Shown here: in pieces, positions 1 to 64,000 of the stretch
Layout of the letters: each line of letters begins with the position of its first letter
Position numbering within the stretch: the stretch's first letter is position 1
DNA from: an uncultured Pelagibacteraceae bacterium
GTDB taxonomy: Bacteria > Pseudomonadota > Alphaproteobacteria > Pelagibacterales > Pelagibacteraceae
Direction: 5' to 3'
Assembly (NCBI GenBank): GCA_902616675.1
Contig: CACMTV010000001.1
Location: forward strand, 1-64,000
Length of the DNA stretch: 64,000 bases
Program-made: the position numbers and the translations under genes
Notes under the pieces: model-generated
What the model saw: only the letters and a program-made list of their open reading frames with translations
Told to the model about the DNA's origin: nothing
The model's database searches: none

Positions 1-840
1 TGAATTTTTTTTTGTCAAAAAATTGTAATTAATTTTTTTATTTAAATTATTTACGATAAATTTTTTTTCATTTCTTATCTCCCCTAAAAAACTAACTAAA
101 CTAATTTTTTTTACAAATGATGCACATAAATTAGCTACATAGCCTATACCTCCGATAAACTTAATATCATTTTTTTTCTTTACTACCATCATTGGTTCTT
201 TACCCGATTTTCCTATTGCTTCGGTAGTAATGTATTTATCAATTATTGTTTCACCTAAAAGTAAAACTTTTTTATTCTTTATTTGTTTTATATTTTCAAA
301 AATTTTACTTATTTTAAAATCTTTTCTTATTACGTTTATAAATTGTTTACAATCCTCACTAAAATTTTGTAAACCATAATCATTAATTGTTTTGCTTGAG
401 CTAAAACTTTCTTCTTTAATAACAGAAAATTTTCCTCCCACAGATTTTAAGGCTTTTATTTCTAAATCAAGATTTCTATCTTTTTTTTTAGTAACGTTTT
501 GATAATCTAATCCTTTGCAATAAATATTTGGCCTTAAGTTCTTAATTATTCTTTCAGAAGTAGGTGCGTTACTAATACAAACAAAGTTTATACAATTTAT
601 TTCTTTTAAAAAGCCTATCCTATCCTTAATTTTAAAGGCTGGTCTGCCTGGACCTTTGTTGACAAATTTATCCTCGGTTACCGATACAACTAAAATATCA
701 CCAAGTTTTTTTGCGGCCTTAAAATAATTAATATGTCCGATATGCAAAAGATCAAAAACACCATGGCATAAAATTATCTTTTTTTTTTTATATTTATTTT
801 TAAGTAATTTTATTTGATTATAATCTAAAATTTTATTCAC
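1..840 (-). CDS. HldE-like bifunctional nucleotidyltransferase / PfkB sugar kinase, partial at window edge
   Basis: My own reading of the minus strand gives about 280 open codons from a GTG at 838-840 to the window edge; the C-terminus is missing. The N-terminal third is a cytidylyltransferase-fold domain (CHGVFDLLHIGHINYF with the HIGH motif near residues 30-35; NKGPGRP; later YCKGLDY). After a FSSSKTIN linker a PfkB-type kinase begins (LLLGETIIDKY, then IGGIGYVANLCA). E. coli HldE has kinase first and adenylyltransferase second, so the order is reversed. Neighbouring gmhB and gmhA suggest activation of a heptose phosphate for LPS or another surface glycan. Substrate and nucleotide are inferred. 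An in-frame TAA six codons upstream limits the start; no ATG lies between it and the GTG. Confidence 0.85.
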   Translation of the reverse strand, partial: MNKILDYNQIKLLKNKYKKKKIILCHGVFDLLHIGHINYFKAAKKLGDILVVSVTEDKFVNKGPGRPAFKIKDRIGFLKEINCINFVCISNAPTSERIIKNLRPNIYCKGLDYQNVTKKKDRNLDLEIKALKSVGGKFSVIKEESFSSSKTINDYGLQNFSEDCKQFINVIRKDFKISKIFENIKQIKNKKVLLLGETIIDKYITTEAIGKSGKEPMMVVKKKNDIKFIGGIGYVANLCASFVKKISLVSFLGEIRNEKKFIVNNLNKKINYNFLTKKNS

Positions 841-913
841 TTTTATTTTAAGTGTTTATTTATTTTTTTTTATATCTAATATTGCAAATAATAACAACTT
901 TATAAAATAATTT

Positions 914-1420
914 ATGAAAAGAAAACCTGCAGCATTTTTAGATAGAGATGGTGTAATTAACTACGACTATGGCTATATACATAAGTATAAAGATTTCAAG
1001 CTCAGGCCAGGTGTAATTAGAGGTTTGCGATATCTTAAAAAAAATAAATTTAAAATATTTATTGTTACTAATCAATCGGGAATAGCTAGAGGATTCTTTA
1101 CCGAAAAAGATCTTAAATTATTACATAAAAAATTTAGAAAGGATCTTTTAATTAAAAAAATTAAGATCGATGAAATAAAATATAGTCCCTATCATCCAAA
1201 AGGTATAATAAAAAAATTTGCAAAGAATCATAAAACTAGGAAACCTGAAAATTTAATGATTAAACAGTTGCTTAAAAAATGGCCAATAGATATTAAAAAA
1301 AGTTTTATGATAGGCGATAGATTGTCTGATAAACAATGTGCCAAAAAAAGTAAGTTATTTTTTGAATTTACAAAAGGAAATTTTTACTTTCAGGTAAAAA
1401 AAATTTTAACAAAAATTTAA
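914..1420 (+). CDS. gmhB: D-glycero-D-manno-heptose-1,7-bisphosphate phosphatase (HAD family)
   Basis: HAD-superfamily phosphatase of 168 residues. It has the nucleophile motif FLDRDGVIN (Asp10 and Asp12), motif II TNQSG (52-56), and a late acidic motif IGDRLSD, as in GmhB/HisB-N enzymes. GmhB removes the C7 phosphate of heptose bisphosphate on the way to ADP-heptose. It is divergent from the HldE-like gene and convergent with gmhA (3 bases apart), so the three form a heptose group. The zinc loop of E. coli GmhB (Cys-x-His ... Cys-x-Cys) reads SPYHPKG ... NHKTRKP here, with no cysteine, so this is a zinc-less variant. A histidinol-phosphatase-like role is less likely given the context. Confidence 0.88.
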   Translation: MKRKPAAFLDRDGVINYDYGYIHKYKDFKLRPGVIRGLRYLKKNKFKIFIVTNQSGIARGFFTEKDLKLLHKKFRKDLLIKKIKIDEIKYSPYHPKGIIKKFAKNHKTRKPENLMIKQLLKKWPIDIKKSFMIGDRLSDKQCAKKSKLFFEFTKGNFYFQVKKILTKI

Positions 1421-1423
1421 AAT

Positions 1424-1999
1424 TTATCTCACTTTATTTAATTTTATTAAATCACAAATACTTAAAAGCCATGTTTGATGAGTGTTTTCAATATGGTTAT
1501 AAATATTACTGTCTACCCACAAATTTAAGTCACCAAGTTTTGATAGGGGATTGTTTTTTTTATTGCCAGTGAAAGTAATTATCTTCAAAACTCTTTTTTT
1601 CTTTGCTGCTTTACAAGCATTAATCATATTTTTAGATCTACCACTTGAAGAAATTAAAATCAAAATATCATTTTTATCTGCATAATGCTCAATTGTTTTA
1701 CTTATCCAATTCTCAAAGCCATAATCATTTGCAAAACAGGTTATTAAATCTGCTTCATTAAAATTCATTGCTGATACCTTTGCATTCTTTGTCAAGTCAA
1801 CACTAAAATGGCTTGCGATAGCTGCGCTACCCCCATTTCCAAATACAAGAATTTTTGATTTATTTTTTTTTGACATCATGATCAATTTTTTTATCTTTAA
1901 AATCTTATCAAATATTTCTTTGTTTGGAATTATCTTCGAGCTCAAAACCTTTAAATAATTTTCTAATCTTTTAATTTCTGACATATAAATTTTATACAT
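1424..1999 (-). CDS. gmhA: Phosphoheptose isomerase, SIS domain
   Basis: 191-residue SIS-domain sugar isomerase of the GmhA type, which converts sedoheptulose 7-phosphate to heptose 7-phosphate, the first committed step of the heptose pathway. Visible signatures are GNGGSAAIASHFSVDL (phosphosugar-binding), ISSSGRSKN, and a C-terminal NHIENTHQTW helix with the Glu and His expected in the active site. The length matches the family. A second ATG six codons in (MSEIKRL) is an equally good start. The downstream end faces gmhB. The assignment is strengthened by the adjacent GmhB and HldE-like enzymes; the exact sugar is inferred. Confidence 0.87.
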   Translation of the reverse strand: MYKIYMSEIKRLENYLKVLSSKIIPNKEIFDKILKIKKLIMMSKKNKSKILVFGNGGSAAIASHFSVDLTKNAKVSAMNFNEADLITCFANDYGFENWISKTIEHYADKNDILILISSSGRSKNMINACKAAKKKRVLKIITFTGNKKNNPLSKLGDLNLWVDSNIYNHIENTHQTWLLSICDLIKLNKVR

Positions 2000-2064
2000 A
2001 ACATTTTGTTATATTGTAAGACATTAATTTTATTTCTAATTTAAATTTATTAGAACCTAAGCCC

Positions 2065-2379
2065 TTAGTGTTTAGTAAACGCATCTGGATAGTTGGTAAA
2101 ATATTCATTTGAAATTGGAATCATTACTGCACTTTCTATAACAGCTCCAGCTTCCCTTCTTTTCTCAGTAAGTTGATTATCATCCCTAAAAGCTTGGAGT
2201 GCTTCCATGTTTGGAAATTGCATTACTGTGTGTAGTTTTGATGGATCATCTTTTTGTGTGCCTGCAAAAATAAACTTGATTCCATGTTCTTTTAATTTTT
2301 CGTCCTGAGCATAAACCATCTCTTTCCAGGTTTTAAATCCTTTAGTGATTGTAATTTCACCTTTGACAAGTATTCCCAT
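2065..2379 (-). CDS. Small conserved protein, probable ferredoxin-like alpha/beta barrel fold
   Basis: 104 residues with no signal peptide or membrane segment. Alternating strands and helices (GILVKGEITITKGF, KTWKEMVYAQDEKL, IKFIFAGTQKDD, HTVMQFPNMEALQAFRDD) look like a dimeric alpha/beta-barrel (monooxygenase-like or DUF3764-like) protein. That resemblance is from memory and no catalytic residue can be named. An unusually strong ribosome site for this genome, AAGGAGGT at 2384-2391, lies 4 bases before the ATG, which fixes the start and suggests high translation. It stands alone between gmhA and the repeat protein, on the same strand as both. Function unknown. Confidence 0.8.
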   Translation of the reverse strand: MGILVKGEITITKGFKTWKEMVYAQDEKLKEHGIKFIFAGTQKDDPSKLHTVMQFPNMEALQAFRDDNQLTEKRREAGAVIESAVMIPISNEYFTNYPDAFTKH

Positions 2380-2383
2380 ATTT

Positions 2384-2391
2384 ACCTCCTT
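2384..2391 (-). promoter_or_regulatory. Strong Shine-Dalgarno site AAGGAGGT
   Basis: A near-perfect anti-16S complement 4 bases upstream of the ATG at 2377-2379. Most genes here have weak or no recognisable site, so this one stands out and settles the start. ftsZ is the other clear example. Confidence 0.7.
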
Positions 2392-2412
2392 ATTTATATT
2401 TTAAAAAATTTT

Positions 2413-3063
2413 TTATTTTTTTTCATCTTCGGTTGGCTGTTCTTCTTGAGGCTCAGGTTTAACTTCCTCTTGAGTTGGCTGTTCTTCTTGAGGCTCAGGT
2501 TTAACTTCTTCTTGAGTTGGCTGTTCTTCTTGAGGTTCAGCTACGGCTTCTTTTCTAAAATCTCTTCTAGGGCTATCAGGTGTTCTAGTTACGCTTCTTG
2601 ATGACAAATTATCTCGTTGTCTAAAATAAAAATAAGCACCTATCGAAATAACTAGTATTGAACCAAATATATATAGAGCTAACATCAAATAATTTGTTCC
2701 TGAATCTTTTGAGCTGTCTATTTCTTCACTTGCTTCCTGTGCCTTTGCTTCGGCTTGAGCCTTCGCTTCTGCTGCAGCTTGTGCCTCTGCTGCTGCTTTA
2801 GCTTCTGCTTCTTCTTGAGCTTTTGCTTTAGCTGCTGCTTTAGCTTCTGCTTCTTCTTGAGCTTTTGCTTTAGCTGCTGCTTTAGCTTTAGCTTCAGCCT
2901 GAGCTTGTGCTTCAGCTTCAACCTCTTCTTCAGTTGGTTTCTTTTCAGAAGAATCTTTGACTATAATCTCTGTTTTTTTATTTCCCTCACTAACCTTAGG
3001 TTCAGTATTGAAAACTCCAGTTGCTAAAATAACTGAGACAATAGCAACAAGTATTAAGTTCAT
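2413..3063 (-). CDS. Single-pass membrane protein with Ala/Lys/Glu repeats (TolA-like) and a Glu/Pro/Gln repeat tail
   Basis: 216 residues. An N-terminal hydrophobic segment (LILVAIVSVILATGVF, about 3-18) looks like a signal peptide or anchor. A Lys/Glu-rich stretch and a long Ala/Lys/Glu/Gln helix (about 50-115, TolA-like low complexity) follow. A clear membrane segment comes next (YLMLALYIFGSILVISIGAYFYF, about 125-147), then a charged tail built from EPQEEQPTQEEVKP units. Both repetitive parts are encoded by 42-bp tandem repeats, i.e. 14 residues, equal to two heptads. This could be an envelope-spanning or envelope-tethering protein. No TolA domain III is visible and no tol/pal gene is adjacent, so I do not call it tolA. 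Confidence 0.75.
   Translation of the reverse strand: MNLILVAIVSVILATGVFNTEPKVSEGNKKTEIIVKDSSEKKPTEEEVEAEAQAQAEAKAKAAAKAKAQEEAEAKAAAKAKAQEEAEAKAAAEAQAAAEAKAQAEAKAQEASEEIDSSKDSGTNYLMLALYIFGSILVISIGAYFYFRQRDNLSSRSVTRTPDSPRRDFRKEAVAEPQEEQPTQEEVKPEPQEEQPTQEEVKPEPQEEQPTEDEKK
2435..2540 (-). repeat. 42-bp tandem repeat, about 2.5 copies (EPQEEQPTQEEVKP)
   Basis: On the plus strand the unit starting GGCTGTTCTTCTTGAGG occupies 2435-2476 and 2477-2518, and a third copy begins at 2519 and fades after about 20 bases. Copies differ by single bases. Each encodes 14 residues in the C-terminal tail of the membrane protein. Confidence 0.85.
2791..2888 (-). repeat. 42-bp tandem repeat in the Ala-rich helix, about 2.3 copies
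   Basis: On the plus strand the unit starting TGCTGCTTTAGCTTCTGC occupies 2791-2832 and 2833-2874, identical as far as I can see, and a third copy starts at 2875 (TGCTGCTTTAGCTT) before diverging. It encodes Ala/Lys/Glu/Gln helix, 14 residues per unit. The identical copies imply recent duplication or active slippage. Confidence 0.82.
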
Positions 3064-3130
3064 AATTTACTATCCTATCACAAAGTCACTCCTAATTTTC
3101 TTCTAATTTCTATATTTTGCAATCATTACT

Positions 3131-3217
3131 TTGTTGGTATATAAGGATTTTAGAGACTGGGTTAAGGGTACATGGCAACAATGGGTTGAAAGGCATCTGA
3201 AAACAAAACGTCATTGA
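3131..3217 (+). CDS. Possible 28-residue micro-ORF, Trp-rich
   Basis: A frame opening at TTG 3131 reads LLVYKDFRDWVKG then TWQQWVERHLKTKRH and stops at TGA 3215-3217, two bases before the lipoprotein ATG. The stretch is G-richer than its surroundings and has three tryptophans, rare in chance frames of such AT-rich DNA. There is no ATG in frame; upstream the frame stays open only about eight more codons to a TAA. It may be a small protein, a leader peptide or a gene remnant. I recognise no family. Confidence 0.3.
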   Translation: MLVYKDFRDWVKGTWQQWVERHLKTKRH

Positions 3218-3219
3218 TA

Positions 3220-3534
3220 ATGAAAAAAAAATTTTTATTTTTAATTTTATTTATTTATTGCGTTTCTTGCGCTAACCCGACAATTGTCAATGTTATTGGA
3301 CCAAATGATAATAATTTAAGTTGTGAGGAGTTAAGCAATGAAATTACATTGGCAAATAAATATGCCGATGAAGCCAAAGAGGCAAAAAAAATGGATAAAC
3401 CTCACAATATTGGGGCAATATTATTTTTTTTACCAGGATATGGAGTATCAATGAAAAATATAGATCAAGCAGTTACTGCAGCAGCAAAAAGAGCTGAACA
3501 TTTGAATAATATTAAAGAGAAAAAAAACTGTTGA
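3220..3534 (+). CDS. Small lipoprotein of unknown function
   Basis: I choose the ATG at 3220 (MKKKFLFLILF...) over the in-frame TTG at 3214; the product is 104 residues. It starts with a lysine-rich n-region and hydrophobic core, then a lipobox-like CVSC followed by Ala-Asn, so it is likely a lipid-anchored envelope protein. The mature part has a Cys pair (Cys near the N-terminus of the helix SCEELSNEITLANKYADEA, and the C-terminal cysteine) and an amphipathic helix at each side of a hydrophobic GAILFFLPGYGVSMKN stretch that could dip into the membrane. No family is recognised with confidence. Confidence 0.7.
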   Translation: MKKKFLFLILFIYCVSCANPTIVNVIGPNDNNLSCEELSNEITLANKYADEAKEAKKMDKPHNIGAILFFLPGYGVSMKNIDQAVTAAAKRAEHLNNIKEKKNC

Positions 3535-3579
3535 AATTAGTCGCATTGATTTAGAGAAATAATTATTTAAAATTTAATA

Positions 3580-3699
3580 ATGGAAATAGTTATTATAATT
3601 GTTGTTTTATTCTTAATTTATTATCTTTTAAGACCAACCTCAAAAGAAGAGTTAAAGAGATTTAAAGATAAAGATAATTGGTCAAATATGGGTTTTTAA
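3580..3699 (+). CDS. 39-residue single-pass membrane micro-protein
   Basis: ATG at 3580 to TAA at 3697-3699. The product starts MEIVIIIVVLFLIYYLLRP, a complete membrane segment, followed by a charged cytoplasmic tail (TSKEELKRFKDKDNWSNMGF). The positive-inside pattern and the clean hydrophobic/charged split argue for a real protein. It lies 45 bases after the lipoprotein on the same strand and overlaps the end of the convergent 26-residue ORF by 4 bases. Function unknown. Confidence 0.6.
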   Translation: MEIVIIIVVLFLIYYLLRPTSKEELKRFKDKDNWSNMGF

Positions 3700-3776
3700 A
3701 AAATATATTTGTCCCCTAAATAAAATAACAATCCCAAAGCTATTCCAGTCAAAATCCAAAAAATTTTATCTTTCAT
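3696..3776 (-). CDS. 26-residue membrane micro-protein, coupled to the MazG-like gene
   Basis: ATG at 3774-3776 overlaps the end of the MazG-like gene by 11 bases, typical of translational coupling. The frame reads MKDKIFWILTGIALGLLFYLG then DKYIF and TAA. It is one membrane helix with Lys/Asp on the N side. Convergent with the 39-residue ORF (4-base overlap). Its small size keeps confidence moderate; conservation of the frame between related genomes would decide it. Confidence 0.5.
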   Translation of the reverse strand: MKDKIFWILTGIALGLLFYLGDKYIF

Positions 3777-4143
3777 TTATCAGTTTTTCTAAATTAGGTT
3801 TAAAATATTTTGGCCCCTTCATCACTTTGCCAAACTCATTGTAAATAGGCTTTCCGTCCGCTCCAAGTTTGCTCATGTTGGAATTCTGCACTTCTTGGAA
3901 ACATTTATCTAAATCTATACCAAACGCATGTCCTGCGCCATAGGTTACGTAAAGAATATCTGTTAAAGCATCTGCAACTTCTTTAATATTTTTTTCCTTA
4001 ATTGCAACCTTAAACTCCTCAAGCTCTTCAGCAATCAAGTCATATCTGAGCTTAACGATTTTTTCTTCTGGAAATTTCGCCTTATTATTAACTTCTTGAC
4101 CAAAAGTTTTCATAAATTTTCCCACTTTTTCAAAATTGCTCAT
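3766..4143 (-). CDS. MazG-like nucleotide pyrophosphohydrolase
   Basis: 125-residue all-alpha NTP pyrophosphohydrolase of the MazG/HisE-like superfamily. The metal-binding helices are visible: IAEELEEFKVAIKE (ExxE) and KEVADALTDILYV (ExxD). Downstream, the conserved GIDLDKCFQEVQNSNMSKLG and GKVMKGPKYFKPNL match the single-domain subfamily often annotated phosphoribosyl-ATP pyrophosphohydrolase-like. It probably hydrolyses non-canonical or excess dNTPs to monophosphates. It is not HisE itself: the sequence differs and no his genes are nearby. It is preceded by an AAGGCGG-type ribosome site. fumC is divergent, 59 bases away. Confidence 0.82.
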   Translation of the reverse strand: MSNFEKVGKFMKTFGQEVNNKAKFPEEKIVKLRYDLIAEELEEFKVAIKEKNIKEVADALTDILYVTYGAGHAFGIDLDKCFQEVQNSNMSKLGADGKPIYNEFGKVMKGPKYFKPNLEKLINER

Positions 4144-4202
4144 ATTTCCGCCTTTATATTTTTTTAAATTAAATATAAATATAATATATCATAGAATCAT
4201 TA

Positions 4203-5591
4203 ATGAAGTATAGAAACGAATTTGATAGTGTAGGTAAAATTAGAGTTCCTGATGATAAGTATTGGGGAGCTTCAACTGAGAGATCTAACAAATACTTCAA
4301 CATTGGTGATTTTTTAGTCAGACCTATTGTTATACACTCTATAGCGGTAATTAAAAAGGCTGCTGCTATTGTTAATAAAAAAAATGGCGACTTAAATTCT
4401 AAAATTTCAAAATACATAATTAAAGCTGCGGATGAAGTTATTAAAGGTAAATTAGATGAACATTTTCCTTTAAAGGTTTGGCAAACTGGTTCGGGAACAC
4501 AGACTAATATGAATGTTAATGAAGTTATTTCTAATAGGGCCATAGAAATGCTTGGTGGTAAACTTGGGACGAAAAAACCTGTACATCCAAACGACCATGT
4601 TAATAAATCACAATCTACTAACGATGTTTTTCCATCTGCGATGCATATATCAATTGCTTTAAAAACTACTCAAAAATTATTACCCTCTCTTAAAATCTTA
4701 GAAAATGAAATATTTAAAAAAGTTAAAAAATTCAAAAAAATCGTCAAAGTTGGAAGAACACACCTACAAGACGCTACTCCGATAACGCTGGGGCAAGAAT
4801 TTTCAGGTTATCATTCACAATTAAAACAATGTATTTCTAGAATTGAAAAAGCCCTTGAAGAAATTTATTTTCTTGCCCAAGGTGGAACTGCTGTAGGTAC
4901 AGGATTAAATACAAAAAAAAAATTTGACATTAAAATAGTAAAAGAAATAGCTAAAATAACAAAACTTCCTTTTAAACCAGCTAAAAATAAATTTGCTGCT
5001 TTAGCTGCGCATGATGCAATTGTAAATTTTTCAGGTACTATGAATACTACTGCTGTTTGTTTAATGAAGATTGCAAATGATATTAGATTTCTTGGTTCAG
5101 GACCTCGGGCAGGTTATGGAGAATTAATTTTACCTTCTAATGAACCTGGCTCTTCTATTATGCCAGGTAAAGTTAATCCAACACAGTCTGAGGCTGTGAC
5201 TATGGTTTGTGTAAAAGTTATTGGAAACCATAATGGAATAACAATGGCTGGTTCTCACGGTCACTTTGAATTAAATGTTTTTAAACCTTTAATAATTCAC
5301 AATATTCTTCAATCAATTGAAATAATGGCGGACTCTTCTAAAACTTTCGCTCTTTATTGCGTTAAAGGAATTAAAGCAGATACAAAAAGAATAAAAAATC
5401 TTCTAGACAATTCTTTAATGGTCGTCACTGCATTGGCGCCAAAAATTGGTTATGACAATGCAGCTAAAATTGCTAAAGCTGCTCATAAAAATGGAACTAC
5501 ATTAAAAGAGGAAGTTTTAAAGACAAATTTAATTACAGAGGAAGAGTATAAAAAGATTATGGATCCTCTTAAAATGACTAGACCAAAATAA
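4203..5591 (+). CDS. fumC: Fumarate hydratase, class II
   Basis: 462 residues, the usual length of iron-independent fumarase, which converts fumarate and L-malate in the TCA cycle. It has the signature [15 protein letters not shown] (about 318-332), the substrate-site segment [15 protein letters not shown] (about 97-111), and [18 protein letters not shown]. Neighbour ORFs in other frames are shadows. It is transcribed toward uvrD with a 23-base gap. An AT-rich TATAAT-like -10 lies in the 59-base gap to the divergent MazG-like gene. Aspartase and adenylosuccinate lyase belong to the same superfamily, but the full-length match is to fumarase. Confidence 0.96.
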
Positions 5592-5614
5592 ATCAATTAA
5601 ATCTTTAAAAAATA

Positions 5615-7647
5615 ATGTCTTCTAAAGAAAAATTATTAGATAATTTAAACGTCGAACAAAAAAAAGCTGTATTAGATACAGAAGGACCAAACTTAATTGT
5701 TGCTGGTGCTGGATCTGGAAAAACTCGAGTATTAACTACTAAGCTCGCCTATATAATTAGTCAAAAAAGAGCCTGGCCTAATCAAATCTTATGTGTAACT
5801 TTTACAAACAAAGCTGCCAAAGAAATGCAAAATAGAGTTCTCAGTTATATTAAAGGGCAAAATAGTGCAGTTCCTTGGTTAGGAACTTTTCATTCTATTA
5901 GTGTAAAATTTTTAAGAAGACATGCAGAAGCAATAGGTTTCAAAAGTAATTTTACAATTTTAGACACTGATGATCAAAAAAAATTAATTAGAAAAATTTG
6001 TGAAGCTGAAAACATTGATGCAAAAAAGATATCACCACAATTTATTATTTCTTTTATAGATAATTGGAAAAATAAAGGTTTGATGTACGAGGATGTTAAA
6101 GTGAAAAAGAGTAATTCACTTGAAACACAAATTCTGAAAGTTTATTCCATTTACCAAAAAAAAACTCAAGATTTAAACGCCATGGACTTCGGTGACTTAA
6201 TTTTATTAACTGTAAAATTATTTGAAAATAATAAAGATATTGCAGAAATATATCGTAAAAATTTTAAATATATTTTAGTGGATGAATATCAAGATACCAA
6301 TTTTATTCAAAATAAGTGGTTAAATTTGTTAGTAAACTCAAATCAAAATATATGTTGTGTTGGAGATGATGACCAATCTATTTATAGCTGGAGAGGTGCA
6401 GAAATTAAAAATTTTTTAACTTTTGACAAAATTTACCCAAATTGTAAAGTTTATAAATTAGAGCAAAATTATCGGTCAACAAAAAATATTTTAGAAACTG
6501 CGTCTGGTCTTATTTCTAATAATAATAGTAGAGTAGGCAAAAAGCTTTGGTCATCTGGAACCGATGGTGAACTTGTAAAATTAAATTGTTATAGTAACGG
6601 AAAAGATGAAGCTGAAGGTGTAAGTGATATTATTGAAAATAAAATCAAAAAAACCTATTCACTCAATAACGTTAGTATACTTGTCAGAGCTATTTATCAA
6701 ACGAGAGAATTCGAAGAGAGATTCTTAAAAATTGGTTTAGGTTATAGAGTTTTGGGTGGAATAAGATTTTATGAAAGAACAGAAGTCAAAGACGCAATAA
6801 GTTATTTAAGAATTGTAAACCAAAAATTTGATGATTTAGCATTAGAGAGAGTTATTGGTGCACCAAAAAAAGGTATAGGGGATGCTACTTTAAAAAAAAT
6901 ATATGATTTTGGAGGCAAAAATAAATTATGTTTAGAAGATGCTATTTTAAAATTAATTCAGTCAGATCAATTTAAGCCAAAAATAAAGAAAACATTTTCT
7001 GTATTAATTAAAATGATAGAAAAATGGAGAAATGAAGCAAAAACAATTAAACATTATGATCTTTTGAAGTTAATTTTAGATGAGTCAGGTTATTCTGCAA
7101 CTCTTAAAAATAAAAAAGATTTAGAAAATGAAAATAGATTAGAAAACCTTAAAGAGTTACTAAGGGCAATGCAAGATTATGAAAATTTACAGAATTTCTT
7201 AGAGCACGTATCTTTGGCCACATCAGCTGATCAGGAATGGGAAGGTGAAAAAGTAAATTTGATGACTATGCATGCAGCTAAAGGTTTAGAGTTTGATGTT
7301 GTCTTTTTACCTGGATGGGAAGAGGGTCTATTTCCTCATCAAAAGTCTCTACAGGAGAAAGGTGATTTTGCTTTAGAGGAAGAAAGAAGGTTGGCTTATG
7401 TTGGTATAACAAGAGCAAAAAAAGAAGCTTTTCTATCTTTTGCTATGAGAAGAGCTTATCAAGGAGACTGGATGGATGCATTGCCATCAAGATTTATTAA
7501 TGAATTACCAGAAAATAATATAGAAAAAAATGAAATTATAGAAAAAGAAAAAGTTGATGATTTTGATTTTAACCAAGATAATTCACTAGAACTAGGCAAT
7601 GAATATCGAAGTCCAGGATGGGATAGGCTTAAAAAAAGATTAATCAA

Positions 7648-7660
<13 letters not shown>
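5615..7660 (+). CDS. uvrD: UvrD/PcrA-type superfamily 1 DNA helicase
   Basis: 681-residue 3'-5' DNA helicase. Motifs in order: Q-motif LNVEQKKAV, Walker A GAGSGKTRV (about 31-39), TFTNKAAKEM (Ia), ILVDEYQDTN (Walker B), VGDDDQSIYSWRGAE (III), LEQNYRST (IV), VNLMTMHAAKGLEFD (V), EERRLAYVGITRAK (VI). It unwinds DNA during nucleotide-excision and mismatch repair; uvrB and uvrC are also in this window, about 45 kb away. The C-terminus ends in a short basic PGWDRLKKR tail, as in PcrA. It overlaps the next gene by 13 bases. Confidence 0.95.
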
Positions 7661-12227
<4,567 letters not shown>

Positions 12228-12271
12228 TTTTAATTCATATCAAAAAAATTATATCAGGTAAATTTTTGTTT

Positions 12272-13198
12272 TTATACGTTGGCGGCTAGAGGTTTTTTTA
12301 TATTCTGTTTTTCTTGAGCTTTTGTATTAATTGACTCAATGCTTTTTAATGACCAGTTAGATTTATCTGAGAAAAATTTTAGAAGCAATTTATTCGTCAA
12401 TGCATGGCCTCCTTGAGAAGTTATTATATGACCAATTATTCTATTTCCTGACAACATTAAATCACCTATGCAATCTAATATTTTGTGATAAACAAATTCG
12501 TGTCTATTGCGTAAACCATCGTCATTTAATATTTCATTATCTTTTACAACTATCGCATTATCTAATGACCCACCTTTAGCCAACCCTTTGCTTTTGATAA
12601 GATCAATATCCTCATAAAGACAAAAAGTTCTAGAGTTATAAATTTCTGTCAGTTTATCTTGACTTAATTTGAACTCTTTTCGTCTGGTTCTTATTAATGG
12701 ATTTCCATAAATAATTTCAAAATCAATTATTAAATCATTATTTGAAGGCTCAATCGAAATAAATTTTTCTCCTTCTCTTATTTCTATTTTTTTTTCAACT
12801 TTAATAAATTGTCTTAAAGTAGATTGCTCTTTTACACCTACAGCTCTAATGGCTTCTACGAACTCACTTGCTGAACCATCCAGAATTGGAATTTCAGATG
12901 AATTTACTTCAATTAAAGCATTATCAATACCCTCTCCATAAAGAGCAGCCATTAAATGCTCGACTGTAGAAACAGTTACTCCGTCTTTATTTGAAATTTT
13001 TGTGCAAAGTATTGGTTCTACAACATTTTTAAAATTTGCGTTAATCAAATTATTTTCACTTAAATCAACTCTACAAAATTTTATTCCAAAATTTTCTTTA
13101 GCAGGATTTATAACTAAATCTGCATTTAAACCATTATGCAATCCTACTCCTGTAAGTTTAATTGGTCTATTAATTGTTTTTTGGTAAGCAGTTATCAT
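12272..13198 (-). CDS. lpxC: UDP-3-O-acyl-N-acetylglucosamine deacetylase
   Basis: 308 residues, the committed step of lipid A synthesis. It starts with TIINRPIKLTGVGLHNG-type sequence (QKTINRPIKLTGVGLHNG). Zinc ligands are preserved: STVEHLMAALYG (His) and VYHKILDCIGDLMLSG (His and Asp); QGGHALTNKLLLKFF holds the catalytic His. This proves a lipid A-bearing outer membrane. It follows ftsA with a 64-base gap, so it may have its own expression, and precedes bamD by 44 bases. Confidence 0.96.
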   Translation of the reverse strand: MITAYQKTINRPIKLTGVGLHNGLNADLVINPAKENFGIKFCRVDLSENNLINANFKNVVEPILCTKISNKDGVTVSTVEHLMAALYGEGIDNALIEVNSSEIPILDGSASEFVEAIRAVGVKEQSTLRQFIKVEKKIEIREGEKFISIEPSNNDLIIDFEIIYGNPLIRTRRKEFKLSQDKLTEIYNSRTFCLYEDIDLIKSKGLAKGGSLDNAIVVKDNEILNDDGLRNRHEFVYHKILDCIGDLMLSGNRIIGHIITSQGGHALTNKLLLKFFSDKSNWSLKSIESINTKAQEKQNIKKPLAANV

Positions 13199-13262
13199 TT
13201 TGCTTATATATAAAATCTGGGAGTTTTTCTTAAAACAAAAAATGTTTCAAAAAATAACAATT

Positions 13263-14453
13263 CTATTCAAATAAACTTGAAAATATCCTTGAAATCCAAG
13301 AATTTTTTTTAATTAAAACAGGTATAGCTTCTCTAGCCCATCCTTTACTCAGTAAATCTCCATATATTTTAATAGGTATAAAAGGATCCTCATTAGTTAG
13401 ATTTTCAATTTCTAATCTACAATTTTTAAAACTATTATGAAAAATATTTTTAAATTTAAAATTAATTTTCTTATCATCAAAATCTAAAAACAAGTCGATT
13501 TTATTATCCTTCAAACTATATAAATTTTTATTATGATTGAATATAATATTTATAATCTCTTCAATTCTTGCAGAGGAAATCTCAAGTATATGTTTTAAGC
13601 TTATTTTTCTAAAATTATTTTCATTAAAATGTTTTTTATCAACGAGCATATCCTGATCTAAATTTTCAAAATTTGTATTTGATACGATGTCATAGACTTT
13701 TTTAATTTCAAGTGAACATACTTTTGAAATATCTTTTAAAATTATATCAGAGCCAAAATTAAATTTTTGAAAAAATGAAAATGCTGAGTCATCAAAAACA
13801 ATTAATTCGGTTTGATCTTTTTTAATACTGATTTTTATAAAAGTATCCTTTTTTTCTCTATTGCATATTTTAACACCTTCAGTAAAACTTTTAAGAATTA
13901 TCTTTTTAAGATTGAGATTGCACTTATTAAATAAATTTTTTATATTTTTGATTTCATTGTTGTTCATCATAAAAAAAGTTAATTGATGAGAATAAAAGTC
14001 TCCGAAAAGTCCAATTGGTAAATTTTTAGTTAGTTTATTGTCCAAACAATATTTAGTGTTGAAAATATGCATAATTGTTTTGTGCTTTTCAATTTTTTCT
14101 AACTTAGACTTTATGTCGTTAAGTATATAAGAAATATCTTCAGATATAATTTGATTTCCATTTAATTTTTTAAATCCGCTCACATTTATACAATCAAGGT
14201 TTGTTTCATGAATGATAGCATTAACGTCGGAAAAAATTATGTTAGATCTTTTTTCTATTTTGTTAATTGTTTTTTTTAAATTTTCAACGCAAGCTTCAAA
14301 ATTTATAATTTTACCCTTATGAAATCCATTTGGTGAAAGTATTTCTTTTTCTAATATTTTAAAGTTTAGTTCTTCATCGTATTCACCAACAGCTATCAAA
14401 AAATTATCATTATTTAATTCTACAAAAAGATTTTTTTTTTTTAATTTTTCCAT
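13263..14453 (-). CDS. ftsA: Highly divergent FtsA-like cell-division protein
   Basis: 396 residues between ftsQ and lpxC, where ftsA always sits in alphaproteobacteria. The general actin-fold outline and length fit. The C-terminal NSWISRIFSSLFE is a typical FtsA amphipathic membrane-targeting helix, and FtsZ in this window ends with the matching FtsA-binding peptide. However, the canonical ATP-site motifs are not visible: the N-terminal DIGTSKV region reads VELNNDNFLIAVG (11-23), and the DIGGGTTD region reads KISIKKDQTELIVFDD. The FGSDIILKDIS segment corresponds to the GG-x-x-IT-DI part. So it probably anchors FtsZ but may bind ATP poorly or not at all. Identity rests largely on synteny and the tail. 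Confidence 0.75.
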   Translation of the reverse strand: MEKLKKKNLFVELNNDNFLIAVGEYDEELNFKILEKEILSPNGFHKGKIINFEACVENLKKTINKIEKRSNIIFSDVNAIIHETNLDCINVSGFKKLNGNQIISEDISYILNDIKSKLEKIEKHKTIMHIFNTKYCLDNKLTKNLPIGLFGDFYSHQLTFFMMNNNEIKNIKNLFNKCNLNLKKIILKSFTEGVKICNREKKDTFIKISIKKDQTELIVFDDSAFSFFQKFNFGSDIILKDISKVCSLEIKKVYDIVSNTNFENLDQDMLVDKKHFNENNFRKISLKHILEISSARIEEIINIIFNHNKNLYSLKDNKIDLFLDFDDKKINFKFKNIFHNSFKNCRLEIENLTNEDPFIPIKIYGDLLSKGWAREAIPVLIKKNSWISRIFSSLFE

Positions 14454-15122
14454 TTAATTTAAAATTAATTGATTTTTTATTCTATAATCGAATATTAAAT
14501 ATTTTTCAAAATTACCTTTTTTATTTAGTTTTAAGTAATTTTCGAGGCTTTTAAAAAAATTTTCTACTGGTAATTTTATTACCTTTTTATTATTTAATAT
14601 AATATCCCATCGCCCGATATCAAAATAATAAAATGACTTGATTTCTGAAATTGGAAAACCTAATTCATTTAATGCATTATAAATTTTTAAAAAATTTTTT
14701 TGCTCCCCAAAAATATTTGGTAATTCTTCCAATACTTCATTTTTAAAAAATCTAATCTCTTCCCCATTTTTAATTAAATAAAATTTGTTTTGCTTATTAT
14801 TAATTATAGCAATTGTCTCCTTTTCGTGAATTATTATTTGGATTTTTGAAGGATAAACTTTTTTAAATTCTATATAATCAATCAAATCATAATCTTTTAA
14901 AATATTTTTAATTTTTTTCTCATCTATTATAAGCAAATTGGTCCCTTGTAATTCATTATAAAACGAATTTCTGATTTTCTTTTTATCTAATATTTTTAAA
15001 TTTTTTATCTCTATATTTTTAATTTTAAATAATTGAAAACTTGTATCAATATTGTTTGGATTAAATGTTGTTAATGTTAGTAAAAGCAATAGTGAAGAAA
15101 AAAAGATTGAAAATTTTCTCAT
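14454..15122 (-). CDS. ftsQ: Cell-division protein FtsQ
   Basis: 222 residues, bitopic. An N-terminal membrane segment (IFFSSLLLLLTLTTF, about 5-20) is followed by a POTRA domain (IKNIEIKNLKILDKKKIRNSF) and the beta domain (EFKKVYPSKIQIIIHEKETIAII, then KNGEEIRFF). FtsQ links FtsB/FtsL to FtsA in the divisome. Sequence is poorly conserved but the motif order and position between ddl and ftsA are decisive. It abuts ftsA without a gap and overlaps ddl by 4 bases. Confidence 0.88.
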   Translation of the reverse strand: MRKFSIFFSSLLLLLTLTTFNPNNIDTSFQLFKIKNIEIKNLKILDKKKIRNSFYNELQGTNLLIIDEKKIKNILKDYDLIDYIEFKKVYPSKIQIIIHEKETIAIINNKQNKFYLIKNGEEIRFFKNEVLEELPNIFGEQKNFLKIYNALNELGFPISEIKSFYYFDIGRWDIILNNKKVIKLPVENFFKSLENYLKLNKKGNFEKYLIFDYRIKNQLILN

Positions 15123-16063
15123 TTATTTATACTTGCATCCATAATCAACTTAAAAATAAGTTTATCGAATGAAATTTTTTTATAACTAGCAATTTCAGGT
15201 ACTAAAGACAGATCGGTCATTCCAGGTTGTGTATTAATTTCTAAAAGATAAAATTTACCATTAATAAATTTAAAATCTGAGCGTGTTACTCCTCGACATC
15301 CTAATATTTTATGAGTTCGCTCCGCGATTTTAAGAACTTCTTCATATTTTTTATTTGGAATATTTGCGGGCATAATATGGTCTGTCATTGCTGACTTGGA
15401 GTATTTTGCCTTGTAATCATAGAATTTTCTTTTAGGTTTTAATTCTATTGCTCCTAAAGCAGTTCCATTTAAAACAGCAACCTGAATTTCTTGTCCACCA
15501 ATAAAATTTTCAATTATTAAATCATCATATGTTTTAAAAAGATCTAGTATATTCTTTTTTAAAATTTTTTGATTTTTACAAATTTTAACACCTATGCTTG
15601 ATCCTTCGTTGATGGGTTTTGCTACTAGTGGATATTTTATTTTTTTTATTTTTACTATGTGTATTAACCTAGAAAAATTGAAATTATTTTTTTTAATAAA
15701 TATATATGAAGGTGTTTTAATCTTGTTTTTAATAAAAATTTGCTTTGAAATTAATTTATTCATTGCCTTCATTGAAGACAGTACTCCAGAATGGGTATAG
15801 GGGATTTTTGAAAATTCGAAAAAACTCTGAGCATAACCATCTTCGCCCTCCTCTCCATGAAGAGCATTAAAAATAATTTTTGATTTAGTTTTTTTTATTT
15901 CTGATAAAGATCTTATTTTAGGATCAAATTTTTCTACCCTAAAACCAAGTCTTTTGATCGCTGCAATACATGCTTTACCTGTTTTTATACTTATTGTTCT
16001 TTCTCTTGAATTACCACCTAAAACTACTAAGATTTTTTTTTTATACATTTTTTTTATTTTCAC
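15119..16063 (-). CDS. ddl: D-alanine-D-alanine ligase
   Basis: 314 residues, ATP-grasp ligase that makes the D-Ala-D-Ala dipeptide for MurF. It shows VVLGGNSRERTISIKTG (N-terminal), FNALHGEEGEDGYAQ, PLVAKPINEGSSIGV (ATP-binding loop), GQEIQVAVLNG, and the metal-binding end FYLLEINTQPGMTDLSLVP. Of DdlA/DdlB, the dcw position makes this a DdlB type. The start used, at MKIKKMYKKKILVV, overlaps the end of murB by 23 bases; an internal ATG (MYKKK) is possible. Confidence 0.95.
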   Translation of the reverse strand: MKIKKMYKKKILVVLGGNSRERTISIKTGKACIAAIKRLGFRVEKFDPKIRSLSEIKKTKSKIIFNALHGEEGEDGYAQSFFEFSKIPYTHSGVLSSMKAMNKLISKQIFIKNKIKTPSYIFIKKNNFNFSRLIHIVKIKKIKYPLVAKPINEGSSIGVKICKNQKILKKNILDLFKTYDDLIIENFIGGQEIQVAVLNGTALGAIELKPKRKFYDYKAKYSKSAMTDHIMPANIPNKKYEEVLKIAERTHKILGCRGVTRSDFKFINGKFYLLEINTQPGMTDLSLVPEIASYKKISFDKLIFKLIMDASINK

Positions 16064-16982
16064 CGATTATTTTTAATTCAAGATCCAATTTGATTTTATG
16101 TTTATCAAATACTTTTTGTCTAACTGTATTAATTAATTTTTCAATATCCTCTGATGATGCTCCACCTTCATTAACAAAAAAGTTACAATGTTTTTCAGAT
16201 ATTTTAGCCTTACCGAATGATAAAAGGTTACAATTAGAATCTTTTATCAATTCCCATGCTTTTTTATTTTTTGTATTTTTAAAAGTGCTTCCACAAGTTT
16301 TAATTTGACTTGGCTGCGAGTCCTTTTTTTCTTTTGAATATTTTTTTATTTTTTTATTTATTAAGTTTCCATCGCCATTTTTTGCATGAAACCTAGCAGA
16401 AAGAAATATTAAATCATCGGGTAAATTATTGCCACGGTAAATAAATTTTATTTTATCTCTTTTTATTTCTATTAAATTTCCTTTTAAATCTATTGCTTGA
16501 ACTGAAATTAAAATATCGGAGATTTCATTTCCATAGCAACCACTGTTCATTTTTATAGTTCCTCCCACTGATCCCGGAATACAAGACAAGAATTCAAAAT
16601 TAACAATTGAATTTTCAGCAGCGTATCTTGATAAATTTTTATCTAAAGTAGCTGCCCCAACCTCCAAAATATTTTTTTCAATCTGTTTTATATAAGAAAA
16701 TTTAGGGCTTAATTTAATTACTACTCCACTAAATCCTCCATCCCTTATCAAAGTGTTTGATCCTGCTCCTAAACATGTAATTTCAAGAGAATTGTTAATG
16801 TAGTTAAGAAAATTTTTTAATTGTTCAATACTTTCTGGTTTAAATAAAATGTTAGCTGGTCCACCTAAATTAAACCAGCTATACTTTGATAAATCTTCTT
16901 GAAAAAAAATATTTTTTCCAAATTTTTTAATTAACTCACTTTTTTTAAAGTTCATAAATATTGTTTTAAATTTCTCATCCAA
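16041..16982 (-). CDS. murB: UDP-N-acetylenolpyruvoylglucosamine reductase
   Basis: 313-residue FAD enzyme that reduces enolpyruvyl-UDP-GlcNAc to UDP-MurNAc. FAD-binding motifs are visible: YSWFNLGGPANILFKP, CLGAGSNTLIRDGGFSGVVIKL, EFLSCIPGSVGGTIKMNSGCYG. The C-terminal GSTFKN and INEGGASSEDIEKLI-like (VNEGGASSEDIEKLI) segments mark a type I MurB. It overlaps murC by 31 bases and ddl by 23, within the wall-synthesis block. Confidence 0.95.
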   Translation of the reverse strand: MDEKFKTIFMNFKKSELIKKFGKNIFFQEDLSKYSWFNLGGPANILFKPESIEQLKNFLNYINNSLEITCLGAGSNTLIRDGGFSGVVIKLSPKFSYIKQIEKNILEVGAATLDKNLSRYAAENSIVNFEFLSCIPGSVGGTIKMNSGCYGNEISDILISVQAIDLKGNLIEIKRDKIKFIYRGNNLPDDLIFLSARFHAKNGDGNLINKKIKKYSKEKKDSQPSQIKTCGSTFKNTKNKKAWELIKDSNCNLLSFGKAKISEKHCNFFVNEGGASSEDIEKLINTVRQKVFDKHKIKLDLELKIIGENKKNV

Positions 16983-18346
16983 TGTGATATCGACCCCGCC
17001 CCCATACCAATAATAATCTCGTTTTTCATTAAATTTTTTTTAAAAAAGTTTTTCAAATTTTCTTCATCTTTTATGACAATTACATTTACATCTGAGTTAA
17101 CCGAAATCATTCTTGCAAATTTCAACATATCAAATTTTTTGTTTATTTTTTCTCCAGCAGCGTAAATGGGACATAAAACTACCCTGTCAGAAAATTTAAA
17201 CGATTTTGAAAATTCCTCTTTTAAAAAATTTACTCTACTATATCTGTGAGGTTGGAAAACTGATGTAATTTTTTTTTTATTAGCGACATTTTTTATACTC
17301 TCTAACACTGAATAAATTTCAGTTGGATGGTGAGCATAATCATCATAAAATTCATTATTATTCTTTTCAAATATCTTAGTCATTCTTCTCTGTACTCCTG
17401 TAAATTTTAATAAAGCCCTTTTAATAATTTTAATTTTAATACCTAAATTAAGACACACGCTTATAGCCGCCACAGAATTTAAAATATTATGTTTACCAAT
17501 TAAATTTAAAACTATATTTTTAATAATTTTTCTTTTTCCTAAAAAATTTTTTACAACAAGATCAAATTTGCAATTATTTATATTATATTTGGGCTTTATA
17601 ATTTGATAATCTGATAAAGAGCTAAAACCATAAGTTAATATGTTTTTTGTTTTAATTTTTCTTTTAATCTTTTTTATATTTTTATCATCAATACAAATTA
17701 TACATTTTCCGATTGGTGGAGTTTTATTTATAAACTTAATGAAACAATTTTCTAATTTTTTGTAATTTTTATAGAAATCAATATGCTCTTTATCAATATT
17801 TGTTACAATCGAATAGTTAATTGGAAGTTTTAAAAAACTGCCATCAGACTCATCCGCCTCTAGAACTGCCCAATCTCCTTTTCCCAATTTAGCATTATTT
17901 TTTAAAGAATTGATAACTCCTCCATTAATAATTGTAGGGTCTAATTTAGACTCTAGAAGTATTTTTGAAACTAAAGACGTTGTAGTAGTTTTCCCGTGTG
18001 AGCCAGAAATAATAATATTTTTTTTCAAAGAAACTATATTGGAAAGCATTTCGACCCTTTCATATATTGGTAATTTTTTTTTATTAGCTTCTCTAATTTC
18101 TGGATTATTATCTCTAATAGCCGAAGATTTTACTAATATTGTTGCTTCCCTAATATTTTTTTTTTTCTGGCCTAGAAAAAATTTTATTCCTAATTTTTTA
18201 CAATTTTCAATATTTTTATTCATGTTAGTATCACTGCCTTGAACCTTGAAGCCCATAATTTTCATAATTTGTGCTAGCCCACTCATACCTATACCGCCCA
18301 CACCAATAAAATGAATAACCTCTTTTTGGCCAATATTAATTTTCAT
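16952..18346 (-). CDS. murC: UDP-N-acetylmuramate-L-alanine ligase
   Basis: 464 residues. It has HFIGVGGIGMSGLAQIMK (UDP-binding N-domain), the ATP loop SGSHGKTTTTSL (about 115-126), EADESDGSFLKL, VTNIDKEHIDFY, DDYAHHPTEI and VFQPHRYSRV. MurC adds L-Ala to UDP-MurNAc in the cytoplasm. It is translated just after murG (11-base overlap) and before murB. Family-typical length and all Mur-ligase motifs are intact. Confidence 0.97.
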   Translation of the reverse strand: MKINIGQKEVIHFIGVGGIGMSGLAQIMKIMGFKVQGSDTNMNKNIENCKKLGIKFFLGQKKKNIREATILVKSSAIRDNNPEIREANKKKLPIYERVEMLSNIVSLKKNIIISGSHGKTTTTSLVSKILLESKLDPTIINGGVINSLKNNAKLGKGDWAVLEADESDGSFLKLPINYSIVTNIDKEHIDFYKNYKKLENCFIKFINKTPPIGKCIICIDDKNIKKIKRKIKTKNILTYGFSSLSDYQIIKPKYNINNCKFDLVVKNFLGKRKIIKNIVLNLIGKHNILNSVAAISVCLNLGIKIKIIKRALLKFTGVQRRMTKIFEKNNNEFYDDYAHHPTEIYSVLESIKNVANKKKITSVFQPHRYSRVNFLKEEFSKSFKFSDRVVLCPIYAAGEKINKKFDMLKFARMISVNSDVNVIVIKDEENLKNFFKKNLMKNEIIIGMGAGSISHWMRNLKQYL

Positions 18347-19418
18347 AAAATAGTTTTGTTATTTCTTTATTTACAATTACAAAAACATTTTTGTCAGAAT
18401 GTTTTTTCTGATTTGTTTCTATAGTTTTTAACATTGATTTATCCTTATGTATTAATTCAAGCAAATTAAATAGCTTGTTTTTTATATCTTTTTCTTCAAC
18501 TAATAAACTAAACCCTTTTTCACTAAAATATTGAGCATTTTTTAACTGGTGATTCTCGGATGATGAAGCAAGTGGTATCGAAATTATGGGAATTCTACAG
18601 TTTAAAAATTCAGCTAGTGCTGAAGATCCAGCCCTACTAATAACTAAATTTGTTAAATTATAATATTTTAAAACATCAAAGGTGAAACTAAAAAGCTCGC
18701 AATTAATTTTATTTGCATCATATATTTTTTGCAGTTCTATCTTTTGTTCGTCTAAACATTGCTGATAAACTTTAAAATTAATATTATTTTTCTTTAAGGC
18801 GATAAATATATCAGGTAATTGTTCAGCAAATATCTTTGCAGCCTGACTTCCTCCTAAAACTAATAAATTTAAATCATTAAATTGTTTTGCCTCACTGATT
18901 CTAGAATAATTAAGAATACTTTCCCTCAATATATTACCTATTACTTTAACTTTTTCTTTATGTTTTATATTTATCCCTTGTATATCTTTATACGAAACAA
19001 AAATTTTTTTTGCAAAAGGAGCGAGATATCGATTCGCTTTACCCATTAATAAATTGTTCTCATAAATAATAAATGGGACTCTTAAAATTATTCCAGCAAA
19101 ACAAACTGGAAAAGATGCATAACCTCCCATCCCAAATATAAACTTTGGTTGAGTTTTAAAAATAAAAATAATTGATTTTATAGTAGCAAACAAAATTTTC
19201 AAAAAAGAGATTAATTTTTTTTTGTTTATTGGCGAACTATCTATTAACTTAATTTTTTCAACGAATTTTCCGTCAATAAATTTTTTACCTCTTTCATCTG
19301 TTGTTAAAATAGGTCTATATCCATTTTTTTTTAGATCTTTCGCTAAACTAATTGCTGGAAAAGTATGTCCTCCAGTTCCTCCTGTTGCTATAATAATATT
19401 TCTATTATCCTTATTCAT
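18336..19418 (-). CDS. murG: Lipid II-forming GlcNAc transferase MurG
   Basis: 360-residue GT28 glycosyltransferase. The N-terminal glycine loop ATGGTGGHTFPAISLA binds the lipid I diphosphate; IFGMGGYASFPVCFAG and PFIIYENNLLMGKANRYL follow, and the C-terminal UDP-GlcNAc site has LVLGGSQAAKIF and VISRAGSSALAEFL. MurG adds GlcNAc to lipid I at the inner face of the membrane. Start overlaps ftsW by 8 bases. Confidence 0.95.
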   Translation of the reverse strand: MNKDNRNIIIATGGTGGHTFPAISLAKDLKKNGYRPILTTDERGKKFIDGKFVEKIKLIDSSPINKKKLISFLKILFATIKSIIFIFKTQPKFIFGMGGYASFPVCFAGIILRVPFIIYENNLLMGKANRYLAPFAKKIFVSYKDIQGINIKHKEKVKVIGNILRESILNYSRISEAKQFNDLNLLVLGGSQAAKIFAEQLPDIFIALKKNNINFKVYQQCLDEQKIELQKIYDANKINCELFSFTFDVLKYYNLTNLVISRAGSSALAEFLNCRIPIISIPLASSSENHQLKNAQYFSEKGFSLLVEEKDIKNKLFNLLELIHKDKSMLKTIETNQKKHSDKNVFVIVNKEITKLFYEN

Positions 19419-20538
19419 TTTCGAATCTATTTTTTGTAAAATTCAAAATCACTCCAGCCAATATGGAGCTTCCGATTAAAGAGGATCCTCCGTAGCTTAA
19501 AAAAGGTAGAGTCATACCAGTAGTTGGTAATAAACTAGTGTTCACACCTATGTGTATGAAAGTCTGAAAAATTAATAAAGAGGATAAACCACACAATGCA
19601 ATTTTATAATTTTCATTTGAGTTTTTAATACAATTTTTTATTATTTTGTAAGAAATATATAAAAATATAGATATAACAAATATAGAAATGATAGAACCAA
19701 ATTCCTCTGTTATTACAGCTATTATGTAATCAGTATGAGCCTCGGGTACACTTTCTTTTAAGATACCTTCTCCCATACCTTGACCTTTCAATCCTCCTTG
19801 TTTAATTGCTGCCAAAGCTTTATCGGTTTGAAAATTATCGCCTTTTGTTGGGTCAAAAAAAGTGCTTAATCTTTGAGATATATAGCCAAATTTTTCGGGG
19901 AAGATTACTAAAAGAGAAACAAAACAAATAATTAAAAAAGCAAACAACAATAAAATATAACTTATCTTGACTCCTGAGATAAAAACTATCGAAACCCAAG
20001 TTGTAACTAATAAAATTGTTTGACCTAAATCTGGTTGATTTATAAGTAAAATTATTATCACTGATAAAAAAAATAAACTTAAAAAATAGGAATAATTTGA
20101 ATTTTTTTCTTTTCCACTGGTTATTAAACTAGCAGTAATTAAAACAAAAAAAGGTTTAATCAACTCTATTGGCTGTAAACGAAAAATATAAAAATCAAGC
20201 CATCTTCTTGCTCCCTTAATTTCAACTCCAATAAAAGGCACCAAAATTAGTAATATTAAGGATATTATAAAAATTGGTAAAATTAATTTTTTAAGAAAAG
20301 AAATTTTTAAAAAAGATATAGTGAACATTATTATAATGGCAAAAATTGAAAATATTAAATGTTTTGAAAAATAATGATAAAAATCTTTATTTAGTCTTTC
20401 ACCTGCTAATGATGAGGTAGAAGAAAATGAGAAAAATACGCCTAAAAAAAATAAAGCTAAGAAACTAATTAGAATACTCTTATCAATATTTCTCCAATAA
20501 TCACTTAGGCTCTCTGAATTAATTAAATTTTTTAGCAT
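19411..20538 (-). CDS. ftsW: Division peptidoglycan polymerase FtsW
   Basis: 375 residues, SEDS family, with about ten predicted membrane segments. Conserved pieces are VEIKGARRWLDF, QPDLGQTILL, and the C-terminal LPFLSYGGSSLIGSS, with GGLKGQGMGEG and DYIIAVITEEFG in the large loop. FtsW polymerises septal glycan with FtsI, encoded upstream in the same cluster. It overlaps murD by 20 bases. Confidence 0.95.
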   Translation of the reverse strand: MLKNLINSESLSDYWRNIDKSILISFLALFFLGVFFSFSSTSSLAGERLNKDFYHYFSKHLIFSIFAIIIMFTISFLKISFLKKLILPIFIISLILLILVPFIGVEIKGARRWLDFYIFRLQPIELIKPFFVLITASLITSGKEKNSNYSYFLSLFFLSVIIILLINQPDLGQTILLVTTWVSIVFISGVKISYILLLFAFLIICFVSLLVIFPEKFGYISQRLSTFFDPTKGDNFQTDKALAAIKQGGLKGQGMGEGILKESVPEAHTDYIIAVITEEFGSIISIFVISIFLYISYKIIKNCIKNSNENYKIALCGLSSLLIFQTFIHIGVNTSLLPTTGMTLPFLSYGGSSLIGSSILAGVILNFTKNRFENE

Positions 20539-21793
20539 TATATTTTACTAAGTTTTTGAATTTTTCACCTCTTTCAACAAAATTTTTAAATTGGTCGTAA
20601 GAAGCGCTAGCTGGACTAAATAAAATAATAAGTTTTTGTTTTTTTTTAATAAATCTAAATATTTTGTTGACGGTTACTTTTAAATTTTTTGTGACCTCAT
20701 ATTTAATTTTATTTCTTATTTTTTTCACGAAGAAATTCGTATGATTTCCTATAATATAAGCTTTAATAATTTTTTTTCTAAATTGATTAATATTTATTTT
20801 ATCGTTTTTTTTTGGCTGTCCTCCAGTAATCCAAACTATATTATCATTTGATTTTAATGCATATTTTGTGGACTCGAATGAAGTAGCTTTTGAGTCATTT
20901 ATAAACATGTTGCCACCGTATTTTAAAAAAAATTCATGTCTGTGAGATAATCCTTTGAAAGATTTTAAAGATCTTAAAAAATTATTTTTACTAATTTTAA
21001 AAAGTTTTGTTATAAAATAGGCAAATTTTACATTGTTTGTATTTGCACCTAGCTGAAGGTATCTATTTTGAATATCTTTAAATTTTATAGGATTATTTTT
21101 AATAAATATCAATTTTCCAGAAAATTTATTCCTTCTATAAATTTTTTTTAAATTGAGATCATTTAATAGTGCAATATTATTTTTTGTTTGATTGTTAAAA
21201 ATTTTAATTTTTGACATTACATATTTTTTTTTAGAACCATGCCACTCTAAATGATCCTGAGAAATATTTAATATAGCTGCACAATATGGTTTAATAAATT
21301 TTGAATACTCTAACTGAAAAGACGATGCCTCAATAATGTAAATTTCATTTTTTATAAATTTTAAATCTAAAATTGGTCTGCCTATATTACCTGCTATTTT
21401 GTTTTTAATTCTATTTTTTTTTAAGACATGATGTATTAGAGAGCATGTGGTTGATTTGCCATTTGTCCCAGTTACTATGACCGACTTTTTTACACGATAT
21501 TTTAAAAAAAACAAATCTAAATCCGTAATAATCTTCTTTTTATTTTTTAATAATTTATTTTTAAAATTTGATTTCCGTATATTTATACCAGGGCTTATTA
21601 TTATATAATCTACAAAATCTAAATTTAATTTGAATTTAGTTTTTAATTTTAAATTTGATTTTATAGAATAATCATCCCAAATAAAAATTTTATTTGCTTT
21701 ATTTTTTTTTAGAAATTTAACAACAGATTTACCAGTTAATCCTAAACCATAAACTGCAAACCTTTTTTCTTTAAAGTTAAACAATCTTTGCAT
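20519..21793 (-). CDS. murD: UDP-N-acetylmuramoyl-L-alanine-D-glutamate ligase
   Basis: 424 residues; adds D-Glu to UDP-MurNAc-Ala. Motifs: RFAVYGLGLTGKSVVKFL (N-domain), IISPGIN, the ATP loop VTGTNGKSTTCSL (about 107-119), GNIGRPIL, EASSFQLEYS, NISQDHLEWHG, FINDSKATSFEST, ILFSPASASYDQFKNFVERGEKF. The product is unusually lysine-rich but complete. It abuts mraY (1-base overlap). Confidence 0.96.
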   Translation of the reverse strand: MQRLFNFKEKRFAVYGLGLTGKSVVKFLKKNKANKIFIWDDYSIKSNLKLKTKFKLNLDFVDYIIISPGINIRKSNFKNKLLKNKKKIITDLDLFFLKYRVKKSVIVTGTNGKSTTCSLIHHVLKKNRIKNKIAGNIGRPILDLKFIKNEIYIIEASSFQLEYSKFIKPYCAAILNISQDHLEWHGSKKKYVMSKIKIFNNQTKNNIALLNDLNLKKIYRRNKFSGKLIFIKNNPIKFKDIQNRYLQLGANTNNVKFAYFITKLFKISKNNFLRSLKSFKGLSHRHEFFLKYGGNMFINDSKATSFESTKYALKSNDNIVWITGGQPKKNDKININQFRKKIIKAYIIGNHTNFFVKKIRNKIKYEVTKNLKVTVNKIFRFIKKKQKLIILFSPASASYDQFKNFVERGEKFKNLVKYNAKKFN

Positions 21794-22878
21794 TATCTTA
21801 ATTTAAGTGTTGCTAGTCCTACTAAAGCTAAAATTATGGCTATGATCCAGAACCTTATAACTATTGTGGACTCTGCCCACCCTTTTTTTTCAAAATGATG
21901 GTGTATTGGCGCCATCATGAAAACTCTTTTTCCAGTTAGTTTAAAAGATATAACTTGTATGATTACAGAAACAGTTTCTAGAACAAATAAACCTCCAATT
22001 ATCGCAAGAACAATTTCGTGTTTAACAATTATTGCAACAGCTGCTAATGAACCACCTAAAGATAAAGAACCCGTATCCCCCATGAAAATCTTTGCAGGAG
22101 GAGCATTATACCAAAGAAACCCTAAGCAAGAGCCTACTATTGCTCCACAAAAAATTGCAATTTCTCCGACGCCTGGAATGTACTGAATTTGTAAATATTC
22201 TGAGAAAATAATATTTCCGACCACATAACTTATAAATGTGAAAGATAATGCTACTAACATTATGGGAACCGTTGCTAAACCATCTAATCCGTCTGTTAAG
22301 TTTACAGCATTTGATGAGCCTATAATTACAAATAAACCAAACGGTATAAAAAAAATTCCTAGATCCAAAATTAGATTTTTAAAAAAAGGGAAATAAATGT
22401 TATTTATGTACTCATGATCTGAAAATTGAATTATTATTAATAAAGTGATTAACCCGATAACAAACTGACCAAAAAATTTAAGCTTTGAGTTTAATCCTAT
22501 TGAATTTCTATATTTTATTTTTAATAAATCATCTATAAAACCTAAAGTTCCAAGACTTATAGAAATAAATATTAACGACCAAATGTATATATTTTTAAGA
22601 TCTGCCCAGAGAAGTGTACTTGTTAACATTCCTATAATAATTATAATTCCACCCATTGTTGGTGTACCAGATTTTTTTACTATATGATCAATTGGTCCAT
22701 CCTGTCGAATTGGTCCAGTAATATCCATCTTGGAAAAAAATTTAATTAAAGGACCGCCGATCAAAAAAACAATTATAAGCGAGGTCATTAATGATAAGCC
22801 AGTTCTAAATGTTAAATATTTGAATACATTTAAAAATGAATATTGTTCAACAAGTGAGGTTAAAAATTCAAATAGCAT
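21793..22878 (-). CDS. mraY: Phospho-MurNAc-pentapeptide translocase
   Basis: 361-residue integral membrane enzyme that makes lipid I. It has GPIRQDGPIDHIVKKSGTPTMGG (divided here: GTPTMGGIIII), FIDDLLKI (Asp-Asp pair), NLTDGLDGLATVP, FMGDTGSLSLGG and MAPIHHHFEKKGW, the diagnostic triple-His loop. Around ten membrane segments. It is translationally coupled to the upstream murE-murF fusion gene (11-base overlap). Confidence 0.97.
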   Translation of the reverse strand: MLFEFLTSLVEQYSFLNVFKYLTFRTGLSLMTSLIIVFLIGGPLIKFFSKMDITGPIRQDGPIDHIVKKSGTPTMGGIIIIIGMLTSTLLWADLKNIYIWSLIFISISLGTLGFIDDLLKIKYRNSIGLNSKLKFFGQFVIGLITLLIIIQFSDHEYINNIYFPFFKNLILDLGIFFIPFGLFVIIGSSNAVNLTDGLDGLATVPIMLVALSFTFISYVVGNIIFSEYLQIQYIPGVGEIAIFCGAIVGSCLGFLWYNAPPAKIFMGDTGSLSLGGSLAAVAIIVKHEIVLAIIGGLFVLETVSVIIQVISFKLTGKRVFMMAPIHHHFEKKGWAESTIVIRFWIIAIILALVGLATLKLR

Positions 22879-25627
22879 TAATTCTCCCTTTAGTTAAATT
22901 TTTAGAAATTTGATTTAATCCTGTGGCATTAGACCCTTTAATCATCAAATAATCATCATTTTGTAAAATTGGAAGTAATATCTCTTTAAAATCTGATTTA
23001 TCTTGTAAAACATTACCTCGTTTGTCTCTAGAAACATTTTTGTAAGTATCCATAATAAGATCACCATGAATAAAAATCTTATTTATATTCGAATGATTAA
23101 TAATTGTAGATAGTTTTTTATGTAATTCTTTAGATTTTTTTCCTAACTCTAACATATCTCCAAGTAAAATATACTTATGATTATTATTCTTTAAATTAGA
23201 TAAGTTTAAGATAGATTGTTTCATTGACAAGGGATTGGCGTTATAGCTTTCATCTATCAAATTAAAATTTAAATTATTATATTTAATTTTATAAACCTTC
23301 CCTCTCCCTTCTAATATGTTTATATTTTTAATTTTATTTTTTACTTTATTTACATCTAAGTTTAAAATTTCTATAGCAGCTAAAGCAAAAATAATATTTT
23401 TTGTTAATTGATCTTTAATTTTAAATTTATACTCTTTTTGAAATGATCTTATAGTTATAAGTTTGTATTCGAAAAATCTTTTTTCTTTAAGTACCCTAAT
23501 ATCTGATTTTGCATTATAACCAACAGAAATAACTTTTATCTTTTTTTTGTTTGCCCTTGATTTAAAATAATTATAAAATTTATTATCTCTGTCTACTATT
23601 AAATAGCCTGAAGATGAAATATGGTCAATTATTTCACCTTTAGCTTTTGCTATATGTTTAAGATTTTTAAAATTTTCAATATGAGCTTCGGCTATATTTG
23701 TAATAATTGCTAAATCTGGTTTTACAATTTTTGATAGATCGTTAATTTCACCGCTTTTGCTCATTCCAATTTCAAAAACACCAAATTTATGCTCTTTTTC
23801 TAGATTACATAAACTTAAAGGAACACCATAAAAGTTATTAAACGAACTTGGAGAATAATATGTGTCCCCATAATTTTTAAGCAAATTTCCTAATAAATCT
23901 TTAACTGTTGTTTTACCGGAGCTGCCAGTGACAGCAATAATTTTTCCGTTAAAGTAATTTCTTTTTACAATAGCAAGTTTTTTTAAGAAATTGTAAGTAC
24001 TAGAAACTTTAATTATCTTATTTTTTTTAATTTTATTAAAATTTTTTGATACAACACAACCGCTAGCCCCTTTTAAAATAGCTTCTTTAACATAATTATG
24101 ACCATCATTATTTTTTCCTTTAATTGCTACAAATAAATTTTCTTTTTTAATTGACTTAGAATTTATAGAAACACCTAAAAATTTTTTATTTAATTTTTTT
24201 TTTATAATTTTATTTATAAAAAAATTATTTTGATGAATGTTTGCTTTTCTTTTCGATTGAATCTTTTTAATTTTAAAATCTTTTACTATTTTGAAGTCTG
24301 AGATCTTAAATTTCTTTTTGCCATAATCTTGAATATTTTCGTGTCCTTTTCCAGCGATTAAAATAATTTCATTCGCACTCGCCTGTTTTATTGCAGAGTG
24401 AATAGCTTTTCTCCTATCACCTATTTCAATTAATTTTTCTTTTTTTATATATTTAATAATAGCTTTTCTAATTAATTTAGGATTTTCTCTTCTTGGATTG
24501 TCATCTGTAACAAATATTTTATTGCATAATTTGTTAACAATTTTTCCTATTTTGGCTCTTTTATTCATATCTCTTTCACCGCCACAACCAAAAATTATTG
24601 TGACATCTTTTTGATAATAAGATTTTAAAGAGGTTATAGCTGTCTGCATTGCATCTGGTGTATGAGCAAAATCTATAAAAACTTTTGTTTTGTCTGGAAA
24701 TTCTTTTACTAATTCCAATCTTCCTTTAACGCTTTTTAACTTATGTATACATTTAGAAATTTTTCTTCTATTTAAACCAAGTAATTCACACGCCTTTATA
24801 GCCATTTTTAAATTTTTCTTTTGAAAATCTCCTATAGGATTAAATCTTGTATAATCATAACCTTTTTCTAAATAATCTATAAATTTCATTTTTAAATGCC
24901 TTGTATTTGCTATTTTTTTTATTTTTTTTGACTCTGGAATATTTTTGTCGGTAATTATATATCTATTTTTTTTTAATATTTTTCTAAATAGAATTAATTT
25001 AGCTTCTAAATATTTTTTCATCGATTTATGATAATCCATGTGATCTTGGCTTAAATTGGTAAATATTCCTGCTTTAAAATTTATGCCGCCCAATCTGCCC
25101 TGGATTAAACCATGACTAGAAGCTTCTACTAAAACGTTTTCTATTTTTTTTTTTTTTAAATTACTTAGTTCTTTATGCAAACTGATTATATCTGGGCTAG
25201 TAAGATTAATTTGTTTTAGTGCTTTTGTTTTTACACCAAGTGTTCCAATAGTCGCTACGGTCAAGCCGTTCAAAGTTAATATTTGATGAAAAAAATCCGC
25301 CACAGAACTTTTTCCATTAGTACCAGTGACAGCAATGATGTTTTTTGGTTTTTTGTGATAAAATTTAGAACAAGTTTTTTCAAGACAATCCCTAACATTA
25401 TTCATTTGTATAATTTTTGAGCTCCCTTTGACTTTTTTTGAAGTGATAATCGCGCAGGCACCTTTTTTAAGAGCCTGATTTATAAATTTTTCACCGTTGT
25501 TTTGTGAGCCTTTTAAAGCAAAAAAAAGATCGCCTCTTTTTAGGCTTCGAGTGTCGGATGATAATCCTTTAACTTTAATATTAAAAAGATTTTTTGGACA
25601 AATTTTAATTAGTTTTTTTAACAACAT
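22868..25627 (-). CDS. murEF: MurE-MurF fusion: m-DAP-adding ligase fused to D-Ala-D-Ala-adding ligase
   Basis: One uninterrupted 919-residue frame holds two complete Mur ligases. Residues about 1-465 are MurE: GLSSDTRSLKRGDLFFALKG, AVTGTNGKSSVADFF, SPDIISLHKE, LSQDHMDYH, and DDNPRRENP, the DNPR motif that marks meso-diaminopimelate specificity. Residues about 480-919 are MurF: GVSINSKSIKKENLFVAIKG, AVTGSSGKTTVKDLL, FNNFYGVPLSL, EIGMSKSGEI, ITNIAEAHIENF, and DESYNANPLSMKQSI. A short Lys-rich linker joins them. The fusion couples two consecutive cytoplasmic steps. MurE-MurF fusions are known in some other bacteria, such as Bordetella; here no frameshift or stop marks the junction. Confidence 0.95.
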   Translation of the reverse strand: MLLKKLIKICPKNLFNIKVKGLSSDTRSLKRGDLFFALKGSQNNGEKFINQALKKGACAIITSKKVKGSSKIIQMNNVRDCLEKTCSKFYHKKPKNIIAVTGTNGKSSVADFFHQILTLNGLTVATIGTLGVKTKALKQINLTSPDIISLHKELSNLKKKKIENVLVEASSHGLIQGRLGGINFKAGIFTNLSQDHMDYHKSMKKYLEAKLILFRKILKKNRYIITDKNIPESKKIKKIANTRHLKMKFIDYLEKGYDYTRFNPIGDFQKKNLKMAIKACELLGLNRRKISKCIHKLKSVKGRLELVKEFPDKTKVFIDFAHTPDAMQTAITSLKSYYQKDVTIIFGCGGERDMNKRAKIGKIVNKLCNKIFVTDDNPRRENPKLIRKAIIKYIKKEKLIEIGDRRKAIHSAIKQASANEIILIAGKGHENIQDYGKKKFKISDFKIVKDFKIKKIQSKRKANIHQNNFFINKIIKKKLNKKFLGVSINSKSIKKENLFVAIKGKNNDGHNYVKEAILKGASGCVVSKNFNKIKKNKIIKVSSTYNFLKKLAIVKRNYFNGKIIAVTGSSGKTTVKDLLGNLLKNYGDTYYSPSSFNNFYGVPLSLCNLEKEHKFGVFEIGMSKSGEINDLSKIVKPDLAIITNIAEAHIENFKNLKHIAKAKGEIIDHISSSGYLIVDRDNKFYNYFKSRANKKKIKVISVGYNAKSDIRVLKEKRFFEYKLITIRSFQKEYKFKIKDQLTKNIIFALAAIEILNLDVNKVKNKIKNINILEGRGKVYKIKYNNLNFNLIDESYNANPLSMKQSILNLSNLKNNNHKYILLGDMLELGKKSKELHKKLSTIINHSNINKIFIHGDLIMDTYKNVSRDKRGNVLQDKSDFKEILLPILQNDDYLMIKGSNATGLNQISKNLTKGRINAI

Positions 25628-27329
25628 GATGATAAAGAATTTCTTTGTTATTTATGGCTAAAATAGGTCCAATTTTTTCTATAATTTTGCCTGATGAATA
25701 AACAGCGTTCCAACCTGCTTCGTTCCTTGTCCCTTTGATTTTGATACCTCTATAATTGTATATTAAATTTTTTGCTATCTGAGGGTCATCTAACATCACT
25801 AAGAGAATATAGTTTTTACCTGATACAGTAAAAAATGATATGAATGTGTTAATATTTTTGCTTTCATCATCATAATACTGTGACGTTCCAGTTTTGCCCG
25901 ATACGTTATACCCGTAGATATCTGCCAAACTAGCTGTTCCCTTCTCATCAGTAACAACTTTCCTTAATACTTTTTTGATTTTTTTGCTGGTTTCTGTTGA
26001 AATTATTCTTTTAAACTTAACGTTATTATTTTTATCTTTCTCAAGAGTTGGTGATATTAGCATTCCACCATTAATTAACGCAGCATAAGCAGCCGCAGCC
26101 TGAAGAGGCGTTGTGGTAATGCCATGACCAAATGAAATTGTCTCCAATTTACATTTATTCCATTTAAAGGGTATTGGGCTTCCTATTTCATCTAATTCAA
26201 ATTTTGGACTATTAAAAAGATTCAAATCTTTCAAAAAATCTTTATACTTTTTTTCTCCAATTTTCTTAGCTATTTTTACCGTACCAATATTGGAAGATTG
26301 AACAAGTATATCTTCTACTGTCATTGACTCAGGGAATTTTTTTATATCAGAAATTTTGTGAACCGAGCATTTCATATTTTTCTTGATATTATTAATAATA
26401 GTATGTGTATCTACTATTTTTTCTTCTAAGGCTAAAGCAACTGTAAAAGTTTTAAAAATTGAACCCAACTCAAAAACTCCTTTTGTGATTTTATTCATAA
26501 ATGCTTTGTCTTTTAAATCTTCTCTTTTATTTATATTAAAATCAGGTAATGAAACTAAAGATAAGACTTCACCATTATCAGAGTCCATTAATATTGAAGC
26601 GGCTCCTTCAGCTTGAAAAATTTTTAATGCCTCTTCAAGTTCATTTTGAATTAAATATTGTATATTAGTGTCTAATGATAAACGTAAAGGTTTATCAAAA
26701 TTATTTTTGTCTCTTAAATATTGATCATAATAATTTTCAACTCCAGAAATACCGTAATTATCATAATCTGTTTGACCAATAATATGGCTATAAAGATTTG
26801 CGTGAGGATAAACTCTAGTTTGAAATGGTTCAAAAATTAAACCTTTTTCGCCCAATTTCCATAATTTTTCTCTTTCTATATCCGTTAATCTTTTTTTTAA
26901 GTAAAAGTATTTTTTTTGATTTAAATTTATAAATAATTTTTTGCTATCGATCTCTGGTAATACTAGTTTTAATTTTACCAAAAACTTTTTTTTGTCTTTT
27001 ACTAATTTTGGTTTGATTGCAGCATGATAAGCTGTAACATTTCTAGATAACAGAATACCATTTCTATCTACAATATCATTTCTTACTGGGTTAAAATTAT
27101 AACTATAATTTTTACTTTCATTATATGAAGGGTTTTGCAAAGAGATAAAAATTATTTTGAAAGAAAATATTAAAATTAATGAAAAAAAGGAGAAGAAGAG
27201 AAGATATATTCTATCCTCATTAATTGTATTATTTTTCTCTCTTCTAAATTTTTGATTTGTTTTTAAATAGTCTTCAAAGAAAAAACTTTGTTGATTTGAG
27301 TTAGTTTTTTTTTTTATTTTTTTCTTCAT
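25605..27329 (-). CDS. ftsI: Division transpeptidase FtsI (PBP3)
   Basis: 574 residues. A cytoplasmic Lys/Gln-rich tail is followed by a membrane anchor (YLLFFSFFSLILIFSFKIIFISL, about 43-65), a pedestal (VRNDIVDRNGILLSRNV, then RVYPHANLYSHIIGQTD), and the penicillin-binding domain: GSIFKTFTVAL (active Ser), VQSSNIGTVKIA (SxN), SGKTGTSQYY (KTG). It cross-links septal peptidoglycan with FtsW. It overlaps the murE-murF start by 23 bases and follows ftsL by 3 bases. Confidence 0.95.
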   Translation of the reverse strand: MKKKIKKKTNSNQQSFFFEDYLKTNQKFRREKNNTINEDRIYLLFFSFFSLILIFSFKIIFISLQNPSYNESKNYSYNFNPVRNDIVDRNGILLSRNVTAYHAAIKPKLVKDKKKFLVKLKLVLPEIDSKKLFINLNQKKYFYLKKRLTDIEREKLWKLGEKGLIFEPFQTRVYPHANLYSHIIGQTDYDNYGISGVENYYDQYLRDKNNFDKPLRLSLDTNIQYLIQNELEEALKIFQAEGAASILMDSDNGEVLSLVSLPDFNINKREDLKDKAFMNKITKGVFELGSIFKTFTVALALEEKIVDTHTIINNIKKNMKCSVHKISDIKKFPESMTVEDILVQSSNIGTVKIAKKIGEKKYKDFLKDLNLFNSPKFELDEIGSPIPFKWNKCKLETISFGHGITTTPLQAAAAYAALINGGMLISPTLEKDKNNNVKFKRIISTETSKKIKKVLRKVVTDEKGTASLADIYGYNVSGKTGTSQYYDDESKNINTFISFFTVSGKNYILLVMLDDPQIAKNLIYNYRGIKIKGTRNEAGWNAVYSSGKIIEKIGPILAINNKEILYHHVVKKTN

Positions 27330-27332
27330 AGT

Positions 27333-27638
27333 TTATTTTTTGGATATTTTTTTTTGATCTAAGATAAAATTTTCGTAATTAAGATATATTTGAGAGAAAT
27401 CCATATTAGTGTATTGATCACTTGTTAGAAAAGATATTTTTTCTCGTAAATTATTTGGTGATGTAAGATAGTAATAATCTAGTTGACTTTCGTATAACTC
27501 TTTTTCCAAATTAGATATTTTCTTCTCATAAGAAATTAAATTTTTTTCAATAACTCTAGTTTTATTCTTTATTATTGAAGTGCAAAATAATAAAAATGAG
27601 AAAACTATCATAGATATTAGTAATTTTTTACTAGGCAA
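27333..27638 (-). CDS. ftsL: FtsL-like division protein
   Basis: 101 residues with one N-terminal membrane segment (LLISMIVFSFLLFCTSII, about 6-23) and a leucine-heptad periplasmic coiled coil (ISYEKKISNLEKELYESQLDYYYL, split here at YESQLDY). FtsL sequences are barely conserved; size, topology and position between rsmH and ftsI identify it. It overlaps rsmH by 8 bases. Confidence 0.8.
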   Translation of the reverse strand: MPSKKLLISMIVFSFLLFCTSIIKNKTRVIEKNLISYEKKISNLEKELYESQLDYYYLTSPNNLREKISFLTSDQYTNMDFSQIYLNYENFILDQKKISKK

Positions 27639-28638
27639 TTCTTTTCTCCAAGTCAGTAAAGTATTTAAATTTATTTCTTAATTCTTCAGGATCATTAAAT
27701 TTATTAGCACTTCTGATTGCGACTCTAAGTTTTGCTGATCTAGACCTTGGATTTCTCTTAATCTCTTTTGATGTTGCTCTAATTATTTTGTTTTTATATT
27801 CGTCAAATAAATGCAAGCTGTTAATTTTCTCAGGTAAATATTTGTTGGATCTTGAGTGATTTTTAGAATAATTTTTAAAATAAAATTTTACAATTTTGTC
27901 TTCAATTGAATGGAAACTTATCACAATCAGTTTTCCACCTGGTTTTAAAACTTTAGTTGCATTTATAATACCTTCAATAAGCTCTGATATTTCTTGGTTG
28001 ACAAAGATTCTAATAGCTTGAAAGGTTTTCGTACTTTGGTCTATTTTTTTTTTGAAATTTTTCCTTTTTGATTTTTTTATAATTTTAACAAGTTCATCAG
28101 TGGTGTTAATTTTGCCCTTAGCTCTCTCTTTCACAATATTATTAGATATTTTTGATGCTTCCTCTTCCTCACCAAAAATTTTGATTATCTCCTTTAAATC
28201 TTTGTTACTATATGTATTTAAAACTTCTTTAGCAGACCTTTTAGTTTGACCCATGGACATATTAAGTTCGTTTTTGGATTTAAAAGAAAATCCTCTGGTT
28301 AAATCATCTAATTGTATGGATGATAAACCTAGATCAAAAACTACAGCATCAAATTTATCTGATGAAACTTGATCTAATTTACTAAATTTTTCGTTATAAA
28401 AAGTAAATCTTGAATGAAATTTATTTCTTAACTTGTTTGCTATTTCGATAACATAATTATCTCTGTCTAACGCAACAACTTTAGTGCTCTGGAACTTCAA
28501 AAACTCTTTTGAGTAACCGCCTGCACCAAATGTGCAGTCCATAATATATTCACCACTTTTGGGATTACAAATCTTTAAAACCTCATCGATCATCACTGGA
28601 AGATGTTTGCCTTCCAGTGATGTGTGGGGTAATTTCAT
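27631..28638 (-). CDS. rsmH: 16S rRNA (cytosine-1402-N4) methyltransferase
   Basis: 335 residues (MraW). HLPVMIDEVLKIC begins the SAM domain; YIMDCTFGAGGYSKEFL is motif I; AVFDLGLSSIQLDDLTRGFSF, AFQAIRIFVNQEI-type sequence (TFQAIRIFVNQEISEL), VISFHSIEDKIVK, and the C-terminal NPRSRSAKLRVAIR are all family signatures. It modifies the ribosomal P-site. In most bacteria it follows mraZ directly; here ftsZ is inserted between them, 21 bases upstream. Confidence 0.96.
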   Translation of the reverse strand: MKLPHTSLEGKHLPVMIDEVLKICNPKSGEYIMDCTFGAGGYSKEFLKFQSTKVVALDRDNYVIEIANKLRNKFHSRFTFYNEKFSKLDQVSSDKFDAVVFDLGLSSIQLDDLTRGFSFKSKNELNMSMGQTKRSAKEVLNTYSNKDLKEIIKIFGEEEEASKISNNIVKERAKGKINTTDELVKIIKKSKRKNFKKKIDQSTKTFQAIRIFVNQEISELIEGIINATKVLKPGGKLIVISFHSIEDKIVKFYFKNYSKNHSRSNKYLPEKINSLHLFDEYKNKIIRATSKEIKRNPRSRSAKLRVAIRSANKFNDPEELRNKFKYFTDLEKRIA

Positions 28639-28659
28639 TTTTATCAGTCAAAATTTGCA

Positions 28660-30099
28660 TTAATGCTTTTGCTTTCTCAAAAAAGCAGGTATCTCAAAGT
28701 CTTCATCTTCTGAGGAGTTTTGATCAAACAATTTGTCATTATGAGCATCTTCCTCGTCGACTTTATTACTTTCGTCTTCAGAAAATAATTTTGGAGTATA
28801 TTCTTCCTCTTCAATTCCCGTATGATTTATTTGATTTCCTACTTCTAGATTATTTTCAATATAAGATGCATTTTCAATTGAAATACCTTGGGCGGCAGTA
28901 TCTCGAATTGTTTCTACAGTATCTGTCGTATCTTGTATTGAAGAAGAGTGTGCCATATCATTAGGATTTGTATTAATTTCAACTTCTTCATCAAGTTTCA
29001 AAGCTGTGGCTCCATCTATTGAGTTTAAAGTATTTTTTTCAATATTTGGATTTTTAAAAATATTGTCTGAATATCCTGGATTTCTGTTCTGAATTCTATT
29101 AACCATATTTAAAACAGTTTTTGACTCAGGTCTTTGTCCATCTAAAGATGTTGCAACAATTGAAACTCTCATTTTACCATTAAGTTTCTCATCTTGTATG
29201 GCACCAAAAATTAATTCAGCTTCAGGGTCAACTTCGGCTCTGATTTTATTTACTGATTGGTCTACTTCAAATAAAGTTATATCATCGCCTCCTGTAATAT
29301 TAACTAAAAGACCTTTTGCACCTTTTAAAGAATACTCATCTATAAGAGGATTATTTAGAGCCATTTCAGTAGCAACATTAGCTCTATTCTCACCTTCAGC
29401 TTCACCAGTACCCATCATAGCTTTGCCCATAGAACTCATTACGGTTTCAACATCAGCAAAATCTAAGTTAACCATACCAGGTCTAACCATTAAATCTGTA
29501 ACACTTTGAACGCCATGTTTAAGAACATCATTAGACAAAGTAAATGCTTCTTTTAATGTAGTACCTTCATTTGCAATCTTAAATAAATTTTGATTAGGCA
29601 CAACTATAACAGTATCAAGATGTTTTTTTAATTCCTCTAATCCTGCCACTGCTCTTCTCATTCTTTTAGGTCCCTCATAAGCGAAAGGTAGAGTTGTAAC
29701 ACCAACTGTTAGTATATTTAATTCTTTAGCAGCACGTGCAATAATATGAGAGGCACCTGTGCCAGTTCCTCCACCCATACCAGAAGTTATGAAAATCATG
29801 TTGCTTCCCTGAATGTAGCTTACTATTTCGTTTAAAGACTCGTCAGCAGCGGCTTGGCCAATATCATTTTTTGCACCTGCGCCAAGTCCTTTTGTTAAAT
29901 TCATTCCAATTTGAATTTTAGAGTCTGCTTTGTTAACTCTTAAATCTTGGGCATCAGTATTTACTGCAACAAATTCAACTCCTTGCATACCAGACTCGAT
30001 CATAGAGTTTATTGCGTTCCCGCCAGCTCCACCAATTCCCATCACCAAAATTCTTGGTTTTAATTCCTTTAATTCACCTCCACCTATATTAATGCTCAT
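28660..30099 (-). CDS. ftsZ: Cell-division GTPase FtsZ
   Basis: 479 residues. The GTPase core has GIGGAGGNAINSMIESG, the tubulin signature GGGTGTGASHIIARAA, VVPNQNLFK, and the T7 loop NLDFADVET. A long acidic linker (about 320-460, rich in Asn/Asp/Glu) leads to the C-terminal peptide DFEIPAFLRKQKH that binds FtsA. A strong AAGGAGGG site (30104-30111) is 4 bases before the ATG. FtsZ builds the division ring. Its place between mraZ and rsmH is unusual: in alphaproteobacteria it normally follows ftsA. Here it would share the mraZ promoter. Confidence 0.98.
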   Translation of the reverse strand: MSINIGGGELKELKPRILVMGIGGAGGNAINSMIESGMQGVEFVAVNTDAQDLRVNKADSKIQIGMNLTKGLGAGAKNDIGQAAADESLNEIVSYIQGSNMIFITSGMGGGTGTGASHIIARAAKELNILTVGVTTLPFAYEGPKRMRRAVAGLEELKKHLDTVIVVPNQNLFKIANEGTTLKEAFTLSNDVLKHGVQSVTDLMVRPGMVNLDFADVETVMSSMGKAMMGTGEAEGENRANVATEMALNNPLIDEYSLKGAKGLLVNITGGDDITLFEVDQSVNKIRAEVDPEAELIFGAIQDEKLNGKMRVSIVATSLDGQRPESKTVLNMVNRIQNRNPGYSDNIFKNPNIEKNTLNSIDGATALKLDEEVEINTNPNDMAHSSSIQDTTDTVETIRDTAAQGISIENASYIENNLEVGNQINHTGIEEEEYTPKLFSEDESNKVDEEDAHNDKLFDQNSSEDEDFEIPAFLRKQKH

Positions 30100-30103
30100 A
30101 TGT

Positions 30104-30111
30104 CCCTCCTT
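30104..30111 (-). promoter_or_regulatory. Strong Shine-Dalgarno site before ftsZ
   Basis: AAGGAGGG, 4 bases from the ATG at 30097-30099, in the 19-base gap after mraZ. It would allow ftsZ to be translated far more than its neighbours, consistent with the high abundance of FtsZ in cells generally. Confidence 0.65.
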
Positions 30112-30118
30112 TTAATTA

Positions 30119-30568
30119 TTAGTTATTATTATCCCACTTAAGTGTAGATCTACTTTGCAAGGCCTTTTTCCTTGCGAAAGATTTAAATTTTTCGAAGTTT
30201 TTAGGGCTCCAAACTTGAAAAGTTTTACCCAGCCCCACAAATAAAATATCGCTTTTGATTTTTGCAAAATTTAAAAGTTTTTTTGGAAATTGTACTCTGC
30301 CTTCAGTATCAAAAATTAAATTTGAACTATCGGATAAAACTGCAGTTGCAAAATAATCTCTTTTTTCTTCAAATGGATTTAATGTGTCTATTGAGTTAGA
30401 TAACTTTTCAATTCTACCTTGAGTGCAACACTCTAATGCTGGATTGCTAAAAGAAGGATAAGATACAAAGCCGTTGTAACCTTGAGTTGTTAAGAAGGAT
30501 CTAAATGATGCAGGCACTGAAACCCTCCCTTTTTTGTCTATTTTGTTTTCGTAACTTGATAAAAACAT
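30119..30568 (-). CDS. mraZ: MraZ, cluster regulator
   Basis: 149 residues with two AbrB-like half-domains, each with the D-x-x-GR-x-x-x-P motif (KIDKKGRVSVPASFR near 9-23 and FDTEGRVQFPKKLL near 86-99). MraZ forms a ring that binds direct repeats upstream of its own gene and represses the division cluster. Matching repeats lie at 30619-30653, just upstream. It is the first gene of the long minus-strand block, and here it is followed by ftsZ. An in-frame TGA 12 codons upstream with no other ATG fixes the start. Confidence 0.94.
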   Translation of the reverse strand: MFLSSYENKIDKKGRVSVPASFRSFLTTQGYNGFVSYPSFSNPALECCTQGRIEKLSNSIDTLNPFEEKRDYFATAVLSDSSNLIFDTEGRVQFPKKLLNFAKIKSDILFVGLGKTFQVWSPKNFEKFKSFARKKALQSRSTLKWDNNN

Positions 30569-30618
30569 GTTTTTTAAATTTTCTCTTTGTTTTTTTAATA
30601 ATCAAAAATCCTCCAATT

Positions 30619-30653
30619 TGGGATTATTTGGGATAATATGGGATTTGACGGGT
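30619..30653 (-). promoter_or_regulatory. MraZ operator: four 10-bp-spaced boxes
   Basis: On the plus strand four boxes repeat at exactly 10-bp intervals: TGGGATTATT, TGGGATAATA, TGGGATTTGA, CGGGTTAGTC. The E. coli MraZ site is described as TGGGN repeats separated by 5 bases, which matches this spacing. The boxes cover the spacer and -10 element of the mraZ promoter, so bound MraZ would block RNA polymerase. Confidence 0.8.
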
Positions 30654-30660
30654 TAGTCAA
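30633..30660 (-). promoter_or_regulatory. Promoter of mraZ-ftsZ and the division cluster
   Basis: On the minus strand TTGACT (30655-30660) and TATTAT (30633-30638) are separated by 16 bases, close to the sigma-70 consensus. Predicted start is near 30626, giving a leader of about 58 bases. It is overlapped by the MraZ boxes and is the only good promoter I see before the cluster. Confidence 0.7.
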
Positions 30661-30719
30661 TATAATAGTTTTAGAAATGTAAAGTACAAAAAAGGAACAT
30701 TTTAATGATATTATTAAAG

Positions 30720-31076
30720 ATCGCCAGATAATCTATAAGCCGGGTTCTGTCATTTAAGAAGTCATTTATCTAGGCATATTCTTACGAATATACTCAAGCA
30801 GCTAACCCGGATGACGAACTAAAGACTGTTTTTAGCGTTTAACGCAATGTCATCCCTATTTAGCCTTGCTCCATCTGGGGTTTACCTAGCGATTTTTGTT
30901 ACCAAAAACCCGGTGTGCTCTTACCACACCGTTTCACCCTTACCTTGATTAGGCGGTTTATTTCTGTGGCACTAGCCCTGAGGTCGCCCTCGCCAGCTGT
31001 TAACTGGCAAATTGTCTTTACGGAGCCCGGACTTTCCTCTATCAAAAACGATAGTGACTATCCAATTATCTGGCAA
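30720..31076 (-). ncRNA. rnpB: RNase P RNA
   Basis: About 355 nt, bacterial type A. Read on the minus strand it shows GAGGAAAGTCCGGGCTC near the 5' end, GGTAAGGGTGAAACGGTG and GTAAGAGCACACC in the specificity domain, AGATGGAGCAAGGC, and ACAGAACCCGGCTTAT at the 3' end. The termini pair as helix P1 (GCCAGATAAT at the 5' end with ATTATCTGGC at the 3' end), which sets the boundaries to within a few bases. It is the catalytic RNA that matures tRNA 5' ends. No strong terminator follows; the mraZ promoter begins about 60 bases downstream. Confidence 0.96.
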
Positions 31077-31080
31077 TTTT

Positions 31081-31109
31081 TAAATAATACTTAAAGTGAT
31101 GGAAATCAA
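31081..31109 (-). promoter_or_regulatory. Probable rnpB promoter
   Basis: On the minus strand TTGATT (31104-31109) and TATTTA (31081-31086) are 17 bases apart, and the predicted start falls on the first bases of the RNase P RNA near 31075. The -10 is weak; an overlapping TATTAT gives a shorter 14-base spacer. Confidence 0.45.
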
Positions 31110-31123
31110 GCGAAATTAAAATT

Positions 31124-31831
31124 TTAGGCCAATAATTGGCTAATTTTCAGGGTTTTTTTTGTGATTTTGCCATTAACTTCATTAGGCAAAAATCTTCTTT
31201 GAAAGGCCATTATAATCTTCCTATCTTTATTAGATTTTTTTGACAGGCTAAAAAATCTATAACCAATTTTATAAATATTTTTGAAAAAAATTTTCCTCAT
31301 ACTTTTAACATCAATTTCGTCGGCTTTTAATTTATTTTTTGGATACCAAACAGCAACTCCTTTTTTACTTAAAAAATTCCAGGGAAACTTCTCTCCAGGA
31401 TCGAGCTTTCTTAAAGGTGCAATATCAGAATGACCTAAAATATTTTTTTTATTAATTTTATATTTTTTCATGAGTAATTTTATTAATTTTATTAGTGAAA
31501 AAATTTGTTTCTTTGTAAAACTTTGATAATTAATGAAGTGACCTTTGTTTTGAATTTCAATGCCTATAGAGTGTTTATTCAGGTTTTTTAAATCTTTCCA
31601 TTTAGATTTACCCGCGTGCCAAGCTATTTTATCGTCTTCTACCATTTTGAAAATATTGCCGTTTCTTTCTATAAAATAATGACAACTAACTTTTGACTTA
31701 GGATTTTTAAGTCTATCCATTGATACACGTCCAGATTGCATTCCAGAGTAATGAATAATCAAATAACGAATATTTCTTAATGTTCTAGCTTTTTTTGAAA
31801 AATTCAATGATTTATTTACTTTTAGCAACAT
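31124..31831 (-). CDS. ampD: N-acetylmuramoyl-L-alanine amidase, AmpD-like
   Basis: 235 residues. The N-terminal amidase_2 domain has zinc ligands in RYLIIHYSGMQSG (His) and ILGHSDIAPLRKLDPGEKFPW (His and, with DPG, the Asp/Cys-position ligand), plus GIEIQNKG. A C-terminal segment (VKSMRKIFFKNIYKIGY, then IIMAFQRRFLPNEVNGKI) resembles a peptidoglycan-binding helix bundle. It cleaves the peptide from anhydro-muropeptides in wall recycling. No signal peptide is seen, consistent with a cytoplasmic AmpD. It is divergent from mlaA. The ORF lies 47 bases upstream of rnpB on the same strand. Confidence 0.88.
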   Translation of the reverse strand: MLLKVNKSLNFSKKARTLRNIRYLIIHYSGMQSGRVSMDRLKNPKSKVSCHYFIERNGNIFKMVEDDKIAWHAGKSKWKDLKNLNKHSIGIEIQNKGHFINYQSFTKKQIFSLIKLIKLLMKKYKINKKNILGHSDIAPLRKLDPGEKFPWNFLSKKGVAVWYPKNKLKADEIDVKSMRKIFFKNIYKIGYRFFSLSKKSNKDRKIIMAFQRRFLPNEVNGKITKKTLKISQLLA

Positions 31832-31938
31832 AAATTTGTTCTTTATCTTCTTAAATTAAACAAATTTATATGTAAAATCTTTTAAAATAAAGGCATGATT
31901 TATGTGCAATATCTCAATAATTTCTATATATAGCCATT

Positions 31939-32691
31939 ATGAGATTTAAAAAATTACAAGTTATATTTTACTCTGTTATGCTTAATATTTTGTTGGTAGT
32001 AAGTGCCAATGCTGAAACAGAGAATGAGTGTTTCGAAACAGTTAGTAGAGGAATATTTAAATTCAACCAAGGATTTGATAGCATAATTTTAGAACCAGTA
32101 GCTAAAGTTTATAACAAACTTCCTGAGCCGGTAAAAAATGGAACTGGAAACTTTACATCAAATATAGCTACCTTGCTTTCCATACCTAACCATCTTCTTC
32201 AAGGTGAAATGACTTTAGCAGGTCACGCAACGGGTAGTTTTTTGGTAAATACCACAATAGGAATTTTGGGATTTGGTAACCCTGCTGCTGTATTAGGTTT
32301 AAAAAATCAAAAAGAAGATTTGGGTCAAACTTTAGGAGCATATGGAGTTGGTAGCGGATGCTATTTTGTCTTGCCAATTTTAGGACCAACAACAGTGAGA
32401 GATTCGTTTGGTATGATTGTTGACAATCAATACTTAGACGCATTTGCAAGAGTGACTTGGCACGAAAAAGAGATTAAAAATATGTCAGGTAATAAATTAG
32501 ATTATGTTGGAATAAAAGCAGCAAGTGCAGTCGACTTTAGAGGCGATAATATGCTAAATTTTGAAAGTTTAGAGAAAAATTCAATTGACCTCTATGCTGC
32601 AACTAAAAGCTTATATATTCAAGACAGAACAAAAAAGATTAAAAACAAAGAAAGCTCAGATGACGACTCTTGGGGCGAATTAGATAAATAA
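31939..32691 (+). CDS. mlaA: Outer-membrane lipid-asymmetry protein MlaA (VacJ)
   Basis: 250 residues. After a hydrophobic signal (VIFYSVMLNILLVVSANA) comes the MlaA domain: KFNQGFDSIILEPVAKVY, LLSIPNHLLQG, AGHATGSFLVNTTIGILGFGNPA, EDLGQTLGAYGVGSGCYFVLPILGPTTVRDSFG. MlaA removes misplaced phospholipids from the outer leaflet and passes them to MlaC. No lipobox cysteine is obvious after the signal, unlike E. coli MlaA, so it may not be lipidated. mlaC follows after 11 bases. A second ATG (31981) is also possible. Confidence 0.93.
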   Translation: MRFKKLQVIFYSVMLNILLVVSANAETENECFETVSRGIFKFNQGFDSIILEPVAKVYNKLPEPVKNGTGNFTSNIATLLSIPNHLLQGEMTLAGHATGSFLVNTTIGILGFGNPAAVLGLKNQKEDLGQTLGAYGVGSGCYFVLPILGPTTVRDSFGMIVDNQYLDAFARVTWHEKEIKNMSGNKLDYVGIKAASAVDFRGDNMLNFESLEKNSIDLYAATKSLYIQDRTKKIKNKESSDDDSWGELDK

Positions 32692-32702
32692 AAATTTTTT
32701 CA

Positions 32703-33305
32703 ATGAAGAAGAAATTATTTTTTTTACTATCATTTTTTTTTCTATATTATCACTCACTTACAGCTGTAACTTATAACTCTGAACCAAAGATTTTTATTCA
32801 AGAACTTATTGATGACGCTATTAAAACTTTAGCAGACAAATCAATAACTATTGAAGAAAAAAATGCAATTATTGAAAAAATTGCTCTGGAAAATGTAGAT
32901 ATTAAAGCCCTAGGTTTATATACTTTAGGGAAAATTAGGAAAGATCTAGATGAAAATACAATTAATGATTATCAAGAACTTTTTCAAAAGTATTTTCTTA
33001 AAAGCTTAACATCTCGACTAACTGATTACTCCTCTCAAAAATTTGAAGTAATAGAATCGGAGCAAAAAAGCTCTAATTATACAATCGTCAAATCCAAAAT
33101 AGCTGAAAGTGTAAAATCTCCTGAGATAAAAATTGATTGGAGAGTTTTTACAAAAAATCCTCAAAAACCCTTAATAAGAGATTTAATTGTTGAAGGTTTA
33201 AGCCTAGCAAGAACGCAGAAAGAAGAATTCGCTTCAATCTTAAATTCAAACAATAATGATATTAACGCTTTAATAAAAAAACTTGAGGAATTTCTATCAA
33301 GTTAG
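32703..33305 (+). CDS. mlaC: Periplasmic phospholipid carrier MlaC
   Basis: 200 residues with a signal peptide (FFLLSFFFLYYHSLTAV) and the MlaC/Ttg2D fold: FIQELIDDAIKTLADKS, ALGLYTLGKIRKDLDEN, DYQELFQKYFLKSLTSRL, IKIDWRVFTKNPQKPLIRDLIVEGLSLARTQKEEFASIL (given as IKIDWRVF and LARTQKEEFASIL). It ferries lipids between MlaA and an MlaFEDB transporter, whose genes are not in this window. It ends 4 bases before the 3' end of the convergent tRNA gene. Confidence 0.92.
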   Translation: MKKKLFFLLSFFFLYYHSLTAVTYNSEPKIFIQELIDDAIKTLADKSITIEEKNAIIEKIALENVDIKALGLYTLGKIRKDLDENTINDYQELFQKYFLKSLTSRLTDYSSQKFEVIESEQKSSNYTIVKSKIAESVKSPEIKIDWRVFTKNPQKPLIRDLIVEGLSLARTQKEEFASILNSNNNDINALIKKLEEFLSS

Positions 33306-33309
33306 TTTT

Positions 33310-33386
33310 TGGTGGGCCCGCCAGGACTCGAACCTGGGACCAATACATTATGAGTGTACTGCTCTAACCAACTGAGCTACAGGCCC
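33310..33386 (-). tRNA. tRNA with CAT anticodon, probably tRNA-Ile2 (lysidine)
   Basis: 77-nt cloverleaf with encoded CCA: acceptor GGGCCTG/CGGGCCC, D arm GCTCAGTTGGTTAGAGC, anticodon loop CTCATAA (CAT at 33350-33352), T arm CCAGG-TTCGAGT-CCTGG. CAT could be Met, initiator Met or Ile2. It is not an initiator (no mismatch at 1-72, no GGG/CCC anticodon stem). C4-G69 and C5-G68 pairs, the known TilS determinants, are present, and the G27-U43 pair plus variable loop TGGTC resemble E. coli tRNA-Ile2 rather than elongator Met. The RNA borders the accessory island on its 5' side. Confidence 0.9.
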
Positions 33387-33481
33387 TTGAAGTTAATTAG
33401 GTATTACACCAATTTTAAAATTCATACAAGTTAACTTTACAAACAATGCATTATTGAAATTTAAAAATATAACTTTTGAAG

Positions 33482-33513
33482 CAGATCTTTTTACCTGGCA
33501 TAATGAAGATCTG
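33482..33513 (+). promoter_or_regulatory. Perfect 8-bp inverted repeat before the restriction gene, spacer contains CCTGG
   Basis: CAGATCTT (33482-33489) and AAGATCTG (33506-33513) flank 16 bases and end 5 bases before the endonuclease ATG. The spacer carries CCTGG at 33494-33498, the kind of site cut by MvaI/BcnI-family enzymes. It may be an operator or an mRNA hairpin that hides the start. No T-run follows, so it is not a terminator. Confidence 0.5.
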
Positions 33514-33518
33514 TAAAT

Positions 33519-34232
33519 ATGGAAAATAACTCGGAGACTTTATTAGCTGAAATAAAAGAAGTTAATAAAAAAGGATGGATTAAAACCTTGCGAAAAGGAG
33601 ATACAGGTGTGGGCTATACACTTGAAACTGAATTAGGTATTAGAGCAAATTCAAATCAGAAACCTGACTTTCATGGAATTGAAATTAAAGCATTTAGAAA
33701 AGGTTCAATCGGTAAGTTAGTTACTTTATTTAGTCAAGTTCCTAACTGGAAAAAAAGTAATACTAATAGAAGCGAAGTTTTGAATGAGTATGGCTACTTG
33801 GATGAAAATAAAAGGTTTAATCTTTATTGTAGTGTATTTGGACATGAAAAAAATACTCTTAATTGGAAATTGGAAGTTGATAGAATCAATAAACGAATAA
33901 ATATTTTTAATAATGATAAGATTGTTACTTTTTGGGATTTTGAAAAAATCGAAGAAAGAATATTAAAAAAACATGATCGAACTTTTTTTGTATATTCAGA
34001 TACAAAAATAGAAAATGGAAAAGAGTATTTTTTATACAATAAAATATTAATTACTCAAAAAGCATCTTTAGAAAATTTTTTAAAATTAATTGAAAATGGT
34101 AAAGTGTGTATGGACTTTGTTATGCATAGAAAAAAAAACGGTACAACTCGAGATCACGGATTTCTTTGGAGAATAAGAAGTAATTTTATACCAGATTTAT
34201 TTGAAAATCAGAAAACGGTAAATTTAACTTAA
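33519..34232 (+). CDS. Type II restriction endonuclease, MvaI/BcnI family
   Basis: 237 residues. The family core is LRKGDTGVGYTLETELGI followed by KPDFHGIEIKAF: a PD-(D/E)xK site with Asp50, Glu55 and Lys57, the same D-x4-E-x-K spacing as MvaI. A conserved C-terminal RDHGFLWRI follows near residue 215. MvaI (CCWGG) and BcnI (CCSGG) are monomeric enzymes that cut one strand at a time; this protein likely recognises a related CCNGG-type site, but specificity cannot be read from sequence. The partner methyltransferase is convergent with a 9-base overlap. No ribosome site is obvious and an inverted repeat precedes the start, so expression may be held low. Confidence 0.85.
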   Translation: MENNSETLLAEIKEVNKKGWIKTLRKGDTGVGYTLETELGIRANSNQKPDFHGIEIKAFRKGSIGKLVTLFSQVPNWKKSNTNRSEVLNEYGYLDENKRFNLYCSVFGHEKNTLNWKLEVDRINKRINIFNNDKIVTFWDFEKIEERILKKHDRTFFVYSDTKIENGKEYFLYNKILITQKASLENFLKLIENGKVCMDFVMHRKKNGTTRDHGFLWRIRSNFIPDLFENQKTVNLT

Positions 34233-35453
34233 CAATTTTATAATATTCAATCCTAACCGTCTGGCTAATTCTACAGGTACTGCATTTCCAATTTGAGTGT
34301 ATTTGGGAACCTCTCTGTCGAATATTCCCTTTTGAGGATTGCCCGCTCTCCTAATTCCACCAGTATGTCTTTTCCCCTGAAAGATATACCAATCTGGGAA
34401 CATTTGTAACCTTGCCCATTCTCTAACAGTTAAAGTTCTTGGCTGCGAATAATGAACATAATCATCAGGTAAAGATGTTGCTGTTATATTGGGACCTTTA
34501 CCATTCCATCTTTTATTTAAAAGTCTTTGAGCGAATTTTTTAGTTTTGAATTTATCCTTTATTACCCCATCATTATCTAACATCGACTTAAATTTTTTAA
34601 CTATATTTGGTGAGTGATTGCTGTATTCTTGATCTGTTAATTTATCTCCTCTTCTTAAAAAAGAATTTTTATTTTTTCTAGTTCTTAAAGTTCTTTGAAT
34701 TTTAGTTTTAGGATCTGATACATAAAAAGAAGTTACAAAATCTTTGTTATAATTTTTATCTATTAAGTCGCTAAATAGTTCGTCTAAATGAGGGTAACTT
34801 ATATCTTTTTTTGGAAATAGTTCTTCTTTGTTAATTTCAGATTTAATATCTTTTCTTATTCCTATAACTAAAACTCTTGGCCTATTTTGAGGAACACCAT
34901 AATCTTTACTTTGCACTAGAGAATAATTATAATTGTAATTTTTTAATTTAGAAAATTGTTTTAAAACATCTTTAAAAATTTCACCTTTTGCACCATTTTT
35001 TGTCCATCTAGCACTGAGTAAACCTCTTACATTTTCAAAGATAAATGCTTTTGGATTAAAGTGTTCGATCACTTTATACATTTCTTTATATAAATAATTT
35101 GAAGGTATTTTTTCTTTATCAACCTTATAGCTTCTTCTGTGACCTATGCCTGAATAGCCTTGACAAGGTGGTCCCCCAACAACCAATGACAAATCACCTT
35201 TTTTAATATTAAATTTGGATTTTAAATTTTTGGAGAGTTCTTCTAATTTTTTTTTACTACCGCTAAGTTCTTTAATATCATTTGAATGAAATTCTTTTAA
35301 ATTTAAATGTTTATATTCAGATCTATTTATTAAATAAGTATTTAGAGCATCATTATTTAATTCATTTACATAAACTGGATTAAAACCTGCCTGCTCTAAA
35401 CCTAAAGATAGTCCTCCACAGCCAGCAAAGAGATCTATAAATGAATTTTTCAT
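34224..35453 (-). CDS. DNA (cytosine-5) methyltransferase of the restriction-modification pair
   Basis: 409 residues with all C5-methyltransferase motifs: I FIDLFAGCGGLSLGLEQAG (5-23), IV GGPPCQGYSG (catalytic Cys97), VI FIFENVRGLL (140-142 ENV), VIII QNRPRVLVIGIR, then a target-recognition region (about 220-300), IX RTLTVREWARLQMFPD, X YTQIGNAVPVELARRL. It should protect host sites from the MvaI/BcnI-family nuclease. The classic M.MvaI and M.BcnI make N4-methylcytosine, so the pairing with a C5 enzyme is different (as in M.EcoRII-type CCWGG methylation). Divergent from the CysC-like gene by 185 bases. Confidence 0.93.
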   Translation of the reverse strand: MKNSFIDLFAGCGGLSLGLEQAGFNPVYVNELNNDALNTYLINRSEYKHLNLKEFHSNDIKELSGSKKKLEELSKNLKSKFNIKKGDLSLVVGGPPCQGYSGIGHRRSYKVDKEKIPSNYLYKEMYKVIEHFNPKAFIFENVRGLLSARWTKNGAKGEIFKDVLKQFSKLKNYNYNYSLVQSKDYGVPQNRPRVLVIGIRKDIKSEINKEELFPKKDISYPHLDELFSDLIDKNYNKDFVTSFYVSDPKTKIQRTLRTRKNKNSFLRRGDKLTDQEYSNHSPNIVKKFKSMLDNDGVIKDKFKTKKFAQRLLNKRWNGKGPNITATSLPDDYVHYSQPRTLTVREWARLQMFPDWYIFQGKRHTGGIRRAGNPQKGIFDREVPKYTQIGNAVPVELARRLGLNIIKLLS

Positions 35454-35638
35454 TTTAAAGGTATATTTAGTTTATTTTATTATTAAATGAGTCGTTAAGG
35501 CTCATAATACACCATTTTTAAATTTAAAGAAAATACGTTTCATTAGTAAATAGTTGGTAAAAATTTTTCTATTCATAATTGATTAAATTAATATTGTTAT
35601 TTCTTGTTTTGAGGTCAATTCTTATCTAAGAATAGGTT
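35454..35638. other. 185-bp non-coding gap between methyltransferase and CysC-like gene
   Basis: Divergent promoter region. It contains a 6-bp interrupted stem (TGAGTC 35488-35493 with GGCTCA 35499-35504, one T-G pair) and a perfect 7-bp palindrome ATTCTTA-TC-TAAGAAT (35618-35633) that ends 5 bases before the ATG at 35639. No ORF of note. No controller-protein gene is present, so these are only candidate operators. Confidence 0.4.
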
Positions 35639-36061
35639 ATGAAAAAACTTAAAATTCTAATCATGGGTCTGCCTGGCGCAGGAAAAACTACCTTAGCTTC
35701 AAAATTAGTTCCATTGCTTAATGCTGAATGGTTGAATGCAGATAAAATTAGAAAAGAGGCAAACGATTGGGATTTTTCTAAAGAAGGAAGAAGCAGACAA
35801 GCTCAAAGAATGGCAGATACTGCTGAAAAAGTAAAAAAAAACAATAAACATGTAATTGCTGATTTTATTTGTCCTACCAAAGAAGCTAGAAAACTTTTTA
35901 AAGCAGACTATTTGATATGGGTTGATACTATTAAAGAAGGTAGATTTGATGACACCAATCAAATGTTTGAACCTCCAGAAAAATACAATTTTTTAGTCCT
36001 AAAAAAAGATGCTGAATTTTATGCTAATAAAATATTTGAGGATATTAAAAAAATAACTTGA
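35639..36061 (+). CDS. P-loop kinase resembling adenylylsulfate kinase (CysC-like)
   Basis: 140 residues. Walker A GLPGAGKTTLA (10-20), then EWLNADKIRKEANDWDFSKEGR (split: LNADKIR and DWDFSKEGR), which matches the CysC pattern of LDGD-x-(V/I)R followed by dlgFs-x-x-dR, and a late VIADFICPTKEARKLF (isP-x-x-x-R). CysC phosphorylates APS to PAPS, the sulfate donor for sulfotransferases; the adjacent convergent gene is a sulfotransferase, which supports this. Against it: the Gly of the LDGD motif is Ala, it is shorter than classical CysC (about 200), and SAR11 cells are known to lack assimilatory sulfate reduction, so a source of APS is not evident. It could act on another substrate. A palindrome sits just before its start. 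Confidence 0.65.
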   Translation: MKKLKILIMGLPGAGKTTLASKLVPLLNAEWLNADKIRKEANDWDFSKEGRSRQAQRMADTAEKVKKNNKHVIADFICPTKEARKLFKADYLIWVDTIKEGRFDDTNQMFEPPEKYNFLVLKKDAEFYANKIFEDIKKIT

Positions 36062-36067
36062 TTATCT

Positions 36068-37120
36068 TTAAGATTGGTAAATACTTTTTAAGTAATTATA
36101 AATGTTTTTTGCTTCCTTTTCTAAATTACTATCTGAGTTAAATTGAACTGTATCTTTTTTTTTATATTTAAAAGTTTTATAATTAAGTCTTTTGAATATA
36201 CTATTTTTAGTTATATCAAATATTCTATTAAATAATTCAGATGGATTGTTTATAATGTCTTCATAACAAATAAAAATAATATTGTTGGAATTTACAAATT
36301 CTTTTTTAGAAAGATTTTTATAAACATATATCCATTGTTTCAGCCAATAATTTATATCTTCCTTATCAAAATATTTTTTTTCATCTGCTTCATCAAAAAG
36401 AAAAGGTTTTTGAATTAAACCAAATTCATGGTGGGCTAGAAATGACATATATTTTTTTGTAAAATTATGTTTTTTTTGAATCCTCGAAAAAAGGATATGC
36501 TGGTTCATAAGTGAGAATGATTGGTATATAGGGTCTCTAAATGGTATTATAATTAAGCTATTGGGAAAATTGTCCCTAATTGAAGATAATCTAAGTATGT
36601 TATTATTATTTTTTGTTAGATAATTTTCCTTATTATATTTAATCAACACAAGATTTATAAATTCCTTATAATCTTCCATTAATTCTTTCGTTACAGAATA
36701 AGACTTAAGTTCATTATGCCTTATATATTGACTTCCAGTTTTAAGCTTCCAAAATGCTTCCTCTAATTGTTCGGGAGTATCTAAATCTATTAAAATATTA
36801 TCTCCGTGCTGTCGCTCAATGGCTTTTCCTTTTTTAAATTTTTTTGATATTTTATTCCATATGTTAGGGGATATGATAAAAGGCATATCTCTATAGGTCA
36901 AAGCTGAAAATTCTCCTGTCTCAAATATTGACCTCATTAAAATTGTAGACCCAGACCTAGCTAGGCCATTTATAAATATGTGATGATTTTTTGAAATATC
37001 TTTAATCTTTTTTTTATAGATAAATTTTTCAATATCGTGAAGAAGTTCAGGAATAAATCTATTACCAAGAACTAAATGGTGTAAAGCTTGCACTAAATAA
37101 GAATAGTTATTATTATTCAT
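36068..37120 (-). CDS. Sulfotransferase family protein
   Basis: 350 residues. The 5'-phosphosulfate loop FINGLARSGSTILMRSIFE (about 49-67) and the 3'-phosphate segment IIPFRDPIYQSFSLMNQ (about 190-206) are the PAPS-binding signatures of sulfotransferases. No signal peptide or membrane segment is seen, so it should act in the cytoplasm. It is convergent with the CysC-like gene (6 bases apart) and divergent from the arylsulfotransferase-like gene (53 bases). The acceptor is unknown; a surface glycan or lipid is a guess. Also common in marine bacteria as a multi-gene family of unknown acceptor. Confidence 0.82.
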   Translation of the reverse strand: MNNNNYSYLVQALHHLVLGNRFIPELLHDIEKFIYKKKIKDISKNHHIFINGLARSGSTILMRSIFETGEFSALTYRDMPFIISPNIWNKISKKFKKGKAIERQHGDNILIDLDTPEQLEEAFWKLKTGSQYIRHNELKSYSVTKELMEDYKEFINLVLIKYNKENYLTKNNNNILRLSSIRDNFPNSLIIIPFRDPIYQSFSLMNQHILFSRIQKKHNFTKKYMSFLAHHEFGLIQKPFLFDEADEKKYFDKEDINYWLKQWIYVYKNLSKKEFVNSNNIIFICYEDIINNPSELFNRIFDITKNSIFKRLNYKTFKYKKKDTVQFNSDSNLEKEAKNIYNYLKSIYQS

Positions 37121-37173
37121 AAAATTATAATATATTGCAAAATAATTGATAACAATAAGATTTAATTAAAATT

Positions 37174-38523
37174 ATGAATTTTGAAAAATTTATTTACAAA
37201 AAAATAAGTTTGTGGATATTGATTTTGACAATTCTTATTTCTATTTTGTTTTCTATTTTTTTTGGTTCTATGGTATTAAGAAGTAATTCAGCAAAATCTA
37301 TAGCGAGAATACCTGATAATATTAAAAAATTATTAGTAAAGTCTGATGATGATTTTATTGGGGGGGATAAAAATAATTTCAAAAATAAAATAGGATTAAA
37401 TAAAAATAACAATTTTAAAAACTCCTTAACAGGATTTATTCTTTTATCTAAGTATGATCACGACGAGAGAAGGTCATATGTAGAATTAATTAATATTAAA
37501 AGCGGTAAGGTTATCCATACTTGGAAACCAAACATTAAAAAAATAAATTCTTTGTCAAACTTACCTAAAAACTTTATTAATGTTGAAAGAGATAACAGTC
37601 CTAATAGATATAGAATGTTTCATCCTTATTTAGATTTGAATGGAAGTTTAATTACACATTCTGAGTCACCTTTAATTAAAATTGATCTTTGTTCAAAATT
37701 GGAATGGCACGTTGATGGTGGTTTTCATCATAGTAATGAAAAGGATCATGAGGGAAATATTTGGGTACCTGCTTGGTCATTTCCAGCTAAAACTAAAGGA
37801 GTGAATTTAGATATTAATGAAAATGATTTGTCGCAAAATATGAATTTTTTTCATGATGATGAGCTAGTAAAACTATCAAGTGATGGTAAAGTTTTATTTA
37901 GAAAGACAGTAATTTCTATTTTAAAAGAAAATAATTTAGAAAAATTAATTTTTCCAATAGGGCAAAACAAAGACCCCCTTCATTTAAATGATATAGAACC
38001 TGTTATAAGTAATTCAGATTATTGGAAAAAAGGTGATGTATTTGTGAGTTTAAGAAATATTTCAATGGTTTTTTTATACAGGCCAAGTAACAATAAAGTA
38101 TTATGGTACAGACAAGGTCCTTGGGTTTTTCAGCATGATGTTGATGTTATTAGTGATTCAAAAATTTCTGTTTTCGATAATAATTTAGATAATTTTACAA
38201 AATCTAGAGTAGATGGAGCAAGCTCAATTGTAATATTTGATTTTGAAAAAAATGATATATCACGACCTTATGATAAAGCTTTTTTAAAAAATGACATTTT
38301 CACAATGACAGGTGGTTTACACAGAATTTTGGAAAACGGTGATGTTTTTGTTGAAGCAACGGACTCTGGAAGACTTGTGAGAATAGATAAAATGGGAAAT
38401 ATAAAATGGGAATATATAAATAGAGCTTCAAATAATAATATTTACCTTCTTAATTGGTCAAGATATTATAAAAGTTTAAATGAAAATATTTTAAAAAAAA
38501 TCAAAAACAAGAATTGTGATTAA
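37174..38523 (+). CDS. Membrane-anchored arylsulfotransferase-like beta-propeller protein
   Basis: 449 residues. A lysine-led membrane anchor (LWILILTILISILFSIFFGSM, about 13-33, single pass) precedes a large periplasmic beta-propeller. Repeated W-x-x-D and NG-D-x-x-x turns, FHPYLDLNGSLIT, DHEGNIWVPAW, DDELVKLSSDGKVLFRKTV, NDIEPVI, and GPWVFQHDVDVISDSKISVFDNN resemble the arylsulfotransferase (ASST / Arylsulfotran_2) families; the QHD His is the candidate active residue. ASSTs move sulfate between phenols without PAPS. Its tight pairing with a sulfotransferase and CysC-like kinase suggests a sulfation theme, but a non-catalytic propeller is possible. A DDDF acidic patch follows the anchor. 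Confidence 0.72.
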   Translation: MNFEKFIYKKISLWILILTILISILFSIFFGSMVLRSNSAKSIARIPDNIKKLLVKSDDDFIGGDKNNFKNKIGLNKNNNFKNSLTGFILLSKYDHDERRSYVELINIKSGKVIHTWKPNIKKINSLSNLPKNFINVERDNSPNRYRMFHPYLDLNGSLITHSESPLIKIDLCSKLEWHVDGGFHHSNEKDHEGNIWVPAWSFPAKTKGVNLDINENDLSQNMNFFHDDELVKLSSDGKVLFRKTVISILKENNLEKLIFPIGQNKDPLHLNDIEPVISNSDYWKKGDVFVSLRNISMVFLYRPSNNKVLWYRQGPWVFQHDVDVISDSKISVFDNNLDNFTKSRVDGASSIVIFDFEKNDISRPYDKAFLKNDIFTMTGGLHRILENGDVFVEATDSGRLVRIDKMGNIKWEYINRASNNNIYLLNWSRYYKSLNENILKKIKNKNCD

Positions 38524-38716
38524 TATACTTAAAAAAAGTTTTTTATTTTATACACTCTTAATCTTTCCTGTGGAAGCCTATATAGGACCTGGTTTGGCAT
38601 TAGGAGCTGCGGTGTTATCTTTGGGGGTAGTGTTATTAATTATTTTTTTTATAATCGCTATTTTATACTATCCATTAAAAAAATTTTTTAAAAAAATTAA
38701 AAAAATTAAAAAATAA
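38516..38716 (+). CDS. Small YIGPG membrane protein, coupled to the arylsulfotransferase-like gene
   Basis: 66 residues starting at a GTG that overlaps the preceding stop by 8 bases. After a signal or first segment (FLFYTLLIFPVEA), YIGPGLALGAAVLSLGVVLLIIFFIIAILYYPLKKFF gives the second helix (shown: YIGPGLALGAAVLSLG, a GxxxG-like glycine stretch) and a strongly basic tail KKIKKIKK. Proteins with an exposed YxGPG motif followed by a helix occur beside many surface-modification enzymes; I do not know their role. The coupled translation suggests a partner subunit for the propeller protein. Convergent with rpoD. Confidence 0.65.
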   Translation: MINILKKSFLFYTLLIFPVEAYIGPGLALGAAVLSLGVVLLIIFFIIAILYYPLKKFFKKIKKIKK

Positions 38717-38720
38717 ATTT

Positions 38721-40598
38721 TTATTTTTCTAAAAAGCTCTTAAGTTGTTTTGATCTGCTTGGATGCTTTAGTTTCCTAAGGGCTTTGGCCTCAATTTGTC
38801 TTATTCTCTCTCTTGTAACAGAAAATTGTAGTCCAACTTCCTCAAGAGTATGATCGGTATTCATTCCAATGCCAAATCGCATTCTTAGAACTCTTTCCTC
38901 TCTTGGTGTTAGAGATGCTAGAATTTTTGTAGTTGACTCACTTAAATTTGACTGTATCGCAGTATCTAGAGGTTGAAGAGCATTTTTATCCTCAATAAAA
39001 TCCCCGAGACTGCTATCTTCTTCATCACCTACTGGAGTTTCAAGTGAAACGGGTTCTTTAGCGATTTTTAAAACTTTTCGCACTTTCTCAAGTGGCATAG
39101 CAAGTTTTTTTGCGAGCTCTTCTGGAGTTGGTTCTCTTCCAAATTCACTCATAATCTGTCTTTGAGTTCTGACTATTTTATTTATAGTTTCGATCATGTG
39201 TACTGGAATACGAATTGTTCTAGCTTGATCTGCAATCGATCTTGTAATTGCTTGTCTAATCCACCAGGTTGCATAGGTTGAGAATTTATAGCCTCTTCTG
39301 TACTCAAATTTATCAACTGCTTTCATTAAACCTATATTTCCCTCTTGTATCAAATCTAAAAACTGCAAGCCTCTGTTAGTATATTTTTTTGCAATTGATA
39401 TAACTAATCTTAGATTTGCCTCAACCATTTCTTTTTTTGCAATTCTAGACTCTCTTTCTCCTTTTTGAATTCTACTTACAAGTCTTTTAAATTCTCCAAC
39501 TGAGATACCAATTTTTTTACTGAATTCTACTAATCTATCTCTTATTTCGGCGAAATCTTTTTTAAATTTTTTGAAAAAAGATTTCCATAGTGAATTTTGG
39601 TTAAGAAAAGTCTCAAATTTTGGATTAATTTCATTTCCGATATAGTACTTCAAAAACTCTTCTCTAGAAATCTTATTATCCGTTGCAAGTCTTAACAAAA
39701 CACCTTCCAAGGAAACAATTTTTTTATTTTCTTTATAATGAGACTGCACAAGTTCCTCAACAACATGGGGCGCTATTTGTAAATTTTTAAAGTTATCAAC
39801 CAAAATTGATTGAATTTTCTTAAAATTTTTATTTTTGGAAACAGACAGTTCTTTACCTGATAATATACATTCTAAATTTTCTTTTTGATATTTTTGCAAC
39901 TTTAAATAGTTTTTATTTAAAGATTCTAAAAGTTTTAAAATCTTAGGTTTGATTTCTTCTTCCATTTTTGCAAGTGATAAATTAAATTCATCTTCCTCGG
40001 TAACTTCACTTTTTTCATCAGGATTATTTTCTTTTTCTTTATCGCTTTTTTCATCTTTTACTTTTGCTTTTTTCTCGGCCCCTTTTTTGATTTTTACCTC
40101 ATCATCCTCTGAAGCTTCGAAATCCTCATAAGTTGAATCAATATCTATGATATCTCTTACCAACATTTCTTGATTTTCAATTTTATCTTTCCACTCTGAA
40201 ATTTTTTTTCCTACTATTGGGCTTTGAGTAAGCGCATTAGTCATGACATCTTTCCCGGCTTCAATTCTTTTTGCTATAGCGATTTCACCCTCTCTTGAAA
40301 GTAATTCAACACCACCCATCTCACGTAAATACATTCTTATTGGGTCATCACTTTTTTCGGATGTTTTTTCCTCAGTATTGCTTGAAGACTCTTTTTTCTT
40401 ATTAGATTGATATTCTGATTTTTTTTCTACTAAAGTAATTTTATTATCGGCAATAATTAAAAATGCTCTTTCGGTATTTTCAAAAGATCCACCTCTTTTA
40501 CCTAAGGATTTACCAAGTTCTTCGTAAGTTATGAAACCACGGTTTTTTCCTTTTTCTAGAATTCTCTCAAAAGATTTTGTAATAAGTTTTTCGGCCAT
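38721..40598 (-). CDS. rpoD: RNA polymerase housekeeping sigma factor RpoD
   Basis: 625 residues. Region 1.1 (about 1-60), region 1.2 [21 protein letters not shown], region 2 [63 protein letters not shown] (key pieces [11 protein letters not shown] and [13 protein letters not shown]), region 3, and region 4 [27 protein letters not shown]. The non-conserved region carries a Lys/Glu/Asp low-complexity segment (about 165-205). It precedes nothing on its strand; dnaG is 58 bases upstream, the standard alphaproteobacterial order. Confidence 0.98.
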
Positions 40599-40656
40599 AA
40601 GATGAATAAGATAGTGGAATATATATAAACACTAAATATTAAAAATCTATCTTTAA

Positions 40657-42438
40657 TTAATCCCTATTTATTTGATTTTTGAGCTTAAGTAGTTCTGAAT
40701 AGGCATTTTCTTCCATATTGTTAATTAATTTCCTCTCTAGAGATTCTATCTTTTTTTTATTTTGGCCTTCAATTAGATCGTTCATAAAGTCCTCGAATAG
40801 TTCTTTAATTTGCTCATAATTTTTTTTATTAACTATCAGTTTAAGATTTGAATTTTCAACAATATTTTCAACTAAATTGGGATTAATTTTAATGGCTTCA
40901 TTTTCTATTTCTTTTTCTGCTCTATTTGAATTTATTTGATTAATTAACAAAGTTTTTAATTTTTCATTTTCAGAGTTAGAAAAAGTTATTTGCGATATAC
41001 TTTCAAGGCTGTTTTTAATAGCTTTTCCGTAAAATATCATTATAAAAAGTATAGAAAATTCGACCAAATTTTCTCTCGTTAGATCCTTTTTCTGCAAATG
41101 AATTTTTTTTGTTTCATTAAGAACTTTAAAATTTTTTTGTTTGGAATAATTATAATTGACTCTTTTATTTACATTTGGAGTTAGATTATTAATTTTAGTT
41201 AAAAAGTCTTCTAGAATATATTTTTTAAGAGTGTCGTCTTTTATTAAAAAACATAATTTTCTCATTTGTTTTTCAAATCTTGTTACTTCATATGGATTGT
41301 TAACATTTATCTTGTTTACATAAGAATCCCAAATAAAAGATTGAATAATATTTTTTCTTTCTAAGAATTTTAAAAAACCTTCTTTGCCTAATTCTTTTAT
41401 TATGTCATCAGGATCTTTTCCTTGATGAAGTATTGAAAAGTAAATTCTATTCTCTTCATTTATAAAAGGAATTAATCTTTCAGCTATTCTAAGTGCAGCT
41501 TGCTGACCGCTTTTATCTCCGTCTAAACATATAATTGGATTTGAAAAAAATTTCCAAATTAAATTAATTTGACTCTCTGTGATAGCTGTTCCACAATTAG
41601 ATATAACATTTTTAATTCCTCTCGAATAAAGAGATATGACATCCATATAACCTTCAACTATTATTACCTCTTTTGTATTAGACCTTTCATCTTTAGCAAG
41701 ATTCAAATTAAACAATTGTTTACCTTTTTTAAAGAATTCTGTTTCTGGAGAATTTATGTATTTAGCTAAATTTTCACCATTAATAATTCTTCCTCCAAAA
41801 GCTACAACATCTCCGGATAAATTAAATATCGGGAAAATAATTCTATTTTTAAATCTATCAATATATTTTTTGTTTTTTTCGATAAAATAATACAATCCTG
41901 TCGACTTAATATCATCTATAGAATATTTTTTTGATAATTCATTAAAAAAATTATTTATTGGCACATATCCTAATTGAAATTTTTTTATTGCTTCTTCAGA
42001 TAATTTTCTTTTTTTTAAATAATCTAAAGCAAAAGAATTTTTCTTATCGAATAATTGATTTTGGAAATAATCTGAGTATTCTTTTATTATTTTTTTATAC
42101 TTGCTGTACTTCTCCTCTTTTTCTTTATCGAATTTTGAAAATTTATAAGGTTGCATCCCTGCTTCTGAGGCTAAAACTTTTACTGCTTCCCCAAATCCTA
42201 AGGACCTCGTCTTCATTAAAAAATCAAAAACATTTCCATGCTCGCCTGTGCTAAAACAGTGATAAAATCCCTTTTCATCATTAATAGTAAAGGATGGTGT
42301 TTTTTCATTTTTAAAAGGAGACAACCCAATGAATTCTTTTCCCCGCTTTTTAAGCTGAACATACTTACCTGCTATTTGAGACACTTTTACCCTGAGTTTA
42401 ATTTCATCTAAATATTCTTTTGGATATTTCATTTTCAT
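40657..42438 (-). CDS. dnaG: DNA primase DnaG lacking zinc-finger ligands
   Basis: 593 residues: N-terminal CHC2-type domain, TOPRIM (VIIVEGYMDVISLYSRGI, then CLDGDKSGQQAA), and a C-terminal helicase-binding region. In the usual zinc site Cys40-x2-His43...Cys61-x2-Cys64 this protein has Ser40, Lys43, Cys61 and Thr64 (FIGLSPFKNEKTPSF and YHCFSTGEHG), so it cannot bind zinc as in E. coli. Other alphaproteobacterial primases also show SPF-type changes here, as I recall. It synthesises replication primers. It follows yqeY (4-base overlap) and is upstream of rpoD. Confidence 0.96.
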   Translation of the reverse strand: MKMKYPKEYLDEIKLRVKVSQIAGKYVQLKKRGKEFIGLSPFKNEKTPSFTINDEKGFYHCFSTGEHGNVFDFLMKTRSLGFGEAVKVLASEAGMQPYKFSKFDKEKEEKYSKYKKIIKEYSDYFQNQLFDKKNSFALDYLKKRKLSEEAIKKFQLGYVPINNFFNELSKKYSIDDIKSTGLYYFIEKNKKYIDRFKNRIIFPIFNLSGDVVAFGGRIINGENLAKYINSPETEFFKKGKQLFNLNLAKDERSNTKEVIIVEGYMDVISLYSRGIKNVISNCGTAITESQINLIWKFFSNPIICLDGDKSGQQAALRIAERLIPFINEENRIYFSILHQGKDPDDIIKELGKEGFLKFLERKNIIQSFIWDSYVNKINVNNPYEVTRFEKQMRKLCFLIKDDTLKKYILEDFLTKINNLTPNVNKRVNYNYSKQKNFKVLNETKKIHLQKKDLTRENLVEFSILFIMIFYGKAIKNSLESISQITFSNSENEKLKTLLINQINSNRAEKEIENEAIKINPNLVENIVENSNLKLIVNKKNYEQIKELFEDFMNDLIEGQNKKKIESLERKLINNMEENAYSELLKLKNQINRD

Positions 42439-42887
42439 TTTAAAAATTCTTTAATAACTTTGCTTACATTTGAAAAATCCAGTACATCTCCATAATCTTT
42501 TTTAAGAGCTGCCATTACTTTTCCCATATCTTTAATTGAATTTGCTCCTAAGTTCTCGATTACCTTTTTGCAAATATTTTTAGTTTCTTCCTCGCTCATT
42601 TGTTTTGGTAAAAAATTATTAATAATAGAAATTTCATCTTGTTCTTTTTTAAGCAAATCTTCTCTACCAGCTTTCTTGTAAGCGATACACGAATCATTTC
42701 TCTGTTTATTCATCTTTTTTAAAATTGAAATGATCTCTTGATCCTTAAGGGAACCTTCTCTGACTTTTGAAGCTATTTTATAATCTTTAATTGCTGAAAT
42801 TATAAGTCTTAAAGTTGGAAAGACTGTTTTATCTTTATTTTTAAGACTTTCGTTTAATTTTTCTTCAATTTTTTTTTCAAGAGACAT
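42435..42887 (-). CDS. GatB/YqeY-domain protein
   Basis: 150 residues, the free-standing GatB/YqeY helical domain: MSLEKKIEEKLNESLKNKDK, FPTLRLIISAIKDYKIASKVR, IISILKKMNKQRNDSCIAYKKAGREDLLKKEQDEISIINNFLPKQMSEEE (key KQRNDSI-like segment and LPKQMSEEE), NSIKDMGKVMAALKKDYGDVLDFSNVSKVIKE. The domain resembles the tail of the tRNA-Asn/Gln amidotransferase B subunit that contacts tRNA; the separate protein's job is not settled. It is the first gene of yqeY-dnaG, divergent from carA across 123 bases. Confidence 0.88.
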   Translation of the reverse strand: MSLEKKIEEKLNESLKNKDKTVFPTLRLIISAIKDYKIASKVREGSLKDQEIISILKKMNKQRNDSCIAYKKAGREDLLKKEQDEISIINNFLPKQMSEEETKNICKKVIENLGANSIKDMGKVMAALKKDYGDVLDFSNVSKVIKEFLK

Positions 42888-42939
42888 TTATATTTACTAA
42901 GTTTAATCACAAATTATATTTAAAATAAAAAGATCTTTC

Positions 42940-42968
42940 TTGACGATTTTTAAAGTTTTTCATATGTT
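42940..42968 (+). promoter_or_regulatory. Promoter of carAB
   Basis: TTGACG (42940-42945) and TATGTT (42963-42968) are 17 bases apart, sigma-70-like. The predicted start is near 42975, giving a leader of about 36 bases. I see no PyrR or attenuator-like stem-loop in the leader. Confidence 0.5.
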
Positions 42969-43010
42969 TCGCAAAATCATGTTTATAAGTTTTTTACTTT
43001 AACTCATGAG

Positions 43011-44219
43011 TTGTATTTGAAACAGATTGATCAATATATAAACTCAAAAAATAATCTTAAAAAGATCAATTGTACCGCTGTTTTAGTTCTTGAAAACGGA
43101 AAAATATTCAAAGGATTTGGTTTAGGTTATGAGAGCTCTGTAACTGGGGAGGTATGTTTCAACACTTCAATTACTGGTTATCAAGAAATAATTTCAGACC
43201 CTTCATACGCAGAACAAATTATTAACTTTACATTTCCACATGTAGGAAATGTAGGAACAAATAATGAGGATCATGAGTCTGATAAGATTTGGACGAAAGG
43301 AGTAATTTTTAATACTGAAATTACCAATCCCTCAAATTATCGTTCATTAAGACATTTAGATTTGTGGTTAAAAAAAAATCAAGTTGTCGGAATAACTGGT
43401 ATTGATACTAGAAACTTAACAAATTTTATTAGGGATAAAGGGGCTCCTAAAGGAACTATATCTTTTTTGAAAAATGGAAGATTTAATATAAATAAAATTC
43501 TTAAGGATACAAAAAAATGGAGCGGTTTAAAGAATTTAGATTTAGCAAAACAAGTCACGACTAAAAAAAATTATACTTGGAATGATTTTAAAACTTGGAA
43601 AAAGGGTTCGGGTTTTATTAAAAATAAAAAAAAATCCCTCCATGTTGTAGCTATAGATTATGGAATAAAGAAAAACATTCTAAGATATTTTTCTGACTTT
43701 AATTGTAAAGTAACAATTGTTTCATGCAAGACAAGTGCTAATGATATTTTAGAATTAAAACCTGATGGGATATTTTTATCTAATGGCCCAGGAGACCCTG
43801 CAGCTACCGGAAAGTATGCGATTCCGATTATAAAAAAATTCATAAAAAAGAATCTGCCTGTATTTGGAATTTGCTTGGGTCATCAATTACTAGGATTATC
43901 TTTAGGTGCAAAAACAAAAAAAATGAGTTTGGGTCATAGAGGCGCTAACCATCCAGTAAAAAATATGATTAAAGGAAATGTTGAAATAACAAGTCAAAAT
44001 CACGGATTTGAAATAGTCAGAAAAAATTTACCAAAAAATATTCAGATTACTCATCAATCTCTTTTTGATAATAGTATAGAGGGGATAAAGCTTAAATCTA
44101 AACCAGTTTTTTCAGTTCAATACCACCCAGAGTCAAACCCGGGACCACAAGATAGTATTTATTTATTTGAAGAATTTATAAAAAGTATGAAACAAAATGC
44201 CAAAAAGAAAAGATATTAA
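43011..44219 (+). CDS. carA: Carbamoyl-phosphate synthase small subunit
   Basis: 402 residues from a TTG; no ATG is available (the nearby ATG at 43006 is out of frame and stops at once). A second TTG two codons later is equally possible, so the first few residues are uncertain. N-domain: [49 protein letters not shown]-terminal glutaminase: [25 protein letters not shown] (catalytic Cys), [21 protein letters not shown] (His, Glu). It supplies ammonia to CarB for pyrimidine and arginine synthesis. Overlaps carB by 23 bases, so the two are coupled. Confidence 0.96.
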
Positions 44220-47200
44220 AAAAATTTTAGTAGTTGGTGCTGGTCCTATTATCATTGGTCAGGCCTGTGAGTTTGATTATTCAGGTACGCAAGCATGTAA
44301 AGCTTTGAAAGATGAAGGTTATAGAGTTATTTTAATAAATTCTAATCCAGCAACGATTATGACTGATCCAGATATTGCTGATAAAACATATATTGAACCT
44401 ATTACTTTAAAAGTTCTAGAAAAAATTTTAGTTAAAGAAAAACCAGACGCAATTCTTCCAACAATGGGAGGCCAAACTGCATTAAATTTAGCCATGGAGG
44501 CAGAAAAAAAAGGTATTCTTAGAAAATATAAAATTGAACTTATCGGCGCTAATTCTAAAGCCATTTCAAATGCTGAAGATAGAAAAAAGTTTAGAAAAAA
44601 TATGCTTGATATTGGTTTAGATCTCCCCAAATCAAAAATTGTAAATAATTTTAATCAATCTTCAAAAGTTTTAAAACAAATTGGCCTTCCAGCAATAATA
44701 AGACCTGCTTTTACACTAGGAGGACTAGGGGGAGGTATAGCTAAAAGTAAAAAAGAATTTTTTAAAATTATTGAAAATGGTCTTCACGAATCTCCGGTTA
44801 ATCAGGTTTTAGTCGAAGAATGTTTAGAGGGTTGGAAAGAATTTGAAATGGAAGTTGTAAGAGATAAAAAAGATAATTGTATTATTATTTGCTCCATTGA
44901 AAATTTAGATCCTATGGGAATTCATACTGGCGACTCGGTTACTATCGCCCCGGCTTTAACTCTTACAGATAAAGAATACCAAGTAATGAGAAATGCCTCG
45001 ATAGCTTGTTTGAGGAAAATAGGAGTGGAAACTGGAGGTTCAAATGTTCAGTTTGCAATAAATCCTAAGGACGGAAGAATGGTTATTATAGAAATGAATC
45101 CAAGAGTATCAAGATCCTCTGCACTAGCATCAAAAGCAACTGGATTTCCGATCGCAAAAGTAGCTGCAAAACTCGCTGTAGGTTACACTTTAGATGAATT
45201 GAAAAATGAAATTACTAAAGTCACTCCAGCTTCTTTTGAACCAACAATAGACTATGTAGTAACTAAAATCCCGAGATTTACTTTTGAAAAATTTTCATCA
45301 TCTTCTGCAGTTTTAGGCACATCGATGAAATCGGTTGGTGAAGCTATGGCCATTGGAAGAAATTTTAAAGAGTCCTTACAAAAAGCTTTGGTTTCTCTTG
45401 AAACTGGTTTCTCGGGTGTAGACCAAATATTTAATTTAAAAGTCAAACAAATTGAGAAAAAACTTGCAGAAAATATACCTAATAAAATCTTGCTAATTGG
45501 TGAGGCTTTTAGAAAAAAAATAAACATCAAAAAGATACAAAAACTTTCAAAAATAGATAATTGGTTTTTAAATCAAATAAAAGAAATAGTAGATAAAGAA
45601 AATGAGATTAAAAAAAACGGTTTACCAAAAACGTATAATGATTTTAATTATATAAAATCAATAGGTTTCTCAGATAAAAAACTTTCTGAATTAGCAAATA
45701 CCACAGAGTATAATGTGAGAAAAATAAGATCAAAATTAAAAATTTTTCCTGTTTATAAAAAAGTAGATACTTGTGCCTCAGAGTTTAAATCATTTACTCC
45801 CTACATGTATTCTACTTATCAAAGAAATTTTTCTGTTAATTCTGAGTGTGAAGCAGATCCATCTAGTAGAAAAAAAATTATTATTCTTGGTGGCGGGCCT
45901 AATAGAATTGGACAAGGTATTGAGTTTGATTACTGTTGTTGTCAAGCAAGTTTTGCTTTAAAAAAAGCTGGGTATGAAACAATAATGGTTAATTGTAATC
46001 CTGAAACTGTTTCAACAGATTATGATACAAGTGACAGACTATATTTTGAACCATTAATAGAAGAATTTGTTTTTAATATTATTAAAAGAGAAAAAGTTAA
46101 AGGGAATTTGGTAGGTATCATAACACAATTTGGTGGACAGACGCCAATTAAGCTGGCCAAGTTTTTACATCAAAACAAACTTCCAATATTAGGAACTCAA
46201 TATACTTCGATCGATTTAGCTGAGGATAGAGATAGATTTAGAAATCTTTTGAATAAATTAAAATTAAAACAAGCTAAAAGTGGAATAGCAAAAACATTTT
46301 CACAGGCATTAAAAATAACTGAAAAAATTGGATTGCCTCTTATGGTTAGGCCTTCTTATGTTTTAGGAGGAAGAGCAATGGAAATTGTACATGAAAAAAA
46401 GCAGCTTAAGAATTTCGTACAAGAGGCATTTAAAGCAGCAGAAAAAAATCCAATTTTAATTGACAAATTTATCGATAATGCAATGGAAGTAGATGTTGAT
46501 GCACTGTCAGATGGCAAACAAGTATTTGTTGCAGGGATCATGCAGCATATTGAAGAAGCAGGCATTCATTCTGGTGACTCGGCTTGTAGTTTGCCTCCGG
46601 TTTCTATCAAACCTTTTTTAATTAAAGAGATTGAGAGCCAAACTAGAAAGTTAGCCCTTGCACTTAAAGTAAAGGGTTTTATGAATGTTCAATTTGCAAT
46701 TAAAAACGATGAAATTTTTGTTATAGAGGTAAACCCTAGGGCAAGCAGAACAGTGCCATTTGTATCAAAAGCAAAAAATCTTCCATTAGCCAAAATTGCT
46801 TCAAGGGTAATGGCGGGTGAAAAATTATCTAAATTTAATTTAAGAAGTAAAACAAAAAAAATGTTTGCGGTTAAAGAAGCGGTATTCCCATTTAATAAAT
46901 TTCCAAATAGTGATCTTTTACTTGGTCCAGAGATGAAATCAACTGGAGAAGTAATGGGTTTCGATGAAAATTTTGGTATGGCTTTTGCCAAAAGTCAAAT
47001 GGCAGCTTCGAACTCGCTTCCTACAAAAGGATTAGCATTTATATCACTCAAAAATAGTCATAAAAATGAAGGAGTAGATTTGGCTAAACAGTTAAGTAAG
47101 CTTAACTTCAAACTTTGCGGTACTGGAGGTACAGCTGAATATATTAATAAGCATGGAATTAAATGTAAAAAGATAAATAAAGTTAATCAAGGATCACCTC

Positions 47201-47421
47201 ATATTGTCGATGTTCTAAATGCAAAAAAAATTGCCTTAGTAATTAATACTGGTGGGGGTAATAGTGAAAAACAACTTAATGATGCTTTAGCATTAAGAAG
47301 AGCTACTTTAGCAAATAAGGTCCCTTATTGCACAAATATGTCGACAGCAAAAGTTTGTATTGAAGGTATTAAGTCTCTCAAAAACAAAGAGATTAAAGTA
47401 ACTTCTCTGCAAGATATTTAA
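44197..47421 (+). CDS. carB: Carbamoyl-phosphate synthase large subunit
   Basis: 1074 residues, two duplicated ATP-grasp halves: first [55 protein letters not shown]; second [56 protein letters not shown]. The C-terminal MGS-like domain (GFMNVQ-beyond, [27 protein letters not shown]) is the allosteric part. The enzyme makes carbamoyl phosphate from bicarbonate, ATP and CarA-derived ammonia. The stop is 2 bases from the convergent oxygenase gene. Confidence 0.98.
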
Positions 47422-47423
47422 TT

Positions 47424-48086
47424 TTATTTTACTTTCCAGTCAGTTTCAAAAGTAACGTAGTTAATTTGAATACATCTACGCTCCTTTTTTATCTCTTTTT
47501 TTTCCATTCCATGCCAAGAGTTTGGTCCGCTAGTAAAGAAATATCCATAATTATGTTTATAAGGAACAGTTTTTACTTTAGTTAATTTAGTATCGTAGAA
47601 ATCTGTTCCTAAGTTTTCAGATTCGTTATGAAGATTGATAAATACTATAGAGGACATTAACTTTTCTTTAATATCACAATGAGGCTTAAGCCAAAAACCT
47701 TCCCTATCACAAATAATTTCTAGTCTGACGAAAGAGTTGCTTAAGTCTTTTCCAATCAAGCTACCTATTTTAGTGTAAACTTTAGGGGATCTCAGCTCCT
47801 CAATAAAATTTTTAAGGTGTGGAAACTGATTTGCATTTTCTTTAGTTACATAACATCTTATTTTTTTTGCCTTTCCTCCATCTTTGATACCTGAGCGAAA
47901 AGCACCATCTCCCCCATCGAGTGCTCTAGTACCGTCGTAGTTTAAATTTTCTTTCTTAGGATCAACAATATCTGCATTACTAATTTCCTCAATGGCTTCT
48001 TTGGTTAATGGTTGATTAATTTCAAAATGTTCAAAAGGATCATTGAACGATTTAGTTCTGCTTTCTAATGACTTAAATAATTCCAT
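47424..48086 (-). CDS. 2-oxoglutarate/Fe(II)-dependent oxygenase-like protein
   Basis: 220 residues. A double-stranded beta-helix ending is visible: FVRLEIICDREGFWLKPHCDIKEKLMSSIVFINLHNE, where the H-x-D (KPHCD) and the distal His of GPNSWHGMEKKE would bind iron, followed by RRCIQINYV (Arg for 2-oxoglutarate). No signal peptide. It hydroxylates an unknown substrate; the overlap (14 bases) with an ELM1-like gene suggests that both work on the same envelope or protein target. The family is also used in SAR11 for small-molecule hydroxylation, so the assignment stops at family level. Confidence 0.75.
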   Translation of the reverse strand: MELFKSLESRTKSFNDPFEHFEINQPLTKEAIEEISNADIVDPKKENLNYDGTRALDGGDGAFRSGIKDGGKAKKIRCYVTKENANQFPHLKNFIEELRSPKVYTKIGSLIGKDLSNSFVRLEIICDREGFWLKPHCDIKEKLMSSIVFINLHNESENLGTDFYDTKLTKVKTVPYKHNYGYFFTSGPNSWHGMEKKEIKKERRCIQINYVTFETDWKVK

Positions 48087-49023
48087 TTTTTTTTATCTTT
48101 TCGTTAATTATAGGTGATATTCTATTTACCTCGTCAAGTTTGCTATATGACCACAAATCAATTTTATCTGTCAAATCTTTTATTATATTTAATTGTTTAA
48201 ATTGGGAGAAAAATTTTTGGAATCTTAAATTATTCTTACTTGAGTTCATTTGTGCCACATAAATTGGTTTTCCAGTAATTGCAGCTTCAGAAATCATGGA
48301 CGTAGAGTCGCAAGTTACAACAATATAATCTGAAATTGAAAGTGCAGATAAGTAAGCTTTTTTATCTACATCTTTTATAACCATATGATCGTGACCAAAA
48401 GAATTGAAAGCTTTTTTAATAATATCTGATGGAGTTCTGTAAGAAGGTATTACAACTAACTTGTATTTATCCATAGTAAAAATAGATTTTATTTTGTTAA
48501 ATAAAAAATCAATTTCTTTTTCTGAAAAAGTATAATATTTATTCGGTCCGCCAATAATAAAAGCAATTATTTTTTTATTTTCTTTATCAATCTTTAAATA
48601 ATTATTTTCTTTTGAAATTTCCTTTTCAGAAAGATAATGAATTGCTCCGGTTGTTTTGATTACATTATTACCTGATATATTATCATGTTCAGGGCAAATA
48701 ATTAAATCAAATTTGTCTAATGAAACTTTTGGATCTTGAATATGAATCGTAAAGATTTTTTCTTTATACTTTTTTTTTAAAGCTAAAGAGGGTATTACAC
48801 TTTTTCTGCCACAAGAAATAACTACTTTCGAATCGAATATAAATTGATTCTCTAAAACGCTCATAGATATAGGTGTAAGAAATGGTGGTATAAAATTCCA
48901 AAACTTTTTAAGTTTAATTTCTTGATGTTTATAGTTTAAATTCAAAGCTTTTGCCAAGCCTTCGACCTGACTAACCATACCGTGCATACCTTGCGTTAAA
49001 AGGAGTGCTTTTAATTTTGACAT
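48073..49023 (-). CDS. ELM1-like protein, GT-B-type fold
   Basis: 316 residues resembling the mitochondrial-fission ELM1 family (PF06258) found in alphaproteobacteria: LLLTQGMHGMVSQVEGLAKALNL at the start, VVISCGRKSVIPSLALK, HIQDPKVSLDKFDLIICPEHDN, IAFIIGGPNKYYTFSEKEI, VTCDSTSMISEAAITGKPIYV. The fold is glycosyltransferase-like (GT-B), but the bacterial role is not firmly known; it may act on LPS or lipid-linked sugars. Divergent from trxB with only 24 bases between the start codons. Confidence 0.8.
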   Translation of the reverse strand: MSKLKALLLTQGMHGMVSQVEGLAKALNLNYKHQEIKLKKFWNFIPPFLTPISMSVLENQFIFDSKVVISCGRKSVIPSLALKKKYKEKIFTIHIQDPKVSLDKFDLIICPEHDNISGNNVIKTTGAIHYLSEKEISKENNYLKIDKENKKIIAFIIGGPNKYYTFSEKEIDFLFNKIKSIFTMDKYKLVVIPSYRTPSDIIKKAFNSFGHDHMVIKDVDKKAYLSALSISDYIVVTCDSTSMISEAAITGKPIYVAQMNSSKNNLRFQKFFSQFKQLNIIKDLTDKIDLWSYSKLDEVNRISPIINEKIKKNGII

Positions 49024-49047
49024 TTGTTACTATATACCTTCATTAGA

Positions 49048-49995
49048 ATGAATAATAAATCATCTAAACATACAAAAGTGTTGATTCTTGGATCAGGACC
49101 AGCGGGCTACACTGCAGCGATATATGCTGCTAGAGCCCTTCTTAAACCAATTTTAGTTTTTGGGTCTGAACCGGGTGGACAACTTACAACAACTACAGAT
49201 GTTGAGAATTTTCCTGGATTTGCAAAAGTGATTCAAGGGCCGTGGTTAATGGATGAAATGAAGGGCCAAGCTCAAGCTGTAGGCACAGAGATGATCCAAG
49301 ATCATATTAAAAAAGTTGATCTTTTAAAAAAGCCTTTTTCAGCTCATGGCGATAGTGGTCAAGTTTATACTGCAGATAGCATTATTATTTCTACAGGCGC
49401 TCAAGCAAGATGGTTAAATTTAGAATCTGAACAAAAATTTAGAGGATTTGGAGTATCTGCTTGTGCAACATGCGATGGTTTTTTCTTTAAAGAAAAAGAA
49501 GTAGCAGTTGTTGGAGGCGGGAACGCTGCAGTAGAGGAAGCAATGTTTTTAACTAAATTTGCCTCTAAAGTTTATTTAATTCATAGAAGAAATGAGTTAA
49601 GAGCAGAAAAATTATTACAAGAAAAGCTTAAAGCTAACAAAAAAATTCAGATTATTTGGGATAGTGTTGTTGAAGAAGTAATGGGGACAAATGAACCCAA
49701 AGGAGTTAATGGGATTAAAATAAAAAATGTCAAATCCAACAAAACATCTGAGCTTAAAGTTGATGGTTTATTTATTGCAATAGGTCATGACCCAGCTACG
49801 GCTTTATTTAAAGATCAATTAAAAATGGATAAAGAAGGTTATTTGATTACTAAACCAGACTCAACTATTACAAATATACCAGGAGTATTTGCTGCTGGAG
49901 ATGTGAAAGATAAAATTTTTAGGCAAGCAGTAACTGCTGCTGGAATGGGTTGTATGGCTGCACTAGAAGCTGAAAAGCATTTATCTAGTAAATAA
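49048..49995 (+). CDS. trxB: Thioredoxin reductase
   Basis: I choose the ATG at 49048 (MNNKSSKHTKVLILGSGPAG) over an in-frame TTG 24 bases earlier; the product is 315 residues. FAD site GSGPAGYTAAIYAARA, redox-active CATCDG (about 140-145), NADPH site VVGGGNAAVEEAMFL, and late FAAGDVKDKIFRQAVTAAGMG are complete. It reduces thioredoxin with NADPH. The next gene begins 1 base after its stop. Confidence 0.96.
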   Translation: MNNKSSKHTKVLILGSGPAGYTAAIYAARALLKPILVFGSEPGGQLTTTTDVENFPGFAKVIQGPWLMDEMKGQAQAVGTEMIQDHIKKVDLLKKPFSAHGDSGQVYTADSIIISTGAQARWLNLESEQKFRGFGVSACATCDGFFFKEKEVAVVGGGNAAVEEAMFLTKFASKVYLIHRRNELRAEKLLQEKLKANKKIQIIWDSVVEEVMGTNEPKGVNGIKIKNVKSNKTSELKVDGLFIAIGHDPATALFKDQLKMDKEGYLITKPDSTITNIPGVFAAGDVKDKIFRQAVTAAGMGCMAALEAEKHLSSK

Positions 49996-49996
49996 A

Positions 49997-52137
<2,141 letters not shown>

Positions 52138-52171
52138 TTATAATGTTTTTTTTAATTATTAATATCACAGA

Positions 52172-54343
52172 ATGCAAAATACGTATCAAGAAAAAATATT
52201 AGATTTAGAAAATACTAACAACTCTATTAATAAAAAATTAGAGGGAGGTATTAAATTTAAAATAAAAAGTAATTTTCAACCTGCTGGAGACCAGCCTCAA
52301 GCTATCAAAAAACTGATTTCTAATCTTAAAGGTCAAAAGAATGAACAAGTCTTACTTGGTGTTACAGGCTCTGGAAAAACTTTCACTATGGCAAAAGTTA
52401 TTGAAGCATCTAACAGACCAGCTTTAGTTCTTGCTCCAAATAAAACTTTAGCCGCGCAGCTTTACGGTGAATTTAAAAGTTTTTTTCCAGATAATGCTGT
52501 TGAATACTTTGTTTCGTACTATGATTATTATACTCCAGAAGCTTACGTTCCGAGGTCAGACACTTACATCGAAAAAGAAGCATCTATTAATGAACAAATA
52601 GATAGGATGAGGCATTCAGCTACCAGGTCACTACTTGAAAGAGATGATGTCATAATTGTTGCGAGTGTTTCATGTATCTATGGTCTTGGATCTGTTGAGG
52701 CTTATTCAAAAATGACTATAACTCTTAAAAAAAACTATGAATATGACAGAGATCAGTTAATTAGGGCATTTATTAACTTGCAATATAAAAGAAATGATCA
52801 AAATTTTTTTAGAGGAACATTTAGAGTTAGGGGAGAAAATTTAGAAATTTTTCCATCACATTTAGAAGATAGGGCTTGGAGATTAAGTTTAAATTTAAAT
52901 AAATTAGAAAAAATTGAAGAATTTGATCCTTTAACTGGAGATAAGACTAATGATTTTTCAATTATTAAAATTTATGCTAACAGTCACTATATTACTCCTA
53001 AACCAACAATTGATCAGGCTATACAAGAGATTAAAAAAGAATTAGAGGCCACATTAAAAAAACATCAGGATAACAACAAATTATTAGAGGCTCAAAGATT
53101 AAGAGAAAGGACAAAATTTGATTTAGAAATGATTGAGGCTACAGGTACTTGTGCTGGAATTGAAAATTATTCACGATTTTTGTCTGGAAGAAAACCTGGA
53201 GAACCTCCCCCAACATTATTTGAGTACTTTCCTGATAATACAATTATTTTTGTTGATGAAAGTCACGTAACTGTGCCACAGCTTAACGGAATGTACAAAG
53301 GTGACAGAACCAGAAAAAGTACGTTAGCTGAATACGGTTTTAGGCTTCCATCATGTATGGATAATAGACCTTTAAAGTTTGAAGAATGGGATTTAATGAG
53401 AACTCAAACAATATTCGTATCTGCTACTCCTGGGCCATGGGAATTAAAACAAACCAAGAATGAATTTATAGATCAAATTATTCGTCCTACAGGTTTGATA
53501 GATCCACCAGTAGAAATTAGGCCAGCCAAAACTCAGGTAGACGATTTAATGCACGAAGCGAAAGGGATCGTAAAAAAAGGTTTCAGAATTTTAGCTACAA
53601 CGTTAACAAAAAAAATGGCTGAAGATTTAACTGAGTATCTTCATGAAAATGGATTAAAGGTACGATATATGCATTCTGACATCGATACACTGGAAAGAAT
53701 AGAAATTATAAGAGATTTGAGAATGGGTGTATTCGATATCTTGGTTGGAATAAATTTGTTAAGGGAGGGATTGGATATTCCTGAATGTGCACTAGTAGCA
53801 ATACTTGATGCAGACAAAGAGGGCTTCTTAAGATCAGAAACATCTTTAATTCAAACTATAGGAAGAGCTGCTAGAAATGTAGACGGGAAGGTAATTTTGT
53901 ACGCAGACAAAGTTACCAAAAGCATAGATAAGGCTATCAAAGAAACTGATCGAAGGAGAAATAAGCAATTACAATATAACAAAAAAAATAAAATTACAGC
54001 AGAGTCTGTTAAAAAAGAAATAAGTGATATTTTAGAGTCAGTTTATGAGAAAGACTATGTAAAAATAAGTGAAGGTTCAAACGTTGGCGGAAATCTAAAG
54101 AAACATTTAAAAGCTCTAAATAGAAAAATGAAAGAGTCGGCTGCTAATTTGGAATTTGAAGAAGCTGCCAAAATTCGTGATGAAATAAGAAAATTGGAGG
54201 CAAGTGAGCTTGAGATATCTTTAAATCCAAAAATAAACCAGTACAAATTAAAAAATAAAGTATACCCTAAAGGCAGATCAACAATGGGAATGCCAGGCAC
54301 TAAGCCTAGAAAAGCAATAAAAAAATGGAAGCCAAAAAGATAA
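52172..54343 (+). CDS. uvrB: Excinuclease ABC subunit B
   Basis: 723 residues. Walker [15 protein letters not shown], the DNA-clamping beta-hairpin [22 protein letters not shown] (given in part), [24 protein letters not shown], the SF2 motif [16 protein letters not shown], and [19 protein letters not shown] are visible. A C-terminal UVR motif ([27 protein letters not shown]) binds UvrC, and a [16 protein letters not shown] tail ends it. It damages-searches and loads UvrC. It overlaps the SDR gene by 19 bases. Confidence 0.97.
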
Positions 54344-55080
54344 TTATAACAGGTGGTGCGACAAGAATTGGAGCCGCTATTGCGAAAAGTTTAGCAGGTT
54401 ATGATATTAATATCACAATTCATTATAATAAATCGAAAAATCTAGCAAATAAATTAAAAAAAGAATTAGAAGATTTAGGTAGTAATGTATTTTTAATTAA
54501 GGCTGACTTAAGTAATTCAAACCAAGTACGAAAGTTAATAAAAGATGCTTTTAATAAAATGAAGGGTTTAGACTGCCTTATTAACAATGCTTCTGTTTTT
54601 GAAAATGATAACCTCAACAACTTTAATGATAAAAGCTTTTCAAAACACATGAATGTTAATCTAAAAGCTCCGGCCTTATTAACTCAAAATTTTAAAAAAT
54701 GTGTAAAAAAAAACTATGGAACTATCATTAATATTATCGATCAAAGAATTGAAAAATTAACACCTTATTTTCTATCTTACACTTTAAGTAAGTCAGCTTT
54801 AGGAACACTTACTATAACTTCAGCCATGAAATTAGCCCCTAATATAAGAGTCAATGCCATATCTCCTGGTCCAACTCTTAAGAATAAAAGGCAATCAGAA
54901 TCTCATTTTAAAAAACAGTGGAAATCGGTTTTATTGAAGAAACAAGTGTATGTAGAAAATATCAGTGAAACAGTAAAATTTCTTATAAAAAATGATAATA
55001 TAACAGGAGAAATAATAAATGTTGATAGCGGCCAAAGACTCGCGTGGTTAACGCCTGATATAATAAATGTAAAAGAATGA
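54325..55080 (+). CDS. Short-chain dehydrogenase, FolM/pteridine reductase-like
   Basis: 251 residues, Rossmann SDR. The dinucleotide motif [12 protein letters not shown] (9-20) has the TGxxxRxG form of pteridine reductases/FolM rather than the usual TGxxxGxG. The catalytic Tyr-x-x-x-Lys is YTLSK (near 153-157), and [10 protein letters not shown] is the SDR motif for stabilisation. It overlaps folB by 4 bases, so a dihydropterin or dihydrofolate reductase role in folate/monapterin metabolism is the likely one. It starts within the end of uvrB (19-base overlap). Confidence 0.8.
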
Positions 55081-55475
55081 AAATAATTAAATTTAAAGAT
55101 AAAAAAAATTATAAATATAAAAGAAAAGTAAGTATTAAAAACTTAATACTAAAAATTTCAGTAGGTCTTCATAATTTTGAAAAAAAAAAGAAGCAAAGAG
55201 TGAGATTTAATATTGATATTTCGACTGACTCAAATATTAAGCCTAATAATAATAATTTGGCATCTATAGTAAATTATGAGGATACTATAAACAAAATAAC
55301 GTATATTACAGAAAAGAAACACCATGAACTTTTAGAAGATTTAGCAGAAAATATTTTTGATATAATTTTTGAAAGCGAGATAGTAAAAAAAGTTAATCTT
55401 AAATTAGAGAAATTAGACATAATCAAGAATACAGAATCTGTGGGTATAGAGGTGTCAAAAAGTAGAGATGAATAA
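55077..55475 (+). CDS. folB: Dihydroneopterin aldolase-like protein
   Basis: 132 residues, T-fold. [23 protein letters not shown] is the start of the substrate-binding strand-helix, [12 protein letters not shown] follows, and [16 protein letters not shown] is the second helix; the C-terminal LKLEKLDII and SVGIEVSK complete the four-strand pattern. FolB splits dihydroneopterin during folate synthesis. The pairing with a FolM-like reductase supports it. The protein is shorter and more basic than average but the motif order is intact. It overlaps uvrC by 8 bases. Confidence 0.85.
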
Positions 55476-57306
55476 CAGTTTAGAATTAGGTAAGAAGGTT
55501 ATAAAAGAAAAAATTCCACTTACACCGAAAAATCCTGGTATTTATAGAATGATAAGTGTTTCCGGGGAAATTTTATATATTGGAAAGGCTAAAAATATTC
55601 CTAATAGACTTAAGAGTTACGTTTCCGACACAAACTTACCAATAAGAACCGAAAGAATGCTTTCTCTAACACATAATCTTGAAATAACGACTACTAATAA
55701 TGAGAGTGAAGCTCTTCTTCTAGAAGCTAACCTAATCAAAAAACATAAACCAAGATTTAATATTTTGTTGAGAGACGATAAATCGTTCCCATATATTTAT
55801 ATTGGTCACAAAGATAAATGGCCTCAACTAACTAAATTGCGAGGGAAAAAATCTAGAAATGGATATTATTTCGGGCCTTTTGCTTCAATAGGATCTGCTA
55901 ATTGGACAATTAAAATTTTACAAAAAATTTTCCAACTACGAGTTTGTGACGATACCGTTTTTAAAAATAGAGAGAGACCGTGTATATTATATCAGATTAA
56001 AAGATGTTCTGCTCCGTGCGTTGGGCACATTGAAGAGTCTCATTATAAAAAAACAGTGTCAGAGGCTATAGATTTTATTTCTGGCAAATCAAGAAGAATA
56101 CAAAAATCTTTATCTAAAGACATGGAGCAAGCGAGTAAAGAATTAGATTTTGAAAAAGCTGCAATAGCTAGAGATAGAATAAAAGCATTAACTCAAATTC
56201 AAACTTCACAAAAAATAAATCAAACAAATTTAAATGAAGCAGACGTTGTAAGTATTTACAAAGAGTCAGGAAAAACTTGTATACAAGTCTTCTTTTTTAG
56301 ATCAAAACAAAACTGGGGAAATCAAGCTTTTTACCCGAAGCACGATACAGATGACAATGTAAAAGAAATCATGACTTCTTTTTTAACACAATTTTACGAA
56401 AATAAAGTTGTGCCAAACATGATAATAACAAATACTGAAATTGAAGATTTAAAACTTTTGGAAAATGCCTTTTCACAAAAAGAAAAAAGAGATGTCCTAA
56501 TAAAAAAAGCAAAGAGCAAGGATGAATTAAATATATCAAAATTAGCTGAAAAAAATGCTAAACAAGCTTTAACACAAAAACTTTATCAAACCGAAAGTAA
56601 TAATAACTTAATAGAAAATTTAGCAAATAGGTTTGATTTGAATAATAATATTAATCTAATTGAAGTTTACGATAATAGTCATATTCAAGGTAGTGACTCC
56701 GTAGGAGCTCTAATATGTTTTAGTAATGAAGGTTTTGTAAAAAAAAGATATAGAAAATTTAATATAAAAAATGAGAAAGTAAAAAATGATGATTTCGGTA
56801 TGATGAAGGAAGTTTTGTTTAGAAGATTTTCAAAAGCGATAAAGGAAAAATCTGGGTCTCTTTCTTTGCCAGAATTAATTTTAATAGATGGTGGGAAAGG
56901 TCAATATTCAGTGAGTAGAGAAGTATTAAATGAGCTAGGTTTACATGATTTGCCAATATTAGCTGTTGCAAAAGGTAAAAATAGGAATGCTGGTGAAGAA
57001 AAAATATACTATGAAAATAAAGAATATATTCTAAAAAAAAACGATCCTTTGTTGTTTTTTATACAGAGATTGCGAGATGAAGCTCATAGATTTGCAATAA
57101 GTACCCATAGAGCAAAAAGAAAAAAAGGATTAAGTAAATCTTTACTAGATCAAATTGATGGAATAGGAAAACAGAGAAAAAGATCTTTACTTAATCATTT
57201 TGGGTCAGCAAGATCAGTAGAATCTGCTAGCTTAGAAGATTTAAAATCTGTAGAAGGTATTGAAGAAAGTATCGCAAAAAAAATATATGACTACTTTCAT
57301 GAATAA
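55468..57306 (+). CDS. uvrC: Excinuclease ABC subunit C
   Basis: 612 residues. The GIY-YIG nuclease [21 protein letters not shown] (with the ILYIGKA segment) is N-terminal; the UVR motif [20 protein letters not shown] binds UvrB; the second nuclease half has [19 protein letters not shown] and [15 protein letters not shown]; two helix-hairpin-helix motifs ([21 protein letters not shown] and [18 protein letters not shown]) close it. It makes both cuts at the lesion. It sits in a uvrB-folM-folB-uvrC-pgsA run. Confidence 0.97.
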
Positions 57307-57308
57307 AA

Positions 57309-57893
57309 ATGAAATTTAAAATTCCCAATATATTAACAATAGGAAGAATAATAATAGTTCCTATATTTATATTTACTTTTTTTTTACCTGGTTTTTTTGG
57401 TGACCTTATTCCCTTTTTTCTTTTTGTTTTAGCAAGTTTCACTGATTATTTAGATGGACTTCTAGCCAGACTATTTAAAGAGGAGTCCAAACTTGGAGAG
57501 TTATTAGATCCTATTGCTGATAAAATTCTAGTCTCCACTGCCCTCCTTTTGCTAATAATGAACGGCACAATTAAAAATTTTGAAGTAATTGCAGCTATAA
57601 TAATTATAACGCGTGAAATTATAATTTCTGGTTTAAGAGAGTTCTTGGCTAAAGGAAGCATATCTATGCCAGTAACAAGTTTATCAAAACTAAAAGCATT
57701 TATACAAATGTTTGCAATAGCTGTTTTATTAACAGGAGATATTGGTAATAAAATTATAAACTTTCAGGACTACAACGCTCAAACTATTGGAATAATCCTT
57801 TTATGGCTTTCAGCAGCCTTAACTTTGTATACGGGTTATGGTTATATTGTAAAAGGTATAGATCATGCTTTGAGTGAAGATGATAAATCTTAA
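57309..57893 (+). CDS. pgsA: CDP-diacylglycerol-glycerol-3-phosphate 3-phosphatidyltransferase
   Basis: 194-residue integral membrane enzyme with the CDP-alcohol phosphotransferase signature FTDYLDGLLARLFKEESKLGELLDPIADK (D-x2-DG-x2-AR...G-x3-D-x3-D, here the DYLDGLLAR and GELLDPIADK parts). About five or six membrane helices. It makes phosphatidylglycerol-phosphate. Starts 2 bases after uvrC; the uvrC-pgsA order is common in alphaproteobacteria. It is convergent with ilvE (4-base overlap). Confidence 0.95.
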   Translation: MKFKIPNILTIGRIIIVPIFIFTFFLPGFFGDLIPFFLFVLASFTDYLDGLLARLFKEESKLGELLDPIADKILVSTALLLLIMNGTIKNFEVIAAIIIITREIIISGLREFLAKGSISMPVTSLSKLKAFIQMFAIAVLLTGDIGNKIINFQDYNAQTIGIILLWLSAALTLYTGYGYIVKGIDHALSEDDKS

Positions 57894-58777
57894 GCAGCTG
57901 ATTTTTTTCTAACTATATTCTGATAACTAGCGCTTAAATCTTTAATAAGCTCACAAACTTTAAAATCAAATTTATCAATTTTTGAAACAGGAGTAATCTC
58001 TGCTGCAGTTCCTGTTAAAAAACAACCTACAAAATTTTTCATTTCATCAGGTAAGATTTTTCTTTCAATCACTTTTATATTTTTTGACTTAGCTATCTCT
58101 ATCACCGCTCTTCTGGTGATCCCGTCAAGAAATGAGTCTGGAATTGGAGTATGTAATTGACCGTCTTTCGATTTAAAGAAAATATTTGCACCTGTAGCTT
58201 CAGCAATATTTCCCTCAAAGTCTAGCATTAAAGAGTCCGTAAATCCTTGTTCTTCTGCCTCATGTTTTGATAATGTACATATCATATATAATCCAGCAGC
58301 TTTGGTATCCCAAGGAATAGTGTTTGGTGCGGGTCGTCTCCATTTTGAAATATTTAATTTAATCCCCTCTATTTTTAGTTTTGGATCAAAGTATGATCCC
58401 CACTCCCATGTTGCAATTGCGACATGAACTTTATTTTTTTGGGCTGATATAGCCATCATCTCACTACCACGCCAAATAACTGGTCTTACGTATCCATTTT
58501 TAACTTTTTGTATGTTTACAATATTTTTACAAGCTTCGTTTATTTCTGTCTGGCTATAAGGAACCTTAATTCCCATTCTTTTTGCAGAATAAAAAAGTCT
58601 TTCGGTATGTTCCTCTAATTTAAATATTTCTCCGTCGTATACTCTTTCACCCTCAAAAACACAGCTTGCATAATGCAGTCCATGATTTAATACATGAATT
58701 TGAGCGTCCTTCCAGTTTACTGGCTTACCATTAAACCAAATTTTACCTGATCTTTTATCGTAAGGTATCATTTCCAT
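57890..58777 (-). CDS. ilvE: Branched-chain amino-acid aminotransferase
   Basis: 295 residues, fold-type IV PLP enzyme. IPYDKRSGKIWFNGKPVNW begins it; HGLHYASCVFEGERVYDG is the substrate loop; the PLP lysine is in PWDTKAAGLYMICTLSK; EATGANIFFKSKDG and FLTGTAAEITPV complete the class IV motif. It gives Leu, Ile and Val from their keto acids. Divergent from the MarR-type gene with about 80 bases between. D-amino-acid aminotransferases belong to the same fold but the length and EATGANIFF motif favour IlvE. Confidence 0.93.
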   Translation of the reverse strand: MEMIPYDKRSGKIWFNGKPVNWKDAQIHVLNHGLHYASCVFEGERVYDGEIFKLEEHTERLFYSAKRMGIKVPYSQTEINEACKNIVNIQKVKNGYVRPVIWRGSEMMAISAQKNKVHVAIATWEWGSYFDPKLKIEGIKLNISKWRRPAPNTIPWDTKAAGLYMICTLSKHEAEEQGFTDSLMLDFEGNIAEATGANIFFKSKDGQLHTPIPDSFLDGITRRAVIEIAKSKNIKVIERKILPDEMKNFVGCFLTGTAAEITPVSKIDKFDFKVCELIKDLSASYQNIVRKKSAA

Positions 58778-58856
58778 AGAAAAAAATAATATATCTTTTT
58801 TTTTATCAGAAAAAAGTATATTTCTTAATAGAATAAGTCAATATAGCTGACCAATT

Positions 58857-59294
58857 ATGAGAGACTTACTTTATCTTAAAGACGAGCAAATTAAAGATTT
58901 TATACAATTACTTTATTATGCATATAGAGAGACATATTCAGATCCAAAAGATTTGTTATCAAGAAAATTTTTTGGTCCTGCTCATTTAAGAGCTTTGAAT
59001 TTAATTGAAAGCAATCCAGGTATTAGCTTAGGAGAACTGATATACAAACTAAAGATAACCAAACAAAGTATTAACAGAGTTATAAGGGATTTATTAAAGT
59101 CAAAAATGATAAAACAACAAAAAGATGATGCTGACACAAGAAAAAAGAAATTATATCTTGATAAGGAAGGAAAAATATTTTTTGATATAATTTATAAAAA
59201 ACAAAAAAAGAGAATATTTAATGCTCTTAAAAATTCTGAACCTGAGTCAGTTGTTAAATTTAAAGAGGTTTTAAAAAGAATTATTGATGGATAA
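58857..59294 (+). CDS. MarR-family regulator (PetP-like)
   Basis: 145 residues, winged helix: AHLRALNLIESNPGISLGELIYKLKITKQSINRVIRDLLKSKMI (recognition helix at ITKQSINRVIRDL) and a DADTRKKKLYLDKEGK wing. It is coupled to an OmpR-type response regulator (8-base overlap), the same pairing as petP-petR of Rhodobacter capsulatus, where both are needed for cytochrome bc1 expression. A GTCA-N7-TGAC element (58837-58851) lies 5 bases before the ATG and might be an operator. Role is inferred from the pairing. Confidence 0.82.
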   Translation: MRDLLYLKDEQIKDFIQLLYYAYRETYSDPKDLLSRKFFGPAHLRALNLIESNPGISLGELIYKLKITKQSINRVIRDLLKSKMIKQQKDDADTRKKKLYLDKEGKIFFDIIYKKQKKRIFNALKNSEPESVVKFKEVLKRIIDG

Positions 59295-59961
59295 TTTAAA
59301 TCATATATTAGTTGTAGATGATGATGATCGTATTAGGAGTCTTCTTAAAGAGTACCTAAACGAAAATAAATTTTTAGTTTCGACAGCAATGAACTCTGAA
59401 GAAGCAAAAGCTAAATTAAATCATTTTAAATTTGATCTAATTGTTTTGGATGTAATGATGCCGGGTCAAAGCGGGTATGAGCTGACTAAAGAAATAAAAG
59501 ACAAAAATTCTCCTCCGATTATTCTTTTAACTGCTAAAGGAGAAGTTGAAAATAGAATAAAAGGCTTAGAACTTGGGGCAGATGACTACATCGGAAAACC
59601 CTTTGAACCCAAAGAGCTGCTTTTGAGAATAAATAATATTATCTCAAAAAAAATTAAAATTGATACAAAGAAAAAATATTCGGTTGGCGAAGCCATTATA
59701 GACTTAAACAAGATGATAATTAAATTGAATAATAATCACAGAAAAATTAATGTTACGGAAAAAAAAATTTTAATGGAAATGTTATCTAATCCGGGCAAAA
59801 CTTACTCAAGAACACAAATTGGAGAGTTGTCAGGGATTTTACAAGAAAGATCGATTGACGTGATGATCACTCGTCTAAGACAAAAAATTGAGATCAATCC
59901 AAAAAATCCAAGATACTTACAAACAATTAGAGGTTCAGGCTATGTTCTCTGGGTTGAATAA
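59287..59961 (+). CDS. OmpR-family response regulator (PetR-like)
   Basis: 224 residues from the ATG at 59287 (a TTG one codon earlier is less likely). Receiver: HILVVDDDDRIRSLL (acidic triad), the phosphorylated Asp in FDLIVLDVMMPGQSG (near 54), LTAKGEVENRI (Thr), IGKPFEPKELLLRI (Lys). OmpR-type DNA-binding domain: NVTEKKILMEMLSNPGKTYSRTQI, SIDVMITRLRQKIE, YLQTIRGSGYVLWV. It overlaps the histidine-kinase gene by 20 bases, forming MarR-regulator-kinase. Targets unknown. Confidence 0.92.
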   Translation: MDNLNHILVVDDDDRIRSLLKEYLNENKFLVSTAMNSEEAKAKLNHFKFDLIVLDVMMPGQSGYELTKEIKDKNSPPIILLTAKGEVENRIKGLELGADDYIGKPFEPKELLLRINNIISKKIKIDTKKKYSVGEAIIDLNKMIIKLNNNHRKINVTEKKILMEMLSNPGKTYSRTQIGELSGILQERSIDVMITRLRQKIEINPKNPRYLQTIRGSGYVLWVE

Positions 59962-61261
59962 TTTATTTAAAAAGATTTTACCAAAAGGTTTATTTTATAG
60001 ATCTTTAATTATTGTTGCTGCGCCAACAATTCTTCTACAGTTAATTGTTACAGTAGTCTTCTTTGACAGCATATGGATAAAAGCTAATAAGGGTATGACA
60101 AGATCACTTGTAGGTGAAATTAAAACTTTAAGTGATGTTTATAATTCAGAAAATAAGAGCCAAATAAATTATATAACTGATATTTATAAAAAAAACTTTG
60201 ACTTTGTTATTAATTCAATAGAAGAGCCTCTGCCTAATGAAATTTTTGAAAGAAGATTTAGTCCAATGGATAGGTCTTTAAGACGTGAATTAAAATCTAC
60301 TTTTGGAACTGATAATTATTGGTTCAACACTGTCAACTATTTAGACATTGTAGAAGTAAGAATAATATCAGGTAATAAAAATTTACAGTTTTTCTTTCCA
60401 AAAGAAAGAATAGCGACTTCTTCTGTAAGACTTTTTGTTTTATGGATTACATTACCATCAATTTTATTAATACTGATTGCGATACTATTTTTAAAAAATC
60501 AAACAAGACCAATTACAAATCTTGCAAAGGCAGCACAAAAGTTTGGTAAAGGAGATTATATTAATGAATTTAGACCTTCTGGTGCGAGAGAAATTAGAAA
60601 TGCCGCATATGAGTTCGATAGGATGGCAAAGCGGATTAATAGACATCTTAATCAAAGATCAGAAATGCTTTCAGGTATAAGTCATGATTTGAGAACTCCA
60701 CTAACGCGATTAAAATTACAATTGGCCATGGTTAATAATAAAGAAATCTCAAATAATATGTCAAAAGATATTGATGAAATGGAAAATATGTTAAACGACT
60801 ATCTTCAATTTGCAAAAACTCAAGCTAAGGAAAACACAGAAAAAATTAATTTAAAAGATATATTTCAGATCATTGAGAATAGAATTAATAAACCAAATTT
60901 GAAAATAAGTATTGAAAATGAAATTTCCTTATATGCAAGAAAAAACGCTCTTCAAAGATGTTTTTCAAATATAATAAACAATGGTTTAATGTATGGAGAG
61001 AAAATTAATGTCTCTGTTCGAAAAAGCTCTAATCGAGCAATAATTTTATTTGATGACGATGGACCGGGTATCCCTGCAGAGCATTATAGAAATGTATTTA
61101 AGCCATTTTTTAGATTAGATAAAAGTAGGAGTTTAAATAAGTCTGGAGTAGGTTTGGGTCTTGCTATTGTAGAAGATATTGTACATTCCCACGGCGGCAA
61201 TATTCAATTATCGAAAAGTGATATGGGTGGACTTCAAGTTAAGATTTCTTTGCCCTTTTAG
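59942..61261 (+). CDS. Membrane sensor histidine kinase (EnvZ-like)
   Basis: I start it at ATG 59942 (MFSGLNNLFKK), giving 439 residues; the frame is open further upstream inside the regulator gene. Two membrane segments (LIIVAAPTILLQLIVTVVFF and VLWITLPSILLILIAILFL) flank a periplasmic loop of about 120 residues. Then come HAMP, H-box GISHDLRTPLTRLKLQL, N-box IINNGLMYGE, and G boxes DDDGPGIPAEH and SGVGLGLAIVEDIVHSHGG. It would phosphorylate the partner regulator. Signal unknown. Confidence 0.9.
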   Translation: MFSGLNNLFKKILPKGLFYRSLIIVAAPTILLQLIVTVVFFDSIWIKANKGMTRSLVGEIKTLSDVYNSENKSQINYITDIYKKNFDFVINSIEEPLPNEIFERRFSPMDRSLRRELKSTFGTDNYWFNTVNYLDIVEVRIISGNKNLQFFFPKERIATSSVRLFVLWITLPSILLILIAILFLKNQTRPITNLAKAAQKFGKGDYINEFRPSGAREIRNAAYEFDRMAKRINRHLNQRSEMLSGISHDLRTPLTRLKLQLAMVNNKEISNNMSKDIDEMENMLNDYLQFAKTQAKENTEKINLKDIFQIIENRINKPNLKISIENEISLYARKNALQRCFSNIINNGLMYGEKINVSVRKSSNRAIILFDDDGPGIPAEHYRNVFKPFFRLDKSRSLNKSGVGLGLAIVEDIVHSHGGNIQLSKSDMGGLQVKISLPF

Positions 61262-61478
61262 TCTTTGTCATTAATTTTTTAATCTTTTGATCTTGTTTTT
61301 CTACCAGCTTTTTTAGTGCTTCAAATTCCTCTCTTGATACTAAATCAAGTTTGCTAACAATATTATCTTTCCTAAATTTCAAATTAGTTATTAGTTCCTT
61401 TTTAACATCATTAACTGTAAGAATTCCTGTCTCTAGCAAGCTTGAAAGAGTTTTTAATATTTTTTCTTTATCTGACAC
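61239..61478 (-). CDS. ubiK: UbiK-like ubiquinone accessory factor (BMFP family)
   Basis: 79 residues. An N-terminal amphipathic helix (KILKTLSSLLETG), then a conserved middle SREEFEALKKLVEKQDQKI that gives a trimeric coiled coil, and a basic tail, the pattern of the BMFP/UbiK family. UbiK aids ubiquinone hydroxylation complexes in aerobic growth. It overlaps the end of the kinase by 23 bases (convergent) and is divergent from lgt by 53 bases. Confidence 0.8.
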   Translation of the reverse strand: MSDKEKILKTLSSLLETGILTVNDVKKELITNLKFRKDNIVSKLDLVSREEFEALKKLVEKQDQKIKKLMTKTKRAKKS

Positions 61479-61531
61479 ACTATATCTTATTTGATAAGTA
61501 AATTTATTTCAATTATGTTATTAATTTTATA

Positions 61532-62311
61532 ATGTATATTCATAACTTAAATCCTATAATATTTGATTTTGGCATATTGTCTCTAAGATGGTATTCCTTA
61601 GCATACATATTGGGAATAGTATTTGGGTGGTGGTATGGAAAAAAAATTATTTTTTTTATAAATAATCGAAATAAAAAAAATTATAATTTAGATTTATTTG
61701 ATGATTATATCACATATATTATTATCTCTGTAATAATCGGAGGTAGATTAGGATATGTCTTATTTTATAACATTGAATATTTTTTTTCAAATCCAGTAGA
61801 AATATTTTTTATTTGGAATGGAGGGATGTCATTTCATGGGGGTCTTTTAGGTATTATTATTGGGACAATTATTTTCTCCAAAAAAAATAATTTTGATAAA
61901 CTTGTTTTACTAGATGTGGTTTCATGCGTTGCGCCACTTGGAATATTTTTTGGAAGATTAGCTAATTTTATAAACGCTGAACTTTACGGAAAACCAACTG
62001 ATGTTCCTTGGGCAGTTATTTTCCCACTAGTTGACAATCAAGGTAGACATCCATCGCAAATTTATGAGGCTCTTCTCGAAGGCGCTTTGTTATTTTTTAT
62101 TTTAAATTTAATAATAAAAAAAACGTCTTACAAAAAGGGTATATGTGCAGCTATTTTTTTGATATTTTATTCTATATCTAGAATCATATCTGAATTTTTT
62201 AGAGAGCCAGATATTCAAGTTGGATATATTTTTAATTATATAAGTATGGGATCTCTATTGAGTTTTTTCATGTTTGGATTGGGAATTTTAATGTATTTTA
62301 AAATTAAATGA
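61532..62311 (+). CDS. lgt: Prolipoprotein diacylglyceryl transferase
   Basis: 259 residues, about seven membrane helices. LRWYSLAYILGIVFGWWYGKK is the conserved first helix; GGRLGYVLFYN, WNGGMSFHGGLLG, the Lgt signature GRLANFINAELYGKPTD (Arg, Asn, Glu) and HPSQIYEALLEG are visible. It lipidates the cysteine of lipoproteins such as BamD and the lipoprotein at 3220-3534. It overlaps the next gene by 4 bases. Confidence 0.95.
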   Translation: MYIHNLNPIIFDFGILSLRWYSLAYILGIVFGWWYGKKIIFFINNRNKKNYNLDLFDDYITYIIISVIIGGRLGYVLFYNIEYFFSNPVEIFFIWNGGMSFHGGLLGIIIGTIIFSKKNNFDKLVLLDVVSCVAPLGIFFGRLANFINAELYGKPTDVPWAVIFPLVDNQGRHPSQIYEALLEGALLFFILNLIIKKTSYKKGICAAIFLIFYSISRIISEFFREPDIQVGYIFNYISMGSLLSFFMFGLGILMYFKIK

Positions 62312-63354
62312 TAAATTTGAATGGAGTTCAATCAGTTGATAAATTTATAGAAAATGCTCTATACGATAAGAAATATGGTTACTATTCAAAAAAAAACCCG
62401 TTTGGTAAAAAGGGTGATTTTGTAACAGCACCTTTAATTTCACCATTATTTAGTGAAATGATATTAATATGGGTAGTTTCCTATTGGATACACCTTGGGA
62501 AACCAAAAAAGTTTTCTTTTGTTGAACTGGGTCCTGGGAATGGAGCCTTCTGTGAAACATTTTGTAAGACTTTAGAAAAATTTCCTCAATTTAAAAAATC
62601 AGTGAAAATATATTTGTTAGAAAAAAGTGAAAGACTTATTAAAATTCAAAAAAACTTATTAAAAGATAAGAATGTTACTTGGATTAAAAACTTTAATCAG
62701 ATAAAAAATGGACCAGCATTATTTTTTGGTAACGAATTTTTCGACTCTATCCCAATAAAACAGTTTCATGTTAAGAAATCAAATATTTATGAAAAATTTA
62801 TTCACTTTAAAAGCGGTAAGTTTAAAGAATTTCTTTTTAAAAAAACCTCGAAAAAAACTTTTAAAAAGCTAAAAGACTTTGGCCTAATTAGAAACGCAGG
62901 GGTTATTGAATATCCTCAAAAAGGATTTAAAATTTTGGAACCAGTTATTAAAAAAATTAATATGTTAGGTGGAGGTATTTTATTAATAGACTACGGTTAT
63001 ACGAAAGCACAAGGTAATGATACATTACAATCAATAAAATCACATAAGAAAAATATTTTTTATAAAAATATTGGAGAAGCTGATATTACTTATTTAGTTA
63101 ATTTCCAACTTTTAAATAAATTTCTTTTAAATAAAAAGCTTTTTTTAAATAACTTAGTTAGTCAAAATTTTTTTTTAAGAAAACTAGGAATTATAGAGAG
63201 AGCAGAAATTTTATCTAAAAAACTAAGTTTCAAAGAAAAATCCGATATATATTATAGATTAGAGAGGCTTTTAAGCGAAAAAAAAATGGGAGGATTGTTT
63301 AAAGTTTTATTTGCTGCGAATAACAAAACTAGGTTTAACTTAGGATTTAAATAA
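62308..63354 (+). CDS. MidA/NDUFAF7-type methyltransferase
   Basis: 348 residues, SAM-dependent MTase (PF02636). FGKKGDFVTAPLISPLFSEMI begins it; SAM motif FVELGPGNGAFCETF; NEFFDSIPIKQF and GGILLIDYGYTKAQGNDTL are the family-typical blocks. In mitochondria the homologue methylates an arginine of complex I; the bacterial role is likely similar. It is coupled to lgt and the YfiH-family gene. Confidence 0.9.
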   Translation: MINLNGVQSVDKFIENALYDKKYGYYSKKNPFGKKGDFVTAPLISPLFSEMILIWVVSYWIHLGKPKKFSFVELGPGNGAFCETFCKTLEKFPQFKKSVKIYLLEKSERLIKIQKNLLKDKNVTWIKNFNQIKNGPALFFGNEFFDSIPIKQFHVKKSNIYEKFIHFKSGKFKEFLFKKTSKKTFKKLKDFGLIRNAGVIEYPQKGFKILEPVIKKINMLGGGILLIDYGYTKAQGNDTLQSIKSHKKNIFYKNIGEADITYLVNFQLLNKFLLNKKLFLNNLVSQNFFLRKLGIIERAEILSKKLSFKEKSDIYYRLERLLSEKKMGGLFKVLFAANNKTRFNLGFK

Positions 63355-64000
63355 TGTTTTATTCAAAAAAATTTAAAAAATTTAAAAATATAAATCACTG
63401 TTTTTTTTCTAGAAAAGGTGGTTTTTCTAAAGGTATTTACAAAAGTTTAAATTGTGGTCATGGATCTAGAGATAATAAAAAAAATATTAATAAAAATTTG
63501 AATTTTGTGTCAAAAAAAATAAAAGTAAATAGAAAAAATCTTTTTTTAATGTATCAAACGCACAGTAATAAAGTAATTATAATTAACAAGAAAAATAAAA
63601 ATTTAATTAAATTCAAGTCAGATGCTATAATTACAAAAATTAGAGGAATAGCTTTAGGAGTTGTTACCGCAGATTGTGTGCCGATTATTCTTTTTGACTC
63701 TAGAAATCATACTATTGGATGTATTCATGCGGGATGGAAAGGTGCTTCTTCTGGAATTATTGAGAATACCATTAAACAATTTAAAAAAATTAATTCCAAA
63801 AATAAAATTTATGCTGCGATTGGTCCTTGTATAGGAGATAGAAGTTACGAAGTTGATTTACCTTTTTATAAAAAGTTTTTGTCTCAATCAAAAAAAAATA
63901 ATATCTATTTTATTAAAAAGAAAAACAATAAAAAATTATTTAATTTGAGAAAGTACGTTAATGATAAATTGATTAAATTAAACGTTATAGTAGATAACGT
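63354..64000 (+). CDS. YfiH/laccase-domain protein, partial at window edge
   Basis: ATG 63354-63356 overlaps the upstream stop by one base (TAATG). About 215 codons run to the window end, so the C-terminus is missing. Motifs: NHCFFSRKGGFSKGIY, LNCGHGS, MYQTHSNKV, VVTADCVPIILFD, IGCIHAGWKGASSGII, AAIGPCIGDRSYEV: the metal ligands (THS, DC, H-A-G-W) of the YfiH/PgeF family. Proteins of this group act on purine nucleosides or mis-made peptidoglycan precursors. It belongs to the lgt-midA-yfiH operon common in alphaproteobacteria. Confidence 0.9.
   Translation, partial: MFYSKKFKKFKNINHCFFSRKGGFSKGIYKSLNCGHGSRDNKKNINKNLNFVSKKIKVNRKNLFLMYQTHSNKVIIINKKNKNLIKFKSDAIITKIRGIALGVVTADCVPIILFDSRNHTIGCIHAGWKGASSGIIENTIKQFKKINSKNKIYAAIGPCIGDRSYEVDLPFYKKFLSQSKKNNIYFIKKKNNKKLFNLRKYVNDKLIKLNVIVDN

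Follow-up and report, generated by a model that had tools for sequence, protein, structure and literature searches.

Introduction

R.MvaI and R.BcnI, which recognize CCWGG and CCSGG, respectively, are accompanied by N4-cytosine methyltransferases. Their solved chains have 249 residues (MvaI) and 238 residues (BcnI), and both enzymes are active at such short length. Nucleases of this type are monomers that cut both strands of a short pseudo-palindrome successively (review PMC4081073). In SAR11, restriction-modification systems were described as unreported in 2022 (PMC9516812), and for this reason a pair of the MvaI/BcnI family in these bacteria is of interest. Here, we describe a nuclease gene and a C5-cytosine methyltransferase gene found in a window of 64,000 nucleotides (contig CACMTV010000001.1, an uncultured Pelagibacteraceae bacterium), the window being the whole stretch of DNA that was analysed. 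The two genes very probably form a Type IIP restriction-modification system that was gained by horizontal transfer. Support for the Type IIP reading comes from the intact genes, the retained active site and motifs, the predicted fold, the co-occurrence of both genes in a second SAR11 genome and the signature of purifying selection.

The nuclease and methyltransferase genes

The two genes face each other and overlap at their ends:

33519..34232, plus strand: MvaI/BcnI-family restriction endonuclease, short form, 237 aa (PF15515, R.MvaI/R.BcnI matches, AlphaFold2 model)
33666-33668 (D50), 33681-33683 (E55) and 33687-33689 (K57), plus strand: catalytic residues of the nuclease (alignment to R.MvaI)
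34224..35453, minus strand: C5-cytosine DNA methyltransferase, 409 aa, with all core motifs (PF00145, TIGR00675 dcm)
34224..34232, no strand: 9-base convergent overlap of both stop regions, sequence TTAACTTAA (ORF coordinates)

In a profile search, residues 10-228 of the nuclease match positions 2-227 of the 227 in PF15515 (MvaI_BcnI), with E=3.7e-60 and a score of 204 bits against a curated cut-off of 25. The nearest solved structures by sequence (phmmer) are R.MvaI (E=1.4e-23) and R.BcnI (1.4e-7). D50, E55 and K57 lie within the stretch PDFHGIEIK, in register with the D-x4-E-x-K active site of MvaI, and their columns are invariant in 34 aligned nuclease homologues; the motif GDTGVGYTLET occupies residues 27-37. 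The AlphaFold2 model (pLDDT 94.8) aligns with the MvaI-DNA complex 2oaa at Z 26.2 over 231 residues, with BcnI (2odi) at 22.7 and with MutH at 8.3, and a Foldseek search with this model recovered the MvaI/BcnI fold at E 4.5e-21. As modeled, the nuclease has this fold over its entire length. Family, fold, active site and length class are thus common to R.MvaI, R.BcnI and the SAR11 enzyme, whereas identity is only 28 and 22%, respectively, and the partner is of the C5 instead of the N4 type.

The methyltransferase matches PF00145 over residues 4-406 (E=4.3e-62, 210.8 bits) as well as TIGR00675 dcm. Motifs I, IV (PCQ), VI (ENV), VIII, IX, and X are present, and FAGCGGLSLG, GGPPCQG, ENV, QNRPR, and IGNAVP can be read in the translation. 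It is the sole PF00145 match in the source genome, an incomplete assembly (72%). PADLOC labels the two products as Type II nuclease and Type II methyltransferase, and the family matches of both are far beyond chance. An earlier note, made from the letters of the window, had described a complete MvaI/BcnI-family pair, with a nuclease carrying Asp50-x4-Glu55-x-Lys57 and GDTGVGYTLET that overlaps a full-motif C5 methyltransferase by nine bases. Since the PF15515 match is significant and the three catalytic residues are kept in the alignment with MvaI, this observation stands.

By analogy with its family, the nuclease would bind a short pseudo-palindrome of the CCNGG type as a PD-(D/E)XK monomer and nick one strand and then the other, while the C5 methyltransferase would methylate a cytosine of the same site on the host DNA. 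With the host methylated, only unmodified incoming phage DNA would be cut, and the benefit of the pair would be phage restriction. The CCNGG-type target is probable from the specificities of MvaI and BcnI only. In the window, CCNGG occurs 58 times against 40 expected and so is not depleted; this says little for a recently arrived system, and site avoidance was discarded as evidence for specificity.

Partner type in related systems

The C5 partner had been regarded in the earlier note as a different combination for this family. This view has to be abandoned, and with it the C5 enzyme as a new partner type, given the pairs already annotated on public plasmids and the partners at 101 related loci. 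Within 3 kb of the nuclease gene, the methyltransferase was of the C5 type at 87 of these loci, of the N4 type (TSPPY) at eight and of neither at six, as counted with home-made profiles; since the search profile derives from the C5 clade, the sample leans towards that clade. About 85,000 species genomes were scanned, yielding 407 relatives, 80 of which were kept. One of the six loci with neither type, a phage locus (L011), has an N6/N4 methyltransferase on a Pfam scan. In this marine phage record (MH319755, Kyanoviridae; L011:4998-6664) an MvaI/BcnI-family nuclease gene overlaps N6/N4-type methyltransferase and helicase genes, and the record carries a phage-borne restriction-modification set. 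The viral contigs searched held no close relative of either SAR11 gene.

The best plasmid relatives of the two SAR11 genes are adjacent in the same records, in Alisedimentitalea and Phaeobacter, with methyltransferases 48-51% identical to that of SAR11. The pairing is also annotated in Moritella, Vibrio, and Acinetobacter and, more distantly, in Spirosoma, Celeribacter, and Sphingomonas. In the plasmid systems of the first five genera (L003-L008), a homologous nuclease domain adjoins a C5 methyltransferase as in SAR11, but the nucleases, at about 390-480 aa, include an additional N-terminal region, and the genes are arranged in tandem or divergently. A vsr gene adjoins the Acinetobacter baumannii plasmid system; this mismatch-repair gene accompanies several C5-partnered MvaI/BcnI systems (L008, L063-L066), and the SAR11 pair is without it. 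The pairing of a C5 methyltransferase with an MvaI/BcnI nuclease is therefore known and common elsewhere, while the SAR11 host, the rarity of the pair and the shortened nuclease are unusual.

The pair in a second SAR11 genome

The best genome match is the SAR11 single cell AG-464-D09 (L067; uncultured Pelagibacteraceae, CACLIZ010000009.1), which likewise holds a short nuclease (241 aa, 68% identity) and a C5 methyltransferase (409 aa, 79%). The genes are again convergent with a 9-base overlap, although the overlap sequence differs. Unlike the window pair, this copy lies elsewhere, with RmuC and hisG/histidyl-tRNA synthetase genes as neighbours, and its nuclease gene starts 9 bases after the RmuC gene. 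In both the nuclease and the methyltransferase tree the two SAR11 copies are sisters with full support, nested in the clade of long-form enzymes; with the genes adjacent in both genomes, this indicates that they were inherited together.

Between the two copies, dN is 0.233 and dS 1.56 for the nuclease (dN/dS about 0.15) and 0.141 and 1.55 for the methyltransferase (about 0.09), with dS near saturation in both cases. These low ratios point to purifying selection on both genes and to a pair that has been kept functional, and the observations together point to a working and mobile pair. Contamination of the incomplete window assembly (72%) was considered and is unlikely, because of the single-cell copy, the SAR11-like flanks and the match of GC and GC3 to the neighbouring genes.

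The missing N-terminal domain

Most nucleases of the C5-partnered clade have 390-480 aa. A conserved domain of about 155 aa forms their N-terminus, and the catalytic domain follows; the latter starts at residue 10 in the window nuclease and at about 150-180 in most relatives. The signature of the N-terminal domain in the long enzymes is TGLxKSIMDAT ... SLYRPxTKxGDPRIWF. It is exemplified at L096:3521-4000, with homologues across L003-L146, and was modeled at pLDDT 93; searches gave no Pfam, PDB-sequence or Foldseek match, although the domain may still have a known fold. Almost all close relatives have the domain and both SAR11 nucleases are without it. As the two short copies nest inside the long-form clade, they are most simply explained by loss of the domain in the SAR11 line: the SAR11 nuclease would have shed an accessory domain that nearly all of its nearest relatives have kept.

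Such a loss might have left the nuclease dead or nearly so, with the methyltransferase effectively an orphan put to a use other than defence. The retention of the domain by nearly all close relatives would fit this explanation, as would the report that marine Type II methyltransferases mostly occur without a nuclease (PMC9516812). It is nevertheless very improbable: two SAR11 genomes carry the short form intact, at the low dN/dS given above, all catalytic residues are kept, and the full-length model is confidently MvaI-like. MvaI and BcnI, moreover, are equally short and active. Because these two enzymes also lack such a domain, activity of the SAR11 nuclease without it is plausible, and the Type IIP reading is retained. 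The SAR11 short form and the long enzymes offer a natural comparison for the function of this unnamed domain.

The insertion site

The pair lies between a tRNA gene and a kinase-like gene, with a repeat on either side:

33310..33386, minus strand: tRNA-Met (CAT), left edge of the inserted cargo (ARAGORN; the order mlaA-mlaC-tRNA-Met is conserved in congeneric genomes)
33402..33421, plus strand: left copy of an imperfect 20-bp direct repeat (17/20 with the right copy)
35505..35524, plus strand: right copy of this repeat (17/20 with the left copy)
35639..36061, plus strand: P-loop kinase-like gene, right boundary of the insertion (directly after tRNA-Met in genomes without the pair)

One congeneric genome without the pair (G397) has the order tRNA-Met, kinase, sulfotransferase, arylsulfotransferase, rpoD, which is that of the window minus the pair, and another congener (G242) has tRNA-Met, kinase, rpoD. 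Because the kinase gene directly follows the tRNA in both, the pair has been inserted after tRNA-Met, ahead of the kinase gene at 35639. The flanking 20-bp repeat (P about 0.02 against Markov simulations) may be a weak footprint of this insertion. The tRNA-Met to rpoD junction as a whole (33387-38720 in the window) holds cargo that varies among genomes of this SAR11 genus. In many congeneric genomes rpoD follows almost directly after tRNA-Met, while the cargo of other congeners includes kinase, sulfotransferase and arylsulfotransferase, glycosyltransferase-like and methyltransferase-like genes as well as large uncharacterised proteins.

A mobile two-gene unit could also be maintained mainly as a selfish addiction module, in which loss of the pair would leave undermethylated sites and lead to self-cutting. 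The pair is sporadic and compact, and each of the two SAR11 genomes has it at a locus of its own. This agrees with the explanation, which is possible if somewhat doubtful; the same biochemistry serves selfish maintenance and defence alike.

Possible expression control

Upstream of the nuclease gene lies a putative control element:

33482..33513, no strand: 8-bp inverted repeat CAGATCTT-N16-AAGATCTG, possible operator

Its first base, 33482, is where the earlier note had begun its region. A weak promoter-like site underlies the repeat, with TTGAAG at 33476 and CATAAT at 33499-33504, and a CCTGG (33494-33498) lies between these hexamers. Expression of the pair might thus be self-regulated, either through methylation of this CCTGG at the promoter of the nuclease gene or through antisense transcripts that run over the convergent overlap. 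The position of CCTGG inside the repeat is in line with the former and the 9-base overlap shared with the single-cell copy with the latter, and convergent overlaps recur in other members of the 101 loci. About 16% of Markov simulations of the intergenic region, however, contain a perfect 8-bp inverted repeat by chance (P about 0.16, not significant), and the repeat with CCTGG is absent upstream of the single-cell nuclease, which trails the RmuC gene so closely; as an operator it was therefore set aside. An overlap of nine bases alone implies no regulation, and its conservation fits antisense balancing of the two genes without showing it. Self-regulation is, all in all, improbable, and both the promoter-side control by the repeat and the antisense RNA are speculation.

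Restriction systems in SAR11

PF15515 occurs in one of 397 genomes of the order and the nuclease in one of 397 of the family, in both cases the genome of the window itself. The earlier note had called SAR11 genomes poor in restriction systems; for this nuclease family the rarity is borne out, and other Type II systems also occur. Among 394 genomes of the order, 43 have C5 methyltransferases, which in at least two cases adjoin an HNH nuclease. These two SAR11 loci (L163, L164) resemble the window pair in that a C5 methyltransferase lies beside a predicted Type II nuclease; they differ in that the HNH nuclease belongs to an unrelated family and the methyltransferase is divergent (40-44% identity over partial matches). 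In view of the pair described here and of these C5/HNH pairs, the 2022 statement on SAR11 (PMC9516812) is no longer accurate.

Other SAR11 loci carry further C5 genes. Seven (L148, L149, L151-L155) have two adjacent C5 methyltransferase genes each, which suggests restriction systems with asymmetric sites. At three others (L158:1498-3400, L161:1483-3599, L165:1324-3354) a C5 methyltransferase gene convergently overlaps an ORF of 247-293 aa; these ORFs gave no Pfam or PADLOC match and may encode unrecognised restriction nucleases.

A more far-reaching proposal is that SAR11 evolved a streamlined version of the C5-partnered MvaI/BcnI system, in which the N-terminal domain, perhaps regulatory or DNA-sensing, was shed and control was built into a compact convergent locus that circulates among SAR11 cells as cargo against pelagiphages, next to tRNA-Met as well as at further loci. 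This proposal is tentative and rather unlikely. The Type IIP system gained by horizontal transfer is the reading that we prefer. SAR11 are among the most abundant bacteria of the ocean and face abundant phages. An intact Type II pair under purifying selection in two SAR11 genomes indicates that restriction forms part of the mobile cargo of at least some lineages, and the pair supplies a defined enzyme and a defined methylation mark that can be tested in SAR11.
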